Below are positions 1 through 64,000 of a DNA stretch of 64,000 bases, piece by piece. Below the pieces are notes generated by a model. The model saw only the letters and a program-made list of their open reading frames with translations, was not told the DNA's origin and made no database searches. Made by a program: the position numbers and the translations under genes. The stretch is from an uncultured Planktomarina sp. Its GTDB lineage: Bacteria > Pseudomonadota > Alphaproteobacteria > Rhodobacterales > Rhodobacteraceae. How positions within the stretch are numbered: position 1 is the stretch's first letter; the number at the start of each line of letters is the position of its first letter. Location of the stretch: NCBI GenBank assembly GCA_905182535.1, contig CAJJBZ010000012.1, positions 109,366-173,365 on the forward strand, written 5' to 3'.

Positions 1-580
1 CGGTTCTATTGATCTTAACGAGGCGCTGTTTGGCCTTGAGCCACGCGTTGACATTCTGCACCGTGTTGTGCGCTGGCAGCGTAACAACGCTCAGGCTGGC
101 ACTCATAAGGTCAAAACACGATCGGAAGTGAGCTACTCCACTAAGAAAATCTATCGTCAGAAGGGTACTGGCGGCGCTCGTCACGGTGCTCGTTCCGCCC
201 CGATTTTCCGTGGTGGTGGTGTTTATAAGGGCCCGACTCCTCGCAGTCATGGGCACGACCTACCCAAGAAAGTGCGCGTACTAGGCCTAAAGCATGCTTT
301 GTCAGCGAAAGCCAAAGCCGGTGAACTGGTCGTGATTGATGCGGCTGTTTCAGACGGTAAAACAGGTGCGCTCGCCAAAATGATAGCAAACTTAGGTTGG
401 AAACGAGCTTTGATCATTGATGGCGCTGCTGTGAATGAAAACTTTGCACAGGCTGCACGTAACATTGAGGGCTTGGATATTTTGCCAACAATGGGTGCAA
501 ATGTGTTTGATATCCTGAAACGTGACACCTTGGTGATCACTAAAGCAGGTTTGGAAGCTTTGGAGGCCCGTTTGAAATGA
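1..580 (+). CDS. rplD: 50S ribosomal protein L4, 5' end outside window
   Basis: L4 binds 23S rRNA early in large-subunit assembly and lines the peptide exit tunnel; in some bacteria it also represses its own operon. The open frame runs from base 2 without a start codon, reading [16 protein letters not shown] and continuing into the L4 signature [12 protein letters not shown] and APIFRGGG, so about a dozen N-terminal residues lie outside the window (192 codons here against about 205 in the family). The GTG at 68 is internal and should not be taken as the start. The stop overlaps the rplW start as ATGA at 577-580. The identity is certain. Confidence 0.97.
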
Positions 581-873
581 GCGCGAAACCAGAACATTAC
601 GATGTGATCCGCAAGCCGATCATCACTGAAAAAACAACTATGGCATCTGAGAATGGTGCTGTTGTATTTGAAGTGGCGATTGACAGTAATAAACCTACCA
701 TCAAGGAAGCGATAGAAAGCTTGTTTGATGTGAAAGTTAAGGCGGTTAACACTACCATCACCAAGGGTAAGGCTAAGCGCTTCCGCGGCATGTTGGGTAG
801 ACGTAAAGACGTTAAGAAAGCCTACGTGACCCTTGAAGAAGGTAACACAATCGACGTCTCCACCGGCCTGTAA
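577..873 (+). CDS. rplW: 50S ribosomal protein L23
   Basis: L23 sits at the exit of the peptide tunnel and docks trigger factor and SRP. The 98-residue product opens with the family pattern [13 protein letters not shown] and carries the basic loop [21 protein letters not shown]. It has normal length. Its start overlaps the rplD stop by four bases, so the two genes are translationally coupled. A terminator-like hairpin follows directly, which is unusual inside the S10 operon and separates it from rplB. Confidence 0.97.
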
Positions 874-896
874 CGGTGTAAACTTGAGCTAGAGAA

Positions 897-925
897 GTCC
901 TGCCGGAAGCGGTGGGGCTTTTTTT
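897..925 (+). terminator. Terminator-like hairpin after rplW
   Basis: A stem at 897-918 (CCTGCC against GGTGGG with two G-T pairs, loop GGAAGC, plus an outer G-C) is followed by seven T at 919-925. This looks like an intrinsic terminator or attenuator between rplW and rplB. The wobble pairs make it moderate in strength, so some read-through is expected. Confidence 0.6.
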
Positions 926-1193
926 AGGATTGTCACCTACTGCAGTACGCCGACTGCATTTTGGGATCAAGGGTTCCGCGCTAGAAGGAGACTTAAAGGT
1001 CTATTTAGTATGTGGATCCCGTACCTACCTCTTGCCTCTATTGCACCCCCCTGCTATCAGCCAACAACGCTATTCACTCCAGATTCGTCTGGGGTGTTGA
1101 CGTTTTGGGAAACCCAATCAGAACGGGGACCTTCGGGGCCCTAAACACCAGCAGTCTTTTGGGACTGCATGAAGCAAACGGAAGACAGAAAGC
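926..1193 (+). promoter_or_regulatory. Long leader before rplB with two hairpins
   Basis: There are 320 bases between rplW and rplB where S10 operons usually have few. No coding frame here resembles a protein. Two hairpins can be drawn near the end: GGGACC-TTCG-GGGCCC around 1128-1143 (one A-G mismatch, TTCG loop) and GCAGTC-TTTTG-GGACTGC around 1152-1170. Together with the terminator upstream, this suggests that rplB and the following genes have their own promoter or attenuator. No promoter boxes could be assigned with confidence. Confidence 0.4.
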
Positions 1194-2036
1194 ATGGCAT
1201 TAAAGTCGTATAAACCGACGACGCCAGGCCAGCGTGGGCTGGTACTGATCGACCGTTCGGAGCTTTGGAAAGGTCGTCCTGTCAAGACTCTCACAGAGGG
1301 TTTGACAAAATCGGGCGGCCGGAACAACACCGGACGGATCACATCACGTCGTCGCGGCGGTGGGGCAAAACGCCTTTACCGTATCGTGGACTTCAAACGG
1401 AATAAGTTTGATGTTTCAGCAACAGTGGAACGGATCGAATATGACCCGAACCGGACAGCATTTATCGCTCTCATTAAATATGAAGACGGTGAGCAAGCTT
1501 ACATACTAGCACCACAGCGTTTGGCTATTGGTGACAAGGTTGTTGCGGCTGCAAAAGCCGATATTAAACCTGGCAACGCAATGCCTTTTTCAGGCATGCC
1601 CATTGGTACAATAATCCACAATATTGAGCTGAAAGCCGGTAAGGGTGGGCAGATTGCCCGTGCTGCAGGGACCTATGCTCAGTTTGTTGGGCGGGATGGT
1701 GGCTATGCGCAGATTCGCCTGTCATCCGGTGAGTTGCGTTTGGTGCGCCAGGAATGCATGGCTACCATCGGTGCTGTGTCGAACCCGGACAATTCAAACC
1801 AGAACTTCGGTAAAGCCGGTCGCATGCGTCACAAGGGCGTTCGTCCATCTGTACGTGGTGTGGTCATGAACCCGGTCGATCACCCGCACGGTGGTGGTGA
1901 AGGTCGGACGTCTGGTGGTCGTCACCCGGTTTCCCCTTGGGGGAAGCCAACCAAGGGCGCCCGTACTCGCAATAAAAACAAAGCGTCGCAAAAGCTGATT
2001 ATTCGCTCGCGTCACGCCAAGAAAAAGGGGCGCTAA
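1194..2036 (+). CDS. rplB: 50S ribosomal protein L2
   Basis: L2 is needed for subunit joining and for the structure of the peptidyl transferase centre. The 280-residue product has both L2 domains and the C-terminal signature [14 protein letters not shown], which includes the conserved histidine near the peptidyl transferase centre. The basic tail SRHAKKKGR is intact. The ATG at 1194 follows a weak GGAAGA ribosome-binding site. It lies behind a long leader with a possible attenuator and is followed after three bases by rpsS. Confidence 0.97.
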
Positions 2037-2039
2037 TAG

Positions 2040-2318
2040 ATGTCTCGTTCCGTATGGAAAGGTCCTTTTGTTGATGCTTACGTGCTTAAGAAAGCCGAAG
2101 CAGCCAGCGAAAGCGATCGTAATAATGTTATCAAGATTTGGTCGCGTCGTTCAACAATCTTGCCCCAATTTGTGGGTTTGACCTTTGGTGTTTATAACGG
2201 CCGGAAGCATATTCCTGTCAATGTAACTGAAGAAATGATTGGCCAAAAGTTTGGTGAATTTTCGCCGACCCGCACATATCACGGGCACACGGCCGATAAA
2301 AAAGCGAAGCGGAAATAA
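2040..2318 (+). CDS. rpsS: 30S ribosomal protein S19
   Basis: S19 forms a complex with S13 in the head of the small subunit, near the A site. The 92-residue product starts [12 protein letters not shown], as in nearly all bacteria, and carries the core pattern [20 protein letters not shown] with the HIPV strand. It has normal length and is tightly spaced between rplB (3 bases) and rplV (3 bases), in one transcript. Confidence 0.97.
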
Positions 2319-2321
2319 GCT

Positions 2322-2702
2322 ATGAGCAAGGATAAAAATCCCCGCCGCGTGGCTGATAATGAAGCAATGGCGAAAACGCGCATGCTTCGGACGTCCCCGC
2401 AAAAGCTAAACTTGGTTGCCCAAATGATACGTGGCAAAAAGGTTAACAAAGCTTTGACCGATCTTACCTTCTCTAAGAAGCGTATTGCTGACGATGTAAA
2501 AAAATGTCTTCAGTCTGCAATTGCTAATGCTGAAAACAATCATAATCTTGATGTTGATGAGCTGTTAGTGGCCGAAGCATATGTCGGTAAGAACTTGACC
2601 ATGAAGCGTGGTAGGCCTCGCGCCCGTGGCCGGTTTGGAAAAATCGTTAAACCATTTTCCGAATTGACTATTTTGGTTCGCCAGGTTGAGGAGCAAGCGT
2701 AA
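2322..2702 (+). CDS. rplV: 50S ribosomal protein L22
   Basis: L22 lines the exit tunnel with a long beta hairpin, the site of macrolide-type resistance changes. The 126-residue product shows [20 protein letters not shown] and the hairpin tip region [15 protein letters not shown]. The tip is unaltered as far as can be seen. The first residues ([17 protein letters not shown]) are the short extension found in Rhodobacteraceae. It shares its last base with the start codon of rpsC. Confidence 0.96.
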
Positions 2703-3421
2703 TGGGAAATAAAGTCAACGCAATTGGTATGCGTCTTCAGATTAACCGTACCTGGGACAGTCGTTGGTATGCAGATACTAAAGACTATGGAAACCTTTTA
2801 CTCGAGGACCTGAAAATTCGGGAATTCGTAGCTAAAGAGTGCAAACAAGCCGGCATTAGCCGTGTGATCATTGAACGTCCGCACAAAAAATGTCGGGTCA
2901 CAATCCATACAGCACGTCCAGGAGTTATCATTGGTAAAAAAGGTGCAGATATCGAAGGCCTGCGTCTAAAAGTTGCCTCTATGACTGATAGCGAGCTGCA
3001 CCTCAATATTGTTGAAGTGCGCAAGCCTGAGCTTGACGCTGCATTGGTTGCCGAAAGTATTGCACAGCAATTGGAGCGCCGAGTTTCCTTCCGTCGTGCT
3101 ATGAAGCGTGCAGTTCAGAGTGCAATGCGGATGGGTGCCTTGGGTATTCGTGTGAATGTTGCAGGTCGCTTGGGCGGTGCTGAGATCGCGCGTACGGAAT
3201 GGTACCGTGAGGGACGAGTTCCGTTGCACACCCTTCGTGCTGATATTGATTATTCTCCAGCAGAAGGTTTAACCGCTTATGGTATCATTGGTATCAAGGT
3301 TTGGATTTTCAAAGGTGAAATCATGGAACATGATCCAGCAGCGCGTGATCGTAAATCGCAAGAATTGCAAGATGGCCCAGCACCTCGTGGTGCAGGTGGC
3401 AATCGCCGCAACGACCGCTAA
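2702..3421 (+). CDS. rpsC: 30S ribosomal protein S3
   Basis: S3 guards the mRNA entry channel and has helicase activity together with S4 and S5. The 239-residue product has the KH-type RNA-binding motif at about residues 73-90 ([17 protein letters not shown]) followed by the C-terminal S3 domain ([30 protein letters not shown] starts this region). The acidic and glycine-rich tail is typical of alphaproteobacteria. It overlaps rplV by one base and precedes rplP by 11 bases. Confidence 0.97.
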
Positions 3422-3432
3422 GGAGAAGAAAA

Positions 3433-3846
3433 ATGCTTCAACCAAAGCGTACTAAATTCCGCAAGATGCACAAAGGCCGTATCCATGGCGAAGCTAAGGG
3501 TGGCAGCACTCTTAATTTTGGCTCATTCGGCCTCAAAGCCACTCAACCTGAGCGCATTACCGCGCGCCAGATTGAGGCTGCTCGTCGTGCCATGACGCGT
3601 CACATGAAACGTCAAGGCCGTGTATGGATCCGGATTTTCCCAGACGTGCCCGTAACATCTAAGCCAACTGAAGTTCGGATGGGTAAAGGTAAAGGTTCAG
3701 TTGATTTTTGGTCTGCCAAGGTCAAACCTGGTCGGGTTATGTTCGAAATTGATGGTGTCTCGGACGTTGTTGCCCGTGAGGCTTTGCGCCTTGCTGCAAT
3801 GAAACTTCCTATCAAAACTCGCGTTGTTGTCCGCGAAGATTGGTAA
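3433..3846 (+). CDS. rplP: 50S ribosomal protein L16
   Basis: L16 helps place tRNA in the A and P sites of the large subunit. The 137-residue product is full length, from [16 protein letters not shown] to the usual C-terminus. Arg82 in the motif VRMGKGKG corresponds to E. coli Arg81, the residue hydroxylated by the oxygenase YcfD/RoxA in E. coli. The start follows a good AAGGAGAAG site. A strong bidirectional terminator ends the transcript here, and the next gene is an oxygenase on the other strand. Confidence 0.97.
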
Positions 3847-3881
3847 ACAGCTTGACTCGGGCCGCCTGCCTTATCAAATCC

Positions 3882-3920
3882 AGCCCCTGCCGAGCGATCG
3901 GCGGGGGCTATTTAGTTTTA
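3882..3920. terminator. Bidirectional terminator between rplP and the oxygenase gene
   Basis: Stem AGCCCCTGCCG (3882-3892) pairs with CGGCGGGGGCT (3899-3909) with one T-G pair and a six-base loop, followed by ATTTAGTTTTA. It serves rplP on the plus strand and probably the convergent oxygenase gene, whose last codons it adjoins. Confidence 0.8.
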
Positions 3921-4538
3921 TGACCAACTATAATTAAAGCTTACGGAGATACGATCTTCATCAGCCATATTCATTGGTACCTCATGGCGCAGCCAGCTTT
4001 CCCAAAGCAAAACATCTCCAACCTGTGGTTTGGCATAGATAAAGGCTTGTAGCTCTTCGCGTGCCGTTTTGGTGCGGGTGGGTGCTGCCATCATCATTGC
4101 CAGTCGCGGGTCTTCAAACTTAATGGCGCTTGTGCCCTTAGGCATTGCGACATAGGTGGTCCCACTTATTACTGAGTGAGGGTGTATATGAGCCGTATGA
4201 ACTCCACCAAAGGGTAGGATGTTGATCCATAAGCTGTCGAGGGCGAGCCTTTTATCTCCTAGGTCAAATTCAAGATCCTGCGCAAAAGCTTCAACGTGTT
4301 GGTTGAGCGCTTGGATGACTTCCGTAAAAATTGGGAAGCGCCAATCAAGATCTGTGAGTGAGGCGTAGCTGGTATAGCCGGGGAAATCGTTTTCCTCGCA
4401 CCAAGCTTGGCCAGCTTCATCGTCCTCAGCAATAGCAAGGCAGGAGTTTTCTAACTCTGAGGAGTCAACAGCCTGACCCAATTTGGTCAAGCTTGTTTGG
4501 TAAAGGCGGGTTGCGAAAAGCGATTTAATATCAGACAT
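3918..4538 (-). CDS. Putative 2-oxoglutarate/Fe(II) oxygenase, TIGR02466 family
   Basis: The 206-residue protein matches the TIGR02466/2OG-FeII_Oxy_5 family. Visible markers are the N-terminal LFATRLYQTSL, the iron-site region GGVHTAHIHPHSVISG (His114, His117, His119), FEDPR at 142-146, SWLRHEVP with the likely third ligand His185, and the 2-oxoglutarate-binding Arg196 in DRISVSFN. The fold is that of the double-stranded beta-helix oxygenases; the substrate is unknown. It lies on the opposite strand inside the ribosomal operon, between rplP and rpmC. This position and the known hydroxylation of L16 by an unrelated-subfamily oxygenase invite the guess of a ribosomal substrate, but that is inference only. 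Confidence 0.8.
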   Translation of the reverse strand: MSDIKSLFATRLYQTSLTKLGQAVDSSELENSCLAIAEDDEAGQAWCEENDFPGYTSYASLTDLDWRFPIFTEVIQALNQHVEAFAQDLEFDLGDKRLALDSLWINILPFGGVHTAHIHPHSVISGTTYVAMPKGTSAIKFEDPRLAMMMAAPTRTKTAREELQAFIYAKPQVGDVLLWESWLRHEVPMNMADEDRISVSFNYSWS

Positions 4539-4771
4539 GTTTGTATTCTATCTGACTGATTGGCTTAGTACGAGAGAGAATTGAGGTGGTTTCTCTCGCT
4601 GTGGTGTGCCTATTGAGCCCTCTCGGCAATTGGTGGAGTGAGAGCCCCTAGAAAATAGAGTTATTGGGGTTGCTAAGTGCTGCATTCCCCACTAAAGCAG
4701 TTCATCATGATCTCCACTGGAATCAGGGTAACCCTTCGAGCGCCAGCTGGTGATGTTGAAAGGAAAAGGCT
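4539..4771. promoter_or_regulatory. Divergent intergenic region before rpmC and the oxygenase gene
   Basis: These 233 bases separate two divergently read genes, so they must hold a promoter for the rpmC half of the operon as well as one for the oxygenase. The only element that can be read with confidence is the ribosome-binding site GAAAGGAAAAGG just before the rpmC ATG. No repeat or RNA gene is apparent. Confidence 0.45.
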
Positions 4772-4978
4772 ATGAATGCCAACGAACTTCGGGATAAAAC
4801 CCCGGACCAGCTCCGTGATGAGCTGGTAGCATTAAAAAAAGAGGCTTTTAATCTGCGTTTTCAGCAGGCGACTGGCCAAATGGAAAACACAAGCCGTATG
4901 CGTCAAGTACGTCGTGGCGTAGCACGTGTTAACACAATTTTAAATCAAAAAGCGGCCGCCGCCGCAGGCGAGGAGTAA
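4772..4978 (+). CDS. rpmC: 50S ribosomal protein L29
   Basis: L29 lies at the tunnel exit beside L23. The 68-residue coiled-coil product has the family core [19 protein letters not shown] and [11 protein letters not shown], then a short alanine-rich tail. It is the first gene after the divergent oxygenase, so it opens a second transcription unit of the ribosomal operon. rpsQ follows after five bases. Confidence 0.96.
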
Positions 4979-4983
4979 GCCTT

Positions 4984-5214
4984 ATGCCCAAACGTATCCT
5001 GTCCGGCGTCGTTACATCGAACCAAAATGAACAGACCGTGACTGTATCAGTAGAGCGCCGCTTCAAGCACGCTTTGCTTCAGAAAACTATTCGTAAGTCC
5101 AAGAAGTATCGGGCCCACGATGAAAAGAATGCTTTCAATGTAGGTGATCTCGTTCGTATCCAAGAATGCGCACCTAAATCGAAAACTAAACGCTGGGAAG
5201 TTATTGCAGAATAA
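4984..5214 (+). CDS. rpsQ: 30S ribosomal protein S17
   Basis: S17 binds 16S rRNA early in small-subunit assembly. The 76-residue product has the OB-fold pattern [21 protein letters not shown] and the conserved [19 protein letters not shown] ending in TKRWEV. Length is normal for alphaproteobacteria. It is followed by a 67-base gap before rplN. Confidence 0.96.
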
Positions 5215-5281
5215 CCTCGCAGATTAATCGAAACCCTGGGGGATATTGCGGCATCGCACCCCATAGGTCGGGAGTAACCAC

Positions 5282-5650
5282 ATGATCCAGATGCAAACAA
5301 ATCTGGATGTAGCTGATAATAGCGGCGCACGCCGTGTTCAGTGCATCAAGGTTTTGGGTGGTTCCAAGCGTAAGTACGCATCCGTAGGTGACGTTATCGT
5401 TGTCTCGGTTAAGGAAGCCATCCCACGTGGCCGTGTTAAGAAGGGTGACGTCCGTAAGGCCGTTGTCGTTCGCACAGCCAAAGAAGTTCGCCGTGAAGAC
5501 GGTACGGCGATCCGTTTTGATCGTAATGCAGCAGTTATTCTCAACAATGCTAATGAGCCAGTAGGTACACGTATCTTTGGCCCAGTAGTTCGGGAGTTGC
5601 GCGCCAAGAATTTCATGAAAATCATCTCTCTTGCACCTGAGGTGCTTTGA
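5282..5650 (+). CDS. rplN: 50S ribosomal protein L14
   Basis: L14 forms part of the intersubunit bridge with 16S rRNA. The 122-residue product shows the signature [19 protein letters not shown] at the start and [21 protein letters not shown] further on, ending with the usual IISLAPEVL. It has exact family length. The start follows GGGAGTAACC. Its stop TGA is separated by one base from the ATG of rplX. Confidence 0.97.
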
Positions 5651-5651
5651 T

Positions 5652-5957
5652 ATGGCTGCTAAATTAAAAAAGGGCGACAAAGTCGTCGTTTTGACTGGTA
5701 AAGATAAAGGTAAGCAGGGCGAAATTTCCTCTGTAAATCCATCTGCTGGTAAAGCTATAGTGGACGGCCTGAACATGGCCATTCGACATACTAAGCAATC
5801 GCAGTCCGATCAGGGCGGCCGCATTCCACTAGCGATGCCAATCCAGTTGTCAAACTTGGCTCTGATTGACAGCAAGGGTAAGGCAACCCGCATTGGCTTC
5901 CGTGAAGAAGACGGCAAAAAAGTGCGTTTTGCGAAATCAACTGGGGAGACTGTATAA
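5652..5957 (+). CDS. rplX: 50S ribosomal protein L24
   Basis: L24 is an assembly initiator of the large subunit. The start chosen is ATG 5652 ([20 protein letters not shown]), one base after the rplN stop and preceded by GAGGTG. An in-frame ATG further upstream at 5631 lies inside rplN and would add seven unrelated residues. The 101-residue product carries the KOW motif at the N-terminus. Its TAA overlaps the rplE ATG by one base. Confidence 0.96.
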
Positions 5958-6517
5958 TGTTGGACACAGCAAGCTACACTCCGCGTTTAAAAACACTTTA
6001 TGCGACTGAAATTAAGGCCGCAATGAAGGAAGAGTTTGGTTACAAGAGCGACATGATGATACCACGTTTAGATAAAGTTGTTCTAAATATGGGTGTCGGT
6101 GATGCCGTCAAGGACACCAAAAAAGTAAAGCACGCCCAAGAAGCCCTGACATTGATTGCAGGTCAAAAGGCCGTGGTTACTAAAGCCAAGAATTCCATTG
6201 CGGGTTTCCGAGTGCGTGAAGACATGCCTTTGGGTACCAAGGTTACTTTACGTGGTGATCGCATGTATGAATTCATGGACCGTCTGATCACAATTGCATT
6301 GCCACGTGTACGTGACTTTCGCGGCGTGAAAAGTTCTTCGTTCGATGGTCGTGGCAACTATGCCATGGGCCTTAAAGAGCACATCGTGTTTCCAGAAATC
6401 GATTTCGATACTGTCATCGACATGCTGGGCATGGACATCATTATCTGTACTGACGCTAAGTCGGATGCAGAAGCCAAAGCGCTGTTGAAGCATTTCAACA
6501 TGCCCTTCAACAGCTAA
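5957..6517 (+). CDS. rplE: 50S ribosomal protein L5
   Basis: L5 holds 5S rRNA in the central protuberance and contacts P-site tRNA. The 186-residue product has the signatures [35 protein letters not shown] and [21 protein letters not shown]. Length is normal. The start shares the last A of the rplX stop, so translation is coupled. Confidence 0.97.
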
Positions 6518-6528
6518 GGATCTGCGAT

Positions 6529-6834
6529 ATGGCTAAAAAATCAATGATCGCCCGCGAAGTGAAGCGCCAGAAGTTGGTGGACAAGTATGCCACCAAACGT
6601 GCTGAGCTTAAAGGCATCGCGCGCGACGAATCCCGCCCCATGGAAGAGCGTTTCAAGGCACAGCTTAAGCTAGCAAAATTGCCACGTAATTCATCTGCAA
6701 CACGACTTCATAACCGCTGTCAGCTCACCGGACGTCCTCACGCTTACTATCGTAAGCTAAAGGTTAGCCGGATCGCGCTGCGGGAACTTGGCTCATCTGG
6801 CCAGATCCCCGGTATGGTTAAGTCAAGCTGGTAA
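6529..6834 (+). CDS. rpsN: 30S ribosomal protein S14
   Basis: S14 is a late-binding protein of the small-subunit head. The 101-residue product is the long, zinc-free form: the CXXC pairs of the short form are absent. The conserved motif [20 protein letters not shown] is present, and the C-terminus is [11 protein letters not shown] as usual. It lies 11 bases after rplE. Confidence 0.96.
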
Positions 6835-6846
6835 GGAGTTTAAAAA

Positions 6847-7239
6847 ATGAACGATCCTATCGGTGATATGCTGACACGTATTCGCAACGCTTCGTTGCGC
6901 GGCAAATCTACAGTGGAAACGCCTGCTTCTAAGGGGCGTGCATGGGTATTGGATGTCCTAGCTGACGAAGGCTACATCCGCGGCTATGAAAAAACTACTG
7001 GTAAAGATGGCCATCCAGCTATCGAAATCAGCCTCAAATATTATGATGGTACGCCTGTAATTCGCGAAGTGAAGCGCGTTTCTAAGCCTGGTCGCCGTGT
7101 TTATTTGGGTGTAAAAGACATCCCTGTGGTCCGTCAGGGCTTGGGTGTGTCGATTGTCTCCACCTCTCGGGGTGTGATGTCGGATTCTAGCGCACGAGCC
7201 AACAATGTTGGTGGCGAAGTGCTCTGCACGGTCTTCTAG
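6847..7239 (+). CDS. rpsH: 30S ribosomal protein S8
   Basis: S8 is a primary 16S rRNA binder and in E. coli represses the spc operon. The 130-residue product begins [15 protein letters not shown] and has the C-terminal signature [16 protein letters not shown] with GGEVLCTVF. The start is preceded by AAGGAG, and rplF begins nine bases after the stop. Confidence 0.97.
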
Positions 7240-7248
7240 GAGTAAGGT

Positions 7249-7782
7249 ATGTCTCGTATTGGTAAAAAACCGGTCGAGCTGCCCTCAGGTGTTTCTGCAT
7301 CTGTGTCCGGCCAGACCATTGAAGTTAAAGGTCCAAAAGCGACTCGTAGCTTCACCGCCACTGATGATGTGACAATCACAGTACAAGAAAATAACGTATC
7401 GGTTGAGCCCCGCGGCAAATCCAAGCGTGCGCGTCAGCAATGGGGTATGTCCCGTAGTATGATCGCTAATTTGGTGACTGGCGTTTCTGCCGGTTTCAAA
7501 AAAGAGCTTGAGATTAATGGTGTTGGTTACCGGGCGCAGGTTCAGGGTAGTGTCCTGAAATTGTCTCTGGGTTATAGCCATGACGTAAATTTCGATATTC
7601 CGACAGGTGTGACAGTTACGGCCGCCAAGCCAACTGAAATCACAGTTGAAGGAACGGATGAACAACTCGTTGGCCAAGTCGCGGCAAATATTCGCGAATG
7701 GCGGAAACCAGAGCCTTATAAGGGCAAAGGTATCAAATACAAAGATGAGTATATCTTCCGTAAAGAAGGTAAGAAGAAGTAG
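7249..7782 (+). CDS. rplF: 50S ribosomal protein L6
   Basis: L6 lies near the sarcin-ricin loop at the factor-binding site. The 177-residue product has the two repeated L6 domains, with [15 protein letters not shown] marking the junction and the C-terminal signature [22 protein letters not shown]. Length is normal. Confidence 0.97.
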
Positions 7783-7793
7783 GGACCCAGGAA

Positions 7794-8153
7794 ATGGCTA
7801 ATAGCAAAAGAACTCTGTTTCTGAAGCGCCGCCTGCGCGTTCGGAACAAATTGCGGAAAATCAACACTGGGAAGCCCCGGTTGTCGGTTCACCGCTCCTC
7901 GAAAAATATTTCGGTTCAGGTGATTGACGATATACAAGGTGTAACCTTGGCATCGGCGTCTACTCTTGAAAAGGGCCTTGGTTTTTTCGGTAAAAACAAT
8001 GTGGACGCCTCTGCAAAAGTTGGCTCTGTTATTGCAGAGCGTGCAAAAAAAGCAGGTGTTGAAGAAGTACTCTTTGACCGTGGCGGTCGTCTCTTTCACG
8101 GGAAAGTCAAGGCTTTGGCCGAAGCTGCTCGTGAAGGCGGGTTGAAATTCTAA
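7794..8153 (+). CDS. rplR: 50S ribosomal protein L18
   Basis: L18 binds 5S rRNA together with L5. The 119-residue product shows [32 protein letters not shown] and the C-terminal [24 protein letters not shown]. The 105 bases to rpsE form a gap that is longer than usual but shows no coding frame. Confidence 0.97.
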
Positions 8154-8258
8154 AATTAGTGTAGGCGAGCGGTATGCCCGCCTCGATGATGCCGGGGCCA
8201 CAAGCCGACGGACATCGCAGACATAGGGTGCTTGGCGCCCGCAGTTCAGGAGGCCAAA

Positions 8259-8831
8259 ATGGCTGAGAGAAATAACCAACGGGGCAATCGTCGCGAACGC
8301 GAAGAAACTCCAGAATTTTCTGATCGCTTGGTTGCGATCAACCGCGTATCCAAAACTGTAAAAGGTGGTAAGCGCTTTGGCTTTGCTGCTCTGGTTGTGG
8401 TCGGCGACCAAAAAGGTCGTGTCGGTTTTGGCAAAGGTAAAGCGAAAGAGGTGCCTGAGGCGATCCGTAAAGCTACGGAACAAGCCAAGCGCCAGATGAT
8501 CCGCGTGCCATTGCGCGAAGGTCGGACGCTGCACCACGATATGGAAGGCCGACATGGTGCTGGTAAAGTCGTGATGCGTTCTGCGCCACAAGGTACCGGT
8601 ATTATTGCCGGTGGTCCAATGCGTGCTGTTTTTGAAATGTTGGGTCTGCAAGACGTTGTAGCGAAATCAATTGGGTCTCAAAATCCATACAATATGATCC
8701 GCGCTACATTGAATGGCCTACAAAAAGAAAGTAGCCCACGGATGGTTGCTCAACGCCGTGGCAAGAAGGTTGCAGACATCCTGAATAGGGGTGATGCACC
8801 GGTTGTCGCTGCTGAACCTGCAGAAGCTTAA
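8259..8831 (+). CDS. rpsE: 30S ribosomal protein S5
   Basis: S5 shapes the decoding region and the mRNA entry site. I place the start at ATG 8259 ([15 protein letters not shown]) because CAGGAGG lies just upstream at 8247-8253; an in-frame start at 8232 would add nine residues and lacks such a site. The 190-residue product has the double-stranded RNA-binding-like N-domain ([23 protein letters not shown]) and the second domain with GAPMRA-type core reading [16 protein letters not shown]. Confidence 0.96.
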
Positions 8832-8842
8832 GGAGCGGACTC

Positions 8843-9031
8843 ATGGCTAAAACCATCGTTGTAAAACAAATCGGTTCACCGATCCGCCGTCCCGCCAAAC
8901 AGCGTCAGACGCTGATCGGCCTCGGCCTGAACAAAATGCATCGTACACGGGAATTGGAAGATACTCCTTCTGTACGTGGCATGGTCAATAAGATTTCGCA
9001 CATGGTTCAGATTATCGAAGAAAAGGGTTAA
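8843..9031 (+). CDS. rpmD: 50S ribosomal protein L30
   Basis: L30 is a small peripheral protein of the large subunit. The 62-residue product has the family pattern [36 protein letters not shown] in consecutive parts and is full length. The start follows AAGGAG. A strong terminator lies 37 bases after the stop, so a transcript can end here. Confidence 0.96.
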
Positions 9032-9067
9032 TTGCTCTAGGGGCATTGCCTGCTGTGCTAACAGTAT

Positions 9068-9103
9068 AAGAACCCATCTGGAAACAAGATGGGTTCTTTA
9101 TTT
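9068..9103 (+). terminator. Strong intrinsic terminator between rpmD and rplO
   Basis: A perfect 12-pair stem AAGAACCCATCT (9068-9079) and AGATGGGTTCTT (9087-9098) with a seven-base loop is followed by TATTT. It implies that rplO-secY-adk are transcribed at least partly from their own promoter in the 9104-9277 gap. Confidence 0.8.
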
Positions 9104-9277
9104 CGATATGACCTCTGAGATGTGCGACTGAGGGCGTATGGAGCAACCTTTACCCTTGATCCCAATCAAGGCCCCCACTATACGCCATTAATGGCCAGTT
9201 TTCTGCGCCTAGAATCAATTAAGCCGTGGTTGGCCCGCTTTCGCTTCAGGGGCCATATCCGGCAAAGGAGAAGCGAC

Positions 9278-9748
9278 ATGAGACTCAATGAACTGCACGA
9301 CAACCCTGGTGCAACAAAAACAAAAAAACGCATTGCGCGTGGTCCTGGTTCGGGAAAAGGTAAAACCGCCGGTCGTGGCATGAAGGGCCAGAAATCCCGT
9401 TCTGGTGTAGCAATTAAAGGTTACGAAGGCGGTCAAATGCCATTGTACCAACGCTTGCCAAAGCGTGGCTTTAGTAAGCCAAACCGCAAAGCATTTTCTG
9501 TTGTTAATTTGGGCCTCATTCAAAAATTTATTGATGAAGGTAAGTTAATCGGTGAAATTACTGAAGATAGCTTGATAGCCTCAGGTTTGGTACGTCGTAA
9601 GCTTGACGGCGTACGGATTTTGGCGAAGGGCGCGTTTGCAGCTAAAATTAAGATTACTGTTACAGGGGCATCGGGTACAGCAAAAGCTGCTGTTGAAGCG
9701 GCTGGTGGTTCTCTTACTTTGCTGCCAACTGTATCTTCTGCAGAATAG
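9278..9748 (+). CDS. rplO: 50S ribosomal protein L15
   Basis: L15 is a late assembly protein of the large subunit. The start is ATG 9278 ([19 protein letters not shown]), with AAAGGAGAAG at 9264-9273. The open frame extends upstream to 9122, but that stretch matches no L15 and lacks a binding site. The 156-residue product has the glycine-rich region [20 protein letters not shown] and the ending typical of the family. It stands between a terminator upstream and a hairpin downstream. Confidence 0.95.
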
Positions 9749-9797
9749 GTGGTTGCGAGCAGGCTTTAAGCTGCTTACATAACTTTTAGTTTCCAAA

Positions 9798-9838
9798 CGC
9801 CGCCATCGGGGAACCCGTATTGGCGGCGGTATTGTTTT
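9798..9838 (+). promoter_or_regulatory. Hairpin in the rplO-secY gap, possible attenuator
   Basis: CGCCGCCA (9798-9805) pairs perfectly with TGGCGGCG (9821-9828); the loop contains GGG and CCC that could pair further. The weak run TATTGTTTTA follows. It could tune read-through from rplO into secY. Confidence 0.5.
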
Positions 9839-9851
9839 AGGGAGTTTTCAA

Positions 9852-11210
9852 ATGGCATCTGCTGCTGAACAAATGGCTGCAAATTTAAGCTGGGGTACCT
9901 TTGGTAAAGCCACGGAATTGCGTCAACGTATCTTTTTTACAGTAGGTCTGTTGATCGTGTACCGCATAGGGACTTATATCCCTGTGCCTGGGATCGATGC
10001 TATTGCTTTGAAGGCATTCATGGATCAAGCTTCATCAGGTATTGGTGGTGTATTGTCGATGTTTACCGGTGGCGCCTTGGCGCGCATGGGCATTTTTGCA
10101 CTTGGCATCATGCCTTATATCTCAGCCTCTATCATTGTGCAGCTTTTGGGCGCCATGTGGGAGCCACTCAAGCAGCTAAAGAAAGAAGGCGAGCAGGGGC
10201 GCAAGAAGATCAATCAATACACCCGTTATGGTACTGTGCTGTTGGCAAGTTTCCAAGCTTATGGTTTAGCGGCCAGCTTGCAAGCCGGCGACCTCGCTTC
10301 CGAGCCAGGCTTTTTCTTTATGGCTGCTTGTGTGATCACGTTGGTCGGTGGAACAATGTTGTTGATGTGGCTCGGTGAGCAAATTACTGCGCGTGGTATT
10401 GGCAATGGTATCTCCTTGATCATCTTCATTGGAATAATTTCGGAGCTTCCAGCAGCTTTTGGCCAATTCTTTACCCAGGGCCGGTCAGGCGCAATCGGCA
10501 CAGGTACAATGCTTGGCGTAATTGCTATGCTAGTGATGACCCTGACTTTTGTTGTATTTATGGAGCGCAGCCTGCGTAAAGTTCATATTCAATACCCACG
10601 TCGTCAAGTTGGTATGAAGGTATACGATGGCGGCTCTAGCCACTTGCCGATCAAGGTGAACCCAGCAGGTGTTATTCCAGCGATCTTTGCTTCTGCACTA
10701 CTCCTATTGCCAACAACGCTTGCCACATTCTCTGGTGGCCAATCTGGACCAGTCATGTCGACGGTTCTGGCATATTTTGGCCCTGGTCAGCCTGCTTATC
10801 TGGCTTTCTTCACTGCGATGATTATATTCTTCACATATTTTTATACCCGTGAAGTTTCCTTCAAGACGGATGAAGTTGCCGATAACCTTAAAAGTCAGAA
10901 TGGTTTTGTGCCGGGCATCCGTCCGGGTGCCAAGACGGCTGAGTATCTGGACTATGTGGTTACTCGGCTATTAGTTTTAGGCTCCGGATATCTTGCACTT
11001 GTGTGTTTGATTCCAGAAATTCTGCGTAGTCAGTTCGCCATCACGGCTTATTTTGGCGGCACATCGATCTTGATCATTGTGTCTGTGGGCATGGATACTA
11101 TCCAACAAGTTCAATCGCATTTGCTGGCGCATCAATATGATGGTTTGCTCGAAAAGTCACAGCTTCGTGGTAAACGCCGCGGTAAAAAAGGTGGGGTAAC
11201 GCGTCGATGA
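9852..11210 (+). CDS. secY: Protein translocase subunit SecY
   Basis: SecY is the channel of the general secretion pathway in the inner membrane, working with SecE, SecG and SecA. The 452-residue product has about ten hydrophobic segments and the signatures [31 protein letters not shown] and the cytoplasmic loop IQYPRRQVG. The C-terminus is basic ([14 protein letters not shown]). The start ATG follows AGGGAG. Its stop overlaps the adk start by four bases. Confidence 0.97.
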
Positions 11211-11848
11211 ACATTATTCTGCTTGGCCCTCCGGGTGCCGGTAAGGGAACACAGGCCAAAATACTTGTTGAAGCTCGTGGTATGGTCCAATTTTCTACGG
11301 GCGATATGTTGCGCAGTGCCAAAACATCAGGAACCGAGATTGGGGACAGGGTTGCTGCGGTAATGGACGCTGGCAAACTTGTAACCGATGAGATTGTAAT
11401 AGCGCTGATTGCTGAAAAGCTTGACGGCGATACGGCCGGTGGTTTTATATTTGACGGTTTTCCGCGTACTTTGGCGCAGGCTGACGCCTTGGGTTTCTTG
11501 TTGGCCTCAAAGGGGGCATCTCTGGACCATGTGGTCCAAATGCAAGTTGATGACGAAGCTTTGGTCCGCAGGGTTACCGCTCGATCTGCGTGTGGGTCTT
11601 GTGGTGAGGGATACAACGACATCTCCAAGCCGGTTCCATCAAATGGAAATTGTTCACAATGTGGTGGTTCTGACTTTATTCGCCGTTCTGATGACAACGA
11701 AGACAGTCTAAGGACTAGACTAATGGCTTATTATAAGGAAACATCTCCTTTGATTGGCTATTATTACGCCAAGGGAATACTCAGTTCTGTAAACGGTTTA
11801 GATGAAATTACGCAGGTGCAATCGTCTATCTCTGAAGTCTTGGGTTAA
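11207..11848 (+). CDS. adk: Adenylate kinase with zinc-type LID
   Basis: Adenylate kinase converts ATP and AMP to two ADP. The P-loop [10 protein letters not shown] is at residues 7-16, the AMP-binding segment includes STGDMLR, and [13 protein letters not shown] follows. The LID domain has four cysteines as CXXC (ACGSCGEGY) and CXXC (NCSQCGGS), so it probably binds zinc, unlike the E. coli enzyme. At 213 residues it has normal length. It overlaps secY by four bases. Confidence 0.96.
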
Positions 11849-11984
11849 GCTCTTGACGTTTTGTGGAAACCCTCATAATTCACGATGGCTACAATAAGAG
11901 AATCGTAAGAGTCTTTCGTATGGCTCAGAGTACCTCATCGCAGGCTCGTCGGCATTTAGCCTCGGGCCTGTATCTGTGAAAAAA

Positions 11985-12019
11985 GGTTCCGGTATTACGG
12001 AACCGCAGTTGAAAAGGAA
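11985..12019 (+). promoter_or_regulatory. Hairpin and ribosome-binding site before rpsM
   Basis: GGTTCCG (11985-11991) pairs perfectly with CGGAACC (11998-12004) around a six-base loop. The ribosome-binding site AAAAGGAA (12012-12019) lies eight bases further, and the gene then starts at TTG 12026. The hairpin sits close enough to influence initiation. In E. coli a structured leader before rpsM is the target of S4 repression; the same role is not shown here. Confidence 0.5.
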
Positions 12020-12025
12020 TATGCC

Positions 12026-12394
12026 TTGGCCCGTATTGCCGGCGTAAACATCCCGACCCATAAGAGGGTCCCGATTGCCCTAACCTATATTACTGGTATT
12101 GGCCTTACTTCAGCCAAAGAAATCTGTGTCAGTACAAAAATCGACGAGACTCGTCGAATGAATGAACTGAGTGATGCAGAAGTCATCGCTATCCGTGAGC
12201 ACATTGACGCAACTTACAAAGTTGAAGGTGACTTGCGTCGTGAAGTTCAAATGAACATTAAGCGTTTGATGGATCAAGGCTGCTACCGTGGCTTGCGTCA
12301 TCGCCGTAATCTTCCTGTACGCGGTCAGCGGACACACACCAATGCGCGCACGCGCAAAGGCCCAGCGAAAGCAATCGCTGGCAAGAAGAAGTAA
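12026..12394 (+). CDS. rpsM: 30S ribosomal protein S13, TTG start
   Basis: S13 bridges the subunit heads and contacts P-site tRNA. The product begins [21 protein letters not shown] and ends with [21 protein letters not shown], 122 residues, as in other alphaproteobacteria. The only suitable start is TTG at 12026: the ATG at 12021 is out of frame, and no in-frame ATG or GTG lies close upstream. AAAAGGAA is at a good distance for TTG. A rare start in such a highly expressed gene may limit its translation. Confidence 0.95.
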
Positions 12395-12404
12395 GGGCAG
12401 ATAA

Positions 12405-12794
12405 ATGGCACGTGATAAAAGAGCGCCTAAGCGCAAAGAGCGGAAAAACATTGCAGCCGGTGTGGCGCATGTAAACAGTTCGTTCAACAACACAAAAATA
12501 TTGATCTCCGATGTACAGGGTAATGCTATCGCTTGGTCGTCTTCTGGAACTTGTGGTTTTAAAGGATCTCGGAAATCGACACCTTATGCAGCTCAAATGG
12601 CTGCTGAAGACGCAGGCAAAAAAGCGCAAGATCATGGCGTAAAAACTCTAGAAGTAGAAGTTCAGGGACCAGGTTCCGGTCGTGAGAGCGCCCTGCGCGC
12701 TTTGGCCGCCTTGGGTTTGAACATTACATCTATTCGTGACGTTACACCAATGGCACACAACGGTTGCCGCCCACCAAAGCGCCGCCGCGTATAA
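12405..12794 (+). CDS. rpsK: 30S ribosomal protein S11
   Basis: S11 forms the platform of the small subunit beside the E site. The 129-residue product has [40 protein letters not shown] and the usual C-terminus [12 protein letters not shown]. It lies ten bases after rpsM, and a hairpin separates it from rpoA. Confidence 0.97.
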
Positions 12795-12808
12795 ATTTTA
12801 TTACCTCT

Positions 12809-12848
12809 GGGCGCACTGATTATTCTGTGTGCCCTTTGGACGTTTTTT
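12809..12848 (+). terminator. Hairpin with T-run between rpsK and rpoA
   Basis: GGGCGCAC (12809-12816) pairs with GTGTGCCC (12827-12834) with one G-T pair; after TTTGGACG a run of six T follows at 12843-12848. The distance to the T-run is long, so it is more likely a partial attenuator than a full stop of transcription into rpoA. Confidence 0.45.
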
Positions 12849-12904
12849 CCCTCGAGCGTCTTTGTTTATAGGGACATGGAGCAAAGACAAGAATGGAGGA
12901 CCGC

Positions 12905-13922
12905 ATGATCCATAAGAACTGGGCTGAGCTGATTAAACCTATGCAGCTTGAGATTAAGCCGGGAAATGATCCTAGCCGCCAAGCTACATTGATAGCCGAA
13001 CCATTAGAGCGGGGCTTTGGCCTCACATTAGGGCAACGCATTACGCCGCGTTCTGATGTCATCACTTCAAGGTGCTGCGATTGCCAGCGTACAAATTGAT
13101 AATGTATTACATGAATTTTCCAGTGTTGCTGGCGTTCGCGAAGACGTGACCGATATAGTGTTGAACCTCAAAGGTGTTGCGGTCCGTATGGAAGTCGAAG
13201 GCACCAAGCGTTTAACCGTTCAGGCCAAAGGCCCGGGGGTTGTTACAGCTGGTAACATTGTAGAATCCGCTGGAATTGAAATCCTAAACAAGGAGCATAT
13301 TTTATGCCACTTGGATGAAGGTGCTGATTTGTTCATGGAACTGACCGTTAACACCGGTAAGGGCTATGTTGCAGCTGATAAAAATCGGCCTGAAGACGCA
13401 CCTATTGGTCTAATCCCAATAGACGCGATCTATTCGCCAGTGAAAAAAGTTAGTTATGATGTCCAGCCTACTCGCGAAGGTCAAGTTTTGGATTACGATA
13501 AGCTGACTTTAAAGATTGAAACTGATGGCTCTCTGTCACCAGACGACGCTTTGGCCTACGCTGCTCGGATTTTACAAGATCAATTATCGATCTTTGTGAA
13601 CTTTGAAGAGCCCGAGAGTGCCAATGCAGCATCTGAAGACGATGGTTTGGATTTTAATCCACTACTGCTTAAGAAAGTAGATGAGCTAGAACTTTCTGTA
13701 CGATCTGCAAATTGTCTGAAGAATGATAATATTGTTTATATTGGTGATTTAATCCAAAAAACTGAAGCTGAAATGTTACGGACGCCAAACTTTGGCCGAA
13801 AGTCTCTAAATGAGATTAAAGAAGTCCTGTCCAGCATGGGTTTGCATCTGGGGATGGACGTCGATGATTGGCCACCGGACAATATAGAAGACTTGGCCAA
13901 AAAGCTTGAAGATAACTTCTAA
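12905..13922 (+). CDS. rpoA: RNA polymerase alpha subunit, single-base frameshift
   Basis: The alpha subunit starts assembly of RNA polymerase and its C-terminal domain binds UP elements and activators. The reading frame begins at [12 protein letters not shown] (ATG 12905, after TGGAGGA) and is correct up to GFGLTLG. It then shifts at GGG 13031-13033: with one G fewer the text reads [16 protein letters not shown], exactly the family sequence, and continues in the other frame to 13922. The span of 1018 bases is 339 codons plus one base, giving 338 residues, the normal length. The C-terminal domain ([17 protein letters not shown]) is intact. Since the gene is essential, a sequencing error is much more likely than a real lesion. 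Confidence 0.95.
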
Positions 13923-14035
13923 GTGGTTGGCGGGGTAAAAACCCTCATCCGTTTGACTGGGCAATCCCGCCCCAATAGGGAGGGGTTCACTCGCATGGAC
14001 CCCCAGACAAAGCAAAATGTAAACGGAGAAATAAT

Positions 14036-14455
14036 ATGCGTCACGCCCGTGGTTACCGCCGACTGAATCGAACTCATGAACACCGAAAAGCTATGTTTGC
14101 GAATATGGCTGGTTCTTTGATTGAACATGAACAGATAAAAACAACCTTGCCTAAGGCAAAGGAATTGAAATCCATTATCGAAAAGCTAATCACTTTGGGC
14201 AAGCGCGGAGACGAGCACGCACGTCGCCAGGCCATGAGCCGTTTAAAGCAGCATATGTTTGTTACGAAATTGTTTGATGTGCTTGGTCCTCGCTATGCAG
14301 AACGCCAAGGTGGGTATGTGCGCGTTTTGAAGGCTGGGTTTCGTTACGGTGACATGGCGCCGATGGCGATAATCGAATTTGTTGACCGCGATGTCGATGC
14401 TAAAGGCTTGCCTGATAAGGTTCGCTTGGAAACAGCCGCGGTATATGCTGCTTGA
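14036..14455 (+). CDS. rplQ: 50S ribosomal protein L17
   Basis: L17 lies near the tunnel exit. The 139-residue product begins [20 protein letters not shown] and has the motif [22 protein letters not shown]. The C-terminal extension is as in other alphaproteobacteria. This is the last gene of the ribosomal super-operon and is followed by a terminator. Confidence 0.97.
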
Positions 14456-14470
14456 TAATTTTTGATTTTA

Positions 14471-14503
14471 AAAGGCTCCAGTGTTTGTTTGGGGCCTTTT
14501 TTA
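14471..14503 (+). terminator. Terminator after rplQ
   Basis: AAAGGCTCC (14471-14479) pairs with GGGGCCTTT (14491-14499) with one T-G pair and an 11-base loop, followed by TTTAT. It ends the ribosomal operon. Confidence 0.8.
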
Positions 14504-14885
14504 TGTTTAGTAGCCTTTTTCTGGTGGCTTGGAGTTTGAGTAGGATGTTTTTCTGTGTGATTGGCGTGACCATAACTCAAGTTAAATTAAAATAGTTACT
14601 TAAGAAATTTATAATATTTAATATATTTAGTTATGGAACCACAAAGTTTAAATGAAGTTATAACTTGAATTTTAAGGGTACCGGCTGTTGCAGGTCTTTT
14701 GATATCGCGGCAGAGTTCCAGCTCGCTGCAAAGTGCAGCTTACTTAAGCGTAAAATAAATTGATATTCTGCCCACCTCTTAAGCAACTCAAGTCACCAGA
14801 GACCACCGACTACTTCAGGTATTTTCTAGTGTTCTAAGTGTATGACTGTTTCCCTTTTCGGTTCTTATGCTTAGGGTTATGGCTG
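14504..14885. other. Gene-free, AT-rich stretch before rarA
   Basis: About 380 bases hold no protein frame that resembles a known family. The part 14580-14680 is very rich in A and T, as expected for a promoter region, but no single pair of boxes stands out. No RNA gene was recognised. The ribosome-binding site for rarA is weak. Confidence 0.4.
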
Positions 14886-16189
14886 ATGACTGATTTATTT
14901 GAAACCGCGGGCGAGGCTCCCACAAAAACAAACGGTTTGAGGCCCTTGGCTGATCGCCTGCGGCCGCAAGTTTTAGCTGAAGTAATTGGTCAAAAACAAA
15001 TTTTGGGCCCAGAGGGGCCGCTTTCGGTGATGTTGGCAGCTAAGGCTCTGGGTTCGATTATTTTTTGGGGCCCACCAGGTGTTGGTAAAACAACCATTGC
15101 GCGGCTTTTGGCGCAGGAGACGGATCTGCATTTCATTCAAATTAGTGCCATTTTTAGTGGTGTGCCTGAGCTCCGTAAAGTATTTGAAGCTGCCAAAAAC
15201 CGATGGGATAACGGGCAGGGAACCTTACTTTTTGTGGATGAGATACACCGGTTCAATAAAGCTCAGCAGGACAGTTTTCTGCCCCTGATGGAGAACGGTA
15301 CAATCATTTTGGTGGGCGCTACTACCGAGAACCCCTCGTTTGAATTGAATAATGCTTTACTTTCTAGGGCGCAAGTTATGGTGCTAGAACGTTTAAACCC
15401 AGAAGAATTGGAGTTGCTAGTGCAACGCACTGAGGCTGAGGCGGGGGTGCAACTGCCACTGGAGATGGATGCCCGCACAAGCCTATTGGAGATGGCGGAT
15501 GGTGATGGCCGCAGCTTACTAAATTTGATCGAGCAGGTTATTGCAAGTCAATAGCTTCCAGGCGTGAAGTCATTGAAGCAGGATTGAAACGTGCAGCCAT
15601 TTATGACAAATCTGGGGACAGCCACTATAATTTGATTTCTGCTCTGCATAAATCTGTTCGGGGCTCTGATCCTGATGCGGCCCTTTATTGGTTTGCGCGG
15701 ATGCTGGCTGGGGGAGAAGATCCCCGTTACTTAGCGCGTAGGATCACTCGAATGGCAGTGGAAGATATTGGTCTCGCAGATCCACAGGCGCAGGGTGTGT
15801 GTCTGCAGTCCTGGCAGACCTATGAGCGGCTGGGCAGTCCTGAGGGGGAACTGGCTCTTGCGCAGGCTGTGACTTATCTTGCGTTGGCACCAAAATCCAA
15901 CGCGGCCTACATGGCCTATAAGTCCGCGGTTCAGGACGCAAAGTGCACTGGATCACATCCGCCTCCTAAGCACATATTGAACGCACCAACTGATTTGATG
16001 AAGGATCAAGGCTATGGTGGTGGCTATAACTATGATCATGATGCTGAGGATGGGTTCTCGGGACAAAATTATTTTCCTGATGGAATGGATCGTCCGAGTT
16101 ATTATGTGCCGGTTGAGCGTGGTTTTGAGCGAGAGTTGATTAAAAGGCTCGCCTATTTCGAAAAACTGCGTACACGTCGCGGTGGTTGA
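14886..16189 (+). CDS. rarA: Replication-associated recombination protein A, frameshifted
   Basis: RarA (MgsA) is an AAA+ ATPase related to clamp loaders that acts at stalled replication forks. The first frame (from MTDLFETAGEAP, ATG 14886) has Walker A GPPGVGKTT, Walker B LLFVDEIHRFNKAQQD and the sensor region VGATTENPSFELNNALLSR, then stops at 15554. The rest continues in another frame from SREVIEAGLKRAAIYDKSGD-like sequence to 16189 with the conserved SALHKSVRGSDPDAALYW. One missing base near 15544-15552 explains the break: 1304 bases plus one is 435 codons, matching the usual length of about 435. Either a sequencing error or a recent lesion. Confidence 0.9.
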
Positions 16190-16220
16190 CAAACGGGCTG
16201 CTCCAGCACATTGCACCAAC

Positions 16221-16598
16221 ATGCTTATGACAACTCTACAAGTGGCCCTTGGCGGGTCAATTGGTGCTGCCCTTCGGTTTCTGGCTGGAGTTGGTATACT
16301 GCGTCTGGTTGGCCCAGGGTTTCCACTTACGGTGTTGGGTGTGAATGTTTTGGGCTCCTTTTTTATGGGCCTATTTGTGGTATTTGCCACACAACGTGGT
16401 GTGACACAGTTGAACCCCTTTGTGCTGACTGGCTTGTTGGGAGGGTTTACGACCTTTTCGGCCTTCTCACTGGAAGCTGTCCACTTATTCGAACGCGGGG
16501 CGATGGGGCAAGCCTTGGCCTATGTGGTGATTTCAGTTGTCTTGTCGATAGGGGGCCTAATATTGGGTCTGATGATTGCGCGAGGGATATGGGCATGA
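16221..16598 (+). CDS. crcB: Fluoride ion channel CrcB/FluC
   Basis: FluC is a dual-topology dimeric channel that exports fluoride from the cytoplasm. The 125-residue product has four hydrophobic segments and the family marks GGSIGAALRFLAG, VNVLGSFFMGLF and GGFTTFSAFSLE. I use ATG 16221; ATG 16227 is an alternative, and an upstream in-frame start at 16182 lies inside rarA. The stop overlaps the rluC start as ATGA. No fluoride riboswitch was recognised upstream. Confidence 0.9.
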   Translation: MLMTTLQVALGGSIGAALRFLAGVGILRLVGPGFPLTVLGVNVLGSFFMGLFVVFATQRGVTQLNPFVLTGLLGGFTTFSAFSLEAVHLFERGAMGQALAYVVISVVLSIGGLILGLMIARGIWA

Positions 16599-17635
16599 GC
16601 CAAGTACAGCTTTTGGAAGTAAACGAGGGGGACGGAGATCAGCGCCTTGATCGTTGGTTTCGTCGCAATTTTCCACAGGTCCAACAGGGCCAGATTGAAA
16701 AAATGTGCCGCAAGGGTGATATCCGTGTGGATGGTGGCCGAGTGAAGGCAAACTCACGTGTTGAAGTAGGCCAAATCGTACGCGTACCACCACTGCCGAA
16801 CACTCCAGCACCACCGATCGTTGATAAGAAAATTACTGATGCGGACGCTAAGATGATTCAAGCTTGTGTTCTTTACCGTGACGATCAAATTATCGTGTTG
16901 AACAAGCCGCCAGGCTTGCCAGTGCAGGGCGGCAGCAAGCAACATCGTCATGTGGATGGTTTGACCCCGGCTTTGCGTTTTGGTTATGATGAAAACCCAC
17001 GCCTGGTGCACCGTCTTGATAAGGATACTTCAGGCGTTCTTATCCTGGGCCGTACGCGCCAGATGACCGCTACTTTGACCGAAGCTTTTCGGCATCGTGA
17101 GACGCGCAAGATTTATTGGGCTGTCGTTGCTGGCGTCCCTCATCCAAAAATGGGTACCATAAAATATGGTTTGGTCAAGGCAGGCGGGCATGGTCCGTCT
17201 GGTGAAGGCGAAAAGATGCAGTGCGTGCACCCCAACGAAGTTGCCAAAACACCTGGCGCAAAACGCGCCACCACAGATTATGCTGTTTTGTCTCCATTGG
17301 GCAGCCGTGCTGCTTGGATTGCTTTGGTTCCTGTGACTGGCCGCACCCATCAGCTGCGCGCGCACATGGCCGAAATGGGCCACCCTATAGTAGGGGATGG
17401 TAAGTATGGTGGTTCTGGCCAAGAAAACCTTGGGCATGGATGGGGTGCGCAATTAGGTGGTGACATTAGCAAGAAAATGCACCTTCACGCCCGACATCTA
17501 AGGTTGGAGCACCCTGTGACAAAAGCGATGTTGTCTTTCACAGCACCGTTGCCTGAACACATGCAGCGTACATGGGATCAAATGCAGTGGGATCCAAGAG
17601 ATGTGGAGCTTGATCCTTTCGAGGGGGATGAATGA
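16595..17635 (+). CDS. rluC: 23S rRNA pseudouridine synthase, RluC/RluD family
   Basis: These enzymes change specific uridines of 23S rRNA to pseudouridine. The start is ATG 16595 (MSQVQLLEVNEGDGDQRLD), overlapping the crcB stop; the longer open frame upstream is crcB read out of frame. The 346-residue product has an S4 RNA-binding domain at about residues 15-70 and the synthase domain with the catalytic motif HRLDKDTSGVLILGRT and the late signature GRTHQLRAHMAEMGHPIVGD. Assignment to RluC rather than RluD is likely from its neighbours in roseobacters but not proven. Confidence 0.88.
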   Translation: MSQVQLLEVNEGDGDQRLDRWFRRNFPQVQQGQIEKMCRKGDIRVDGGRVKANSRVEVGQIVRVPPLPNTPAPPIVDKKITDADAKMIQACVLYRDDQIIVLNKPPGLPVQGGSKQHRHVDGLTPALRFGYDENPRLVHRLDKDTSGVLILGRTRQMTATLTEAFRHRETRKIYWAVVAGVPHPKMGTIKYGLVKAGGHGPSGEGEKMQCVHPNEVAKTPGAKRATTDYAVLSPLGSRAAWIALVPVTGRTHQLRAHMAEMGHPIVGDGKYGGSGQENLGHGWGAQLGGDISKKMHLHARHLRLEHPVTKAMLSFTAPLPEHMQRTWDQMQWDPRDVELDPFEGDE

Positions 17636-18301
17636 CTCGCACCTCGCACGCTGGTACTGTTTGATGTGGACGGCACTCTGATCGACAGCCAAGTTCATAT
17701 ATTGGAGGCCATGAAAATCGCTTTTTCGGTGCAGGGTTTGTCACTACCTAGTCGTGAAGAGGTGCTATCGATTATCGGATTGTCGCTGTTTGAGGCCTTT
17801 GAGCAGCTTTGCCCAGGTGCAGACGATGCACAGCGTGCGGCTTTGGTGGCAAACTTTAAAAAAAGTTTTTCGATTCTGCGCCATACTATGGGGCCTTCCC
17901 CACTTTATCCTGGAGCGTTGGCCTGTTTGGATCTGTTAAAGGGCGTTGAACATTTAGTGCTTGGTATAGCGACAGGAAAATCTCGGCGTGGATTGGACTA
18001 TGTGCTGTCCAATCCGGATCTAGCCGGGCGGTTTTCTACTAAACAAGTGGCAGATGACCACCCTTCAAAGCCAGATCCTGCGATGGTATTGCAAGCCATG
18101 GTTGAGACTGGGGCATTTCGTGGTGTAATGATCGGTGATACGTCTTTTGATATGAAAATGGGTCGCGCTGCGGGATTGAAAACGATAGGCGTAAGCTGGG
18201 GCTACCATAGCGCCAGCGTTATTGGTGAAAATGCTGATATGGTGATTGATCATTTTGAAGATTTATTGCCAGAAATTCAAAACCTATGGAGTGACGCATG
18301 A
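17632..18301 (+). CDS. HAD-family phosphatase, start disrupted by likely indel
   Basis: This is a HAD hydrolase of the phosphoglycolate phosphatase-like group. The nucleophile motif LVLFDVDGTLID is at about residues 7-18, followed by the cap domain, GIATGKSRRGLDY (motif II) and MIGDTSFDMKMGRAAG (motif IV). In the frame that encodes the motif there is a stop, the rluC TGA at 17633-17635, and no start codon before LFDVD; GTG 17666 would remove the nucleophile Asp. The expected start is ATG 17632, overlapping the rluC stop as in its neighbours, but it is out of frame by one base. With one base removed from 17635-17655 the span is 223 codons. The substrate is not known. Confidence 0.82.
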
Positions 18302-19011
18302 GTGATTGGGCCGCCAAACGATTTTGGAGCAATGTTGCTACTGAGTGCTGCGATACGCAGCATGTCATATTACTAGATGATCGCTTGGTAAAAACGCCAG
18401 CAAAAGCAACGTTGGCCGTGCCAACCCAAGCCATGGCTGAGGCCATTGTTGCTGAGTGGGATGCTCAGAGCGATAAGATTGACCCAAGAACCATGCCAAT
18501 GACCCGATCTGCCAATGCTGCCATTGATAAAGTAACTCCGCAGCAGGCCGAAGTTGTGGCGCTTATTGCGGCCTATGGCGAAGATGATTTTTTATGCTAT
18601 CGTGCTCCGGCGCCACAGGAGCTGATTGAACAACAAAAACAGGCTTGGGATCCAATTTTGGCTTGGGCTGCTGATGCGCTGGATGCGCCGCTGCGCACGG
18701 TTAAGGGTGTGATTCATATTGAACAGCCTGCAAACTCGGTTAGAAATCTTACTGCGCAGGTGGAAGTACAAACACCATTTCAGCTTGCGGCCCTACATGA
18801 CCTTGTAAGCATGTCTGGCTCGCTTGTGATAGGCTTGGCGGCCCAGGCTGGTGCCTTTGAGGTTGATGAGTTGTGGACCTGGTCTCGCCTGGATGAGCTC
18901 TGGCAAATCGAGCACTGGGGGCAGGATGCTGACGCTGACGCCACGGCCTCTATAAAGCGAGATGCTTTCTTGCATGCAAACCGATTCTTTAAACTCTGCC
19001 AAAAAACGTAG
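18298..19011 (+). CDS. ATP12 family F1-ATPase assembly chaperone
   Basis: ATP12 homologues in alphaproteobacteria help assemble the alpha subunit into F1 of the ATP synthase. The 237-residue product begins MSDWAAKRFWSNV and has the family stretches DDRLVKTPAKATLAVPTQAMA, MPMTRSANAAID and the C-terminal DELWQIEHWGQDADA. Its start overlaps the stop of the HAD gene as ATGA, so crcB, rluC, the HAD gene and this gene form one unit. The same order is common in roseobacters. Confidence 0.9.
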   Translation: MSDWAAKRFWSNVATECCDTQHVILLDDRLVKTPAKATLAVPTQAMAEAIVAEWDAQSDKIDPRTMPMTRSANAAIDKVTPQQAEVVALIAAYGEDDFLCYRAPAPQELIEQQKQAWDPILAWAADALDAPLRTVKGVIHIEQPANSVRNLTAQVEVQTPFQLAALHDLVSMSGSLVIGLAAQAGAFEVDELWTWSRLDELWQIEHWGQDADADATASIKRDAFLHANRFFKLCQKT

Positions 19012-19217
19012 CTTATGCTAGTTTCACCTCACATGTTGTAGCTAATAACTGCAATAATTCCTATATTTTAAACGATTTATTTATACATCTATTGACCTGA
19101 TGCTATGAAACTGGGCATGGTCTTTAGCAGTGCTGGGGGAAACCCTTGTATTCATACCAATCAATTTGATTGGATCAGACCGTCTCGATTGGGATGGACA
19201 ATAGGATGAGGTAAAAA

Positions 19218-20240
19218 ATGAAAAAAACCGTATTTCTTGGTGCGTTAACTGTTGCTGGCCTTGCGGCTGGTTTGGTATCTGCTGGCACCCTTGATGATGT
19301 TAAAGCGCGTGGCACGCTAAATTGTGGTGTGAGCACCGGTGTTCCAGGCTTCGCAGAGCCAGATGCAAATGGTAGATGGCAGGGCTTTGATATCGCTGTA
19401 TGTCGCGCAGTTGCCGCAGCAGTTCTTGGCGATAATAATGCAATACAATTTGTTCCAACCACTGGTAAAACACGTTTCACTTCTTTGGCATCTGGCGAAA
19501 TTGATATGTTGGCGCGCAACACAACATGGACGCTTAGCCGTGACGTTGACCTAAAGTTTGATTTTGTTGGTGTAAACTACTACGATGGTCAGGGTTTTAT
19601 GGTCAAAGCATCGACTGGGATAACTTCAGCAAGTAGTCCAGAAATTGATGGTGTTACAGTATGTATTCAGACTGGGACAACAAGTGAGCTCAACCTTTCG
19701 GATCACTTCCGGAGCATTGGCATGAGCTATGAACCATTGCCGGTGGAATCTGGTTCTGAGGCTGTGGCTAATTATATGGCAGGTTCATGTGACATGTTCA
19801 CTACTGACCGCTCTGCACTTGCGGCGCGTCGTGCAACCCAGGAAGTTCCAACAGATCACGTTGTGCTTCCAGAAATCATTTCAAAAGAACCATTGGGCCC
19901 GTTAGTCCGTCATGGTGATAACGAATGGGGTGACGTTGTGCGTTGGACTTTGAACGCTTTGATCACTGCGGAAGAGTTTGGTGTGACAGCTGCAAATGCA
20001 GAAGAGTTGTCAGAAGGAACTAACAATGCAGAGATAAACCGCCTTTTAGGTTCAGAAGGTACTATGGGTGAGATGCTAGGTTTGGATGCTGATTGGGCTA
20101 AGAGAGCTATCATGTCAGAAGGAAACTATGGCGAGATCTTTGAAGCTAATATTGGTGCGGGCACTATTATTGGCTTGCCTCGTGGTGTTAACGCCATGTG
20201 GACAGACGGTGGTCTGATCTACTCTCCACCTTTCCGTTAA
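19218..20240 (+). CDS. aapJ: General L-amino acid ABC transporter, periplasmic binding protein
   Basis: AapJ (BztA in Rhodobacter) binds L-amino acids in the periplasm for the AapQMP permease. The 340-residue product has a signal peptide of about 22 residues (MKKTVFLGALTVAGLAAGLV, cleavage after SAG or nearby) and the family start TLDDVKARGTLNCGVSTGVPGFAEPD. The C-terminus GLPRGVNAMWTDGGLIYSPPFR is typical. It heads the aapJQMP operon and is separated from aapQ by a strong hairpin, which fits higher expression of the binding protein. Confidence 0.95.
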   Translation: MKKTVFLGALTVAGLAAGLVSAGTLDDVKARGTLNCGVSTGVPGFAEPDANGRWQGFDIAVCRAVAAAVLGDNNAIQFVPTTGKTRFTSLASGEIDMLARNTTWTLSRDVDLKFDFVGVNYYDGQGFMVKASTGITSASSPEIDGVTVCIQTGTTSELNLSDHFRSIGMSYEPLPVESGSEAVANYMAGSCDMFTTDRSALAARRATQEVPTDHVVLPEIISKEPLGPLVRHGDNEWGDVVRWTLNALITAEEFGVTAANAEELSEGTNNAEINRLLGSEGTMGEMLGLDADWAKRAIMSEGNYGEIFEANIGAGTIIGLPRGVNAMWTDGGLIYSPPFR

Positions 20241-20254
20241 TATTTACATTTAAT

Positions 20255-20295
20255 ACCAGAGGGCGCATATTTAGTGCCCTCTGGTTATAGTTTTA
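20255..20295 (+). promoter_or_regulatory. Hairpin between aapJ and aapQ
   Basis: ACCAGAGGGC (20255-20264) pairs perfectly with GCCCTCTGGT (20276-20285) around an 11-base loop, then TATAGTTTTA. The hairpin probably protects the aapJ message and lowers read-through into the membrane subunits, as seen for many binding-protein operons. Confidence 0.65.
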
Positions 20296-20353
20296 CTAAA
20301 ACAGTTTTAATAAAGCCAATACTAGTTTTGGCAGCAATAGGTTTCTTTATTTT

Positions 20354-21568
20354 ATGTCTACATCTATCTCAACGGAGCGAGAAACATTTCGGCTGTCGAT
20401 GCTGCTGAATGACAAAAGGTATAGATCCTACACATTTCAATTTTTTGCGTTGTTGGTGTTGATTTGTATTATCGCTTATCTAGGAAAAAATTTAGTTGAA
20501 AATTTAGCTAAAGCTGGATTGAATATTTCATACGGTTTTTTAGAGGATCCTGCGGGCTACGATATTAACCAACGACTTATTGAATATAATAGCCAGTCAA
20601 GCCACCTCCGCGCAGCCTTTGTTGGAGTACTAAACACTTTGTTGGTTGCATTCCTAGGCTGCATAATGGCAACAGTTTTAGGAGTGACGGCGGGTATTTT
20701 GAGGTTATCAAACAACTGGATTGTTGCAAAATTAATGACAATCTACGTTGAAATCTTCCGTAACGTGCCCATACTAATATGGATTTTGATTATAAGTTCC
20801 ATTTTTATGGGGGTGCTACCGCAGCCAAGGGCTTTCCGGGGAGAAAATCCAGAGGCTACTATGCTGTGGGACATGTTTGCCTTTACAGGCCGAGGGGTCT
20901 ACACGCCGGGGCCCATTTTCTTTGAGGGCTCCTTGGTTGTTATTGGGACTTTCTTATTGTCGATAGTCTCTATATTTGCCTTCCGGCGCTATGCGCGGCG
21001 TAAGCTTTATTCTGAGGGAAAGGTGATTAAGACATCGTGGATAAGTCTTTTATTATTTTTTATTCCAACCATTATAGTTTTTTATGCTTTAGGTAGCCCA
21101 ATTGGGCTTGAATATCCTGAATTGAAGGGGTTCAATTTTAAAGGAGGCATTTACGCCCGAGGGTCTTTAATTTCACTTTGGTTTGCGCTGTCAATTTACA
21201 CCGGTGCATTTATAGCTGAGGTTGTAAGGGCTGGTATCCAGTCTGTAGATAAAGGTCAAACGGAGGCAGCCGCTGCGTTGGGGCTACGAAGCAATTTTAT
21301 AATGAATTTAGTAGTCCTTCCTCAGGCTTTGCGCGTTATTATCCCTCCAATGATATCATTTTATCTTAATATTACTAAAAATAGTTCTCTGGCGCTTGCC
21401 GTGGGTTATATGGATATAACGTCAACATTGGGCGGCATTACTTTAAACCAAACGGGACGTGCGATTGAGGCGGTATTACTGCTCATGCTCTTTTACCTGG
21501 CAATTAGTCTTTCTATCTCGGCTGTAATGAATGTGTACAACCGTAGCGTAATGTTGAAGGAGCGTTAA
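20354..21568 (+). CDS. aapQ: General L-amino acid ABC transporter, permease AapQ
   Basis: AapQ (BztB) is an inner-membrane subunit. The 404-residue product has an N-terminal hydrophobic segment, then a long loop, then the binding-protein-dependent permease domain with the ATPase-coupling motif EAAAALGLRSN. The sequence GFLEDPAGYDINQRLIEYN is the family mark after the first segment. There is a normal start (ATG 20354). aapM follows after two bases. Confidence 0.93.
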   Translation: MSTSISTERETFRLSMLLNDKRYRSYTFQFFALLVLICIIAYLGKNLVENLAKAGLNISYGFLEDPAGYDINQRLIEYNSQSSHLRAAFVGVLNTLLVAFLGCIMATVLGVTAGILRLSNNWIVAKLMTIYVEIFRNVPILIWILIISSIFMGVLPQPRAFRGENPEATMLWDMFAFTGRGVYTPGPIFFEGSLVVIGTFLLSIVSIFAFRRYARRKLYSEGKVIKTSWISLLLFFIPTIIVFYALGSPIGLEYPELKGFNFKGGIYARGSLISLWFALSIYTGAFIAEVVRAGIQSVDKGQTEAAAALGLRSNFIMNLVVLPQALRVIIPPMISFYLNITKNSSLALAVGYMDITSTLGGITLNQTGRAIEAVLLLMLFYLAISLSISAVMNVYNRSVMLKER

Positions 21569-21570
21569 AG

Positions 21571-22857
21571 ATGGCTGAAAATAATGCTTCGTTTGTTCGC
21601 CATGAATTGATTAAAGAGCAGGTGCCACCGGTATCTCAAAGAGGTGTAGTGAAGTGGGTAAGTGAAAATCTGATCTCATCACCATTTAATGTCATTATGA
21701 CACTGCTTTCACTTTGGATAATCTATTCAATTATAGTAAATTCCGCGCCTTGGTTTATAAATGGCATATGGGATGCTAAGTCAGTTCGCGAATGTTACGA
21801 TATTTTAGACGGTGTAAGTGGCGCATGCTTTGCTGTGCTTAAGGAACGGTTTCCCCAACTTATTTATGGGTTTAAGTACCCTCCGACTGAGTATTGGCGG
21901 CCAAATACTGCAGTTGTCTTGCTGTTAGCCGCCCTGGCTCCAGTTTTGTTTCGCAAGCTTCCCCAACAGCTTTTAGGCTTTAGTGCGATTTATCCATTTC
22001 TGGCGTATTGGTTAATTTGGGGTGGTACCCCACTTGTGCCGGTAATAGCGTTTTTAGGGTTAGCATTTGGTATTTATTGTTTCCGTCGTTTTTCGGCAAG
22101 ATCGTTTGCATTTGGAGTAGTTATTGCTGTGATCGCAGCTAGTCTTTTCTGGGTATTGGGTGGATATTTGTCTGAGGCAAATGGAACCTTTCTAGCGCTG
22201 GAGGCGGTTCCATCTCGCGACATGGGCGGCCTCATGCTGAATCTTTTACTGGGTACTATCGCTTGCTCCATTTCTATACCTCTTGGCGTTATTCTCGCCT
22301 TGGGGCGTCAGTCTAATATGCCAATCATTAAATGGATTTGCGTTATATTTATCGAATTCATTCGTGGCGTGCCCTTGATCACGTTACTATTTGTTGCCAA
22401 CGTTATTCTCGCCTTTTTCTTTCCGCCGGACACAAGTATCGACCTGATCCTTCGTGTGATCATAATGATGACGTTTTTCAACTCTGCCTATATTGCTGAG
22501 GTTGTGCGTGGAGGTCTTGCTGCATTGCCGACAGGCCAATACGAGGCGGCCAATAGTTTAGGTCTGGATTATGCTCAATCAATGCGTTTGATTATACTTC
22601 CGCAAGCATTAAAGATCTCTATACCTGGTATCGTTAATGTGTCGGTTGGTATGCTTAAAGATACGACGTTGGTGTCAATTATCTCTATGTTTGATCTGGT
22701 GGGTATGATCCGAGGCCCAATCTTAGCAACGAGTGAATGGAACGGTGTGTATTGGGAATTGTTTGGCTGCGCGGCGGCAATCTTTTTCGTAATTTGCTTC
22801 AGCGTATCTAAATATTCTCAGTGGTTGGAGCGCCAACTTGAAACTAGTAATCGTTAA
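21571..22857 (+). CDS. aapM: General L-amino acid ABC transporter, permease AapM
   Basis: AapM (BztC) is the second inner-membrane subunit. The 428-residue product has seven to eight hydrophobic segments, including several additional ones before the permease domain. The coupling motif YEAANSLGLDYAQSMRL is clear, as is the preceding EVVRGGLAALPTGQ. It is tightly packed between aapQ and aapP. Confidence 0.93.
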   Translation: MAENNASFVRHELIKEQVPPVSQRGVVKWVSENLISSPFNVIMTLLSLWIIYSIIVNSAPWFINGIWDAKSVRECYDILDGVSGACFAVLKERFPQLIYGFKYPPTEYWRPNTAVVLLLAALAPVLFRKLPQQLLGFSAIYPFLAYWLIWGGTPLVPVIAFLGLAFGIYCFRRFSARSFAFGVVIAVIAASLFWVLGGYLSEANGTFLALEAVPSRDMGGLMLNLLLGTIACSISIPLGVILALGRQSNMPIIKWICVIFIEFIRGVPLITLLFVANVILAFFFPPDTSIDLILRVIIMMTFFNSAYIAEVVRGGLAALPTGQYEAANSLGLDYAQSMRLIILPQALKISIPGIVNVSVGMLKDTTLVSIISMFDLVGMIRGPILATSEWNGVYWELFGCAAAIFFVICFSVSKYSQWLERQLETSNR

Positions 22858-22872
22858 GAAGAGGCTGGCCCA

Positions 22873-23640
22873 ATGAACAGACAGGCAAAACTCGAAGTTT
22901 CTGATGAAGTGGCCATTGGAATCCAAGGTATGAATAAGTGGTTTGGATCATTTCATGTTTTGCGTGATATTGATCTAACGGTCAATAGGGGCGAAAGGAT
23001 CGTGGTTTGTGGACCTTCTGGCTCAGGCAAGTCTACATTAATTCGGTGCGTGAATGCACTGGAAGAACATCAAAGCGGCCAAATTATTGTTGATGGAACA
23101 GAACTTACATCTGATATTAAAAATATTGACAAAATTAGATCAGAGGTTGGAATGCTCTTTCAGCATTTTAATCTTTTTCCTCATTTAACAATTTTAGAAA
23201 ACTGTACTCTGGCTCAGATATGGGTAAGAAAAATTCCACAGGCTCAGGCTGAAGAAACCGCAATGCATTTTCTTACAAAAGTGAAGATCCCCGAGCAAGC
23301 AGATAAATATCCAGGGCAGCTATCTGGTGGGCAGCAGCAACGCGTCGCTATTGCCCGTTCGTTGTGTATGCGGCCACGGATCATGCTATTTGATGAGCCT
23401 ACTTCTGCGCTTGACCCTGAGATGATCAAAGAGGTTTTGGATACAATGATAGAGCTTGCAGAAGATGGAATGACAATGATGGTTGTGACCCATGAGATGG
23501 GTTTCGCGCGGCAAGTTGCAAACAGAGTGATTTTCATGGATGAAGGCCAAATTGTGGAACAGAACGAACCAGAAGAGTTCTTCAATAATCCACAATCTGA
23601 TCGGACTAAATTATTCTTGAGCCAGATCTTGGGTCACTAA
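22873..23640 (+). CDS. aapP: General L-amino acid ABC transporter, ATP-binding protein AapP
   Basis: AapP (BztD) powers the transporter. The 255-residue product has Walker [10 protein letters not shown], the Q-loop FQHFNLFPH, the signature [15 protein letters not shown], Walker [15 protein letters not shown] and the switch histidine in VTHEMGFAR. It ends the aap operon and is followed by a bidirectional terminator. Confidence 0.94.
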
Positions 23641-23660
23641 TTTGATATTTATTTAAAATT

Positions 23661-23680
23661 GGGCCTTCGGGCCCTTTTTT
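23661..23680. terminator. Terminator after aapP, shared with sixA-like gene
   Basis: GGGCC (23661-23665) and GGCCC (23670-23674) close a TTCG loop, followed by six T. It lies between the convergent ends of aapP and the histidine phosphatase gene and can act in the plus direction; the A-rich left flank makes action on the other strand possible. Confidence 0.8.
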
Positions 23681-24146
23681 ATGTCATTAAGTCATCTGGT
23701 GTTATGAAATTAATGACGCGTACCAAGCCTCTTTTAGCGTTATAGTCTAATACCAGTGTGGCCCCTGGTGGGTAGTCCAAAAAGCGTGGGTGCGCAGGTT
23801 TGGTGTCGATCACGTCCACAGCAAGTTCTCCAATTCCAGGATTATGTGCCAAGACTAGTAGGCAATTGGTCTCAATGTTTTGAATGGCCAAAAGCAAACT
23901 TTCGGATTCAGCCAAATACAGCTCTGTCAGAACTGCCGTTTTGCAGGTTTGATTGAGCGCCGCAAATGTTTGTTGGGTGCGCTTAGCGTTGGAGATCAAA
24001 GCCAGGCTGGGCTGATGGTCGTGGGCGGTCAACCATGTTCCCAGGCTGTGCGCCTCAACCTGACCTTTGGCGCTGAGAGCTCGGTCATGGTCTTCAACTC
24101 CAAAGCCCCATTCTGCCTGAGCATGGCGCATCAAAATTAGCTTCAT
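23679..24146 (-). CDS. SixA-like histidine phosphatase
   Basis: The protein belongs to the histidine phosphatase (phosphoglycerate mutase-like) superfamily, of the SixA type that removes phosphate from phosphohistidine. The start is ATG 24146, giving MKLILMRHAQAEWG with the RHA/G motif that holds the catalytic histidine; a longer in-frame extension lies inside the preceding gene. Further marks are LISNAKRTQQTFAAL and VLAHNPGIGELAVDV with the second histidine. It is 155 residues long. It overlaps the upstream gene by four bases. Confidence 0.85.
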   Translation of the reverse strand: MKLILMRHAQAEWGFGVEDHDRALSAKGQVEAHSLGTWLTAHDHQPSLALISNAKRTQQTFAALNQTCKTAVLTELYLAESESLLLAIQNIETNCLLVLAHNPGIGELAVDVIDTKPAHPRFLDYPPGATLVLDYNAKRGLVRVINFITPDDLMT

Positions 24147-24747
24147 TTCAAAAGCTGTTGCAGGTAGTGGGCGGAGTACTCCGCTTGATGGGGGTATATT
24201 ACACCCGCAGGGCACATGCGGCGTATCACACATCTACTCATAAGGCAGCGTTGCTCTAGATTTCTGTACATATTTCCCCAACAGGCGATTACATCATAAT
24301 ATGCTCGATTTAGTGCCATTGCCTGGGTAGACCTTTGCGCAGGGCTTTGAATGGCCTGGATGGGGCGCCCCTCTCTGAGTGCGATGCAATTGGCTGCAAA
24401 GGGCCTCAACGAGACACCAGAAGGCCCATTTTGGCCTATGCGGCCGTGTGAACTGGACTGTGGTGGCCCCACCACACTCCAAAGTCCAAGTGAGGAGGAG
24501 GTGGGTTGCTGTTCAAACCAAAAATAGGGCTTTGAGCCGAGATCGTTAGCCAGCTTTGCGATGAGCGAGCGTGACCAGGTGTCATCGTGGGCCGCTGCAT
24601 CATCCCGTGCTTCTGGGCTTTCATAGAGCGCGGGCCAATAGCGAAGCTCATTAGTATCAATCAGGACCATACTGCTCCCCCGACTAAGGTGCCGAATATC
24701 GTAAGGTACTCGGAATGTATGCTCTTCAGGAAACTACCATATATCAT
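24143..24747 (-). pseudogene. Ferredoxin-like protein, frameshifted and lacking Fe-S cysteines
   Basis: The conserved ferredoxin-like protein of roseobacters seems to be present in a damaged form. A start at 24747 (MIYGSFLKSIHSEYLTIFGTL) overlaps the stop of the fatty acid hydroxylase gene as ATGA. After a break near 24670-24680 the text continues as VLIDTNELRYWPALYESPEA and WSRSLIAKLANDLGSKPYF. The C-terminus YDVIACWGNMYRNLEQRCLMSRCVIRRMCPAG matches the family. In the middle, where two cysteine clusters would bind iron-sulfur, it reads PIQAIQSPAQRSTQAMAL with no cysteine. One missing base restores 202 codons. It may be decaying or a divergent paralogue. Confidence 0.45.
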
Positions 24748-25536
24748 TTGCGAAAGAATGGCATAGCCAGTGACCAAAGCAAACTTGTTGGGCGCAGATC
24801 TTGCCAATGTAAGCCAATTTTCATTGCTTTATGCCCGTCCTGTGGAGACTGAGTGTAAGTACCAAATAGGCGGTCCCACCACGATAGGGCAAATCCCGAA
24901 ATTAGTATCATGTTCATGTCGATGTACCGAATGATGAATGCGATGCATGTCTGGGGTGACTAGTATTGATCGCACCATGCGATCTAACCACTGCGGTAAA
25001 GCGATATTGGCATGGTTAAACATGGCTGATGCATTAAGTAAGATTTCGAAAAATACCACAGTCCATGCCGCTGGACCCAAGACATAGACAAGTCCAATTT
25101 TAAAAACCATTGAGAGGGCTATTTCTGCTGGATGAAATCGAATCGCGGTGGTCACGTCAAATTCAATATCCGAATGATGTACCCGGTGGATGCGCCAAAG
25201 AACTGGGATTTTATGGCTAAGAACATGTTGCAACCATATGGCCAGATCTAGCAGCGTAACCACAATGATTAGTTCAAACCATCCTGGTAGGGAGACTATG
25301 TTTAAAAGCCCCCAACCGCGTGTTGAGGCATCCGCTGCAGCTAAAATAGCCAGAAAGGGCAAAAATATGGCTAAAGTACGTAGCGTTATGGTATCGATAA
25401 TTACAAAAAGCCAGTTGGTCATCCAACGCCGCGCTTGATATGAGTGGGTTCGACGTGGTGCGACGCGCTCGATTGCCGCGAGAACGACAAAGAGACTAAT
25501 GAAAATTACTAAGCGAAGCGTTGCTTCATTTTGCAT
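24744..25536 (-). CDS. Fatty acid hydroxylase/sterol desaturase family, frameshifted near 3' end
   Basis: This is an integral membrane di-iron enzyme of the fatty acid hydroxylase superfamily. Histidine clusters are QHVLSH, HRVHHS and HRIHHSVHRHEHDTNFG, and there are several hydrophobic segments in the first 160 residues. After NFG the frame breaks: as given it ends in ICPIVVGPP, but in the next frame it reads ALSWWDRLFGTYTQSPQDGH, the normal family ending, on to a stop at 24744. One extra base near 24890-24900 explains this: 793 bases is 264 codons plus one. The substrate is not evident; carotenoid, sterol and fatty acid enzymes share this pattern. Confidence 0.85.
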
Positions 25537-25550
25537 TTTTTATGCCTTAG

Positions 25551-26417
25551 TTAAGCCTTTTTTGCGGCATGTGGAGATCTAATCAGGGATCCGGCACCGT
25601 GATCTGTGAACAGTTCCAGCAAGCATGCATTGGGTGCGCGTCCATCTAAAATAACCACGGCCCGCACCCCGCCTCGGATTGCGGACAGAGCCGTCTCTGT
25701 CTTTGGGATCATGCCCCTAGCAATCACGCCGGATGCTGTCAATTCAAGGATATTTTCTGGCGTTAACTCTGTCAATACCACGCCCTCAGCGTTCTTAACC
25801 CCAGAAACATCGGTCAAAAGTAAAAGTCGATCAGCACTGAGGGCCGCTGCAATTGCACCGGCTACTGTGTCACCATTGATATTGAATGTTTCGCCATTAT
25901 CGCCTGCTCCCAAGGGTGCGATGACAGGGATCATATCAGCTTCAAAAAGCTTATTTAAGAGAGTTGGGTCAATGTCTCGGGGCGTGCCGACCAAGCCGAG
26001 TTTGGGATCTGTGGGATCACAGGTAATCAAATTGGCATCCTTCCCAGATAACCCAACAGCGCGGCCGCCCTGTGAATTAATTGCCTGTACAATCCGCTTA
26101 TTTACTCGGCCTGACAGCACCATTTCCACCACTTCCATGGTGGCTTCATCTGTCACCCGCTTGCCTGCTACAAACTCAGATTTAATGTTGAGCCGATCTA
26201 GCATTTCGTTGATCATTGGCCCCCCACCATGCACGATTACAGGGTTCACACCGACCTGTTGCATTAAAACGATATCACGTGCGAAGGTTTCCATTGCCTC
26301 ATCATTGCCCATGGCATGACCACCAAATTTAATTACTACAGTCGCGCCGTCGTACCGTTGCAGGTAAGGTAAAGCTTTCGACAATGTGCTGGCGGTCGTC
26401 AACCAATCGCTGTTCAT
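25551..26417 (-). CDS. argB: Acetylglutamate kinase
   Basis: ArgB phosphorylates N-acetyl-L-glutamate in arginine synthesis. The 288-residue product starts at ATG 26417 ([23 protein letters not shown]), with an in-frame ATG 11 codons upstream as alternative. It has [13 protein letters not shown], the substrate motif [11 protein letters not shown], and the nucleotide-binding part [15 protein letters not shown] and [10 protein letters not shown]. It is the last but one gene of the leftward block, 84 bases after engB. Confidence 0.95.
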
Positions 26418-26501
26418 GTAGATATCTCTCTTTGGCTTGAGTTGCTGCAAGGCTAGTGTTCCAAAGCCGTACTGCCAAGAGCAATTCGAAGGGTTCTGTG
26501 A

Positions 26502-27152
26502 CTATTCCAACCCAGAGATCACGGCGCGCAGCGTCGCTAATCCCTCACCTTTTTCAGAGCTTGTGAGGATGAGTTCTGGGAAGGCTGCAGGATGTTTTGC
26601 TAATTTACTGCGAACCTGATCCAAAATTTGATCACGTTCGTGGTCTTTTATCTTATCTGCCTTGGTGAGTACCACTTGAAAAGTCAGAGCGGATTTATTC
26701 ATCAGGTGCATGATTTCTTCATCGACAGGCTTCATGCCATGGCGGCTATCCACCAAAACAAAAGCACGGCGCAGGTTTGGCCGACCAGATAGGTAGTTTT
26801 TTAATAGGCGTTGCCATTTTTCAACTACGGCTACTGGTGCGTTCGCATAGCCATAGCCGGGTAGGTCGACCAAATAGCGTTCTTCACCCAGTTCAAAGAA
26901 GTTAATTTCTTGGGTTCGACCAGGAGTGTTGGATGCGCGCGCCAAACCTTTTCTATTAGTTAATGCATTGATAAGACTTGATTTTCCAACATTTGAGCGC
27001 CCGGCGAAACAGACCTCAACACGGTCGGCGTCTGGCAGGCCATCCATGGATACTACGCCTTTTAGAAAATCTACAGGGCCTGAGAATAGCTTGCGGCCAA
27101 TTTCAGAAGCTATTTCACTTTCAGGCTCAGCGATAGGGAAGGGTAGGATCAT
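26502..27152 (-). CDS. engB: Ribosome biogenesis GTPase EngB/YsxC
   Basis: EngB (YihA/YsxC) is an essential GTPase for large-subunit assembly. The 216-residue product has G1 GRSNVGKSSLINAL, G3 DLPGYGYA, G4 TKADKI and G5 around TSSEKGEGL. The start overlaps the MOSC gene by four bases. The yidC-MOSC-engB order is typical for Rhodobacteraceae. Confidence 0.95.
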   Translation of the reverse strand: MILPFPIAEPESEIASEIGRKLFSGPVDFLKGVVSMDGLPDADRVEVCFAGRSNVGKSSLINALTNRKGLARASNTPGRTQEINFFELGEERYLVDLPGYGYANAPVAVVEKWQRLLKNYLSGRPNLRRAFVLVDSRHGMKPVDEEIMHLMNKSALTFQVVLTKADKIKDHERDQILDQVRSKLAKHPAAFPELILTSSEKGEGLATLRAVISGLE

Positions 27153-27899
27153 AGGAGCTCCAGCGTATCTTCAATTGAGATTTCTCCGGACTCGATGACG
27201 CGAGCATAAAGGCCAAAATTTTGATGATTCCAACCATCTTTCAGAGCGCCAAGGGTGTCTGCATCACGTTTGCCTGTTCTAGGGTTCGCAGTTGTGGCCA
27301 AGCAGCGTACAATGGGCTCAACCCCCTCTAATACAACGGTACCGATGCTAAACTTCTGACCAAGCCAACTCTGCTCAGCCCAAGGCTCCAGACCATCTAT
27401 CCAAATGTTACCCCGCCAACGCAATGGCGATACTGGCATGCCCATTCTGTCTGAGATCGCGCGCAGGGAGGCATGGCTATTAATGCTGATCGAGGGGTAA
27501 TCCGTATCCGTGGAGCCACGCTTTGGTATGCGGATAATGCGTGCCGATTGGGCGCGATCTTTCGGCATAAGTGGTTTCACCCAAGCTAAAAACCCTGAGA
27601 GTTGGTGGCGGTCGTCCGGTTGGAAATGTAAAGTCTTTCCTATTTGGATGTGAAAGTGTCAGGGTTTGCGCGGCCTCATCCAGCTTAGCTTCGATTGCCA
27701 TTAAGCTGGGTGCCTTTGATCCGCGCGAGAAATTTACGCAAGGTACCCAGGTGCTACCATTAGCAGTTGAGGCTTCATGCGCCACTGCCCAGCACCTATC
27801 CCAGGGCATAGTTTCACCTTTTGAAAGCGAGACATGTTGTAACGCCTCACGGCCATGAGATTTTAGGGGGTGCCGGTAAATACCAGTTACATGAGCCAT
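27149..27899 (-). CDS. MOSC domain protein, frameshifted
   Basis: MOSC domains occur in molybdenum cofactor sulfurases and in YcbX/YiiM-like reductase components; the precise reaction here is unknown. The first part reads MAHVTGIYRHPLKSHGREAL and GETMPWDRCWAVAHEAS; the second FLAWVKPLMPKDRAQSARI, then RWRGNIWIDGLEPWAE and VRCLATTANPRTGKRDADTL, the conserved MOSC core. They lie in different frames. Taking one G out of GGG just before the five T near 27588-27595 (minus-strand reading) joins them; 751 bases is 250 codons plus one. It is adjacent to yidC and overlaps engB. Confidence 0.85.
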
Positions 27900-27900
27900 A

Positions 27901-29682
27901 TCAATCGCCCTTTTTAGACTTCTTAAAGATGTTGGTTAGATTACCAAACACGTCTGGTTTTACACCTTGGGTGCGCATGATCGAATACTGCTGAATAAAG
28001 GTAATTGTGTTGTTGGCGATCCAGTAAACTACCAGGCCGGAGGCAAAGCCACCCAGCATGAACATGAAAACCCAAGGCATCCAGGCAAAGATCATCTTTT
28101 GTGTGGCATCTGTTGGCGCTGGGTTCAGCTGTTGCTGCATAAACATGGAAATGCCGAGCAATAGTGGTAAAACACCGATTAAGACCAAAGCAATGATTGA
28201 GCCCGCATCTGGTGCGCCCCATGGTAGCAAGCCAAACAAATTCATGATTGAGGTTGGATCTGGCGCCGAGAGGTCATTGAATGGGCCAAACCAATTGGCG
28301 TGGCGCAGCTCAAGCGTAACAAAAATAACTTTGTACAAAGAGAAGAAGATTGGAATTTGCGGTAATATTGGCAAACAACCTGCAGCTGGATTTACTTTAT
28401 TTTTCTTATAGAGCTCCATCATGCCTTTCTGCATTTTTTGTTTGTCGTCACCAGCACTTTCTTTGAGCTTCTCCATTTCTGGCTGAAGCTCTTTCATTCG
28501 GGCCATGGAAACATATGACTTGTAGGCTAATGGTAGCAGCAGTGCTTTGATGATCAACGTCAAGCAGATGATCGACCAACCCATATTACCGATATATCCG
28601 TTAAGCGTATGTAGCAGCCAGAAAATGGGTTTGGTCAGGAAGTAGAACCAGCCCCAATCGATGCTATCCACAAAGCGATCAACGCCATTTTCGTTTTGGT
28701 ATTCGCGGATCACTTCCCATTCCTTGGGTCCTGCGAAAAATTGTGAGGTTACTGAGATTGTCGCACCTGGAGCGATAGTTTGCGTTGGTTGAACTGCTTC
28801 AGTCAAATAGATGTCATTGTTGATGTCATATTTTGCGACTGATTTGAAAGCACCTTGTGGTACAATTGTGGTCATCCAATAGTGATCGGTGAATCCGATC
28901 CAGCCTCCCTCTGCCACCTGTACAACTTCAGCTGGTGCACGTTCCTTGGGATTGATATCGAATTCTGGCATCTTATCATAATTAATTTCATCAAGCTCAC
29001 CATCTGACATGCGTACCATGCCTTCATGCAAGATGAAGAACCCTTTCAGGTTGGGGGGCTCGCCATGACGTGCAATTTGACCATAAGGTGCAAGTGCTAC
29101 CGGTGTCGCGCTTGAGTTACTGACAGATTGCTCAATATTGAACATGAAGTTTTCGTCAATAGATATGACGCGCTTGAAGGATAAACCTTTGTCATTGTCC
29201 CAAGTCAGGGTGACGGGTGATGAGGTGGTAAGAGTTGTTGACCGTGAAGACCAAAGTGTGGTTGGACCTGGAACTTCTTTTGGGTCCACACCGGAAGCCG
29301 CGGCCCAACCATTGATGCCGTAATATGCGTTGTTGGATCCTTCAGGTGACAGTAATGTCACAATAGGGGAGCCGTCATCGATGGTATCGGTGTAATCTTT
29401 GAGGCGTAAATCATCAATGCGACCTGCAAGAAGCGACAAAGATCCCTCCAAGCGTGTGGTGTCGATTGTGATACGGTCTGCATTGGCCACGGCCTGTGCA
29501 TTGCCTGAGCCCATGTTCGTATTCACATCGGTGCTGCCGGTTATGGCAGTAATTGGTTCTGCTGTGGTGACCGCTTCGGCTGGTGGTGGCGCTGTTTGGG
29601 GCGGAGCAATGGCAAACCACGCGAGCATAACAGCAAAGCTGAGGCCTGTTGCTAAGAGAAGGTTTTTATTTTGATCGTCCAT
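27901..29682 (-). CDS. yidC: Membrane protein insertase YidC
   Basis: YidC inserts and folds inner-membrane proteins with or without SecYEG. The 593-residue product has a first membrane segment (LLLATGLSFAVMLAWFAIAP), a large periplasmic domain of about 300 residues, and the conserved insertase core of five segments starting near GWGWFYFLTKPIFWLLHTL-like text, with YKSYVSMARMKELQPEMEKLKE in the cytoplasmic hairpin. Length is normal. The neighbours rpmH-rnpA-yidD upstream and MOSC-engB downstream confirm the context. Confidence 0.96.
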   Translation of the reverse strand: MDDQNKNLLLATGLSFAVMLAWFAIAPPQTAPPPAEAVTTAEPITAITGSTDVNTNMGSGNAQAVANADRITIDTTRLEGSLSLLAGRIDDLRLKDYTDTIDDGSPIVTLLSPEGSNNAYYGINGWAAASGVDPKEVPGPTTLWSSRSTTLTTSSPVTLTWDNDKGLSFKRVISIDENFMFNIEQSVSNSSATPVALAPYGQIARHGEPPNLKGFFILHEGMVRMSDGELDEINYDKMPEFDINPKERAPAEVVQVAEGGWIGFTDHYWMTTIVPQGAFKSVAKYDINNDIYLTEAVQPTQTIAPGATISVTSQFFAGPKEWEVIREYQNENGVDRFVDSIDWGWFYFLTKPIFWLLHTLNGYIGNMGWSIICLTLIIKALLLPLAYKSYVSMARMKELQPEMEKLKESAGDDKQKMQKGMMELYKKNKVNPAAGCLPILPQIPIFFSLYKVIFVTLELRHANWFGPFNDLSAPDPTSIMNLFGLLPWGAPDAGSIIALVLIGVLPLLLGISMFMQQQLNPAPTDATQKMIFAWMPWVFMFMLGGFASGLVVYWIANNTITFIQQYSIMRTQGVKPDVFGNLTNIFKKSKKGD

Positions 29683-30050
29683 TTGAGCCCACCATGCGTC
29701 GTTTTCCCGGTTGTCGGGTTACATGGGGTTCAACCGTTGAGAAGGCAAAAGGTCAAGCAGATTCGGGCATTTTCAGTGTTTAAAAGCCCATTAAGCGATT
29801 TTAAAGGTTCTAGGGTACGGTGCTGGCTTTTGCCAATATTTTTGTAGGTCCCCTGGGGGCATGGGGTTAGCCTATACCGTAGTCCCGCGTGTGGCCACAT
29901 TTCAGCTATTAGGCCATCCAAAATTCTTTATCAGTTAGCCATTTTTTAGCCAACGTGTCGTTTTTTGTCGCTTGGCCAACATCAAAATTGCGGACATCAT
30001 GCCTTTTAGGCTAGGGAGAACCTAACTTCATTTGTCGTTTACACGGCCCA
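29683..30050. other. Gap between yidD and yidC without a gene
   Basis: About 370 bases separate yidD from yidC. Short frames exist, but none has a family pattern. There is a small CCCG-CGGG hairpin near 29710. A leader or promoter for yidC is the most likely content; no clear ribosome-binding site is visible before the yidC ATG. Confidence 0.35.
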
Positions 30051-30284
30051 CTAGTGGTTGTGTCGGTCTGGGACTGGATCATAGCCATCGCTACCAAAAG
30101 GATGACATCGGCCCAAACGTCGCAACGTTAGCCAACCGCCTTTGAGGGCCCCATGCTTTTCCAGAGCTTCCAGTGCATAGGCGGAACAGGTGGGCTGATA
30201 ACGGCAATTGAACCCTACCCACGGGCTAAAAATAAGCCGGTAAGCTCGCACGGGGATCGCCAGAATGTGGGCAAAAATATTCAT
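30051..30284 (-). CDS. yidD: Membrane protein insertion efficiency factor YidD
   Basis: YidD is a small membrane-associated protein thought to assist YidC. The 77-residue product has the family signature NCRYQPTCSAYALEALEKHG and the ending RCHPFGSDGYDPVP. It overlaps rnpA by four bases, giving the standard rpmH-rnpA-yidD-yidC order. Confidence 0.94.
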   Translation of the reverse strand: MNIFAHILAIPVRAYRLIFSPWVGFNCRYQPTCSAYALEALEKHGALKGGWLTLRRLGRCHPFGSDGYDPVPDRHNH

Positions 30285-30673
30285 GGTTTAGTTTGCAGTT
30301 TTTGCAAAGCGACCGAAAGTTCGGCCTGCATTGCTACAAAATTAGTTTTGGCGGTTACATTGGCCCGGCCTATCAAAACATAGTCATGACCTGCTTGGCC
30401 GTTATGAGGCATAATTAAACGCGCAATTTCGCGTAATCGACGTTTTGCCTTGTTGCGTGCCACAGCATTTCCCACCTTTTTTGAGCAGGTGAACCCAATA
30501 CGCATAGGCGCATCATCTTTGCGGTCGCGAGATTGCAAAACGAAACTTGTCGAATGTATGCGCTGGGCTTGCGCGATACGCAAAAAGTCTTTTCGCTGCG
30601 TCAGACGATCTGACGAAAAAAAGTCCGGTGAAACGGTTTCACCGGACTTTTTATGCAATCTATCAGACATCAT
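30281..30673 (-). CDS. rnpA: Ribonuclease P protein component
   Basis: RnpA supports the RNA subunit that cuts tRNA leaders. The conserved part starts at LTQRKDFLRIAQAQR and includes MRIGFTCSKKVGNAVARNKAKRRLRE and HDYVLIGR. With the ATG at 30673 (or 30670) the protein has 130 residues, and its residues 8-21 are encoded by a perfect terminator-like hairpin. No ATG, GTG or TTG lies between that hairpin and the conserved part, so the hairpin seems to be translated. This arrangement is odd and may regulate rnpA relative to rpmH. Confidence 0.92.
   Translation of the reverse strand: MMSDRLHKKSGETVSPDFFSSDRLTQRKDFLRIAQAQRIHSTSFVLQSRDRKDDAPMRIGFTCSKKVGNAVARNKAKRRLREIARLIMPHNGQAGHDYVLIGRANVTAKTNFVAMQAELSVALQKLQTKP
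30616..30652. terminator. Near-perfect palindromic hairpin between rpmH and rnpA core
   Basis: AAAAAGTCCGGTGAAAC (30618-30634) is the exact reverse complement of 30636-30652, with A-runs and T-runs at its two ends, so it reads as an intrinsic terminator on either strand. It would end the rpmH message at 30616-30625 on the minus strand and limit rnpA expression. It overlaps the first codons assigned to rnpA. Confidence 0.8.
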
Positions 30674-30684
30674 TTACAGAGCGC

Positions 30685-30819
30685 TTATGCGCTCAATGAT
30701 TTCCGGCCGCGTGCGCGACGTGCATTCAGAATTTTGCGGCCAGCTTTTGTGGACATACGTGAGCGAAAGCCGTGGCGGCGTTTGCGAACAAGGTTCGATG
30801 GTTGGAATGTGCGTTTCAT
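30685..30819 (-). CDS. rpmH: 50S ribosomal protein L34
   Basis: L34 is a very short, basic ribosomal protein. The minus strand from ATG 30819 reads [20 protein letters not shown] and then [20 protein letters not shown], ending SLSA and a stop at 30685, 44 residues in all. The sequence is nearly the family consensus. GGAGA precedes the start. It lies upstream of rnpA, as in most bacteria, with a terminator-like hairpin between them. Confidence 0.96.
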
Positions 30820-31053
30820 CGCGGTGTCTCCGGGTTGGATCAGCTCAAATGCTAAGCCATTTATTTCAGTAACCTGCCTTTACGGCCAGATTGACGCTGA
30901 GTCAAACAGACAATGTGATATTTTGATGAAAACTAAGCCCTAGTTACAAAAATATTGAAATTTTTCTGATATTCTCGCTAACAACGCGTGAGTGGTCTTG
31001 GAAGAGCCTGTTTTGGTAGTTATGTTCGGGGAAGTATATTTCAGGGAATTGGT

Positions 31054-31785
31054 ATGGACCTTCAAAACTCATTACTTCTAAGCAAGATTTCTGAATACCG
31101 CGCTTTGATTGCTTTGCTGATTGTAGCCGCTGGAGGTTATTATTTCTTACACGATTATCTCAGCCTTGAAACTCTGCGTGAGCACCGCGCAACCCTTTTG
31201 ATATTTCGTGACTCAAATTACAGTGTGGCAGTTATGACATTTGTACTGGCCTACACGCTCTTTGTCGCGTTTTCGGTGCCGGGTGGACTCATCCTTTCGA
31301 TTACTGGCGGTTTTTTATTCGCAACTTTTCCAGGCGTAATTTATAATATGATTGGTGCTACGCTTGGGGCAACCACTATATTTATGGTGGCGCGTTGGGG
31401 CTTTGGGGTGAGGCTAGCCACCTCACTGGAAAATTCCGATGGTCTAGTAAAGAAAATTAAGGATGGTATGGATGAAAACCAATGGTCGATGCTCTTTTTA
31501 ATTCGGCTCATTCCTGGTGTGCCATTTTTCTTGGCTAACCTAGTGCCAAGCTTTTTAGACGTGCCGTTGCATAGGTTTGTGCTCTCCACTTTCCTTGGCA
31601 TATTTCCCGGTGCTTTGGTGTTCACTTCCATTGGTGCTGGGCTGAGTGAGATATTTGCACGTGGCGAGACGCCAGATCTTGGGGTGTTTTGGGAGCCGCA
31701 GATTATTTTACCAATTTTTGGCCTTTGCGCACTATCGGCTCTTCCAATTATTGTAAAATCCATACGCGGCAAGAAAGAGCTTTAA
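31054..31785 (+). CDS. TVP38/TMEM64 family membrane protein
   Basis: The 243-residue product has about six hydrophobic segments and the VTT/SNARE-associated domain motif SVPGGLILSITGGFLFATFPG and the later FLIRLIPGVPFFLANLVPSF. Proteins of this DedA-like superfamily are thought to move lipids or ions across membranes. ATG 31054 is chosen because AGGGAA precedes it; an upstream in-frame start at 30988 would add 22 residues. It lies two bases before an oxidoreductase gene, a pairing seen in other proteobacteria. Confidence 0.85.
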   Translation: MDLQNSLLLSKISEYRALIALLIVAAGGYYFLHDYLSLETLREHRATLLIFRDSNYSVAVMTFVLAYTLFVAFSVPGGLILSITGGFLFATFPGVIYNMIGATLGATTIFMVARWGFGVRLATSLENSDGLVKKIKDGMDENQWSMLFLIRLIPGVPFFLANLVPSFLDVPLHRFVLSTFLGIFPGALVFTSIGAGLSEIFARGETPDLGVFWEPQIILPIFGLCALSALPIIVKSIRGKKEL

Positions 31786-31787
31786 TC

Positions 31788-33203
31788 ATGAAAACGCTTA
31801 ATACAGATATTTTGGTGATTGGCGGGGGTTCTGGTGGATTGTCGGTCGCTGCGGGTGCTGTGCAAATGGGGGCGCGGGTTGTGCTGCTGGAAGGTCATAA
31901 GATGGGGGGAGACTGCCTAAATTACGGCTGTGTGCCTTCCAAGGCTCTCTTGGCTGTTGCTGCTACTGCTTATGGGCATTCTGCTGGGGCAGATATGGGT
32001 ATTTTACCCATGGTCCCTAAATCTGACTATGCCAAAGCCAAAGATTTTGTCGCCAAGGTTGTTGCCGAGATCGAGCCGCATGACAGTGTAAAACGATTTA
32101 AAGGGTTGGGTGTGCAGGTGATCCAAGAGTTTGGCCACTTTATATCCCCTACCGAAGTGAAAGCTGGCGAGACTGTGATCACTGCGCGGCGAATTGTTGT
32201 GGCTACTGGATCAGGACCCTTCGTCCCACCCATACCTGGACTTGCTAATGTACCATATTATACAAATGAAAATATTTTTGACCTACGCATAAAACCGGAT
32301 CACTTGCTGGTGATAGGCGGTGGGCCCGTGGGAATGGAAATGGCGCAAGCGCATAGCCGTCTTGGCTCCGCGGTCACTGTGATTGAGGGTCAAAAGGCCT
32401 TTGGCAAGGATGATCCTGAGACGGCTTCGATTGTTTTAGAAAAGCTGCGAGATGAGGGCATCTCTATCGTTGAGGATGCTTTTGCTGAGAATATTTCAGG
32501 CATGGCTGGTGATATTACTGTTGAAACCTCAAAAGGTAAGTTCAAAGGCACGCATCTTTTGTTGGCCGTGGGCCGTAAGGTGAATATCGAAAAACTAAAA
32601 TTAGACGCTGCCAGCATCGTCCATCATCGTGGTGGCATCAAGGTTGATGCTAGTTTACGCACGAGCAACCGCCGGGTCTATGCTATTGGGGATGTGGCCG
32701 GTGGGCTGCAATTCACTCATGTAGCGGGATATCATGCGGGAGTCATTATTCGCTCCATTTTGTTTGGACTGCCCTCTAAGGCCAAGGTTAATCATGTTCC
32801 TTGGTCAACTTATACTGACCCTGAGCTTGCACAAGTTGGCCTGACAGAGGTGCAGGCTCAAAGCAAGTTTGGAGCTCGCCTTGAGGTAGTAAGGTTTGAT
32901 TTTTCAGGGAGCGACCGGGCGATCGCCACGGGCAAAACTAATGGCTTGATCAAGGTGATGATAGTGAAAGGCCGCCCAGTTGGGGCTTCAATCGTCGGCG
33001 CAGGTGCAGGGGAGCTGATCGGCCTTTGGTCGATGGCCATTGCAAACAATCTGAAAATGTCAGCCATAGCGGCTACTGTTTTGCCTTATCCTTCCATGGG
33101 TGAAATTAATAAAAGAATTGCGGCTGCATATTTTTCGCCCAAGTTGTTTAAAAGTATTTTGGTCAAACGGGTGGTCGGTTTCGTACAGCGCTTCGTTAGT
33201 TAA
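31788..33203 (+). CDS. FAD-dependent pyridine nucleotide-disulfide oxidoreductase
   Basis: The protein resembles mercuric reductase and dihydrolipoamide dehydrogenase. It has the FAD-binding ILVIGGGSGGLSVAAGA, the redox-active pair Cys43 and Cys48 in GGDCLNYGCVPSK, the NAD(P)-binding LLVIGGGPVGMEMAQAHSRLG, and YAIGDVAGG. The C-terminal dimer domain is present, but there is no N-terminal heavy-metal domain and no terminal CC pair, so a role as true MerA is doubtful. The start is ATG 31788 (MKTLNTDILVI), 471 residues. It is co-transcribed with the TVP38 gene. Confidence 0.88.
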   Translation: MKTLNTDILVIGGGSGGLSVAAGAVQMGARVVLLEGHKMGGDCLNYGCVPSKALLAVAATAYGHSAGADMGILPMVPKSDYAKAKDFVAKVVAEIEPHDSVKRFKGLGVQVIQEFGHFISPTEVKAGETVITARRIVVATGSGPFVPPIPGLANVPYYTNENIFDLRIKPDHLLVIGGGPVGMEMAQAHSRLGSAVTVIEGQKAFGKDDPETASIVLEKLRDEGISIVEDAFAENISGMAGDITVETSKGKFKGTHLLLAVGRKVNIEKLKLDAASIVHHRGGIKVDASLRTSNRRVYAIGDVAGGLQFTHVAGYHAGVIIRSILFGLPSKAKVNHVPWSTYTDPELAQVGLTEVQAQSKFGARLEVVRFDFSGSDRAIATGKTNGLIKVMIVKGRPVGASIVGAGAGELIGLWSMAIANNLKMSAIAATVLPYPSMGEINKRIAAAYFSPKLFKSILVKRVVGFVQRFVS

Positions 33204-33221
33204 CGCGTTAGTCAGGATAGG

Positions 33222-34598
33222 ATGTTCAATACACTTTCAGGGCGGTTTCTAATTTTAACAATGGCCTTCGTCATGCTTGCGGAGGTACTGATCTTCGTGC
33301 CCTCGGTGGCACGTTTTAGGCAAGACTATTTGAATGCTCGTTTGGAACGTGCGCAAATTGCGTCTTTGGCTTTAGAAGCAGAGGATATGATTTCTTTAGA
33401 GTTGCAGGCTGAGTTGCTGGCGACAGCCGAAGTGTACAACGTCGTGCTCCGGCGGAATAAGGTGCGTCAGCTGATGCTATCCTCGCCTATTCCCTTAACA
33501 GTCTCAGCTTCTTACGACCTACGAAACCCTTCTGCCTTTAGGTTGATCTGTGATGGTATGATGGCGTTGCTGGATCCACGGGAAAAGGTCATTCGTGTGT
33601 TGGGCTACCCGGTACGCGGCGCCGGGCTTATGATTGAAATTACCATGTCCTCCAATGGCTTGCGCATGGCGATGCTAGATTATGGACTACGGGTGTTGTG
33701 GCTTTCGGCTGCAATTTCGATTTTTACTGCGGTACTCTTGTTTTGGGCAACCCGGCGGGCTTTAGTCTTGCCCATTCGCAGCGTGGTCGACCATATGAAA
33801 GCCTATGCCAGCGCCCCAGAAGATGCCCGCCGCATCATCAGCCCAACGGCTCGCTTGCGCGAGTTGCGCGAAGCACAGGAGGCTATGCAATCTATGCAAA
33901 TCGAGTTGACAGGGGCGTTGAAGCAGAAGGAACGCTTGGCCCAGCTTGGTGGTGCTGTGGCCAAAATTAGCCATGACTTGCGCAATATTCTTACTTCCGC
34001 CCAGCTGTTCACCGGTCTGATAGAAGCCAGCGAAGACCCTACTGTAGCGCGTCTTGCCCCAAAACTGGTCCGATCGATTTCTCGAGCTGTGAACCTTTGC
34101 GAAAGCACCCTCGTCTATGGCGGCGCTGAAGAGCCCGCACCGCATCTTGAAGCGGTGAACATGTTGCGCCTTATAGATGAAGTGCTAGAAGGTGAGAAAT
34201 TAGCCAATGAAGGAGAGATCACCTATCGGACGGTGGTGCCTATTGGATTTGAGGTGCAGGCTGACCGGGAGCAGATGTATAGAGTGATATCTAACCTATG
34301 CCGCAATGCCCGCCAAGCTTTGCAATCGGAGCATCGTAGTGGCGTGATTACTTTGACCTGTAGAGAAGATTTTAGTAGTTGGTGGATAAAGATAGAAGAT
34401 GATGGTCCCGGTCTGCCCAAGCGCGCGCAAGAAAACTTATTTATGGCTTTTCAGGGTGGCACTACTAAGGGAGGATTTGGTTTGGGATTAGCAATTAGTG
34501 CGGGATTAGTCCGTGGCCATGGTGGTAGTTTGATCCTTGAGAAAACTGATGCGCTGGGCGCAATCTTCACCATCTGCCTACCAAAAGAAAACAACTGA
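33222..34598 (+). CDS. Sensor histidine kinase
   Basis: The 458-residue membrane protein has an N-terminal segment (residues 8-28), a periplasmic part of about 130 residues, a second segment near 157-178, a HAMP-like linker, and a kinase core with His251 in KISHDLRNILTSAQL, the N box NLCRNARQAL, G1 EDDGPGLP and G2 KGGFGLGLAIS. No response regulator lies beside it, so its partner is encoded elsewhere. It follows the oxidoreductase by 18 bases and may be in the same unit. Confidence 0.9.
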   Translation: MFNTLSGRFLILTMAFVMLAEVLIFVPSVARFRQDYLNARLERAQIASLALEAEDMISLELQAELLATAEVYNVVLRRNKVRQLMLSSPIPLTVSASYDLRNPSAFRLICDGMMALLDPREKVIRVLGYPVRGAGLMIEITMSSNGLRMAMLDYGLRVLWLSAAISIFTAVLLFWATRRALVLPIRSVVDHMKAYASAPEDARRIISPTARLRELREAQEAMQSMQIELTGALKQKERLAQLGGAVAKISHDLRNILTSAQLFTGLIEASEDPTVARLAPKLVRSISRAVNLCESTLVYGGAEEPAPHLEAVNMLRLIDEVLEGEKLANEGEITYRTVVPIGFEVQADREQMYRVISNLCRNARQALQSEHRSGVITLTCREDFSSWWIKIEDDGPGLPKRAQENLFMAFQGGTTKGGFGLGLAISAGLVRGHGGSLILEKTDALGAIFTICLPKENN

Positions 34599-34655
34599 GC
34601 AATCGGCAATATTACCCTTGCATCCGCACCCACCTGAGGCTATCTGCTCGACAGT

Positions 34656-34732
34656 GGACCGATAGCTCAGCTGGATAGAGTACCTGACTACGAATCAGGG
34701 GGTCGGGGGTTCGAATCCTCCTCGGTCCGCCA
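34656..34732 (+). tRNA. tRNA-Arg(ACG)
   Basis: A 77-base cloverleaf can be folded: acceptor GGACCGA with TCGGTCC, D-arm around AGCTCAGCTGGATAGAGT, anticodon stem CCTGA/TCAGG around loop CTACGAA with anticodon ACG, and the T-arm with GGTTCGAATC. CCA is encoded at 34730-34732. The ACG anticodon is changed to ICG by TadA in bacteria and reads most CGN arginine codons. The gene marks the left edge of a mobile element. Confidence 0.95.
34706..34732 (+). repeat. Putative attL: 3' end of tRNA-Arg
   Basis: The last 27 bases of the tRNA gene recur imperfectly at 41176-41202 in the same orientation (about 20 of 27 positions alike, including the first nine and the last seven). Such duplications of a tRNA 3' end usually flank integrated elements. 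The mismatches mean it may be an old site or the trace of a different integration. Confidence 0.5.
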
Positions 34733-35033
34733 TAAACTCCCAGCACTCAGACAGCAGCCATTTAGTGGCGATTATTCCTTAGATTTCAGGCCATTAAAAT
34801 ATCAGATTTCATCTGAGGACTTTTGCTCGCGCTGAATTTGGCGGTTTAAAACCTTTTCCTCACAGGCCTATTCTAGGCGTCCTTAGTTTCCCTGTTCTTT
34901 GCAATTAACAGGGAATTTAACAGGGAACTTTGTGTTTTTTGCGCTCTTATGGCAGACCAAACTGCGGTAATTCCCATACGGCGTTGGGGCGTCTCGGGGG
35001 ACGGTTAAAAATTAACAGGGAATTTAAATCGGA
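34733..35033. other. Gap between tRNA and recombinase with repeated 11-mers
   Basis: No gene is visible. The stretch holds three of the four copies of TTAACAGGGAA described separately and an inverted copy TTCCCTGTT at 34888-34896. It probably represents the recombination or control region at the left end of the element. Confidence 0.4.
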
Positions 35034-35048
35034 TTAACAGGGAACCTT
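34905..35048 (+). repeat. Four direct copies of TTAACAGGGAA at the element's left end
   Basis: Copies start at 34905, 34917, 35012 and 35034; the first two are in tandem with a 12-base period, and the last forms the final codons and stop of the recombinase gene (minus strand, ...VPC and TAA). An inverted copy at 34888-34896 can pair with the first to form a hairpin. The copies may be binding sites for an integrase or excisionase. Confidence 0.7.
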
Positions 35049-36650
35049 GCCGATATAGAGTGCCTCTTGCTCGGCCCAGTTTTCTGGAACGGCTTTGCTT
35101 TCCAAATTCTTAATGGTGATGTCGTGGTGCAGGGTTCCAGCCAAGATCGCTTTTTGAACTTTGGGAGATAAGCAGGCCAGCCTCATGCGCTTCCAAATCG
35201 TTCGATCTAGCAGGCCTGTCTGTTGTTTAAGGCCTGCGATTTGCTTGCCTGATTTAATCTGGTTGAGCCAATCATGAGCATCATGAAGTGCCTTGATGAG
35301 GTGGGTTCTAGGGCCCTGCTTATACTGGGCCCAGATAAGCTTGGTTCCATTTTGCCTGCGTTGAAAGCTGATCGGTTCTTCAAAGATCAGGAGTTCAGGT
35401 TCAAAAGTATTTGAGGGGCAACTTAGTAAGGCTGCAAGCCCATCTGCGTTTATAGAAATTCTGAGAATACCCTTTGTTAAGTCTACGCGCTGGATCAGGC
35501 TTAAAGCGGCTTTAATGCTGAGGGCTTCAAACTGACAGATGTAGCCTGCTACTTCATGAACCTTCATATCAGCCTTCAGCTGTAAGTTCTGACAGGTCCT
35601 TATCAGATAGGTTTTGAGCATGGCGGATAGGGCCAATTCTAAAGTATCAGCCTTTATGCGCCAGCCCGTGGGATCGGCCCCTTTGGTGGTCAATCTGTTG
35701 GAGTAATAATAGCGGTGCACCCGCCCATCGCGCTTCGTGTTGGAGGGCGTTAACCGATCGCCCGTCTCGTCATATATTTTCCCAATCAGGCAAGCCGAGA
35801 GACCGCGCTTGGGATGTGTGCCGCGCTTGATGGCTGACTTTAGCTTTAGCTGTTCTTGCACCCGATCAAATTGATCCGCATCAATGATGCCTTGATGAAG
35901 GCCTTCGTAAACTTCGGTCTTATGGCGAACTTTCCCGATATAGATTGGATTGATCAAGATTTTGTAAATACGGCCCCGGCTGTAATTGCGCGCTGGCCAG
36001 AGCCCATCTACCCGCTGTTTGAGTTGGCTCAGGCATTCCAGCTCTTCGTATAAATCAAATATCTGCCGGATATCTTCAGCATGCTCTAAGTGGACTTCCA
36101 ATGATTGGACTTTCGGGTCTGAATGGATGGCATAGCCCCATGGCACGCGCCCTCCCATCCACATGCCCTTCTTTTTAGATGCAGCGATTTTGTCGCGGAT
36201 ACGCTCGGCGGTGACTTCCCGCTCAAATTGGGCAAATGACAAAAGCACATTGAGCGTCAGGCGTCCCATCGAAGTCGATGTGTTGAAGGATTGTGTTACC
36301 GATACGAAAGAGCACCCCTTGGCCTCAAGCCGGTCAATCAATTTGGCAAAGTCTGCCAATGATCTGGTGAGCCGATCAATCTTATAGACCACGATCATAT
36401 CTACCAGGCCGCTATCTACATCCTCTAAGAGGCGTATCAGGGCAGGGCGGTTCATCGTGCCGCCTGATACTCCGCCATCATCATAGCGTGCCTTTAGGTG
36501 CTTCCAGCCTTCGTGGCGCTGGCTGGCGATATAGGCTGCACACGCTTCGTGTTGCGCATCAAGGGAATTGAACTCCTGCTCTAAGCCTTCCTCCCGCGAC
36601 TTGCGGGTATAGATCGCGGCGCGGATTTTCTGGCGGGGCATCGCGTTCAT
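35034..36650 (-). CDS. Large serine recombinase
   Basis: This 538-residue protein is a site-specific recombinase of the resolvase/invertase superfamily. The catalytic domain is at residues 8-150 with the nucleophile Ser18 in IYTRKS and the motifs DGGVSGGTMNRPAL and YKIDRLTRSLADFAKL. It is followed by the Recombinase domain (GRVPWGYAIHSD, PIYIGKVRHKTEVYEGLHQGI) and a long C-terminal part. It probably integrates and excises the element next to the tRNA, although serine recombinases seldom use tRNA genes. The start overlaps the DUF2924 stop as ATGA. Confidence 0.93.
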   Translation of the reverse strand: MNAMPRQKIRAAIYTRKSREEGLEQEFNSLDAQHEACAAYIASQRHEGWKHLKARYDDGGVSGGTMNRPALIRLLEDVDSGLVDMIVVYKIDRLTRSLADFAKLIDRLEAKGCSFVSVTQSFNTSTSMGRLTLNVLLSFAQFEREVTAERIRDKIAASKKKGMWMGGRVPWGYAIHSDPKVQSLEVHLEHAEDIRQIFDLYEELECLSQLKQRVDGLWPARNYSRGRIYKILINPIYIGKVRHKTEVYEGLHQGIIDADQFDRVQEQLKLKSAIKRGTHPKRGLSACLIGKIYDETGDRLTPSNTKRDGRVHRYYYSNRLTTKGADPTGWRIKADTLELALSAMLKTYLIRTCQNLQLKADMKVHEVAGYICQFEALSIKAALSLIQRVDLTKGILRISINADGLAALLSCPSNTFEPELLIFEEPISFQRRQNGTKLIWAQYKQGPRTHLIKALHDAHDWLNQIKSGKQIAGLKQQTGLLDRTIWKRMRLACLSPKVQKAILAGTLHHDITIKNLESKAVPENWAEQEALYIGKVPC

Positions 36651-37042
36651 TTGGGCACTCCAAAGAACTTATTCCCAGAGCAGTGGTAGCCGCATATCTG
36701 CTTGGCGACTTGCGATAGGGAGGTATAGGCCGCCTCCTGCCAAACAAACGCGCCTGCGGCGTTCACTTCAACCAAATGGGTTTTGCCATGATGCTCTCGC
36801 ACAAAGCGTGTGCCGGCCGTTAACTTGGGCCTATCTGCTTTGCCGTTCACGCGGCGCTCTAGGGCTTGTAGGAACCTTTGGGTTGGCCTGCCGTGGCGCT
36901 GTGCTTGGTGTTCAAAGGCGATTATTGAGATCAGAAGTGATCGGCTAATATGCTTGGGGGCTGGCCTGCCTATGGTCACTCGCCAACGATCTATAAGATC
37001 ATCGCGCGATGCAGTTTGTAGGGTCTTAAAGAATGTGTCCAA
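36647..37042 (-). CDS. DUF2924 protein
   Basis: The 131-residue protein resembles DUF2924, a family of unknown function found next to recombinases in alphaproteobacteria. Marks are DLIDRWRVTIGRPAPKHISRSLL near the N-terminus, LTAGTRFVREHHGKTHLVEV and the final SLSQVAKQICGYHCSGNKFFG. Tight coupling to the recombinase gene suggests an accessory role in recombination or in its control. Confidence 0.8.
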   Translation of the reverse strand: MDTFFKTLQTASRDDLIDRWRVTIGRPAPKHISRSLLISIIAFEHQAQRHGRPTQRFLQALERRVNGKADRPKLTAGTRFVREHHGKTHLVEVNAAGAFVWQEAAYTSLSQVAKQICGYHCSGNKFFGVPK

Positions 37043-37158
37043 TTGCTTTGCTCCATGTGATCATTGTCACTGAGCAAAGCCCGAGGGCATTCGGGCGTAC
37101 CTCGACACAGCCTTACGGGTGCTATGAAGTCCAGTCCAAAGAACTACAAATTAGGTAT

Positions 37159-38592
37159 TCAGCTGATCCGCCAAAGGGGCATGCCATTTCCTATGCCCAT
37201 TTGCGATAAGGCTTGCGAGAAGCTGTCGACCAAGTCGTCATTGCGGCCATGCGGGAAGTGCCGCAATTCTTGGGTTACCATATTGAGATTGGGCTCATCG
37301 CGCACAAAGTAGACTTTGCCGGAGTTGATCTTATGCAGCTGTGCTTCCAGCCTTTGCATTTTAGAAAGCCCTCCGGTTGGAACCGAGTTTACAATGCAGC
37401 GGTTAGACAGATCTTCCCTCACCATTCGAATAAGATCGACCGCATGGTTGGCCGCCTCTATGCAGACGTATTGCGCCGAATGTGCAATCGCGTTTCGTAT
37501 TATGATGCTTTGCAGTTTCTCGCTGGTAACGCGGCAGCGATGTGCATCAATTAACACCAAGCGCCCATCTTCAAACCGGGCCCAAGTTGTAACTGCTGAG
37601 TAATCGGCAGTCGGCTTATCCGACAGCGCCGTATCCCAGCTTTGAAAGATTGTGGGAACAAGATCTATTTGGCTAAATTCATCTTTGCTGATGTATTTGA
37701 TCTTTCCAAAATCTATCGGGCAATCGTCCTCAACAAGGGGGTGTTGAAGATACTGCGCGCAAAACGCAGCGTCGCCCATTTCAGATTGCTTTTCGGATAA
37801 GAACTGCTCGGACATTCGGTTCGGTGTCAGCAGTTCACCTGCGGTGACCTCTTTGTGGCCGAAGATGCCCAAGTTGAACTGTGCCGGTTCATCAAAGCGG
37901 GCCGGCAGGCTCAGGACCGTCCAGGGGTGCGCTGGATCACGTGTTATATCTCCGCAAAGGTCATTGGGGCTTATGCGCTGCTGTATCAGAAGCATTTTGC
38001 CCGTCTGAGGGTTATCAAGGCGTGTGGTTACACTTTGCCTGAACACTTGGACTAAGTCGTCCTGACGGACCTCTGAGCGCATGTGTGCGGCCTGCAAGGG
38101 ATCATCTAGAATGATCCAGTCTGCACCAAGCCCGGTGAGTGCGCCACGAATGGATGTAAAGATGACTTGCCCACCCTGCGGTGTGCGCAAATTGGTGGCT
38201 TGCATCCTATCATTTTCCAAAACCGTATGAGGAAAGATCCGCTTATAGGCAGGATGAAGAAAGACCTTCTTTGTGGCGCGCGCCAGTGTTGTTGAGAGAT
38301 CATCGCCATAAGTCACAACAATGATTTTGGTCTTTGGGTTTTTGCCAAGTAGCCAGGGTATAAAGTAACTATTGGCCATGGAGGTCTTTAACGATCGGGG
38401 TGGGGCGTTGATAATCAAACGCCGACACTGTCCATGATACATCTCAAGCAAATGCTGGCTTATGGCGTGCAGATGCCACGGACACTCAAAGCCCTCTGTA
38501 TTATCGATCTTGGGAAACAGATGGGCGAAGAATAAACTTGGTGATTGGCGAAGCAGTGAATGGAGTTCGGCTTGATTGAGCTTACGTGTCAT
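37159..38592 (-). CDS. Phage-type terminase large subunit
   Basis: Terminase packages DNA into phage heads: an N-terminal ATPase and a C-terminal nuclease. The start at 38592 (MTRKLNQAELHSLL) gives 477 residues; an earlier in-frame ATG at 38619 is possible. Walker A is NAPPRSLKTSMAN, unusual but typical for this terminase group, Walker B is ADWIILDDPLQ, and the nuclease part has QSWDTALSDKPTADYSAVTTW and ...LIDAHRCRVTSEKL. No portal, capsid or tail gene is nearby, so its role here is unclear. Confidence 0.88.
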   Translation of the reverse strand: MTRKLNQAELHSLLRQSPSLFFAHLFPKIDNTEGFECPWHLHAISQHLLEMYHGQCRRLIINAPPRSLKTSMANSYFIPWLLGKNPKTKIIVVTYGDDLSTTLARATKKVFLHPAYKRIFPHTVLENDRMQATNLRTPQGGQVIFTSIRGALTGLGADWIILDDPLQAAHMRSEVRQDDLVQVFRQSVTTRLDNPQTGKMLLIQQRISPNDLCGDITRDPAHPWTVLSLPARFDEPAQFNLGIFGHKEVTAGELLTPNRMSEQFLSEKQSEMGDAAFCAQYLQHPLVEDDCPIDFGKIKYISKDEFSQIDLVPTIFQSWDTALSDKPTADYSAVTTWARFEDGRLVLIDAHRCRVTSEKLQSIIIRNAIAHSAQYVCIEAANHAVDLIRMVREDLSNRCIVNSVPTGGLSKMQRLEAQLHKINSGKVYFVRDEPNLNMVTQELRHFPHGRNDDLVDSFSQALSQMGIGNGMPLWRIS

Positions 38593-38970
38593 TGCTGCCC
38601 GCATCAAAACTGAGGCCAATCTTATCTAACTCCAACAGAAGTGCCCCATCGATCTGTTCAAGTTCTTCTGCTGTGCTTGTGTCATCTTCAGCTGTCCCTC
38701 CAAGTACGCCGAACAGTTGAACGATCAAGCGTTGTTGCCCGATACGCCCGTTGATGGCTGCGGTGGCAACCGCGGCGAGCAGCGCGCGCTGTTTGGTGAC
38801 GCAAACGACTTCACCATTTTTATTGACCATCACTTCCTCCTCAAGCTCTTGGCGTAAGTCGTCTGCGAGAGTTGGGGGGCGTTTGTTGTGCACTTTGGTG
38901 GCCGGCCTTTCGGATTGCCGGACTGGCCTTTTTTGAATTGGGTGTGCTTGGGTGGATTTTTATAACTCAT
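38582..38970 (-). CDS. DUF5681 protein, frameshifted
   Basis: From ATG 38970, which overlaps the methyltransferase stop as ATGA, the minus strand reads MSYKNPPKHTQFKKGQSGNP and then KGRPPK, the DUF5681 start. After that the frame breaks, and the rest (NKRPPTLADDLRQELEEEVM and NGEVVCVTKQRALLAAV) follows in another frame to 38582. One A missing from the AAA near 38895-38898 explains it; 389 bases plus one is 130 codons. DUF5681 genes commonly precede terminase genes, so it may be a small-terminase-like partner; this is inference. Confidence 0.7.
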
Positions 38971-40256
38971 GACCCACCTGCGTTGCTCAAGAGGCGATCA
39001 TCTTTGATCTCGTTGTAGCTTTTGCCAGATTGAACGTGAACGGCGTCCAAGTTGCACCGATCTTTAAGACGCTTAAGGGCCACATCGACAAATTTGGGCT
39101 CCAGTTCAATTCCAAGACAGCGCCTACTGACTTGCTCTGCGGCCAGACAGGTGGTGCCACTCCCCAAAAACGGATCGAGCACCCAGTCCCCGATTGAGGT
39201 ACAGTCCAAAAGAATGTCGGCGATAAGCTTGGTTGGCTTTACCGTAGGATGATCCACAAGATCCTCTGTTCTGGTTGGTCCAAAGCTGGTCACGCCATCA
39301 TATTGCCAGACATTTGTCCGGTAGCGGCCACTTGCTCCAAGGTTGATGTTGTTTTGGAAAGTTTTGACCCGGCTATAAACCGCAACCAACTCATGTTGCG
39401 AGCGGTAGAACGATCCCATCCCAGCATTTGTTTTGGCCCAGACACACAGGTTTTGCGCCATTAGGTGCAGCGCTTTTGCAGCTGCATTCAGATGATCCAT
39501 ATGGCGCCAATCCATACAGACGTAGAACAGGGCCGTTTCAGTGGTGAGCGGCATTGCTGATCGCAGAAAGGATGTAAGGAAACCCTCAAACTCTTCATCG
39601 CTCATCTCACCTGCGGCCATCGCAAAGGCCCCATGACCTTGACCTGTCCTGATATGGCCTTTGGTCGGCACATTATAAGGCGGGTCCGTCACGCAGACTT
39701 TGGCCAGAGGCTTTTCATCAAGGTCGCTCAAAGCTGATTGGGCAGATAAAGCATCAACGCAGGCAATGATGTGATTACCAACTCGCCATATATCACCAAG
39801 CTGGGTTACGGGATCGGCGGTATTCCAATCTTGCTCTGGCTCATCGATGAGTTCAAAATGGAGGATCTTATCAATCTCAGCCTGCTCAAAACCGGTAAAG
39901 CTGAGATCAATTTTGAACTCTAATAGCTGTTCAAGCTTTTGCTTTAAGCGCCCTTCATCCCAGGTGCTGTCTTGGGCCAGACGGTTAAGCGCCAATTCCA
40001 GTTCAATGAGCTGGGCGGGAGACGCCTCTGACACAACAATCGCATTGAGAGTTTCAACGCCGAGCTCTTGAGCCACGGCAAGCCGAAGATGGCCATCAAT
40101 GATGCGATGGTTCTCATCAACGACAATAGGCACAACAATTCCCTGTTCAGCAAACAGGTGCTTTGCTTTTTGAATTTGTCGTGGCGGGTGATGGCGAGGT
40201 GTTGAGTTTGAAGAACGAAGCTCCCCAAGACCCAACGAACAAGTGGTCAGCAGCAT
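38967..40256 (-). CDS. ParB-like domain fused to DNA methyltransferase
   Basis: The 429-residue protein begins with a ParB/sulfiredoxin-like nuclease domain (VVPIVVDENHRIIDGHLRLAVAQELG) and continues as an N6-adenine or N4-cytosine methyltransferase: DPPYNVPTKG is the catalytic motif IV, and DPFLGSGTTCLAAEQVSRRCLGIELEP is motif I near the C-terminus (beta-class order). Such fusions are common in prophages and mobile elements, where they protect or mark DNA. No matching restriction gene is seen. It is the first gene of the leftward element operon. Confidence 0.9.
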   Translation of the reverse strand: MLLTTCSLGLGELRSSNSTPRHHPPRQIQKAKHLFAEQGIVVPIVVDENHRIIDGHLRLAVAQELGVETLNAIVVSEASPAQLIELELALNRLAQDSTWDEGRLKQKLEQLLEFKIDLSFTGFEQAEIDKILHFELIDEPEQDWNTADPVTQLGDIWRVGNHIIACVDALSAQSALSDLDEKPLAKVCVTDPPYNVPTKGHIRTGQGHGAFAMAAGEMSDEEFEGFLTSFLRSAMPLTTETALFYVCMDWRHMDHLNAAAKALHLMAQNLCVWAKTNAGMGSFYRSQHELVAVYSRVKTFQNNINLGASGRYRTNVWQYDGVTSFGPTRTEDLVDHPTVKPTKLIADILLDCTSIGDWVLDPFLGSGTTCLAAEQVSRRCLGIELEPKFVDVALKRLKDRCNLDAVHVQSGKSYNEIKDDRLLSNAGGS

Positions 40257-40428
40257 GCTAACTCCTTCCGTTGAATTAGGACTTCAATATTGAAGCCAGC
40301 AACAAACCGAACTTGGTCATTCGGGCTACTGCTATGCTTTAATCATAACACCAATTCAGGTTCGGCTAAAGCAGTTATATTTTTTAAATAGTTGATATAA
40401 TTAAATAAAATGTTAATTCTGTTAACTA

Positions 40429-41073
40429 TCACTCGTCAGCCGGTACCGCAAAAACAATCAGGACTGCATAGTTCTTGCGATTGCACCCGCTTACCAGTGG
40501 AGGAGATTCGCCGGGCTTTAGAGGGAAAGCAGACCGGTCCGCATATTTTGGCGAGCAGGAACCGCTTTCACCTTCGGGCGTATATCTCGCAGACCGGCAT
40601 GGGCCATGTGTGACATCCCCAATGGTTTTATCATCTGTGAGTGACCAGGCTTGCTTGCCTTCCGCATCCGCCCCTTCAACTGTCAGAAGAGAAATATTCT
40701 CCTCACCGTTGGTCACGTAATACTGTCCCGCCGGAATAGGAAATTCTGGCGCTTTCATGATCAGGCCGTTCTCATCCAGCCACCAATCATCAATATCAAA
40801 CCGCCAACCCGAAGGAGCAATATTACCCGCTTTCTGCAAAGCCTGATAAAACCGCAACCACACACCGATCGGGCCTGGATCAACTTTCCAAAGGCCCCAA
40901 GTTTCCGCGCCAGTCCCTGACGTTGCACCTTCAGGAGCCAATGCCGCGATATACTGGGTTTGAATGCGGCGAATTTTTGTTTGTGCTGCTAAAGGAGCGG
41001 CAATGGATGAAACCAAAAAGCCAAACGCTGACGCGAGCCATTGGCGACGGGTGAAGTTGAAGGTGGGTTTCAT
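40429..41073 (-). CDS. Tat-exported protein of unknown function
   Basis: From ATG 41073 the product reads MKPTFNFTRRQWLASAFGFL, a twin-arginine signal with cleavage likely after PLAAQ. The 214-residue protein has no family I recognise. The mature part is rich in Trp and Gly, with GTGAETWGLWKVDPGPIGVW, WWLDENGLIMKAPEFPIPAG and YYVTNGEENISLL. The start at 41073 is preferred over 41205, because the extra residues do not resemble a leader. It lies alone between the methyltransferase and the right end of the element. Confidence 0.6.
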   Translation of the reverse strand: MKPTFNFTRRQWLASAFGFLVSSIAAPLAAQTKIRRIQTQYIAALAPEGATSGTGAETWGLWKVDPGPIGVWLRFYQALQKAGNIAPSGWRFDIDDWWLDENGLIMKAPEFPIPAGQYYVTNGEENISLLTVEGADAEGKQAWSLTDDKTIGDVTHGPCRSARYTPEGESGSCSPKYADRSAFPLKPGESPPLVSGCNRKNYAVLIVFAVPADE

Positions 41074-41175
41074 ATGCGTCTCGGTCTGATTGCTCACAGT
41101 TGATTTAAAAATAGCACGGCAATTATTTTTGGCAAATAGAGGGGGCAAATTGATGTGTGGTGGGAGGCCGCTTTT

Positions 41176-41202
41176 GGGGTTCGATTTCCTGTCTGTCCGC
41201 CA
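41176..41202 (+). repeat. Putative attR: imperfect copy of the tRNA-Arg 3' end
   Basis: GGGGTTCGA at the start and TGTCCGCCA at the end match the tRNA 3' end at 34706-34732, with seven differences in between. The distance of 6.47 kb encloses the recombinase-terminase-methyltransferase element and the Tat protein gene. Confidence 0.5.
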
Positions 41203-41256
41203 CATATACCTAATTAAGTAGCTGATTTTATTTATATTAATAATAAAACTAAATCC

Positions 41257-41280
41257 CTACCCACAACGCTACCCACAACG
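41257..41280 (+). repeat. Tandem 12-base repeat beside putative attR
   Basis: CTACCCACAACG occurs twice in tandem just right of the tRNA-like sequence. Short tandem repeats of this period are also present at the left end. They may be arm-type integrase sites left by an earlier integration; no integrase of the tyrosine type is seen. Confidence 0.55.
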
Positions 41281-41307
41281 AAACATCAGATCAAAACAGA
41301 GTTAATC

Positions 41308-41578
41308 AGGGGTTACTGTACCCAATCGTTACGGTTCAGCTGCAATCGGCGCCAGTGGGCCCCCCAATCATAGGGCCCCGCGTCTCGGACCACGGGCCTT
41401 TAGTATTAGCCTTGTAAATTCATTCGGGGGTAATTTTGTTCGGCTGCCATCTCTATTCACGCACCAATTTCAAGCTAAACCGTGCCGCTGCTCTCGCTGA
41501 GTGGCGTCAATTATTGAGCGCATAGATTTAGGCTGTGCTAGCAATCTGATGCGTGTTCTCATTAGTTTGACAGCTGCC
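41308..41578 (+). repeat. Direct repeat, copy 1, ending in an IS6 right-end fragment
   Basis: The segment begins GGGGTTACTGTACCCAATCG and ends with a 133-base piece of an IS6-family element (41446-41578) that encodes the last residues of the transposase (INFKLNRAAALAEWRQLLSA-like) and its terminal sequence GTTTGACAGCTGCC. A divergent copy lies at 50994-51257 in the same orientation. Ends are more alike than the middle. Confidence 0.65.
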
Positions 41579-41829
41579 TCCTTACGCTAAACTCTTAGGG
41601 TGGAGACCGGACGTTCGCTGCGGTTTGCATAGAGGCCCACTGTGCGGACTTAACTGCCATTGACCATTGCTCATTGAATGGCTGCTAATTTGCACAATTC
41701 GGACCTACCTCTATCCAAGTTACGCATTTGCAGTCTATTACTCCAAAAGACACCGATTTAAGTCGTAAACAGACAACTCCCTCCCAACAATTTGCGCGAA
41801 GCATTGCCTGAAAATGGAGAAGCCCAACT
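41579..41829. other. Gap before dddP
   Basis: About 250 bases between the IS fragment and dddP show no gene. The gene's ribosome-binding site is not strong (ATGGAGAAGCCC at 41815-41826 includes GGAGAAG, which is acceptable). A promoter is expected here but could not be fixed. Confidence 0.35.
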
Positions 41830-43170
41830 GTGAACCAACACCACCGCGATATACGTAAAATCGACCCGTCACGCGGCGCGACGCTTGGCGATGGCTCCCC
41901 AAATGACCAAAACCGGATCGAGATCGGGCCAACCCAACTTGTCATGCGCGAATGGGAAGCCGCAAACCTCACCCTCCCCAACCTTGCCAACATGCGCAGC
42001 TATCGGCACGCGCGGCTCACCCAACATATCGTGGATCGCGGATACGGCGGCCTGCTGATGTTCGACCCCCTCAACATCCGCTACGCCACCGACAGCACCA
42101 ACATGCAGCTTTGGAACACCCACAACCCGTTTCGCGCCGTGCTGCTGTGCGCGGACGGCTACATGGTCATCTGGGATTACAAAAACTCCCCCTTTCTCAG
42201 CACGTTCAACCCGCTCGTCAACGAACAACGCTTCGGTGCCGACCTGTTCTATTTCGACCGCGGTGACAAAGTCGACATCGCCGCCGACACCTTCGCCAAC
42301 GAAGTCCGCGTCCTGCTCGAAAACCACGCCCCCAACCACGCAAACCTCGCGGTCGACAAAATCATGTTGCACGGGTTGCGCGCGCTTGAGGCCCAAGGGT
42401 TCGACATCGAAGACGGCGAGGAAGTCACCGAAAAATCCCGCTCCATCAAAGGCCCTGACGAAATTCTCGCCATGCGCTGCGCCTCTCATGCTTGCGAAAC
42501 CAGTGTCAAAGCGATGGAAGATTTCGCCCGCGCAAATGTTGGTAATGGCAAAACATCAGAGGATCAAATTTGGGCCATCCTCCACGCAGAAAACATCAAT
42601 AGAGGTGGGGAATGGATTGAAACAAGACTGCTGTCATCAGGGCAACGTACAAATCCATGGTTTCAAGAATGTGGACCAAGAATTACGCAGCCAAACGAAA
42701 TCATTAGCTTTGATACTGACCTTGTCGGATCCTACGGCATCTGTGTTGATATCTCGAGAAGCTGGTGGATTGGGGATCAAAAGCCGCCACCGGATATGAT
42801 TTACGCGATGCAGCATTCCCACGAACACATCATGACAAACATGGAAATGCTGAAACCGGGGGTGATGATCCCCGAGCTGACGGCCAATTCGCATCGATTG
42901 GACGACAAGTTTCAGACGCAAAAATATGGTTGCCTAATGCACGGTGTCGGCCTGTGTGATGAATGGCCATTGGTTGCCTATCCGGATCAGGCCGTACCGG
43001 GCGCTTTCGACTATCCACTTGAGGCAGGAATGGTGCTTTGTGTCGAGGCTGCCGTTGGTGAAGTCGGCGGAAGTTTTACCATTAAGCTCGAAGACCAGGT
43101 TCTCATAACCGAAGACGGCTACGAGAACCTCACGAAGTACCCTTTCGATGCTGCTTTGATGGGTATGTAG
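41830..43170 (+). CDS. dddP: DMSP lyase DddP
   Basis: DddP splits dimethylsulfoniopropionate into dimethyl sulfide and acrylate in the cytoplasm. The 446-residue product is very like roseobacter DddP. It has the M24 metallopeptidase fold, and the metal ligands Asp295, Asp297, Asp307, His371, Glu406 and Glu421 fall on the same numbers as in the characterised Roseovarius-type enzyme; LNIRYATDSTNMQLWNTHNPF and FQECGPRI are further marks. The start is GTG 41830. The first 660 bases are rich in G and C with C-ending codons, the part from about 42490 to 42830 is much poorer, and the end is intermediate, which suggests recombination between alleles. It lies in an IS-rich region, without other ddd genes. 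Confidence 0.95.
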   Translation: MNQHHRDIRKIDPSRGATLGDGSPNDQNRIEIGPTQLVMREWEAANLTLPNLANMRSYRHARLTQHIVDRGYGGLLMFDPLNIRYATDSTNMQLWNTHNPFRAVLLCADGYMVIWDYKNSPFLSTFNPLVNEQRFGADLFYFDRGDKVDIAADTFANEVRVLLENHAPNHANLAVDKIMLHGLRALEAQGFDIEDGEEVTEKSRSIKGPDEILAMRCASHACETSVKAMEDFARANVGNGKTSEDQIWAILHAENINRGGEWIETRLLSSGQRTNPWFQECGPRITQPNEIISFDTDLVGSYGICVDISRSWWIGDQKPPPDMIYAMQHSHEHIMTNMEMLKPGVMIPELTANSHRLDDKFQTQKYGCLMHGVGLCDEWPLVAYPDQAVPGAFDYPLEAGMVLCVEAAVGEVGGSFTIKLEDQVLITEDGYENLTKYPFDAALMGM

Positions 43171-43326
43171 TCCGCAAAATCTGGCCGCCTCTAACTTTAC
43201 TTTTTCGACACCATCCAATCACGTGCGATGTCTGCTTTGGGTGTCATATCAGGGTGACTTTGTGGCTGGCAGCCAAAACTGGGCATTGACTGTGCTAATG
43301 CCTGAGGTCTGCTATGCGGGACAAAC

Positions 43327-43674
43327 CTACCGTTTCCCCGGCGGCACGTCTCGCAATCTCAAACTTATTTCATCAACCTGAGTACGTGTCCATTTTGAAT
43401 GTATTCGCACTGTGCTCGCTGGTTGGTTACTCAATCCAAGCCTAGGTTGATCACGGTGGGTGTTCTGTGGACGGATTGGTCGATGTGCAAAGCCACCGCC
43501 GCATGTTGCGCACACATTATGTAGAACCTTTTCAACACATTCTACACAATAGGTGCATTCGTAAGTACATATCCGCGCCTCCGATGAATCAGGTGGAAGG
43601 TCTTTGTCGCACCACTCACAGTTTGGTCCCGCAGCGACGTGGTAGGCGAGGTCTACGGTGTTGACGTAAGTCAT
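43327..43674 (-). CDS. DUF1272 cysteine-rich protein, N-terminus altered
   Basis: The core NCEWCDKDLPPDSSEARICTYECTYC and the following CATCGGGFAHRPIRPQ match DUF1272, a small zinc-ribbon-like family of unknown function with paired CXXC. The usual N-terminus (a few residues before NCE) is replaced by MTYVNTVDLAYHVAAG, which is encoded by the antisense of the IS6 fragment start. The C-terminal tail after PRPQN-like text also differs from the family and may run into junk. The gene was probably cut at its 5' end by the IS event. Confidence 0.65.
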   Translation of the reverse strand: MTYVNTVDLAYHVAAGPNCEWCDKDLPPDSSEARICTYECTYCVECVEKVLHNVCATCGGGFAHRPIRPQNTHRDQPRLGLSNQPASTVRIHSKWTRTQVDEISLRLRDVPPGKR

Positions 43675-44241
43675 GAAACGGTCCGGTTTTGGTGGAACCG
43701 CTTCGGGCCAATGTTTGCATCAGAGATTGCTAGGAAAAGACGTAACCAGGCACGCAGTCATTCTAATTGGCAGTGGCACTTTGATGAGGTCTTTGTGAAG
43801 ATCAACGGTGAACGGCACTACCTTTGGCGTGCTGTAGATCACGAAGGTGAAGTTCTGGAAAGTTATGTGAGTAAGCGTAGAGATCGCAAAGCCGCATTAA
43901 AATTCATAAGAAAATCAATGAAGCGCAATGGCCAACCTAAAATTATAGTAACGGACAAACTGCGTTCCTACCGCGCTGCGATGATGATCATAGGAAATGC
44001 TGACCGGCAAGAAACAGGTCGCTGGGTAAACAACAGAGCTGAGAATTCTCATTTACCGTTCAGGCGACGAGAGAGGGCGATGCTAAGGTTTCGCCGAGCG
44101 AAAACCTTGCAGAAATTCGTCTCCATCCACGCTTCAATCCAGAACCATTTTAACCAGGAACGCCATCTCTATTCACGCATCAATTTCAAGCTAAACCGTG
44201 CCGCTGCTCTCGCTGAGTGGCGTCAATTATTGAGCGCATAG
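43639..44241 (+). pseudogene. IS6-family transposase, lacks N-terminus
   Basis: The 200-residue frame has the DDE catalytic pattern: WQWHFDEVFVKINGERHYLWRAVDHEGEVLE (first Asp), IVTDKLRSYRAAM (second Asp), and the Glu in NNRAENSHLPFRRRERAM. The helix-turn-helix N-terminus of about 43 residues found in full copies (it survives in the fragment at 47038-47217) is absent. It is therefore most likely inactive in DNA binding. The ATG or GTG starts in the frame are incidental. Confidence 0.85.
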
Positions 44242-44252
44242 ATTTAGGCTTG
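43658..44252 (+). mobile_element. IS6-family insertion sequence, 5' truncated
   Basis: The segment encodes most of an IS6-family (IS26-like) transposase, from GVDVSHETVRFWWNRFGPMF through the DDE core to LAEWRQLLSA, stop at 44241, and continues for about ten bases. The first 43 or so residues and the left terminal repeat are missing; DUF1272 sequence takes their place. Fragments of related copies lie at 41446, 46885, 46981, 50745 and 51128. Confidence 0.85.
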
Positions 44253-44750
44253 CCAGCAATCTGATGCCAGCGCAAGGGCTTCGCGAGGTGTCTCAACACC
44301 TGCACGTTTTTGGCCAGTGTCACATTCAATCATCACATCGAGCGGACGCTCAGCTTCTCTTGCAGCATCCGAATAAGCAGCAAGTGAAAATAAGCTGTCG
44401 CTACACACCTTTAAAGGCACACGCCTTTGCAGCGACGCCAGTCGGCCAGATCGAGCTGCACCAATCAAATTGGTAGCTATAACAATGTCAGTAATGCCGT
44501 TATTTGCCATCACCTCAGCTTCTCCAAGCTTTTGACAAGTAATACCTTGAGCACCAGCTGCAATCTGCATTTTTGCTAGTAAAGGCGACTTATGAGTTTT
44601 TATGTGTGGCCGATTTTTTACCCCAGCATTGTCACATAAGGTCTGAGCACGTTTTATATTGCGGTCGACCACGTCAAGATCGATCACAGCACATGGTGTA
44701 CCAAAGTTTTCAATAATTGAGGTTTTAAGTGCAGAAATATTCCTATTCAT
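44244..44750 (-). pseudogene. Alanine racemase-like (D-threonine aldolase type) gene, 3' truncated
   Basis: The first 160 residues match fold-type III PLP enzymes of the D-threonine aldolase/DSD1 group: FGTPCAVIDLDVVDRNIKRAQ, then RPHIKTHKSPLLAKMQIAAG with the PLP-binding lysine, and QKLGEAEVMANNGITDIVIA. The family has about 370 residues; here the frame stops after EALALASDCWQA at the edge of the IS6 fragment. The C-terminal domain that completes the active site is missing, so the gene is inactive. Confidence 0.8.
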
Positions 44751-44897
44751 TTAATTTATCTATCCAAACTTAAGGTGAGTATACAGTTAAAGGTTTGGCT
44801 GCTGCGAGCCGCGGCCCGCGTGCCTTGAAAATCAGGTACTTGGTTCATGGTTCTTGGTCAAAGTGGTGCCTTCGAGTTCCACATGTTCGATTGGCTC

Positions 44898-46799
44898 CTA
44901 TTCCCTCGTCCAAACCTGCATTGGGTTGGGGCCGCGGTTACACCAGACGTAATACGGAACAGCCGTCAGTGTTGCTGGGATTTCCAAGGGCGGTGTCGCG
45001 CGATAAAGATCGCGCGTCCAGTCACTGCTTTCAATGCGGACACCTTCAGCCTGCAGCGTCACGATTCCACCCAACAGGTTATCGCGGGCAACGGCACGAA
45101 TGTCCGCTGACTGAGGTAAACGCAGGCTGCTGACCGGTTCTGTCCCATTGTCGTGTTGTTCTAGGCAATAGACCAGCGGACCCCGGCGCAGCGCCACACG
45201 CCCTAAATCTGCTTTGACATAGGGATGCGCGTAAATGCGTTCGGCGGGCATCGGCAGATCAAGTCTAACGATATCGCCAGACGCCCATTGGCGGCCAATC
45301 GTCAGATAGCCGTTTTCCAGATTGGCCCTAGCATCAATGGCCTCACCGTTGACCTGCGCCGTCGCACCTTTGGCCCAACCGGGGATGCGCAGTTTCAGGG
45401 CAAACTTGATTGGTTTTTCCAGCAACACCTCGACACTGATCTGACCTGACCATGGATAGTCGCTGACTTGTTTTATCGTCACAGAATTTGCGCCCACTGA
45501 CACATCAGCCTCGCTGGTCCCATAGAGGTGGATGGCCAGGGACTCGTCGCTCGTCGAATAAAAGTACCCGGCGACCGACGCGATCAGGCGCGATGCGTTC
45601 ATTGTGCAACACGGACAATGATGCCAGCTCCAGCGTGAATGTGTGCCGTCACTATCCAACTTATTGTCATAAAAATAATGCTCGCCGTCGCGTGACAAGC
45701 CGGCCAGCGAGTTATTGTACAAAGCGAGTTCCAGAATGTCCGCATATTGGCCATCAAGATCGATGTTCAGCATCCGCTGCGCCCAGAACACCATCGCAAC
45801 GGACGCACAGGTTTCAGCATAAGCTGTGTCATTGGGCAAATCATAGTTAGTCGTGAAGCCTTCGTTGCACTCTGATGGACCAAAGCCGCCGGTGATATAC
45901 ATACGGGTTTCGGTGATATCTCGCCACAAGGTTTCGCACGCCGATTTCAGACTGTCGTCACTCAATTCGGACGCCAAATCGGCCATCGCGGCGTACATAT
46001 ACATTGCGCGCACGGCATGCCCGACAACCTTGTCCTGTTCGCGAACCGGAATATGCGATTGATTGTATTCGTAGGTAGCATGATGAAACGCCTCGGGGCT
46101 TTCGCCGCGGGCATCGCGTTCTATATCAAAGTAATGTGGTTGGATGCCACGTTGATTGATGAAATATGTCGCCAGATCGAGGTGCTTTTTATCCTTGGTC
46201 ACGCCATACAGTTTGATCAAGGCCAGTTCGATTTCCTGATGTCCGGGATAGCCGGGTTTTTGATTGTCACCCGTGCCAAATGTATCGCCGATATGGTCGA
46301 CATACTTTTCCATCACGTCCAAAAGCCGCCGCCGGCCCGTTGCCTGAAAATAGGCAACCGCCCCTTCCAGCATGTGTCCGGCATTATATAGTTCGTGATT
46401 GTCGCGCAGATTGGTCCATTCGTTTTCGGGTTCGCGTTGTAGGTACCAGCAATTGAGATAGCCACTGGGTGCCTGTGTTTTTTCCAGTTGGACGGTGATG
46501 TCGTCTATTTGCTCCTCGATCGCGTCGTCGCGACGATGCGACAGGGCATAGCTTGCTGCCTCGATCCATTTACCAATATCGGAATCCCAGAATATCTGCG
46601 TGGTAGAGCCCTTTTTGCTCCGCGGGATCGTCAGAGGCGGCACTGGATGCTGCACAGTGAGGGAGTCGAGCATGTTGAATTCTACCAGCTTGCGGTACTG
46701 GCTTGGAATTGTGTGCGTCAATACCGTTTCCAGCCGCTCACGCCAGAATTCACCTTCAAGTTTGACATCTGAAAAATTTACTGGAGTGTATTTCCGCAT
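44898..46799 (-). CDS. GH127-type glycoside hydrolase (beta-L-arabinofuranosidase-like)
   Basis: The 633-residue protein matches DUF1680/GH127. Counterparts of the residues of the Bifidobacterium enzyme HypBA1 are in place: Glu313 as acid/base, and the zinc-binding Glu329, Cys331, Cys397 and Cys398 in AYAETCAS and WHHCPCCTMN, where Cys397 is the expected nucleophile. There is no signal peptide, so it acts in the cytoplasm on imported sugar. The actual substrate within GH127 and relatives is not evident. No sugar transporter is adjacent; the region around it is full of IS fragments. Confidence 0.9.
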   Translation of the reverse strand: MRKYTPVNFSDVKLEGEFWRERLETVLTHTIPSQYRKLVEFNMLDSLTVQHPVPPLTIPRSKKGSTTQIFWDSDIGKWIEAASYALSHRRDDAIEEQIDDITVQLEKTQAPSGYLNCWYLQREPENEWTNLRDNHELYNAGHMLEGAVAYFQATGRRRLLDVMEKYVDHIGDTFGTGDNQKPGYPGHQEIELALIKLYGVTKDKKHLDLATYFINQRGIQPHYFDIERDARGESPEAFHHATYEYNQSHIPVREQDKVVGHAVRAMYMYAAMADLASELSDDSLKSACETLWRDITETRMYITGGFGPSECNEGFTTNYDLPNDTAYAETCASVAMVFWAQRMLNIDLDGQYADILELALYNNSLAGLSRDGEHYFYDNKLDSDGTHSRWSWHHCPCCTMNASRLIASVAGYFYSTSDESLAIHLYGTSEADVSVGANSVTIKQVSDYPWSGQISVEVLLEKPIKFALKLRIPGWAKGATAQVNGEAIDARANLENGYLTIGRQWASGDIVRLDLPMPAERIYAHPYVKADLGRVALRRGPLVYCLEQHDNGTEPVSSLRLPQSADIRAVARDNLLGGIVTLQAEGVRIESSDWTRDLYRATPPLEIPATLTAVPYYVWCNRGPNPMQVWTRE

Positions 46800-46884
46800 A
46801 ATTCCGTCCCCATATCGGTTATCAAATCATCCATGACTTGTTGTGGCCGCCACTGTTTCCAAATTACAAGTTAAAACGCGCTAC

Positions 46885-46980
46885 GGTGCTGTCAACTTAA
46901 TGAGAACACCCATCGGATTGCTAGCGCAGCCCAAATCTATGCGCTCAATAAGCGACGCCACTCAGCGAGAGCAGTGGCAC
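46885..46980 (-). mobile_element. IS6 right-end fragment, inverted
   Basis: Read on the minus strand it matches the right end of the IS6 copy at 43658-44252, including CTCTCGCTGAGTGGCGTC, the stop region and the terminal GTTGACAGCACC. It abuts the left end of another copy at 46981, so two IS ends are joined back to back. Confidence 0.7.
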
Positions 46981-47270
46981 GGCACTGTCAGAGTAAACTT
47001 GCTTGAAGCGGGCAGGGCTAATTTGTAACCATGCCGAATGACAAAACATTCTCCATTCCGCTACTTTAAAACCAGCCCTGAAGTCATCCGACTTGCAGTA
47101 ATGATGTACGTTCGATTTCCGCTTTCGCTCCGTAATGTGGAGGACCTTCTTCATGAACGGGGTGTAGATGTAAGCCATGAAACGGTCCGGTTTTGGTGGA
47201 ACCGCTTCGGGCCATAGATTTGAGCTGTGATAGCAATCTGGTGTATGTTCTCTTTAGTCTGATAGCTCTC
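46981..47270 (+). mobile_element. Internally deleted IS6 copy with both ends
   Basis: The left end starts GGCACTGTCAGAGTAAACTTG. A transposase start at 47038 reads MTKHSPFRYFKTSPEVIRLA and goes on to FWWNRFGP, then jumps directly to TAGATTTGAGCTG, the sequence after the normal stop, and to the right end near 47270. About 540 bases of the gene are lost. The result has the build of a miniature element that could be moved by an intact relative. Confidence 0.75.
47038..47217 (+). pseudogene. IS6 transposase N-terminal fragment
   Basis: The 59-codon remnant has the N-terminal helix-turn-helix part of the transposase (SPEVIRLAVMMYVRFPLSLR and EDLLHERGVDVSHETVRFWW). It ends in a TAG created by the internal deletion. 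It supplies the part missing from the copy at 43639-44241. Confidence 0.75.
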
Positions 47271-47293
47271 TTTGGTTTAGCAGCCATCGCTGA

Positions 47294-47419
47294 CTTGACT
47301 CCACTAAGCGATTGTTGTTCCCTCAAGAAACAACAATACAAGTCAAGATAAAAACATTTGTGATTGTTTTATCTTGACTCATCTAAGCCATTGCTGTTCG
47401 CTCGAGAAGTAACAGCAAT
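47294..47419 (+). promoter_or_regulatory. Palindromic module upstream of amino-acid ABC operon, copy 1
   Basis: The core is an inverted repeat at 47341-47379 (AGTCAAGATAAAAACA against its near-exact reverse complement). It is flanked by two direct repeats, 47294-47337 and 47374-47419, each with CTAAGC(G/C)ATTG(T/C)TGTTC, and each able to form its own small hairpin (for example CCATTGCTGTT with AACAGCAATGG). A copy of the palindrome and one flank lies at 63887-63975, in the same orientation to the liv operon. It may be an operator region or a mobile repeat. The start codon of the transporter is 120 bases downstream. Confidence 0.6.
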
Positions 47420-47539
47420 GGACAAGATTGGTGGGAGTGGCCGTAGTTGCAACATTCAAATACGAACATTGCGAAATGAGTTTGGCTCTCAAAGAAAGTC
47501 AATGACGAAAAAAGAAACCTAGGTAACAGGGAGAAACCT

Positions 47540-48337
47540 ATGAAAATTAAGACACTGGTAACTGCACTTGCGGTATCTGCGCTAAGCATCACCTCTGCAG
47601 CAGCGGACATCTTGGATACAATCAAGGAACGCGGAACTTTGGTCGTTGGAGTAAAGGCCGACTACAAGCCTTACGGTTTTTTGGACACCTCGGGTGCCAT
47701 TATAGGCATTGAGCCTGATTTGGCAAAGGACGTCGCTGACAAACTTGGCGTAGCTATTGAATATGTGCCTGTTGTCAGCTCCAACCGGATGCAGTTTTTG
47801 GAACAGGGCAAGATTGATCTGATGATTGCAACCATGACCGATAAACCGGATCGTCGTAAAGTCGTCTTAATTCCTGACCCGAACTACTATTCATCCGGCA
47901 CCAATATTTTGGCTTTAAAGAGCCTTGGGTTAAAGGAATGGGAAGACCTGCGCGGTAAGCCAGTTTGTGGCATTCAAGGGGCGTTCTACAACAAAGCCAC
48001 GTCGCAAAATTACGGTGCAGAAATTGTTGCATTTAAAGGCACAGCAGAGGCGTATGCCGCCCTCAGAGGCGGCAACTGTGCCGCGTTCGTTTATGACGAT
48101 AGCGCAATTGTTGCCAAAGCTGCCGATCCAGACTGGTCTGAATACGAGATGCCACTTAAGACTATTGACGACGCCCCATGGGGCTTAGCTGTTGCACTGG
48201 GCGAGCAAAACTTTGGAGATATGATGGGCGAGATGATCATCGATTGGCACAAGACGGGTCGCATCCTTGAGCTTGAGACAAAATGGGGTGTTGAAAACAC
48301 GCCGTTCGCTCTGGCGATGCACGATAAATACAAGTGA
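47540..48337 (+). CDS. Polar amino-acid ABC transporter, substrate-binding protein
   Basis: A periplasmic binding protein of family 3 (SBP_bac_3). The 265-residue product has a signal peptide (MKIKTLVTALAVSALSITSA, cleavage after AAA) and the family start ILDTIKERGTLVVGVKADYKPYGF. The motif DLMIATMTDKPDRRKVVLIP is characteristic. Amino acid specificity cannot be read off. It heads a four-gene operon and is followed by a strong hairpin. Confidence 0.9.
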   Translation: MKIKTLVTALAVSALSITSAAADILDTIKERGTLVVGVKADYKPYGFLDTSGAIIGIEPDLAKDVADKLGVAIEYVPVVSSNRMQFLEQGKIDLMIATMTDKPDRRKVVLIPDPNYYSSGTNILALKSLGLKEWEDLRGKPVCGIQGAFYNKATSQNYGAEIVAFKGTAEAYAALRGGNCAAFVYDDSAIVAKAADPDWSEYEMPLKTIDDAPWGLAVALGEQNFGDMMGEMIIDWHKTGRILELETKWGVENTPFALAMHDKYK

Positions 48338-48346
48338 TCGTAAGGT

Positions 48347-48372
48347 TGGGCGGAACCATCAGGTTCCGCCCA
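48347..48372 (+). promoter_or_regulatory. Hairpin between binding-protein and permease genes
   Basis: TGGGCGGAACC (48347-48357) pairs perfectly with GGTTCCGCCCA (48362-48372) around ATCA. No T-run follows, so it is more likely a message stabiliser that favours the binding protein than a terminator. The aap operon has a similar arrangement. Confidence 0.6.
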
Positions 48373-48399
48373 GTCGAAATCGTCTGAGGGAAAGCCAGT

Positions 48400-49146
48400 A
48401 TGGAATATATTTTCGATTGGTTTCGTGTCCTGTATCAGGAGACGGGTATAAACTTGCCGTTCCTTTACGACGAATATGATAGAAACCGTATGGTGGAAGG
48501 GTTTTTTACAACCATCTGGTTATCGCTGGTCTGTTTGTTTTTCTCGGCCATCATCGGAATAATAGGTGCTTGGCTCCAAGGTTCTTCGTTTAAATGGACG
48601 CGACGCATAGTTAACGGCTACATTCAAATTTTTCGAAACACGCCGCCCTTGGTACAGCTCTACTTCTTCTATTTTGCGATTGGGACTTTATTGCCTCGGG
48701 TCGATAACGACTGGGGGGGGCAATCGCCGATCTTGGGCAGTTTCGCATGGGCTGCGATTTCACTATCATTCTTTGCAGGTGCCTTTAACGTCGAGATTTT
48801 TCGTTCAGGGATTGAAGCGGTTCCAAAATCCACAGTGGAGGCCGCCGAAGCACTTGGTTTTTCAAAACTACAGATTTACCGCGACATCACTCTACCACTG
48901 GCGTTTCGTGTCGTGCTACCAGCGTTGAACAACAATCTCGTTAACCTTGTGAAGACAACAACTTTGGCCTACGCAATTGCGGTACCTGAGATGTTGTATG
49001 AGGCCAACCAAATCTGGTCGGATAATGTAAATGTTACAGAGATGATGGTCTTCCTGCTGTTTGCCTACTTCCTGCTTGTCGGCATTTTGGTAGGCGCAAT
49101 GAATCGCTGGGAACGTGCGATGAAAATTCCGGGGTATGGCGGATGA
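48400..49146 (+). CDS. Amino-acid ABC transporter, permease 1
   Basis: The 248-residue inner-membrane protein of the HisM/HisQ type has about five hydrophobic segments, the family motif IQIFRNTPPLVQLYFFYFAIG and the coupling loop VEAAEALGFSKLQIYRDITLP. It overlaps the next permease gene by four bases. Confidence 0.9.
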   Translation: MEYIFDWFRVLYQETGINLPFLYDEYDRNRMVEGFFTTIWLSLVCLFFSAIIGIIGAWLQGSSFKWTRRIVNGYIQIFRNTPPLVQLYFFYFAIGTLLPRVDNDWGGQSPILGSFAWAAISLSFFAGAFNVEIFRSGIEAVPKSTVEAAEALGFSKLQIYRDITLPLAFRVVLPALNNNLVNLVKTTTLAYAIAVPEMLYEANQIWSDNVNVTEMMVFLLFAYFLLVGILVGAMNRWERAMKIPGYGG

Positions 49147-49979
49147 GTTATAAAACAGATTTGCCTGTGATGTTGCAAGCCAACCCGCACGCGCCTGAGC
49201 CTTTTTTGGGACTTAAACTTTGGCATATTTTGCCAATCGGTCTGATTGCAATATTCGGGCCGGGTCTGGCCTTTGCGCAGTCCACAAATGAGGCACAATC
49301 GCCGCTGTCCGTGTTGTTGGACTGGGCACCTCTGCTGCTAAAAGGGTTTGCCTTTAACCTTATTATTTCCTTCTGTGCTATGGCTCTTGGCACTATAATT
49401 GGTGGGATTTTGGGTTTGGGGCAGATATCGCTGCTGGCCGTTACACGACACAGCTCGTGGTTCGTAACGCAGTTCTTCCGTAACGCGCCTTGGCTGGTCC
49501 TACTATTCTTCGCTATGTTTTTGCTGCCGTTTGAGATGAACGTCTTTGGATTTAAAGTCCCTTTCCCAGATTGGCTGAAAGCAATCCTTGGTTTGTCTTT
49601 GCCCGTGATGGCAAACGTATCCGAAATCGTACGCGGTGCGGTTAGATCATTGCCAAGCGGTCAGTGGGAGGCAGCTGAAAGCCTGGCTTACACACGACTC
49701 CAGACTCTGTGGCTCATAATATTGCCGCAATGCATAAAGCGGATGCTTCCGCCTTGGATGAACCTGTACTCTATTCTGACTATGGCCACGGTTCTGGCGT
49801 CAATAGTTGGTGTGAATGAGGTGATGACCCTGACTGGGCAAGCCTTAGCATCTGAAGGTGGCCGCCCTGAGCTTCTGGCTCCCTTTTACGGCTTTATTTT
49901 GTTATTGTTTTTTATCTACTGCTACCCAATCGCTCGGTTCACCGTGTGGTTGGAGAAGAAATACGCTTTCATAACCTGA
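49143..49979 (+). CDS. Amino-acid ABC transporter, permease 2
   Basis: The second HisM-type permease has 278 residues. An N-terminal hydrophobic part (LWHILPIGLIAIFGPGLAFAQ) precedes the domain and adds one segment compared with permease 1. The marks FFRNAPWLVLLFFAMFLLPFE and WEAAESLAYTRLQTLWLIILP are clear. The two permeases presumably form a heterodimer. Confidence 0.9.
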   Translation: MSYKTDLPVMLQANPHAPEPFLGLKLWHILPIGLIAIFGPGLAFAQSTNEAQSPLSVLLDWAPLLLKGFAFNLIISFCAMALGTIIGGILGLGQISLLAVTRHSSWFVTQFFRNAPWLVLLFFAMFLLPFEMNVFGFKVPFPDWLKAILGLSLPVMANVSEIVRGAVRSLPSGQWEAAESLAYTRLQTLWLIILPQCIKRMLPPWMNLYSILTMATVLASIVGVNEVMTLTGQALASEGGRPELLAPFYGFILLLFFIYCYPIARFTVWLEKKYAFIT

Positions 49980-49988
49980 GGACTTGAT

Positions 49989-50735
49989 ATGAGCTGGACA
50001 CCTGCAGAGCCAATGGTTTCAATAAAAAATGTGCATAAGTCATTCGGGGATCTTCATGTGCTGAAAGGCATCTCGCTCGATGTAATGAAGGGTGATGTCA
50101 TCTGCATAATCGGACCGTCAGGGTCTGGAAAATCCACACTAATTCGCTGTGTAAATGCGCTAAATGACATTCAGAAAGGCTCAATCAAGGTCGAAGGTAT
50201 AGAAGTGAATGACCCAAAGCTCGACAAGCTTCAGCTGCGTAGGAAGGTTGGGATGGTGTTTCAGCAATACAATCTCTTCCCTCACAGGACTGCTTTACAG
50301 AACGTCATGATGGCGCCAGTGCGGGTGTTGAAGCAGGACAAATCTATAGCCGAAGAAACAGCCCGTGCACTGATTAAGAAAGTGCGTCTGGAAGGCAAGG
50401 AAGACGCCTATCCGGGCGAGCTATCCGGTGGTCAGCAACAACGCGTGGCAATCGCACGCTCGCTCGCGATGCAGCCCGATGTTATCTTGTTTGATGAGGT
50501 AACCGCCGCGCTTGATCCTGAAACCGTTGGTGAGGTTTTGGAGACCATCAAGGACCTTGCTGAGGATGGCATGACCTGTATCTTGGTGACACACGAAATG
50601 GGCTTTGCCCGTGAAGTGGCTGATCATATCTATTTCACGGATCGCGGTATTATCGTCGAACATGGCCCACCAGAGACTTTTTTCCAGAATGCAAAGGATT
50701 CACGGACCAAAGAGTTTCTGAGCCAAATCTTATAA
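49989..50735 (+). CDS. Amino-acid ABC transporter, ATP-binding protein
   Basis: The 248-residue ATPase of the GlnQ/HisP type has Walker [11 protein letters not shown]-loop FQQYNLFPH, signature [15 protein letters not shown] and Walker B VILFDEVTAALDPE, where the usual Pro after DE is Val. The switch histidine is in VTHEMGFAR. It ends the four-gene operon. Ten bases after the stop an IS6 left-end fragment begins, so the operon borders directly on a mobile remnant. Confidence 0.92.
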   Translation: MSWTPAEPMVSIKNVHKSFGDLHVLKGISLDVMKGDVICIIGPSGSGKSTLIRCVNALNDIQKGSIKVEGIEVNDPKLDKLQLRRKVGMVFQQYNLFPHRTALQNVMMAPVRVLKQDKSIAEETARALIKKVRLEGKEDAYPGELSGGQQQRVAIARSLAMQPDVILFDEVTAALDPETVGEVLETIKDLAEDGMTCILVTHEMGFAREVADHIYFTDRGIIVEHGPPETFFQNAKDSRTKEFLSQIL

Positions 50736-50744
50736 TTCGACGAA

Positions 50745-50833
50745 GGGCATTGTCGGATTAAACTTGCTTGAAGCGTGCAGGGCTAATTTGTAGCGTGTTT
50801 GGACGACAAAACACTCCCCATTTCGCTTCATGA
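50745..50833 (+). mobile_element. IS6 left-end fragment
   Basis: GGGCATTGTCGGATTAAACTTG is followed by the same text as the left end at 46981 and by the first codons of the transposase (TKHSPFRF), after which unrelated sequence starts. The fragment lies ten bases after the ABC operon. Confidence 0.7.
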
Positions 50834-50993
50834 AACCTGGCACGGGGTTCTTGTGACATCATGCCTAGGCTCAGGGACCGGGAACCAAGCACCAAGAGCC
50901 ACGGACATTAGCGCACCCAACTTTGTCCTGACTATTGTGTTGCTGTGGCTCAGTTGGGATTAGATGGTTTTGCTCGGGCAATTGACAGACAGC
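50834..50993. other. Sequence between two IS6 fragments
   Basis: About 160 bases without a recognisable gene separate the left-end fragment from the repeat copy. It holds ACCAAGCACCAAGAGCCACG, a loosely repeated text, and nothing else that can be named. Confidence 0.35.
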
Positions 50994-51257
50994 AGGGGTT
51001 ACTGTGCCTAATCGCCACATATGAGCTGCAGGGCCATGGACTTCGGACCCCGGATCACGAGCTGTGCGCCCTGGGGCTTTTGGTGTTGGTGGTGTGGATC
51101 CATTCGAGGGTAGTTTTGTTTGGACGCGATCTCTATTCACGAACCAATATCAAGTAAAGCCGTACCGCTGCTCTCGCCGAGTGGCGTCAACTATTGAGTG
51201 CATAGATTTAGACTGCGCTAGCAATTCGATGTGTGTTCTTATTTGTTTGACGGCTCC
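50994..51257 (+). repeat. Direct repeat, copy 2, ending in an IS6 right-end fragment
   Basis: This is the partner of 41308-41578: it starts GGGGTTACTGTGCCTAATCG, and the piece 51128-51257 is an IS6 right end with CTCTATTCACGAACCAATAT, the stop region and GTTTGACGGCTCC. The pair brackets dddP, GH127 and the polar amino-acid transporter in about 9.7 kb. Confidence 0.65.
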
Positions 51258-51446
51258 GCAGCTGCTTAATCAAAACCCAAACTTCTTCGCCAACCGGGCG
51301 TTATAAACCTACGTTACACAACCTGTATAAGCCTCTGTGTTAGCCTCAGATGGGACCCTCCAGAAAGCTGCGAAACGACTTGGGTTAGCCCCTTATCAAC
51401 ACATGAATTCAAGGTAGCCTTTACTTTTAGAGAATATACGCTCCAG

Positions 51447-52619
51447 TTAAAACAGGTCAGACAAAATTTCATCCGTATGCTCTCCGAATGTTGGTGGCGT
51501 GTGACGATAGCTCACAGGTGTTTTGGAAAATTTCAACGGGTTTCCGATCATCTTGATACTGTCGGATTGGCCTGCACCATTGGGGATCTCTACAAGCATT
51601 TCGCGAGCCTCGACTTGGTCAGAGGCGAATACGCGATCAAGCGTATTCACAGGTCCAACAGGCACTTTGATTGCCTCAAGCCCAGCAACAACAGCATTCG
51701 TTTCGATCTGACGTAATAGCTGTTCAATCTCTGCAATCAACGCATCGCGGTTTTTGAGTCGCACAGGATTCGTTTCAAAACGCGGATCACCAATCCAATC
51801 TGGTCGCCCGAGCCATTCTGCAAATCTTGAAAACTGGCTGTCATTGCCAACTGCGACAACCACATGGCCATCGAAGGTTGCGAATACTTGGTAGGGTACG
51901 ATATTTGGGTGTGCGGTACCGCGTCGTTTGGGCAATTCACCGCTGGTCAGATAGTTTGTCCCTTCGTTGACCAACCATGCGATTTGGCTATCAACCAAAG
52001 CGAGATCAATGTGTTGACCTTCCCCTGATATATCCCGGTACCGCAGGGCTGCCAAAATACCGGTTGAGGCATACATTCCGCACATGACATCTGCGACGCC
52101 AACACCTACTTTCATAGGCTGACCATCTGGTTCACCTGTCAATGACATTATGCCTCCGTAGGCCTGTGCCATAAGGTCATATCCCGGTTTGTGCGCGTTC
52201 GGGCCGGTTTGCCCATATCCCGTAATCGAGCAATAGACGAGTTGAGGTGCTATCTTTGACAACGCCTCGTAGTCCAGGCCATATTTTTTTAATCCGTTAG
52301 CAGTAAAATTCTCGACGAGAACATCGCTGTTTTTCACTAGTTCACGAATAATGCTTTGTCCCTCGGCACTAGCCAGATCAACGGCAAGAGAGCGCTTGTT
52401 TCGGTTTGCGCAGACGAAATACGCACTCAAATCAGTATCAAACCCATCTTTGCCTTTGACAAAAGGCGGACCCCAAGAACGCGTATCATCCCCATTTGTA
52501 GTTGGATTTTCGATCTTGATAACATCGGCTCCCAAGTCGGCGAGTAACTGTGTGCAGGTTGGGCCTGCTAAAATGCGACTTAGATCAAGAATGCGCAACC
52601 CGTCTAACGGTCCTGTCAT
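51447..52619 (-). CDS. Class III CoA-transferase (CaiB/BaiF family)
   Basis: Enzymes of this family move CoA between carboxylic acids. The start at 52619 (MTGPLDGLRILDLSRILAGP) overlaps the aminotransferase stop as ATGA; an earlier in-frame ATG lies inside that gene. The 390-residue product has GPTCTQLLADLGADVIKIENP, NRNKRSLAVDLASAEGQ, the catalytic Asp in YDLMAQAYGGIMSLTG and the later motif GEGQHIDLALVDSQIAWL. The acids it serves are unknown. It is the last gene of the catabolic operon. Confidence 0.9.
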   Translation of the reverse strand: MTGPLDGLRILDLSRILAGPTCTQLLADLGADVIKIENPTTNGDDTRSWGPPFVKGKDGFDTDLSAYFVCANRNKRSLAVDLASAEGQSIIRELVKNSDVLVENFTANGLKKYGLDYEALSKIAPQLVYCSITGYGQTGPNAHKPGYDLMAQAYGGIMSLTGEPDGQPMKVGVGVADVMCGMYASTGILAALRYRDISGEGQHIDLALVDSQIAWLVNEGTNYLTSGELPKRRGTAHPNIVPYQVFATFDGHVVVAVGNDSQFSRFAEWLGRPDWIGDPRFETNPVRLKNRDALIAEIEQLLRQIETNAVVAGLEAIKVPVGPVNTLDRVFASDQVEAREMLVEIPNGAGQSDSIKMIGNPLKFSKTPVSYRHTPPTFGEHTDEILSDLF

Positions 52620-53821
52620 GTCGACGATTCCAATGACAAACAAGCAGTTGAAATCCGCCTGCATGCCTCGCGCAGGGTGTCCTCGGATGCTGCGGTCGAA
52701 ATGCGAATATGGGGGGATAGGCCAAAGGCAACGCCGGGCACCACAGATACGTGATGCACATCAAGGAGCCAGTTACACACGGTTTGATCATCGGTGAGAA
52801 TGCGTCCTTCCGGGGTTTTGCGGTCAATCAAGCCCGCGCAATTCGGATAGACATAAAATGCGCCTTCTGGATTTAGACAACTAATACCGACAATGGCATT
52901 AAGTGCAGAGACCACGATGTCTCTGCGCCGTGAAAAACTGTTAGCGCGATCAGCCATAAAATCGCTTGGGCCATTTAAAGCGGCAATAGACGCCGCTTGC
53001 GAAATCGAGCAGGCATGTGTGCAGCTTTGTCCCTGCACCACATTCATTGCTTTGATCAGATCCACAGGACCTGCGCCGTAGCCGATCCGCCAGCCGGTCA
53101 TTGCAAAGACTTTTGAGACACCGTTCACAAGCAATGTTCGATCCCGCAGATCAGGTGCCACATTCAAAATGGATGCGAATTTGTGGCCATCAAACATAAG
53201 ATGTTCATAAATATCATCGCTGAGGATGCGTACATGTGGATGACAGCGTAAAACGTCGGCCAACCCTGCAAGCTGATCCGCTGAATAGACTCCACCCGTC
53301 GGGTTGGACGGCGAATTGAGCATAAGCCAGCGAGTATACGGTGTGATGGTCTGCTCCAACTTTTCCGGTGATAGCAGAAAGTTCTCACTTTGCGGACAAT
53401 CCACAGTTACAGGCGTGCCATCGGCGATAGCGACCATATCGGGATAGGAAGACCAGTATGGGGCAGGTATTATGACCTCATCCCCTTTGGACAAAGTGGC
53501 CATAAACGCGTTGTAGATGACTTGCTTTGCGCCGTTGCTTACGCTGACCTCCTCTGCCGTATAACTGAGCATATTTTCTCGACTCAACTTTTCAACAATC
53601 GCTGTTCGCAACGCGGGCGTACCCGGGACCACGGTGTAGCGCGTTTGATCCGCCACGATGGCAGCGATGGCGGCTTCTTTAATATGATCCGGTGTGTTGA
53701 AATCTGGTTCACCAATCCCAAGATCGATCACCGGATAACCTTGAGATTGAAGACTGCGTGCCTTTTGTAAGAGACCCAGAATCATAGAGGGTTGGACAGA
53801 TTGAAGCCTGTCAGCAGACAT
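52616..53821 (-). CDS. Class I/II aminotransferase, aspartate aminotransferase-like
   Basis: A PLP enzyme of fold type I. I choose ATG 53821 (MSADRLQSVQPSMILGLLQKA), directly after the stop of the ThDP gene; ATG 53839 is also possible. The 401-residue product has LGIGEPDFNTPDHIKEAA, NSPSNPTGGVYS, and NGVSKVFAMTGWRIGY with the PLP-binding lysine; the substrate Arg is in HIRISTAASEDTL. It may convert an amino acid to the 2-oxo acid used by the adjacent ThDP enzyme; that link is inferred from the operon. Confidence 0.9.
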   Translation of the reverse strand: MSADRLQSVQPSMILGLLQKARSLQSQGYPVIDLGIGEPDFNTPDHIKEAAIAAIVADQTRYTVVPGTPALRTAIVEKLSRENMLSYTAEEVSVSNGAKQVIYNAFMATLSKGDEVIIPAPYWSSYPDMVAIADGTPVTVDCPQSENFLLSPEKLEQTITPYTRWLMLNSPSNPTGGVYSADQLAGLADVLRCHPHVRILSDDIYEHLMFDGHKFASILNVAPDLRDRTLLVNGVSKVFAMTGWRIGYGAGPVDLIKAMNVVQGQSCTHACSISQAASIAALNGPSDFMADRANSFSRRRDIVVSALNAIVGISCLNPEGAFYVYPNCAGLIDRKTPEGRILTDDQTVCNWLLDVHHVSVVPGVAFGLSPHIRISTAASEDTLREACRRISTACLSLESST

Positions 53822-53822
53822 T

Positions 53823-55445
53823 TTAGATACGTCCATCATAAGCGCCCTGATCAATAATGGCTGCAATAACCGTGAACGTGTCACACGTGCGCGCGGCGCT
53901 CAGCGCAGCAACCAGTTCTGTTTTCGATGTTACTGTATGCCCCGCACCACCTAAAGAATTCCCCAATGCTTCGAAATCATGCCTGCCAAAATCAACACCT
54001 GCATTTTTCATCTGGCGTTGACGCTGCTTTAGCTCGATTAAGGACAGGCAGGCATCGACAAAGACGACAAATATAGTTTTGAGGCCAAGTTCAGATGCTG
54101 TGGATAATTCGCCACCCACCATCAACATCCCAGCGTCGCCAGAGAACGACACAACGGTGCGATCTGGATGAACCAGTGATGCGCCCATCGCCAATGGCAC
54201 CGCACATCCCATCGTACAAAGGGCAGATGATTGCAAAAGACCGCGAGGCTCGAAACACTGCCACTTTTGCGAAAGCAGAATGCGGTGTGCACCTGAGTCG
54301 ACAGTAGCTACGGTCTCGCGCGGCAAATTTGCACGGCACGTCTCAATAATGACACCTGGCCCCCAGACTTCCTCAGCAGCGAAATCAGCATTTAGCTTGG
54401 CCTGGGCGATGACAATAGCGCCGTCCGTCCAAGTGTCTCGTGTTATCACACCATCGGATATCTTGCGAAGCGTTAGCCCTACATCAGTTACAAAGTGTAG
54501 GCCAGATTGGTGCATGTAATGGGTGTTTGCTTCAGCGGAAATGTCAATGATATTTGTGGTTTCGACATCCCAGGCATCGCACCAACCAGCACGCATCTCG
54601 ATGGGATCGTAACCTGCGCAAATCACAAGATCAGCAGCCTCGACAAAGGGCAAAAGCGTTTGGTCATTCAGCGGGGAAAGTCCTGCGCCACCAAGGCACA
54701 AGGCGTGATCCTCAGGCACGATGCCCTTGGCTTTATACGTGGTTATGAAGGGGACGTTAAATGTCTCGCAGAATTTCAGAATACTACTGCCAGCTTCATC
54801 TTTCAGTGCATCAAGTCCAACAATCATCACTGGCTTTACGGACTCAGTGAGCCATGTGCGTGCAAGGTCTAGATCTGGACCTGTTGGAACAGACGGGCTC
54901 GGTGCTCTTCTACGACGTAAATCGATCGTACCTGGTTTTTCGTCCGCCACAGAAATAGGCACATCAATATGAACAGGCCCGCTGCGTCCATCAGTAGCAA
55001 TCGCCAGTGCTTTGTCCGCGATGATGTCCGCACCTTTGGCGGTTAGACAAAACGTAGCTTTGGTAATAGACGCAAAGACGGCCTGATGATCTATGACCTG
55101 ATGAGTATAGGTCAATGCCTCTGTTGCATCGACGCAGCCCGTCAGTACGATCAAGGGAACGCGGTCTTGTTCTGCGTTTGCAACCACGTTCACACCGTTC
55201 ACAGCCCCAGGACCGACTGTGGCAACCAGAACGCCGGGAACACCAGTAAGGTGATGCACGCCTTCAGCCATAAAGCCCGCGCTGTTTTCATGTTTACACA
55301 AAACGAACTGGATGCCTGCCTTTTCAAGCGCATCAACAATTGTCAGAACTTCACCACCGGGCATGCCAAAAGCATACCTACATCCAGCTTCATACAACCT
55401 GCGAGCGACAAGGTCGGCGGAGCGGTCGTTTGGGTTGGACTTCAT
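53823..55445 (-). CDS. Thiamine diphosphate-dependent enzyme, acetolactate synthase-like
   Basis: The 540-residue protein has three ThDP-enzyme domains. The catalytic Glu53 lies in CKHENSAGFMAEG, and the cofactor motif begins GDAGMLMVGGELSTASELGL at 436; the position of the usual Asn is Asp464 (FVVFVDACLSLIELKQRQ). This pattern belongs to a subgroup different from true acetolactate synthase; decarboxylases such as AruI and 2-hydroxyacyl-CoA lyases are related. No small regulatory subunit is present, against a role in branched-chain synthesis. Likely it decarboxylates or cleaves a 2-oxo acid from the aminotransferase. Confidence 0.85.
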   Translation of the reverse strand: MKSNPNDRSADLVARRLYEAGCRYAFGMPGGEVLTIVDALEKAGIQFVLCKHENSAGFMAEGVHHLTGVPGVLVATVGPGAVNGVNVVANAEQDRVPLIVLTGCVDATEALTYTHQVIDHQAVFASITKATFCLTAKGADIIADKALAIATDGRSGPVHIDVPISVADEKPGTIDLRRRRAPSPSVPTGPDLDLARTWLTESVKPVMIVGLDALKDEAGSSILKFCETFNVPFITTYKAKGIVPEDHALCLGGAGLSPLNDQTLLPFVEAADLVICAGYDPIEMRAGWCDAWDVETTNIIDISAEANTHYMHQSGLHFVTDVGLTLRKISDGVITRDTWTDGAIVIAQAKLNADFAAEEVWGPGVIIETCRANLPRETVATVDSGAHRILLSQKWQCFEPRGLLQSSALCTMGCAVPLAMGASLVHPDRTVVSFSGDAGMLMVGGELSTASELGLKTIFVVFVDACLSLIELKQRQRQMKNAGVDFGRHDFEALGNSLGGAGHTVTSKTELVAALSAARTCDTFTVIAAIIDQGAYDGRI

Positions 55446-56659
55446 GATTTTACCTCTTTTGATTTCGTCGCCGCACGCGCATAACCGTCGCGAGCCTGTG
55501 GTGTTTTAATGCCTAGCACTGAGCCCGCAATCTGTGTTCGTAAAACCTGCCCGGTTCCGCCACCGATTGTGAACATGCGGACGTCGCGGTACATGCGCTC
55601 AAGCGGTTCTTGGTCGCCGTATCCGCGCGCGCCAAACATCTGTAAAGAGTCACTGACAACTTTGATCGCCATCTCTGACGCAAACAATTTGGCACGCGCA
55701 GCCATTGTCATATCAGGAAACTGGCTGTTATTTGGTCCGCGCGATCTGGCTGCCTCGTGCAACATCAATCGCGCAGCGTGAAGCTGCGTATCCATGTCGG
55801 CGACCATCCATTGCAGACCTTGAAATTCTGCGAGAGGTCGCCCGAACTGCTGGCGCTCAGTAAGATATCTTTTGGCATGTTCAAAAGCACCGGCAGCCAC
55901 GCCCATTGCGATCGTTCCCGCGCCGACGCGCTGTGAATTATATGCATTCATCAAATCAGCAAAGCCACGCTTGAACCCTGACGGCGGGATCAGCGCCATG
56001 GCTGCATCCACCACCAAGTCTTCGAATTTTAGGGTTGTCTCGGGCATTCCGCACAAACCCATAGTCCTCTCGCGACCTAGGACAGAGAACCCTTTTGGCT
56101 CTATCCCAGCCAGCGGATCGACGTGGACGATGAAACCCCCAATCCCAAGTCCTGATCCATCATCATCTAAAACTCGGGCGAAAATCAGGTGAAGTTTTGA
56201 CACGCCGCCACCCGTAATCCAGTGCTTAGTACCGTTGATCACATAGGTACCACCGCGCCTCTGCGCCGTTGTTTGCATTTCAGTCGCAGCGCTTCCTGCA
56301 TTGGGTTCGGTGATGCAAATTGCGGGTTTGTCACCCGCCAAAACGATGGGCGCGCAAAACGCTTTCTGCGCCTTTGTTCCATAGGCCATGACAGCGCTAA
56401 TCCCACCCATGTTGGCTTCAACGACAACGCGTGCAGTCAGTGTACAGACTTTAGCAATTTCTTCGATTACTTCGGTAACGTTGAGGTAGCTTGCACCTAA
56501 ACCACCCAGTTCTTCAGGGATCGTCATTCCCATGATCCCGGCGTCAACAAGATCGGCGATATTATCCCAGCAATATGTGCGTTCCACATCCCATTTACGG
56601 GCGCGTGCCGCGAATACTGGCCCAAGTTTACGGGCCTTGGCAACTGCTGCATGTGTCAT
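55442..56659 (-). CDS. Acyl-CoA dehydrogenase family protein
   Basis: A flavoprotein that forms a 2,3-double bond in an acyl-CoA. The 405-residue product has the middle domain CITEPNAGSAATEMQT and KHWITGGGVSKLHLIFA, the family motif QRVGAGTIAMGVAAGAFEHA and FGRPLAEFQGLQWMVADM. At the place of the usual catalytic Glu near the C-terminus it reads FTIGGGTGQVLR; in such members the base is taken from another helix. It heads the leftward catabolic operon, overlaps the ThDP gene by four bases and is divergent from lysR. Confidence 0.9.
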   Translation of the reverse strand: MTHAAVAKARKLGPVFAARARKWDVERTYCWDNIADLVDAGIMGMTIPEELGGLGASYLNVTEVIEEIAKVCTLTARVVVEANMGGISAVMAYGTKAQKAFCAPIVLAGDKPAICITEPNAGSAATEMQTTAQRRGGTYVINGTKHWITGGGVSKLHLIFARVLDDDGSGLGIGGFIVHVDPLAGIEPKGFSVLGRERTMGLCGMPETTLKFEDLVVDAAMALIPPSGFKRGFADLMNAYNSQRVGAGTIAMGVAAGAFEHAKRYLTERQQFGRPLAEFQGLQWMVADMDTQLHAARLMLHEAARSRGPNNSQFPDMTMAARAKLFASEMAIKVVSDSLQMFGARGYGDQEPLERMYRDVRMFTIGGGTGQVLRTQIAGSVLGIKTPQARDGYARAATKSKEVKS

Positions 56660-56753
56660 TGCTGTTCCTCCTTTGAACTAAGAGCACTATAGGGCTGGAA
56701 ATATTCAACTCAACACAATAAGATTTAATTTTAAGTTCAGGAAATTTGAATTT

Positions 56754-57629
56754 ATGCAAACCAGAGCCCTTAAAAACCTAGTGAAGATCTCGCAGGTCAG
56801 GTCATTTCTGCATGCATCTGACCAACTGAATATGACGTTGCCCGCACTATCGATGCAGATGAAGGCGCTGGAGACGGAACTTGATGTCGCCCTTTTCGAC
56901 CGATCGGTGCGTCCGCCACGTTTGACAGCGATAGGCCGATTGGTGGTTGAAAAAGCCATGGATATCTTAGGCCAAGAGGATAAATTACTTGAACTTTGCG
57001 CGTCACAAGACGGGCTTGTTGGCAAATTCCGGATCGGGTTTGTGACGTCAGCGTCGGCGCGGCTTCTTCCGGATTTCCTTGTAAACAGTCGACAAAAATT
57101 TCCATGCGCTGACTTTGAATTCGAAACAGGCCTCTCTGTTAATTTACAAGAAAAAGTACGCGCAGGGGAATTGGATGCGGCTGTTGTTACAGACGCAGAA
57201 GTCGATCCACAGGGGATGGCACAATTGGTTTTGCAAGACGAGCCGTTTGTCTTTGCGGCCCATGCCTCGATTGCGGCAGAAGGCTTTAACAATATTGTTG
57301 CTAAGCAAACGTTCTTTCACTTCATGCCACAGACGGGGATAGGAAAGTTAATCGCGAAAGCGATGTCTCTTGTTGATCGGCCTTTGGGGAACGAGACCGT
57401 CATGTTGGACAATATCGAAGCCATTATGGGATGTGTCAAAAACGGTTTGGGCTATACTCTGCTACCCGCTCCAGACGTTCACAGATATGCTAACGACGAG
57501 GTGGTAAAATTCCGTGCGCCCAATGATGCCCATCGGTCGCTTATACTCGTGGCACGATCTGAAAATATACTGACTAAGCGTCTGCCACTGCTGGCCGCCC
57601 AATTTGAGAAGCCATCTGTCGCAACATAA
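56754..57629 (+). CDS. LysR-family transcriptional regulator
   Basis: The 291-residue product has the N-terminal winged helix-turn-helix (residues 1-60: LVKISQVRSFLHASDQLNMTLPALSMQMKALE-like spacing, FDRSVRPPRLTAIG) and the ligand-binding domain with GKFRIGFVTSASARLLP. It is transcribed away from the acyl-CoA dehydrogenase operon with a 94-base gap, the usual layout for a LysR activator of the adjacent operon. The inducer is unknown. Confidence 0.9.
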   Translation: MQTRALKNLVKISQVRSFLHASDQLNMTLPALSMQMKALETELDVALFDRSVRPPRLTAIGRLVVEKAMDILGQEDKLLELCASQDGLVGKFRIGFVTSASARLLPDFLVNSRQKFPCADFEFETGLSVNLQEKVRAGELDAAVVTDAEVDPQGMAQLVLQDEPFVFAAHASIAAEGFNNIVAKQTFFHFMPQTGIGKLIAKAMSLVDRPLGNETVMLDNIEAIMGCVKNGLGYTLLPAPDVHRYANDEVVKFRAPNDAHRSLILVARSENILTKRLPLLAAQFEKPSVAT

Positions 57630-57970
57630 CATCAAACACATTGCCTGATTTAAAGTCTTTTATCCAATACAAAGCCATAATTTGCATCGACTGCAGCAAC
57701 TGTCACTATGGGCCTATTCTGTTGAAAAGCTCTTCTTGATTTGAAGGCTTTTCACTAATTCAATTTGCTTGTGAATGTAGGGGATTGATGATGTTGGGAC
57801 CTAAGCAAGAAGCGCAAGGCGCGGGCCGTGTAAATGGCTGCGGTATATCCGGCAGGTCCGGCGCCGATAGCGACGAATCTATGATGAGACTTTTTTCATT
57901 CCAGCAGAATCAAATAAAAAAAATTGGCTTGGCCTCAGATTGATAGAGCCCTCGGCGCGCCGACCTAAAA
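57630..57970. other. Gap between lysR and tetR, includes a gene remnant
   Basis: The 340 bases hold no complete gene. The part 57815-57880 is a thioredoxin reductase remnant described separately. The rest shows nothing that can be named, apart from a likely tail of both flanking convergent genes. Confidence 0.45.
57815..57880 (-). pseudogene. Thioredoxin reductase fragment
   Basis: The minus strand reads RFVAIGAGPAGYTAAIYTAR followed by AL, the N-terminal FAD-binding motif of thioredoxin reductase (GXGPAGYTAAIYXARA). Neither a start upstream nor a continuation after this 22-residue stretch is visible. It is probably a leftover of a trxB copy cut by rearrangement. Confidence 0.55.
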
Positions 57971-58627
57971 TCAAAGATTAGGGTTCTTTGAACTGCCCCG
58001 TTCCGGCACAAGGGTATTGTTAGCAACCAGTGCCGTTTGCAATAACAGTTTCAGAGCTTTACGCACCGCCTCAGCCAACTCAGCATCTGGCCGCATCATT
58101 TCCTGAACGCGCAGGCCTCGTAGAAGCGACACGATAACCGTCATAGCCACCTCCTGTTGGGCTGCATTCAAGCCGGCATTTTTGAAAAGGACAGCAGCTG
58201 CCGCGCGATAAGCTGTAAACATCTCGGCCAGAGAAGTGTCTAGATGTTGTGCGAGTTTTTTATCTCCACGAGCCGCAATCATTATATCGATGGTGACTGA
58301 GACATAGGTTTCGTTGAATGATTCTCGCCACAAACCGTCTACGAAGGTATCTATATCCATTTCACAATTCGTCAATTTCTTGCATAACAATTCGGTCGCC
58401 AATATGGAATACTTCCACATTTTGGATGTGGCATCGATCACTAGATCAGACTTATTTGCGTAGTGGTGCAGCAAGGCACCCCGTGAAACTCCAGCGCGAC
58501 TGCTTATGTTTACGGTGTTTGTGTTGACGTAGCCAACCTCTGTGATTAGTTGAATAGTTGCAGTTCGAAGCTTCTCAGTCATTTCGCTTGACCGTTGCTG
58601 CTGACTGCGCCTCTCGGTTCTTTGCAT
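57971..58627 (-). CDS. TetR-family transcriptional regulator
   Basis: From ATG 58627 (MQRTERRSQQQRSSEMTEKL) the product has 218 residues. The helix-turn-helix is at about residues 15-65 (ATIQLITEVGYVNTNTVNIS and RAGVSRGALLHHYANKSDLV). The C-terminal ligand domain follows. An upstream in-frame start at 58708 would add 27 hydrophobic and basic residues not seen in the family. It lies after the liv operon in the same direction and may control it. Confidence 0.88.
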   Translation of the reverse strand: MQRTERRSQQQRSSEMTEKLRTATIQLITEVGYVNTNTVNISSRAGVSRGALLHHYANKSDLVIDATSKMWKYSILATELLCKKLTNCEMDIDTFVDGLWRESFNETYVSVTIDIMIAARGDKKLAQHLDTSLAEMFTAYRAAAAVLFKNAGLNAAQQEVAMTVIVSLLRGLRVQEMMRPDAELAEAVRKALKLLLQTALVANNTLVPERGSSKNPNL

Positions 58628-58773
58628 CTCATCCTCATGCTTAATGAAAACTAGTATGGTGATTAATGACTTTATTAGATTTTTCAAAGACATTTTTGCG
58701 TTGCCCAATTTGACTTGCCTCAGTGATCAAGCCCTTTGGACAACGCAGGTTATTGAAATGAGCTTACATCATT

Positions 58774-60006
58774 TCAAACAAGGCCTAATTCGATATCTAT
58801 ACCATTCTGGATTACAAAGTGCCCAAACGGACGATCCTTTAGATTACCATTGGAATAAAACGATACATCCATTCCATAGCCCGTGTAGTTGACGTCCTGA
58901 CCGGCACGAATCGCATTCAGCAGGTTTACCGCGCCGCTGGTAGCTGTACCTGGCCCATTTGTGATTGTGAGGATTTCTTTTGTGTAGACAGTGGCATCAG
59001 CGGTACCAGCCCGTTCCATCGCACCAACTTGTACCGCCAGCGAATCCGCACATAAAGCTGAAAAAGGTAGGAACGTGCCAGCCTTAGCGCCCATGAGGGA
59101 CTCAAATTCTTTATAAACTGCAGAAGATGAATCATTGGTAGGCTGCAAATGGTGAATGCCTTCCCCAACTTCATTACCAACCGCCGAAATGAATTTGCCA
59201 CCTCCGTTTACACCTGCACTGGCCGCGATTGTTAGTGTATAGAGCTCAGTTTTATAACCACCACGGTACCATTCTTTGGCTATTGATGTGAATTGGGCAA
59301 TGTAGGCTGGCAGGAAAACGGCCGTTACATCCTGACCCATAACTTTGTCAACTTCTGCCCTAAACGTGGGCTGATCCGGTTTCACTTCAGCCTGAACTAC
59401 AACTTGGCCGCCTCCTGCTTCGATGGTTTCGATAAAGGGAGCTATCATAGATTGGGTAAAGGCTGTTTGAACAGCGAGAATACCGACCTTTTTGTGTCCA
59501 GCAGCCAACATGGCCTTTGCAGCGGGAACGCCCCATTCGCGCCCTGTGGCCTGAAAACGCCAAATCAAGCCCTGAGTGTCACCCTCAGTGATGGCATCAG
59601 CCGCACCAAGGCAGCTAAGCGAAACGCCTTTCTCAATTGCGAGCGGTTTCACTGCGAGTGTCGGACCGGAGCCCCACATTCCAACAATAGCACTCACTTG
59701 ATTGACATCCAGCAGCTTGCGCGCAGCACGCACCGACGCAGTGGAATTGGTCTCGCTGTCTTCGGCGATTATCTCAATCATGCGCCCGCCAAGAATACCG
59801 CCCGCGTCATTGATTTGTGTGGCGACAACCTGAGCCGCTTTTACGATATTGGGACCATAAGATCCGCCACTACCGGTAAGCGGAGATATCATGCCAATCT
59901 TAACCGGCCCAGTGTTGGCAATTGCAGGCAAAGGCAGCACACTTGCAGCAGCCCCTACTAAAGTGGTGCCGATAAACGTTCTGCGGTTCATCTGATTAAA
60001 TTTCAT
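58774..60006 (-). CDS. Branched-chain amino-acid-type ABC transporter, substrate-binding protein
   Basis: A periplasmic binding protein of the Leu/Ile/Val group. The start at 60006, after AAGGAGAAGACC, gives MKFNQMNRRTFIGTTLVGAA, a twin-arginine signal (NRRTFIG), with cleavage after AIA or nearby. The mature protein has the family pattern KIGMISPLTGSGGSYGPNIV and AGGILGGRMIEIIAEDSET. It has 410 residues. Ligands of this family range from amino acids to aromatic acids, amides and urea; the ligand here is unknown. It is the last structural gene of the liv operon. Confidence 0.9.
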   Translation of the reverse strand: MKFNQMNRRTFIGTTLVGAAASVLPLPAIANTGPVKIGMISPLTGSGGSYGPNIVKAAQVVATQINDAGGILGGRMIEIIAEDSETNSTASVRAARKLLDVNQVSAIVGMWGSGPTLAVKPLAIEKGVSLSCLGAADAITEGDTQGLIWRFQATGREWGVPAAKAMLAAGHKKVGILAVQTAFTQSMIAPFIETIEAGGGQVVVQAEVKPDQPTFRAEVDKVMGQDVTAVFLPAYIAQFTSIAKEWYRGGYKTELYTLTIAASAGVNGGGKFISAVGNEVGEGIHHLQPTNDSSSAVYKEFESLMGAKAGTFLPFSALCADSLAVQVGAMERAGTADATVYTKEILTITNGPGTATSGAVNLLNAIRAGQDVNYTGYGMDVSFYSNGNLKDRPFGHFVIQNGIDIELGLV

Positions 60007-60029
60007 GGTCTTCTCCTTGTTGTAAATTT

Positions 60030-60581
60030 TCAAGATTTATTAAGGGCCGTCTCACCCCCGTCTTCCAAAGGTAGTTGTAGTGAATCATTGAATCGGTTGA
60101 ACGCACCACACAGCGCAATGCGCCATGTCAGCTCCACGATTTGTGCATCGTTGAAATGTGGTCTGAGTGCATCGACTTCTGCATCACGCATCTGGTTAGA
60201 GCGATTGGTCACCGCCTCAGCATAGCGCACCACAATTTTGTCCACCTCGTCTAGTTCGGGGTGGTCTTCGCCGTCCAACAGACGGTCAATACCCTCTTGG
60301 CTTAGTCCCTGCACTGAAAGCATTGGCGCATGGTGCGAAACGCAATAGGCGCATTCGTTCAGCTTGGAGACCACAACCAACGCCACCTCCAGAGATCGCC
60401 GTGGCAGCACCGCTTCATCCCGCAGATCCAAAAGCATACTAAACAGGTGTTTCAGGATTGTTGGCCTATGCGCCATTGCACCCAACAAATTTCCAAAGGG
60501 CCCGTAACGCTTCATGTCTTCAAAAACCTCGCGGGCATCATCTTGCAGTGTTTCCGCGGCGATTAGAGGTATTCTATTCAT
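60030..60581 (-). CDS. Carboxymuconolactone decarboxylase/AhpD-like protein
   Basis: The 183-residue product has the AhpD-like fold with the redox motif ECAYCVSHH (CXXC followed by His). Related proteins are peroxidase partners or decarboxylases of lactones; the true role cannot be told. It begins MNRIPLIAAETLQDDAREVF. It overlaps livM by four bases and stands 23 bases before the binding-protein gene, so it belongs to the transport operon and may process what is imported. Confidence 0.82.
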   Translation of the reverse strand: MNRIPLIAAETLQDDAREVFEDMKRYGPFGNLLGAMAHRPTILKHLFSMLLDLRDEAVLPRRSLEVALVVVSKLNECAYCVSHHAPMLSVQGLSQEGIDRLLDGEDHPELDEVDKIVVRYAEAVTNRSNQMRDAEVDALRPHFNDAQIVELTWRIALCGAFNRFNDSLQLPLEDGGETALNKS

Positions 60582-61486
60582 TTGGTATCTCCTTTATCAA
60601 CTCTCAAGCGGTGTTCGCGAAAGAAGCCTTGTGGTTTATAAATCAGCAACAAAATCAAGCCGGCACCAATCAATATTAGGCGTAAAGAGGCGGCTTGTCC
60701 GGCATCTAGAAAGGGCATCAGGTCCTTAAGAAAACGGGTTCCTTCTAACAGTACCATGACCGAAACTGCACCAAACAGCAGTCCGGTATTAGAACCGCGG
60801 CCCCCCGCAATCACCGCCATGAACGCATAGGCAGTGACGAAAGCCCCAAACTGGGTTGGATCGATATACCCGAAATAAGAGCTGTGCAGGTAACCAGCCA
60901 CGCCAAGGATGGCACCCCCCGCAGAAAAAGCCCAAATACGAAAGCTAAGTACGTGTTTACCCAGCGTTGCGGCCACTAGATCGTCTTCGCGCAGGGCACG
61001 CAGCACGCGGCCAAAAGGAGATTTTGTAAGAGCTTCGGCAAAGGCAAAACAGATTGCTGCAAGGACAAGCGCCATAACAAAAAACAGCAGTTCATAGCTT
61101 TGGCCCGACGAGTAAGCTGACAACGGTCGTGGAATGCCGGGTAAGCCGTTCGCACCACCTGTAAGCCATGTTTCGTTCAGCAGAAACAATCGAACAGCCT
61201 CAGCAAATGCAAGTGTCGCAATTGCGAAATAATCTTCACGCAGGCGCGCTGATACCAGAGCGACAAGCGCACTCAGGGCAACACCGGTCAGGATCGCCAA
61301 AACCAGCGATATCAAAAGAGGGTATCCAGCAAGGGAAGACAGGGCCGCAACGTAAGATGTTGCGGCGAAGAACCCAAAGATACCAAAGTTTACCATCCCG
61401 GCCTGGCCCCATTGCAGGTTGAGCGCCAAGGCTACGAGTGCGGAAATGAGAACGACAACCAAAATTGCAGTAAGATACCCAATCAT
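60578..61486 (-). CDS. livM: Branched-chain amino-acid-type ABC transporter, permease LivM
   Basis: The 302-residue inner-membrane protein has eight or so hydrophobic segments and the LivM marks ALALNLQWGQAGMVNFGIFGFFA, GLPGIPRPL and SPFGRVLRALREDDLVAATLG. It overlaps both livH and the AhpD-like gene by four bases. The name reflects family, not a proven substrate. Confidence 0.88.
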   Translation of the reverse strand: MIGYLTAILVVVLISALVALALNLQWGQAGMVNFGIFGFFAATSYVAALSSLAGYPLLISLVLAILTGVALSALVALVSARLREDYFAIATLAFAEAVRLFLLNETWLTGGANGLPGIPRPLSAYSSGQSYELLFFVMALVLAAICFAFAEALTKSPFGRVLRALREDDLVAATLGKHVLSFRIWAFSAGGAILGVAGYLHSSYFGYIDPTQFGAFVTAYAFMAVIAGGRGSNTGLLFGAVSVMVLLEGTRFLKDLMPFLDAGQAASLRLILIGAGLILLLIYKPQGFFREHRLRVDKGDTK

Positions 61487-62346
61487 CTGCTGATCCTCGG
61501 TTTGCCAAGAAGCCCATGTGGGCGCAGTAAAAGTACCAAAACTATAATGACGAATGAAACCGCCTGTCGGTAAGTCGTGGGTAACACAAGTGTGGCCATT
61601 TCTTCAACAATACCAATGATAAGCGCGCCCAATACAGCGCCCAAAGGATTGCCAATGCCCCCAAGAATGACTGCCGCGAACAATGGCAACACATAATTCC
61701 AGCCCATGAGCGGATCGATGATGCCATCCATTCCAATCAGAACGCCAGCGGTTGAACATAGCGCCGCGGCAATCACCCACACCAGAGCAATGACCTTGTT
61801 GCGACTGATACCCCTGACGTCAGCAAGATCTGGATTGTCAGAGACTGCCCGCATCGCGCGCCCAAATGGGGTGCGCATCAGGATGAACCAAACAATGACC
61901 ATCGCCAGAAACGCCACGACAAATATCAGGATCTGCTCGTTGTTAACCCGCAATCCCATCCATCGATGCGGACGAGCAACTGTTACGTCGTAGCCCCGAA
62001 TGTCTGATCCAAACAGGAATCGAACCACATTCTCCAGAACAAAATAGACGCCTATCGAAGCCACAAGCAACGTGACGTGATCCGCCCCTCTTAGTGGTCG
62101 ATAGACGAGGCGGTCGATTAGTAGTGCGACAGCTGCGAGCCCAACAGCTGCAAGCCCCGCTGCCACAAAAAGCGAGACGCCAATGTCCACATTGAAAAAT
62201 AAGGCAATGTAGGCCCCAAATGTGATCATTGAGCCAATGGCGAAATTCGGAAAATTCAGCACGCCGTACGTCAAAGATAGGGCAACCGCTGGCAAGGCAA
62301 CAAGAAGGCCCGACACAATGCCATTAAGCAAAATCTGTAACATCAC
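61483..62346 (-). CDS. livH: Branched-chain amino-acid-type ABC transporter, permease LivH
   Basis: The 287-residue inner-membrane protein has the LivH marks GLLVALPAVALSLTYGVLNFPNFA, TPFGRAMRAVSDNPDLADVRGI and ILGGIGNPLGAVLGALIIGIVEE. It overlaps livF and livM by four bases each. It forms the membrane pore with LivM. Confidence 0.88.
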   Translation of the reverse strand: MMLQILLNGIVSGLLVALPAVALSLTYGVLNFPNFAIGSMITFGAYIALFFNVDIGVSLFVAAGLAAVGLAAVALLIDRLVYRPLRGADHVTLLVASIGVYFVLENVVRFLFGSDIRGYDVTVARPHRWMGLRVNNEQILIFVVAFLAMVIVWFILMRTPFGRAMRAVSDNPDLADVRGISRNKVIALVWVIAAALCSTAGVLIGMDGIIDPLMGWNYVLPLFAAVILGGIGNPLGAVLGALIIGIVEEMATLVLPTTYRQAVSFVIIVLVLLLRPHGLLGKPRISR

Positions 62347-63089
62347 GCACCCTCTTGCTGTCGGGTGCTTGCCGCACCCATGTAGAGTGCGTGGATATCT
62401 GGGTGGTTCATGAATTCACGGGCTGGCATCTGCGCGCGAATTTCTCCCGCTGCCAGTACGATTGCGGTTTCTGAAATGGCCATGGCCTCCCTGACATTCT
62501 GTTCAATCATAAGAATACAAACACCGGCATCATTCACCGCCTTTACGGCAGCGAACATCCCTTCCACGTATTTGGGGGAAAGGCCTGCACTGGGTTCATC
62601 TAACAAAAGCAGACTCGGATGTGGCATCAACGCACAGCCAAAAGCCAGCATCTGACGCTGCCCGCCAGATAGGTTTCCAGCAAGGTCGCTTTCGCGTCCT
62701 ACAAGGTCCGGGAAAATGTCAAATACACGATCCCTCGCCGCAGAAAACCCCGCTCTATCGGGCGCTATAAATTCGTAGGCAAGCATCATGTTTTCGCCAA
62801 TGCTCAGGTTTCGGAAAACATTGTGCTCTTGGGGGACATACCCTAAGCCCGCTCGGGCCTTTGCCGGGGCGTTCATCTTGCTGACATCCTTGCCCGCCAG
62901 TATAATCGAACCAGATCGGGGGGTTAACAAACCTACCAGCGCCTTGATCAGAGTAGATTTTCCAGCGCCATTAGGCCCAACGATGGTTGAAATTCCATTT
63001 TCAGATACTGTAAATCCCGCGTTTTTTACAATATCACCACTACCGTAGCCAGCGCACAATTTTTCAACTTTCAATAGCGGTTCTGTCAT
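62343..63089 (-). CDS. livF: Branched-chain amino-acid-type ABC transporter, ATP-binding protein LivF
   Basis: The 248-residue ATPase has Walker A GPNGAGKST, the LivF-type Q-loop YVPQEHNVFRNLSI, the signature LSGGQRQMLAFG and Walker B LLLLDEPSAGLSPK, with the IEQN switch (MIEQNVREAM). It overlaps livG by one base and livH by four. Confidence 0.9.
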   Translation of the reverse strand: MTEPLLKVEKLCAGYGSGDIVKNAGFTVSENGISTIVGPNGAGKSTLIKALVGLLTPRSGSIILAGKDVSKMNAPAKARAGLGYVPQEHNVFRNLSIGENMMLAYEFIAPDRAGFSAARDRVFDIFPDLVGRESDLAGNLSGGQRQMLAFGCALMPHPSLLLLDEPSAGLSPKYVEGMFAAVKAVNDAGVCILMIEQNVREAMAISETAIVLAAGEIRAQMPAREFMNHPDIHALYMGAASTRQQEGA

Positions 63090-63845
63090 CAGACCATAGT
63101 CCCCAGAAAGGCGTTTAGCACGCGGGGGTCGGTGGTGACCTGCTCGTAGGTACCATGCATCATCTCTCGCCCCTCTGTCAGGACATAGATGTCGTCACAC
63201 AGTCGTTTGACCATTTCCATGTCGTGTTCTACAATAGCAAATGTGACGCCCTCCGCTTTCAATTCGAGAATAAAATCGCACAGCACACCCTCCATTGTCG
63301 GCGCGACGCCTGCAGCGGGTTCATCCAGCAATATTAGTTTGGGGGACAACATCATCGCTCGCAGCACCTCGAGGAGTTTTTTCTGGCCACCCGAGAGGCT
63401 TGATGCTGACTGATCCGCCAATCGCCACAAATCAACCCGTTGCAAAAGTGATCGGGCCTGCTCGATTGCAGCTTCTTCCTCAGGCGCGAATTTTTCTACG
63501 TGCAAACAATGCGGATACCACTCCCTCCCCGAGCTGACCGGGACGTGCGACAAGCAAGTTTTCAAGGATTGTCAAAGCAGACAGATCACGACTGATTTGA
63601 AAAGTACGGATAAGACCCTTCGCCGCAAGTCGATGTGGCGACAATCCAGTTACGTCACCACCGTCCAGCAAAACGGTTCCCGCATTTGGGCGCAGCGCTC
63701 CGCCAATTGTATTGAACAACGTTGTCTTGCCCGCCCCGTTCGGTCCAATAATGCCGGTAATTTGGGCGCGAGGGATATCGATGTTACCAACGTTAAGCGC
63801 GCGATATGCGCCAAACATTTTGGTCAAGCCACTAATTTTCAGCAT
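63089..63845 (-). CDS. livG: Branched-chain amino-acid-type ABC transporter, ATP-binding protein LivG, frameshifted
   Basis: The first frame (MLKISGLTKMFGAYRALNVG) has Walker A GPNGAGKTT and the LivG part GLIRTFQISRDLSALTILEN, and stops after ALFARRKIRA. The rest, with LSGGQKKLLEVLRAMM and LILLDEPAAGVAPT, follows in another frame. Taking one A out of the run of five near 63492-63496 reads ARRKFAPEEEAAIEQARSLL and joins them; 757 bases is 252 codons plus one. The product of 251 residues would be normal. It is the first gene of the liv operon, with the palindromic module 42 bases upstream. Confidence 0.88.
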
Positions 63846-63886
63846 TGAAGACCCCCTTACGACAGCTCAAATTACAAAAACAGTAA

Positions 63887-63975
63887 TTATTTGTGTTGTT
63901 GTTTCTTGAGCGAACAGCAATCGCTTAGATGAGTCAAGATAAAAACAATCACGAATGTTTTTATCTTGACTCAGG
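63887..63975 (-). promoter_or_regulatory. Palindromic module upstream of liv operon, copy 2
   Basis: GAGTCAAGATAAAAACA (63931-63947) and its exact reverse complement (63956-63972) enclose eight bases. Towards livG it is followed by the text CTAAGCGATTGCTGTTCGCT seen also behind the palindrome of copy 1 (47294-47419). The second flanking repeat of copy 1 is missing here. Orientation relative to the transporter operon is the same in both copies. Confidence 0.6.
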
Positions 63976-64000
63976 CTTGAGCCAGGAAGCACGGGAAAAT

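Follow-up and report, generated by a model that had tools for sequence, protein, structure and literature searches.

The segment from position 34733 to 41202 of the window (the whole 64,000-nucleotide stretch of DNA from an uncultured Planktomarina sp. analysed here) is a discrete integrated element of 6,470 bp, located at the 3′ end of a tRNA gene. It belongs to a family of compact integrative elements that is widespread and combines an integration module (a DUF2924 protein and a large serine recombinase, REC) with a packaging module (a ParB-methyltransferase, DUF5681 and the terminase large subunit, TerL). The likeliest mechanism, which we consider on balance probable, is that the element is a phage satellite equipped with a terminase of its own, which takes nothing but the particle from its helper. 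The occurrence at a tRNA end of an element with a packaging motor, without shell genes and with many alphaproteobacterial relatives suggests a little-known kind of phage hitchhiker.

The target is a tRNA-Arg(acg) gene (34656–34732, + strand), whose 3′ end points towards the element; the orthologous tRNA lies beside copy b of the element in G396, a complete genome of the same genus. At the far end, the left attachment site (41178–41202, + strand) is an imperfect repeat of the 3′ end of tRNA-Arg. It is identical to the tRNA at 19 of 25 positions, compared with 15 for the runner-up and 15–16 for shuffled sequences, and the exact junction is ambiguous within this 25-bp repeat. Another genome of the genus, G385 (locus L360), has the empty site: its tRNA-Arg is followed directly by sequence matching the window from 41204 on, with 89% identity over 364 bp. 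The repeat and this flanking match agree with the end at 41202 given by an earlier, sequence-only reading, and its proposal of a discrete mobile element at a tRNA gene is borne out by empty sites at both tRNA-Arg and tRNA-Ser. Other family members are inserted exactly at tRNA-Ser 3′ ends, again with empty sites, as units of approximately 6.37, 6.48, 6.52 and 11.5 kb. Among the 60 distinct recombinases that have 700 bp or more of room, 30 have a tRNA within 1 kb, with its 3′ end facing the element in 30/30 cases, against a background of 4.3% of random windows in those loci that have one.

The sequence TTAACAGGGAA is present four times between 34905 and 35044 (+ strand; starts 34905, 34917, 35012 and 35034), where 0.04 matches would be expected in the window, and the last copy overlaps the end of REC. 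These repeats are candidate recombinase arm sites, and their offsets from the tRNA are nearly constant in the window, G396 copy b and G387 (172–173, 184–185, 279–280 and 301–302).

The element contains six genes, all on the − strand. REC (35034–36650) has Resolvase and Recombinase domains (Pfam 2.6e-38 and 6e-9) and matches a PHROG integrase (1.1e-84); these two domains together with site-specific insertion are characteristic of large-serine-recombinase islands. DUF2924 (36647–37042; Pfam 2.5e-26) has an AlphaFold model with a pLDDT of 92.9 that faintly resembles RAMA-type DNA-binding domains, the best PDB match being MPND-DNA (7ydw), with a probability of 0.97 but an E-value of 0.075. TerL (37159–38619) matches Terminase_6C (1.4e-9) and a PHROG terminase (8.7e-79), and its ATPase and nuclease residues are intact. 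DUF5681 (38582–38970) occupies the terminase-small-subunit position and is frameshifted in the assembly (Pfam 7.7e-8 for the ORF 38582–38893). Next in coordinate order is a ParB-like domain fused to an N6/N4 DNA methyltransferase (38967–40256; N6_N4_Mtase 3.7e-32, PHROG_498 1.5e-96, PHROG_620 ParB 1.1e-29), for which the Pfam match to ParB_N is weak (0.0032) and below the cut-off. The sequence-only reading had named these five families, all of which were confirmed by Pfam and PHROG matches; it missed the sixth gene, and its DUF5681 ORF was only a fragment. The sixth gene (40429–41073) encodes a protein with a Tat-type (RR) signal, recognised by eye, which we describe as cargo; it lies in the same place inside both G396 copies, with 81% identity, and the longer ORF 40429–41205 has no Pfam match. 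Pfam and PHROG detected no head, tail, portal or capsid genes within the element, as that reading had also stated, and no AlpA-like regulator or primase/replication (rep) gene among the six proteins; the Pfam scan of the element proteins matched no relaxase.

The catalytic residues of TerL are conserved among the elements. Lys78, Asp172, Asp173, Asp329, Asp462 and Asp465, which we take to be catalytic, are present in 141/141 element TerLs, and Glu388, presumably also catalytic, in 139. In the TerL tree, the best of all splits, chosen post hoc, separates 139 of 141 element TerLs from 33 of 34 virion-linked TerLs with a support of 0.994 (class P for tree loci from L266 on being assigned by the absence of the methyltransferase and DUF5681). 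The scanned neighbours that follow TerL in relatives are methylases, an endonuclease, transposases, unknown genes and host genes. Among 157 TerLs in such a setting, a portal or capsid was recognised in the scanned neighbours of two loci only, the true phages L277 and L285, which were recognised by reading 23 chosen sequences; linked structural genes in relatives were the finding that the earlier reading had said would make the element a prophage remnant. Neither this nor its other refuting outcome, a lack of mobility evidence in many genomes, came about. The scan covered 190/219 element-side ORFs (near-duplicates and some short or cut ORFs being omitted) and 42/65 control ORFs, and its PHROG tallies comprise the best 25 of 114 and 25 of 90 families, so that rare structural matches may be hidden. 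G416 was considered as a full prophage and rejected: the 16 kb between its TerL and DUF2924 contain, by eye, insertion-sequence-like and surface-sugar-like genes rather than structural ones.

Tailed prophages have a portal and a major capsid gene linked to TerL, and the element has neither. It might nevertheless be a decayed prophage that has lost its structural genes: its modules are clearly like those of temperate phages, the DUF2924–recombinase pair occurs in phage WO, and the phage-like L266, perhaps together with G033, groups with the elements in the TerL tree. We regard this as very improbable, and the idea of a prophage remnant as largely refuted, because the family forms precise insertion units with empty sites, element TerLs are largely apart from virion-linked TerLs, and G396 carries two copies at different sites, 94% identical over 6,505 bp, with low dN/dS (point estimates of 0.06–0.26 in six genes). 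The same compact set also occurs in many genera.

The five-gene set, for which the earlier reading had proposed a search in other alphaproteobacteria, recurs in many relatives, in Alphaproteobacteria and in other groups, both with cargo and without it. Module loci are found in records titled Alpha-, Beta- and Gammaproteobacteria and Acidobacteriota, mostly Alphaproteobacteria. Of 394 genomes sampled from the bacterial family, 30 contain TerL relatives (E ≤ 1e-20), though some of these lack the full module. At 27 of 31 DUF2924–REC loci examined there is no TerL within 1.5 kb, and for 36 of 80 named TerL loci the DNA examined contains no DUF2924/REC. We therefore conclude that the integration and packaging modules are not obligate partners.

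Loci of the latter kind, with the methyltransferase/DUF5681–TerL genes alone, are what would be expected of a stand-alone unit, and raise the alternative that methylase, DUF5681 and TerL together form an anti-phage or restriction-like defence. A methylase here adjoins a nuclease-bearing ATPase, and reading and scanning identified defence-type genes among the cargo of some relatives: in L098 and G439 a C5-methylase, Vsr and what is probably a restriction enzyme, and in G038_44 a type I R-M system. We consider such a defence role unlikely, since TerL retains its motor residues, both Walker motifs among them, the gene order is that of phage packaging, and PADLOC matches only the methylase well, with a weak match to DUF2924 (E 0.015) and none to TerL or DUF5681. 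Its detailed form, in which TerL–DUF5681 would compete with or cut phage DNA, the methylase would protect self, and the element would spread through its recombinase together with ordinary transduction or transformation, we likewise doubt.

The small-terminase role of DUF5681 is proposed because of its position. In the true phage LE3, DUF5681 is directly before TerL and a portal gene follows soon after, and the available part of PMC8954984 reports that virions of phage STGO-35-1 contain DUF5681. The annotation of phage FelixO1 shows no terminase within the 8 kb surrounding its DUF5681 gene. DUF5681 could not be matched to a known small terminase, having no reliable similarity to one by sequence, profile or fold. 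It gave no small-terminase match among PDB folds or among viral folds (where the best named match was another DUF5681), none to the Pfam families of five named small terminases, and a probability of 0.85% in profile–profile comparison with 25 small-terminase-position genes and that of CRP-901. When a DUF5681 HMM was run on 476 control sequences, the four best sub-threshold matches (E 0.013–0.26) were true-phage genes in the small-terminase position, which is a hint. In the window, the ORF starting at 38893 is a fragment, and the conserved N-terminus FKKGQSGNPKGRP lies just upstream in another frame, from approximately 38970. The frameshift is either true or an assembly error; the frame is open in both G396 copies.

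If the element is a satellite with its own terminase, it would be excised by the recombinase, probably assisted by DUF2924 binding to DNA. The trigger would be infection by a phage or the production of gene transfer agents; DUF5681 would then serve as the small terminase, and TerL would provide the motor and the nuclease. TerL would dock on the portal of the helper and package the DNA of the element. Since 6.5 kb is too little to fill a head of normal size, this DNA would probably be packaged as a concatemer, and the methylase may mark the element DNA or shield it from host and helper nucleases. Acting in this way, the element would be a satellite that borrows the particle alone. As counterpoints, TerL has no portal of its own and would need a foreign one to dock on, and the window copy has a frameshifted DUF5681 and no matched replication gene.

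More tentatively, the family could be an undescribed and widespread class of mobile element whose machinery consists entirely of a tRNA-seeking serine recombinase and a complete packaging module. Such elements would use their own motor to load themselves into any foreign procapsid that is compatible, and would move defence and stress cargo between hosts, the methylase and the RAMA-like DUF2924 being a writer–reader pair that gates excision. We regard this as possible rather than probable.

The empty sites and gene content identify an integrated mobile unit without a complete set of virion genes, as satellites are. The excerpted text of PMC10690885 describes cf-PICIs and the Mulch and Flayer satellites as also encoding their own small and large terminase, but in addition capsid and portal; of the cf-PICI set of capsid, portal, protease and terminase, the element has the terminase alone. 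P4-like and classic PICI/SaPI satellites, and AH14b (PMC4936722, in part), are likewise integrated and dependent on helper particles, whereas the former two use the large terminase of the helper, some adding TerS or Rpp (PMC10690885, same excerpt). AH14b, as far as the excerpt describes it, has a tyrosine integrase, an AlpA-like gene and a P4-like primase (PMC4936722), none of which was found in the element; it has no primase or rep match, unlike P4 or PICI satellites. PICMI are similar in size, at approximately 6 kb, with minimal gene content, no capsid remodelling and concatemer packaging, according to the portion available of PMC10803314, in which three core proteins for excision and replication and integration next to fis in Vibrionaceae are described and the word terminase is absent from the main text; the element has a terminase, a methylase and a serine recombinase, and its family uses tRNA genes, mostly in Alphaproteobacteria. 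Phage WO also has DUF2924 directly before a serine recombinase, but is a phage with tail and baseplate genes. VEIMEs and tycheposons are marine integrative elements with proposed particle transfer. Named in the accessible parts of PMC10803314 and PMC11389934, they are set beside the element here by description only.

A resident gene transfer agent (GTA), rather than a helper phage, might package the element. The element itself has no head or tail genes, and so lacks the head-tail cluster with which GTAs package random host DNA. Searched by one Pfam family each, the portal (PF04860) was found in 9 of 15 carrier genomes and the capsid (PF05065) in 8 of 15, on other contigs or more than 900 kb from the element, and some of these are probably GTAs. 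Neither the HK97-type portal PF04860 nor the capsid PF05065 was found in the genome of the window itself (G000, 74% complete), and PF04860 was also not found in G396, G576, G446, G616 or G471. We assume that the source genus may belong to the RCA cluster. The available text of PMC10675870 reports that this cluster lacks complete GTAs, and together these results make packaging by a GTA improbable.

If the satellite reading is true, a type of satellite exists that contributes the packaging motor itself and takes nothing but the shell, complementing the known motor-stealing satellites. At 6.5 kb, the element would be a system for testing which features allow a terminase to engage a foreign portal, and it might also act as a vehicle for defence genes. 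A 5.4-kb record from human faeces, MT839917.1 (‘Bacteriophage sp.’), contains REC, methylase, DUF5681 and TerL, with DUF2924 not found in it, and is only suggestive of packaging. For its possible origin from particles, a Mexican VLP study fits its country and sample, the main text as available giving no accession (PMC8361208). The satellite reading would also explain lone terminase genes counted as viruses by catalogues such as IMG/VR, where membership of the relatives is predicted and may be prompted by the very presence of the terminase gene. In a search of viral contigs, the single TerL of the window gave no match, and an alignment of 16 TerL sequences did give matches.

Within the window, the element spans 34733-41202 and directly follows the gene for tRNA-Arg(acg) (34656-34732, forward strand), toward which its genes run. 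Five of these are tightly packed on the reverse strand, in the order ParB-methyltransferase (the methylase, 40256-38967), DUF5681, TerL (terminase large subunit, 38619-37159), DUF2924 (37042-36647) and REC (large serine recombinase, 36650-35034). As assembled, the DUF5681 gene is frameshifted, and the conserved motif of its N-terminus is read in a different frame, from about 38970. Ahead of the methylase stands a gene whose product has a Tat-type signal (40429-41073, reverse strand); we assign it to the element because both copies in the relative G396 have it at that position. A second copy of this gene, 77% identical, occurs in the window's genome (G000:C8:149898-150533; L118, L126) with no element genes recognised beside it, and G529 and G424 also have homologs.

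In G385, from the same genus, the CCA of tRNA-Arg is directly followed by sequence matching the window from 41204 on (89% identity, 364 bp), and 41178-41202 repeats the 3' end of the tRNA imperfectly (19/25). Because of this empty site and the tRNA-like repeat, we conclude that a 6,470-bp element has inserted at the tRNA-Arg 3' end. Two copies occur in the one-contig genome G396 of the same genus, sharing 94% identity across 6,505 bp; copy b lies at the orthologous tRNA-Arg and copy a elsewhere. In G387, a third species, all that remains is the tRNA-side end with the final 58 REC residues. Four TTAACAGGGAA repeats (0.04 expected in the window) lie between the REC end and the tRNA, at nearly the same offsets in the window, G396b and G387. 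Strong TerL matches were found in 2 of 20 genus genomes (the window's own and G396) and weak ones in G385 and G388. Between the G396 copies, dN/dS is 0.06 for Tat, 0.09 for the methylase, 0.26 for both DUF5681 and TerL, and 0.15 for both DUF2924 and REC; the five genes that can be compared between the window and G396 copies seem to be under constraint too, though dS is saturated there.

Several features adjoin these copies. A peptidase M24 gene is flanked by an 89-bp direct repeat (41446-41534 and 44162-44250, 99%), which overlaps an IS6/IS240-type transposase gene (43639-44241) at its 3' end. IS fragments of similar kind also occur close to the left end of each G396 copy. By eye, the left end of each copy also holds a tRNA-Thr 3' half (at about 16261-16320 of L057, and in copy a), although copy b sits at tRNA-Arg. 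Copy a abuts a P4-like stretch (L055/L056 joined, about 20.4-25.4 kb) with tyrosine integrase, AlpA-like and primase-like genes by eye, the two being unrelated elements side by side.

The window element is one of a family and not a single case. TerL matches at E ≤ 1e-20 occur in 30 of 394 family genomes, and scans with a 16-sequence alignment confirmed 335 loci among named genomes and at least 583 in IMG/VR, the best 80 of each being labelled with five HMMs. Among the 80 named-genome loci, 14 are colinear (methylase, DUF5681, TerL, then DUF2924-REC, though not every gene need be present), 19 are divergent (DUF2924-REC facing away from methylase-DUF5681-TerL), 36 have the packaging module with no DUF2924 or REC within the stretch examined, 3 have TerL without methylase or DUF5681, and in 8 no TerL ORF of 300 aa was called. 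The best 80 viral-contig loci fall into the same classes as 22, 13, 13, 29 and 1, with 2 others. The window's arrangement, with no genes between TerL and DUF2924, recurs in some colinear loci (L233, L240, L246, L247 and L255; gaps 48-144 bp). Most hosts of the best 80 named loci belong to the Alphaproteobacteria; Collimonas, Nitrosospira, a gammaproteobacterial MAG and Edaphobacter are among the rest. Cargo recognised by reading or scan in other members includes type I restriction-modification (G038_44), a hybrid-cluster protein operon (G038_39) and, in L098 and G439, a C5-methylase, Vsr and a probable restriction enzyme. In one element, TerL is directly followed by a caspase-like protein (L095 8797-10539; PF00656, 3e-38), and in G416 a contractile-injection-like gene cluster was seen by eye next to a TerL element (L064/L065 joined, about 35-55 kb).

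Sixty distinct REC genes have 700 bp or more of sequence after them. A tRNA lies within 1 kb of 30 of these, against 4.3% of random 1.2-kb stretches from the same loci, and all 30 tRNAs (24 Ser, 2 Arg, and one each of Gln, Met, Ala and Val) point their 3' end at the element. No tRNA is within reach of the other 30 REC genes, which makes other targets, or second recombinases, possible. In four tRNA-Ser(gga) cases, genomes whose site is empty have the far-end flank immediately after the same tRNA (about 73-97% identity over 70-270 bp), so that the insertions measure about 11.5 (L132), 6.37 (L135), 6.52 (L139) and 6.48 kb (L141). The far-end tRNA-like repeat is clear in these four, the window and G396b; in most other loci it is no better than shuffles, and the matches in L130 and G434 seem to belong to a different tRNA gene.

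In a tree of 186 sequences, the best split found (support 0.994) places 139 of 141 element TerLs on one side, together with 10 of 11 unlabelled TerLs, and 33 of 34 virion-linked TerLs on the other. The exceptions are the phage contig L266, which is placed beside the window clade with weak support (0.54); L137 and L295, which fall outside the element side; and G033, unlabelled and inside it, in a region that by eye is apparently phage- or GTA-like. On account of these exceptions, TerL has likely been exchanged with phages now and then. Judged from its sequence, the element TerL is a maintained motor and nuclease, because the Walker A, Walker B and nuclease residues are invariant in the 141 element TerLs, save Glu388 (139) and Arg75 (140).

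The sequence-only reading had proposed an element bearing a terminase without virion genes. TerL ORFs were grouped into 157 with methylase or DUF5681 directly upstream and 40 controls without, some loci being counted twice. For two sets of first-group neighbours (93 and 97 ORFs), the commonest PHROG matches among the 25 families of each listed are DNA methylases, transposases, endonuclease, helicase, exonuclease and unknowns; among those listed, portal families were matched by a few members and head morphogenesis by one member of the second set. On reading, two loci (L277, L285) proved to be true phages. In the control group, one portal family was matched by 22 of 42 ORFs. HK97-type portals occur in 9 of 15 carrier genomes and a capsid family in 8 of 15, in every case on a different contig or over 900 kb distant. 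In seven of the eight true phages with related TerLs that were examined, a portal or head-tail gene is annotated either immediately behind TerL or after three small genes; in the true phage HTVC023P the genes after TerL are unnamed, and in a phage-like plasmid with a related TerL the portal is next.

DUF5681 overlaps the TerL start, as a small terminase would, and in Leptospira phage LE3 it is followed by TerL and portal. A passage on phage STGO-35-1 reports a DUF5681 protein in virions (PMC8954984). The best sub-threshold matches of the DUF5681 HMM are genes in the small-terminase position; profile comparison with such genes was negative, and no reliable link by fold or sequence was found to known small terminases. 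The fold of DUF2924 is predicted with high confidence (pLDDT 92.9). No PDB match passes E 0.001; the best neighbour is an MPND-DNA complex (prob 0.97, E 0.075), and part of the methylase CcrM ranks lower (prob 0.85-0.87, E 0.6-0.8). We take the matched parts to be RAMA domains, and MPND reads methylated adenine. The model makes it reasonable, if weakly supported, that DUF2924 is a DNA-binding, possibly methylation-reading recombinase helper.

A phage satellite would require excision of the element, a helper, and packaging of the element's DNA. Counted for this reading are the intact motor, the packaging gene order, the low dN/dS, the mobility and one short record of the element type from human faeces, labelled bacteriophage and without DUF2924. 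Counted against it are the absence of a replication gene or proven small terminase among those found in the element, and the lack of a TerL within 1.5 kb of DUF2924-REC in 27 of 31 loci (the best-scoring places of one search plus the window's own). The main rival would give the methylase-DUF5681-TerL unit a restriction-like or anti-phage role. Of the open papers searched, 3 mention DUF2924 and 1 mentions DUF5681, and no title or abstract among the matches listed describes the element (as satellites with serine recombinase and terminase, or with their own terminase); subscription papers and preprints, outside that scope, may describe the family. As to the helper, we assume that the window's genus may belong to the RCA cluster. 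That cluster is reported, in a passage of one paper, to be without complete GTAs (gene transfer agents), and without prophages save one incomplete case (PMC10675870). On this account an infecting phage would be the more likely helper in these hosts if the genus is in the cluster.
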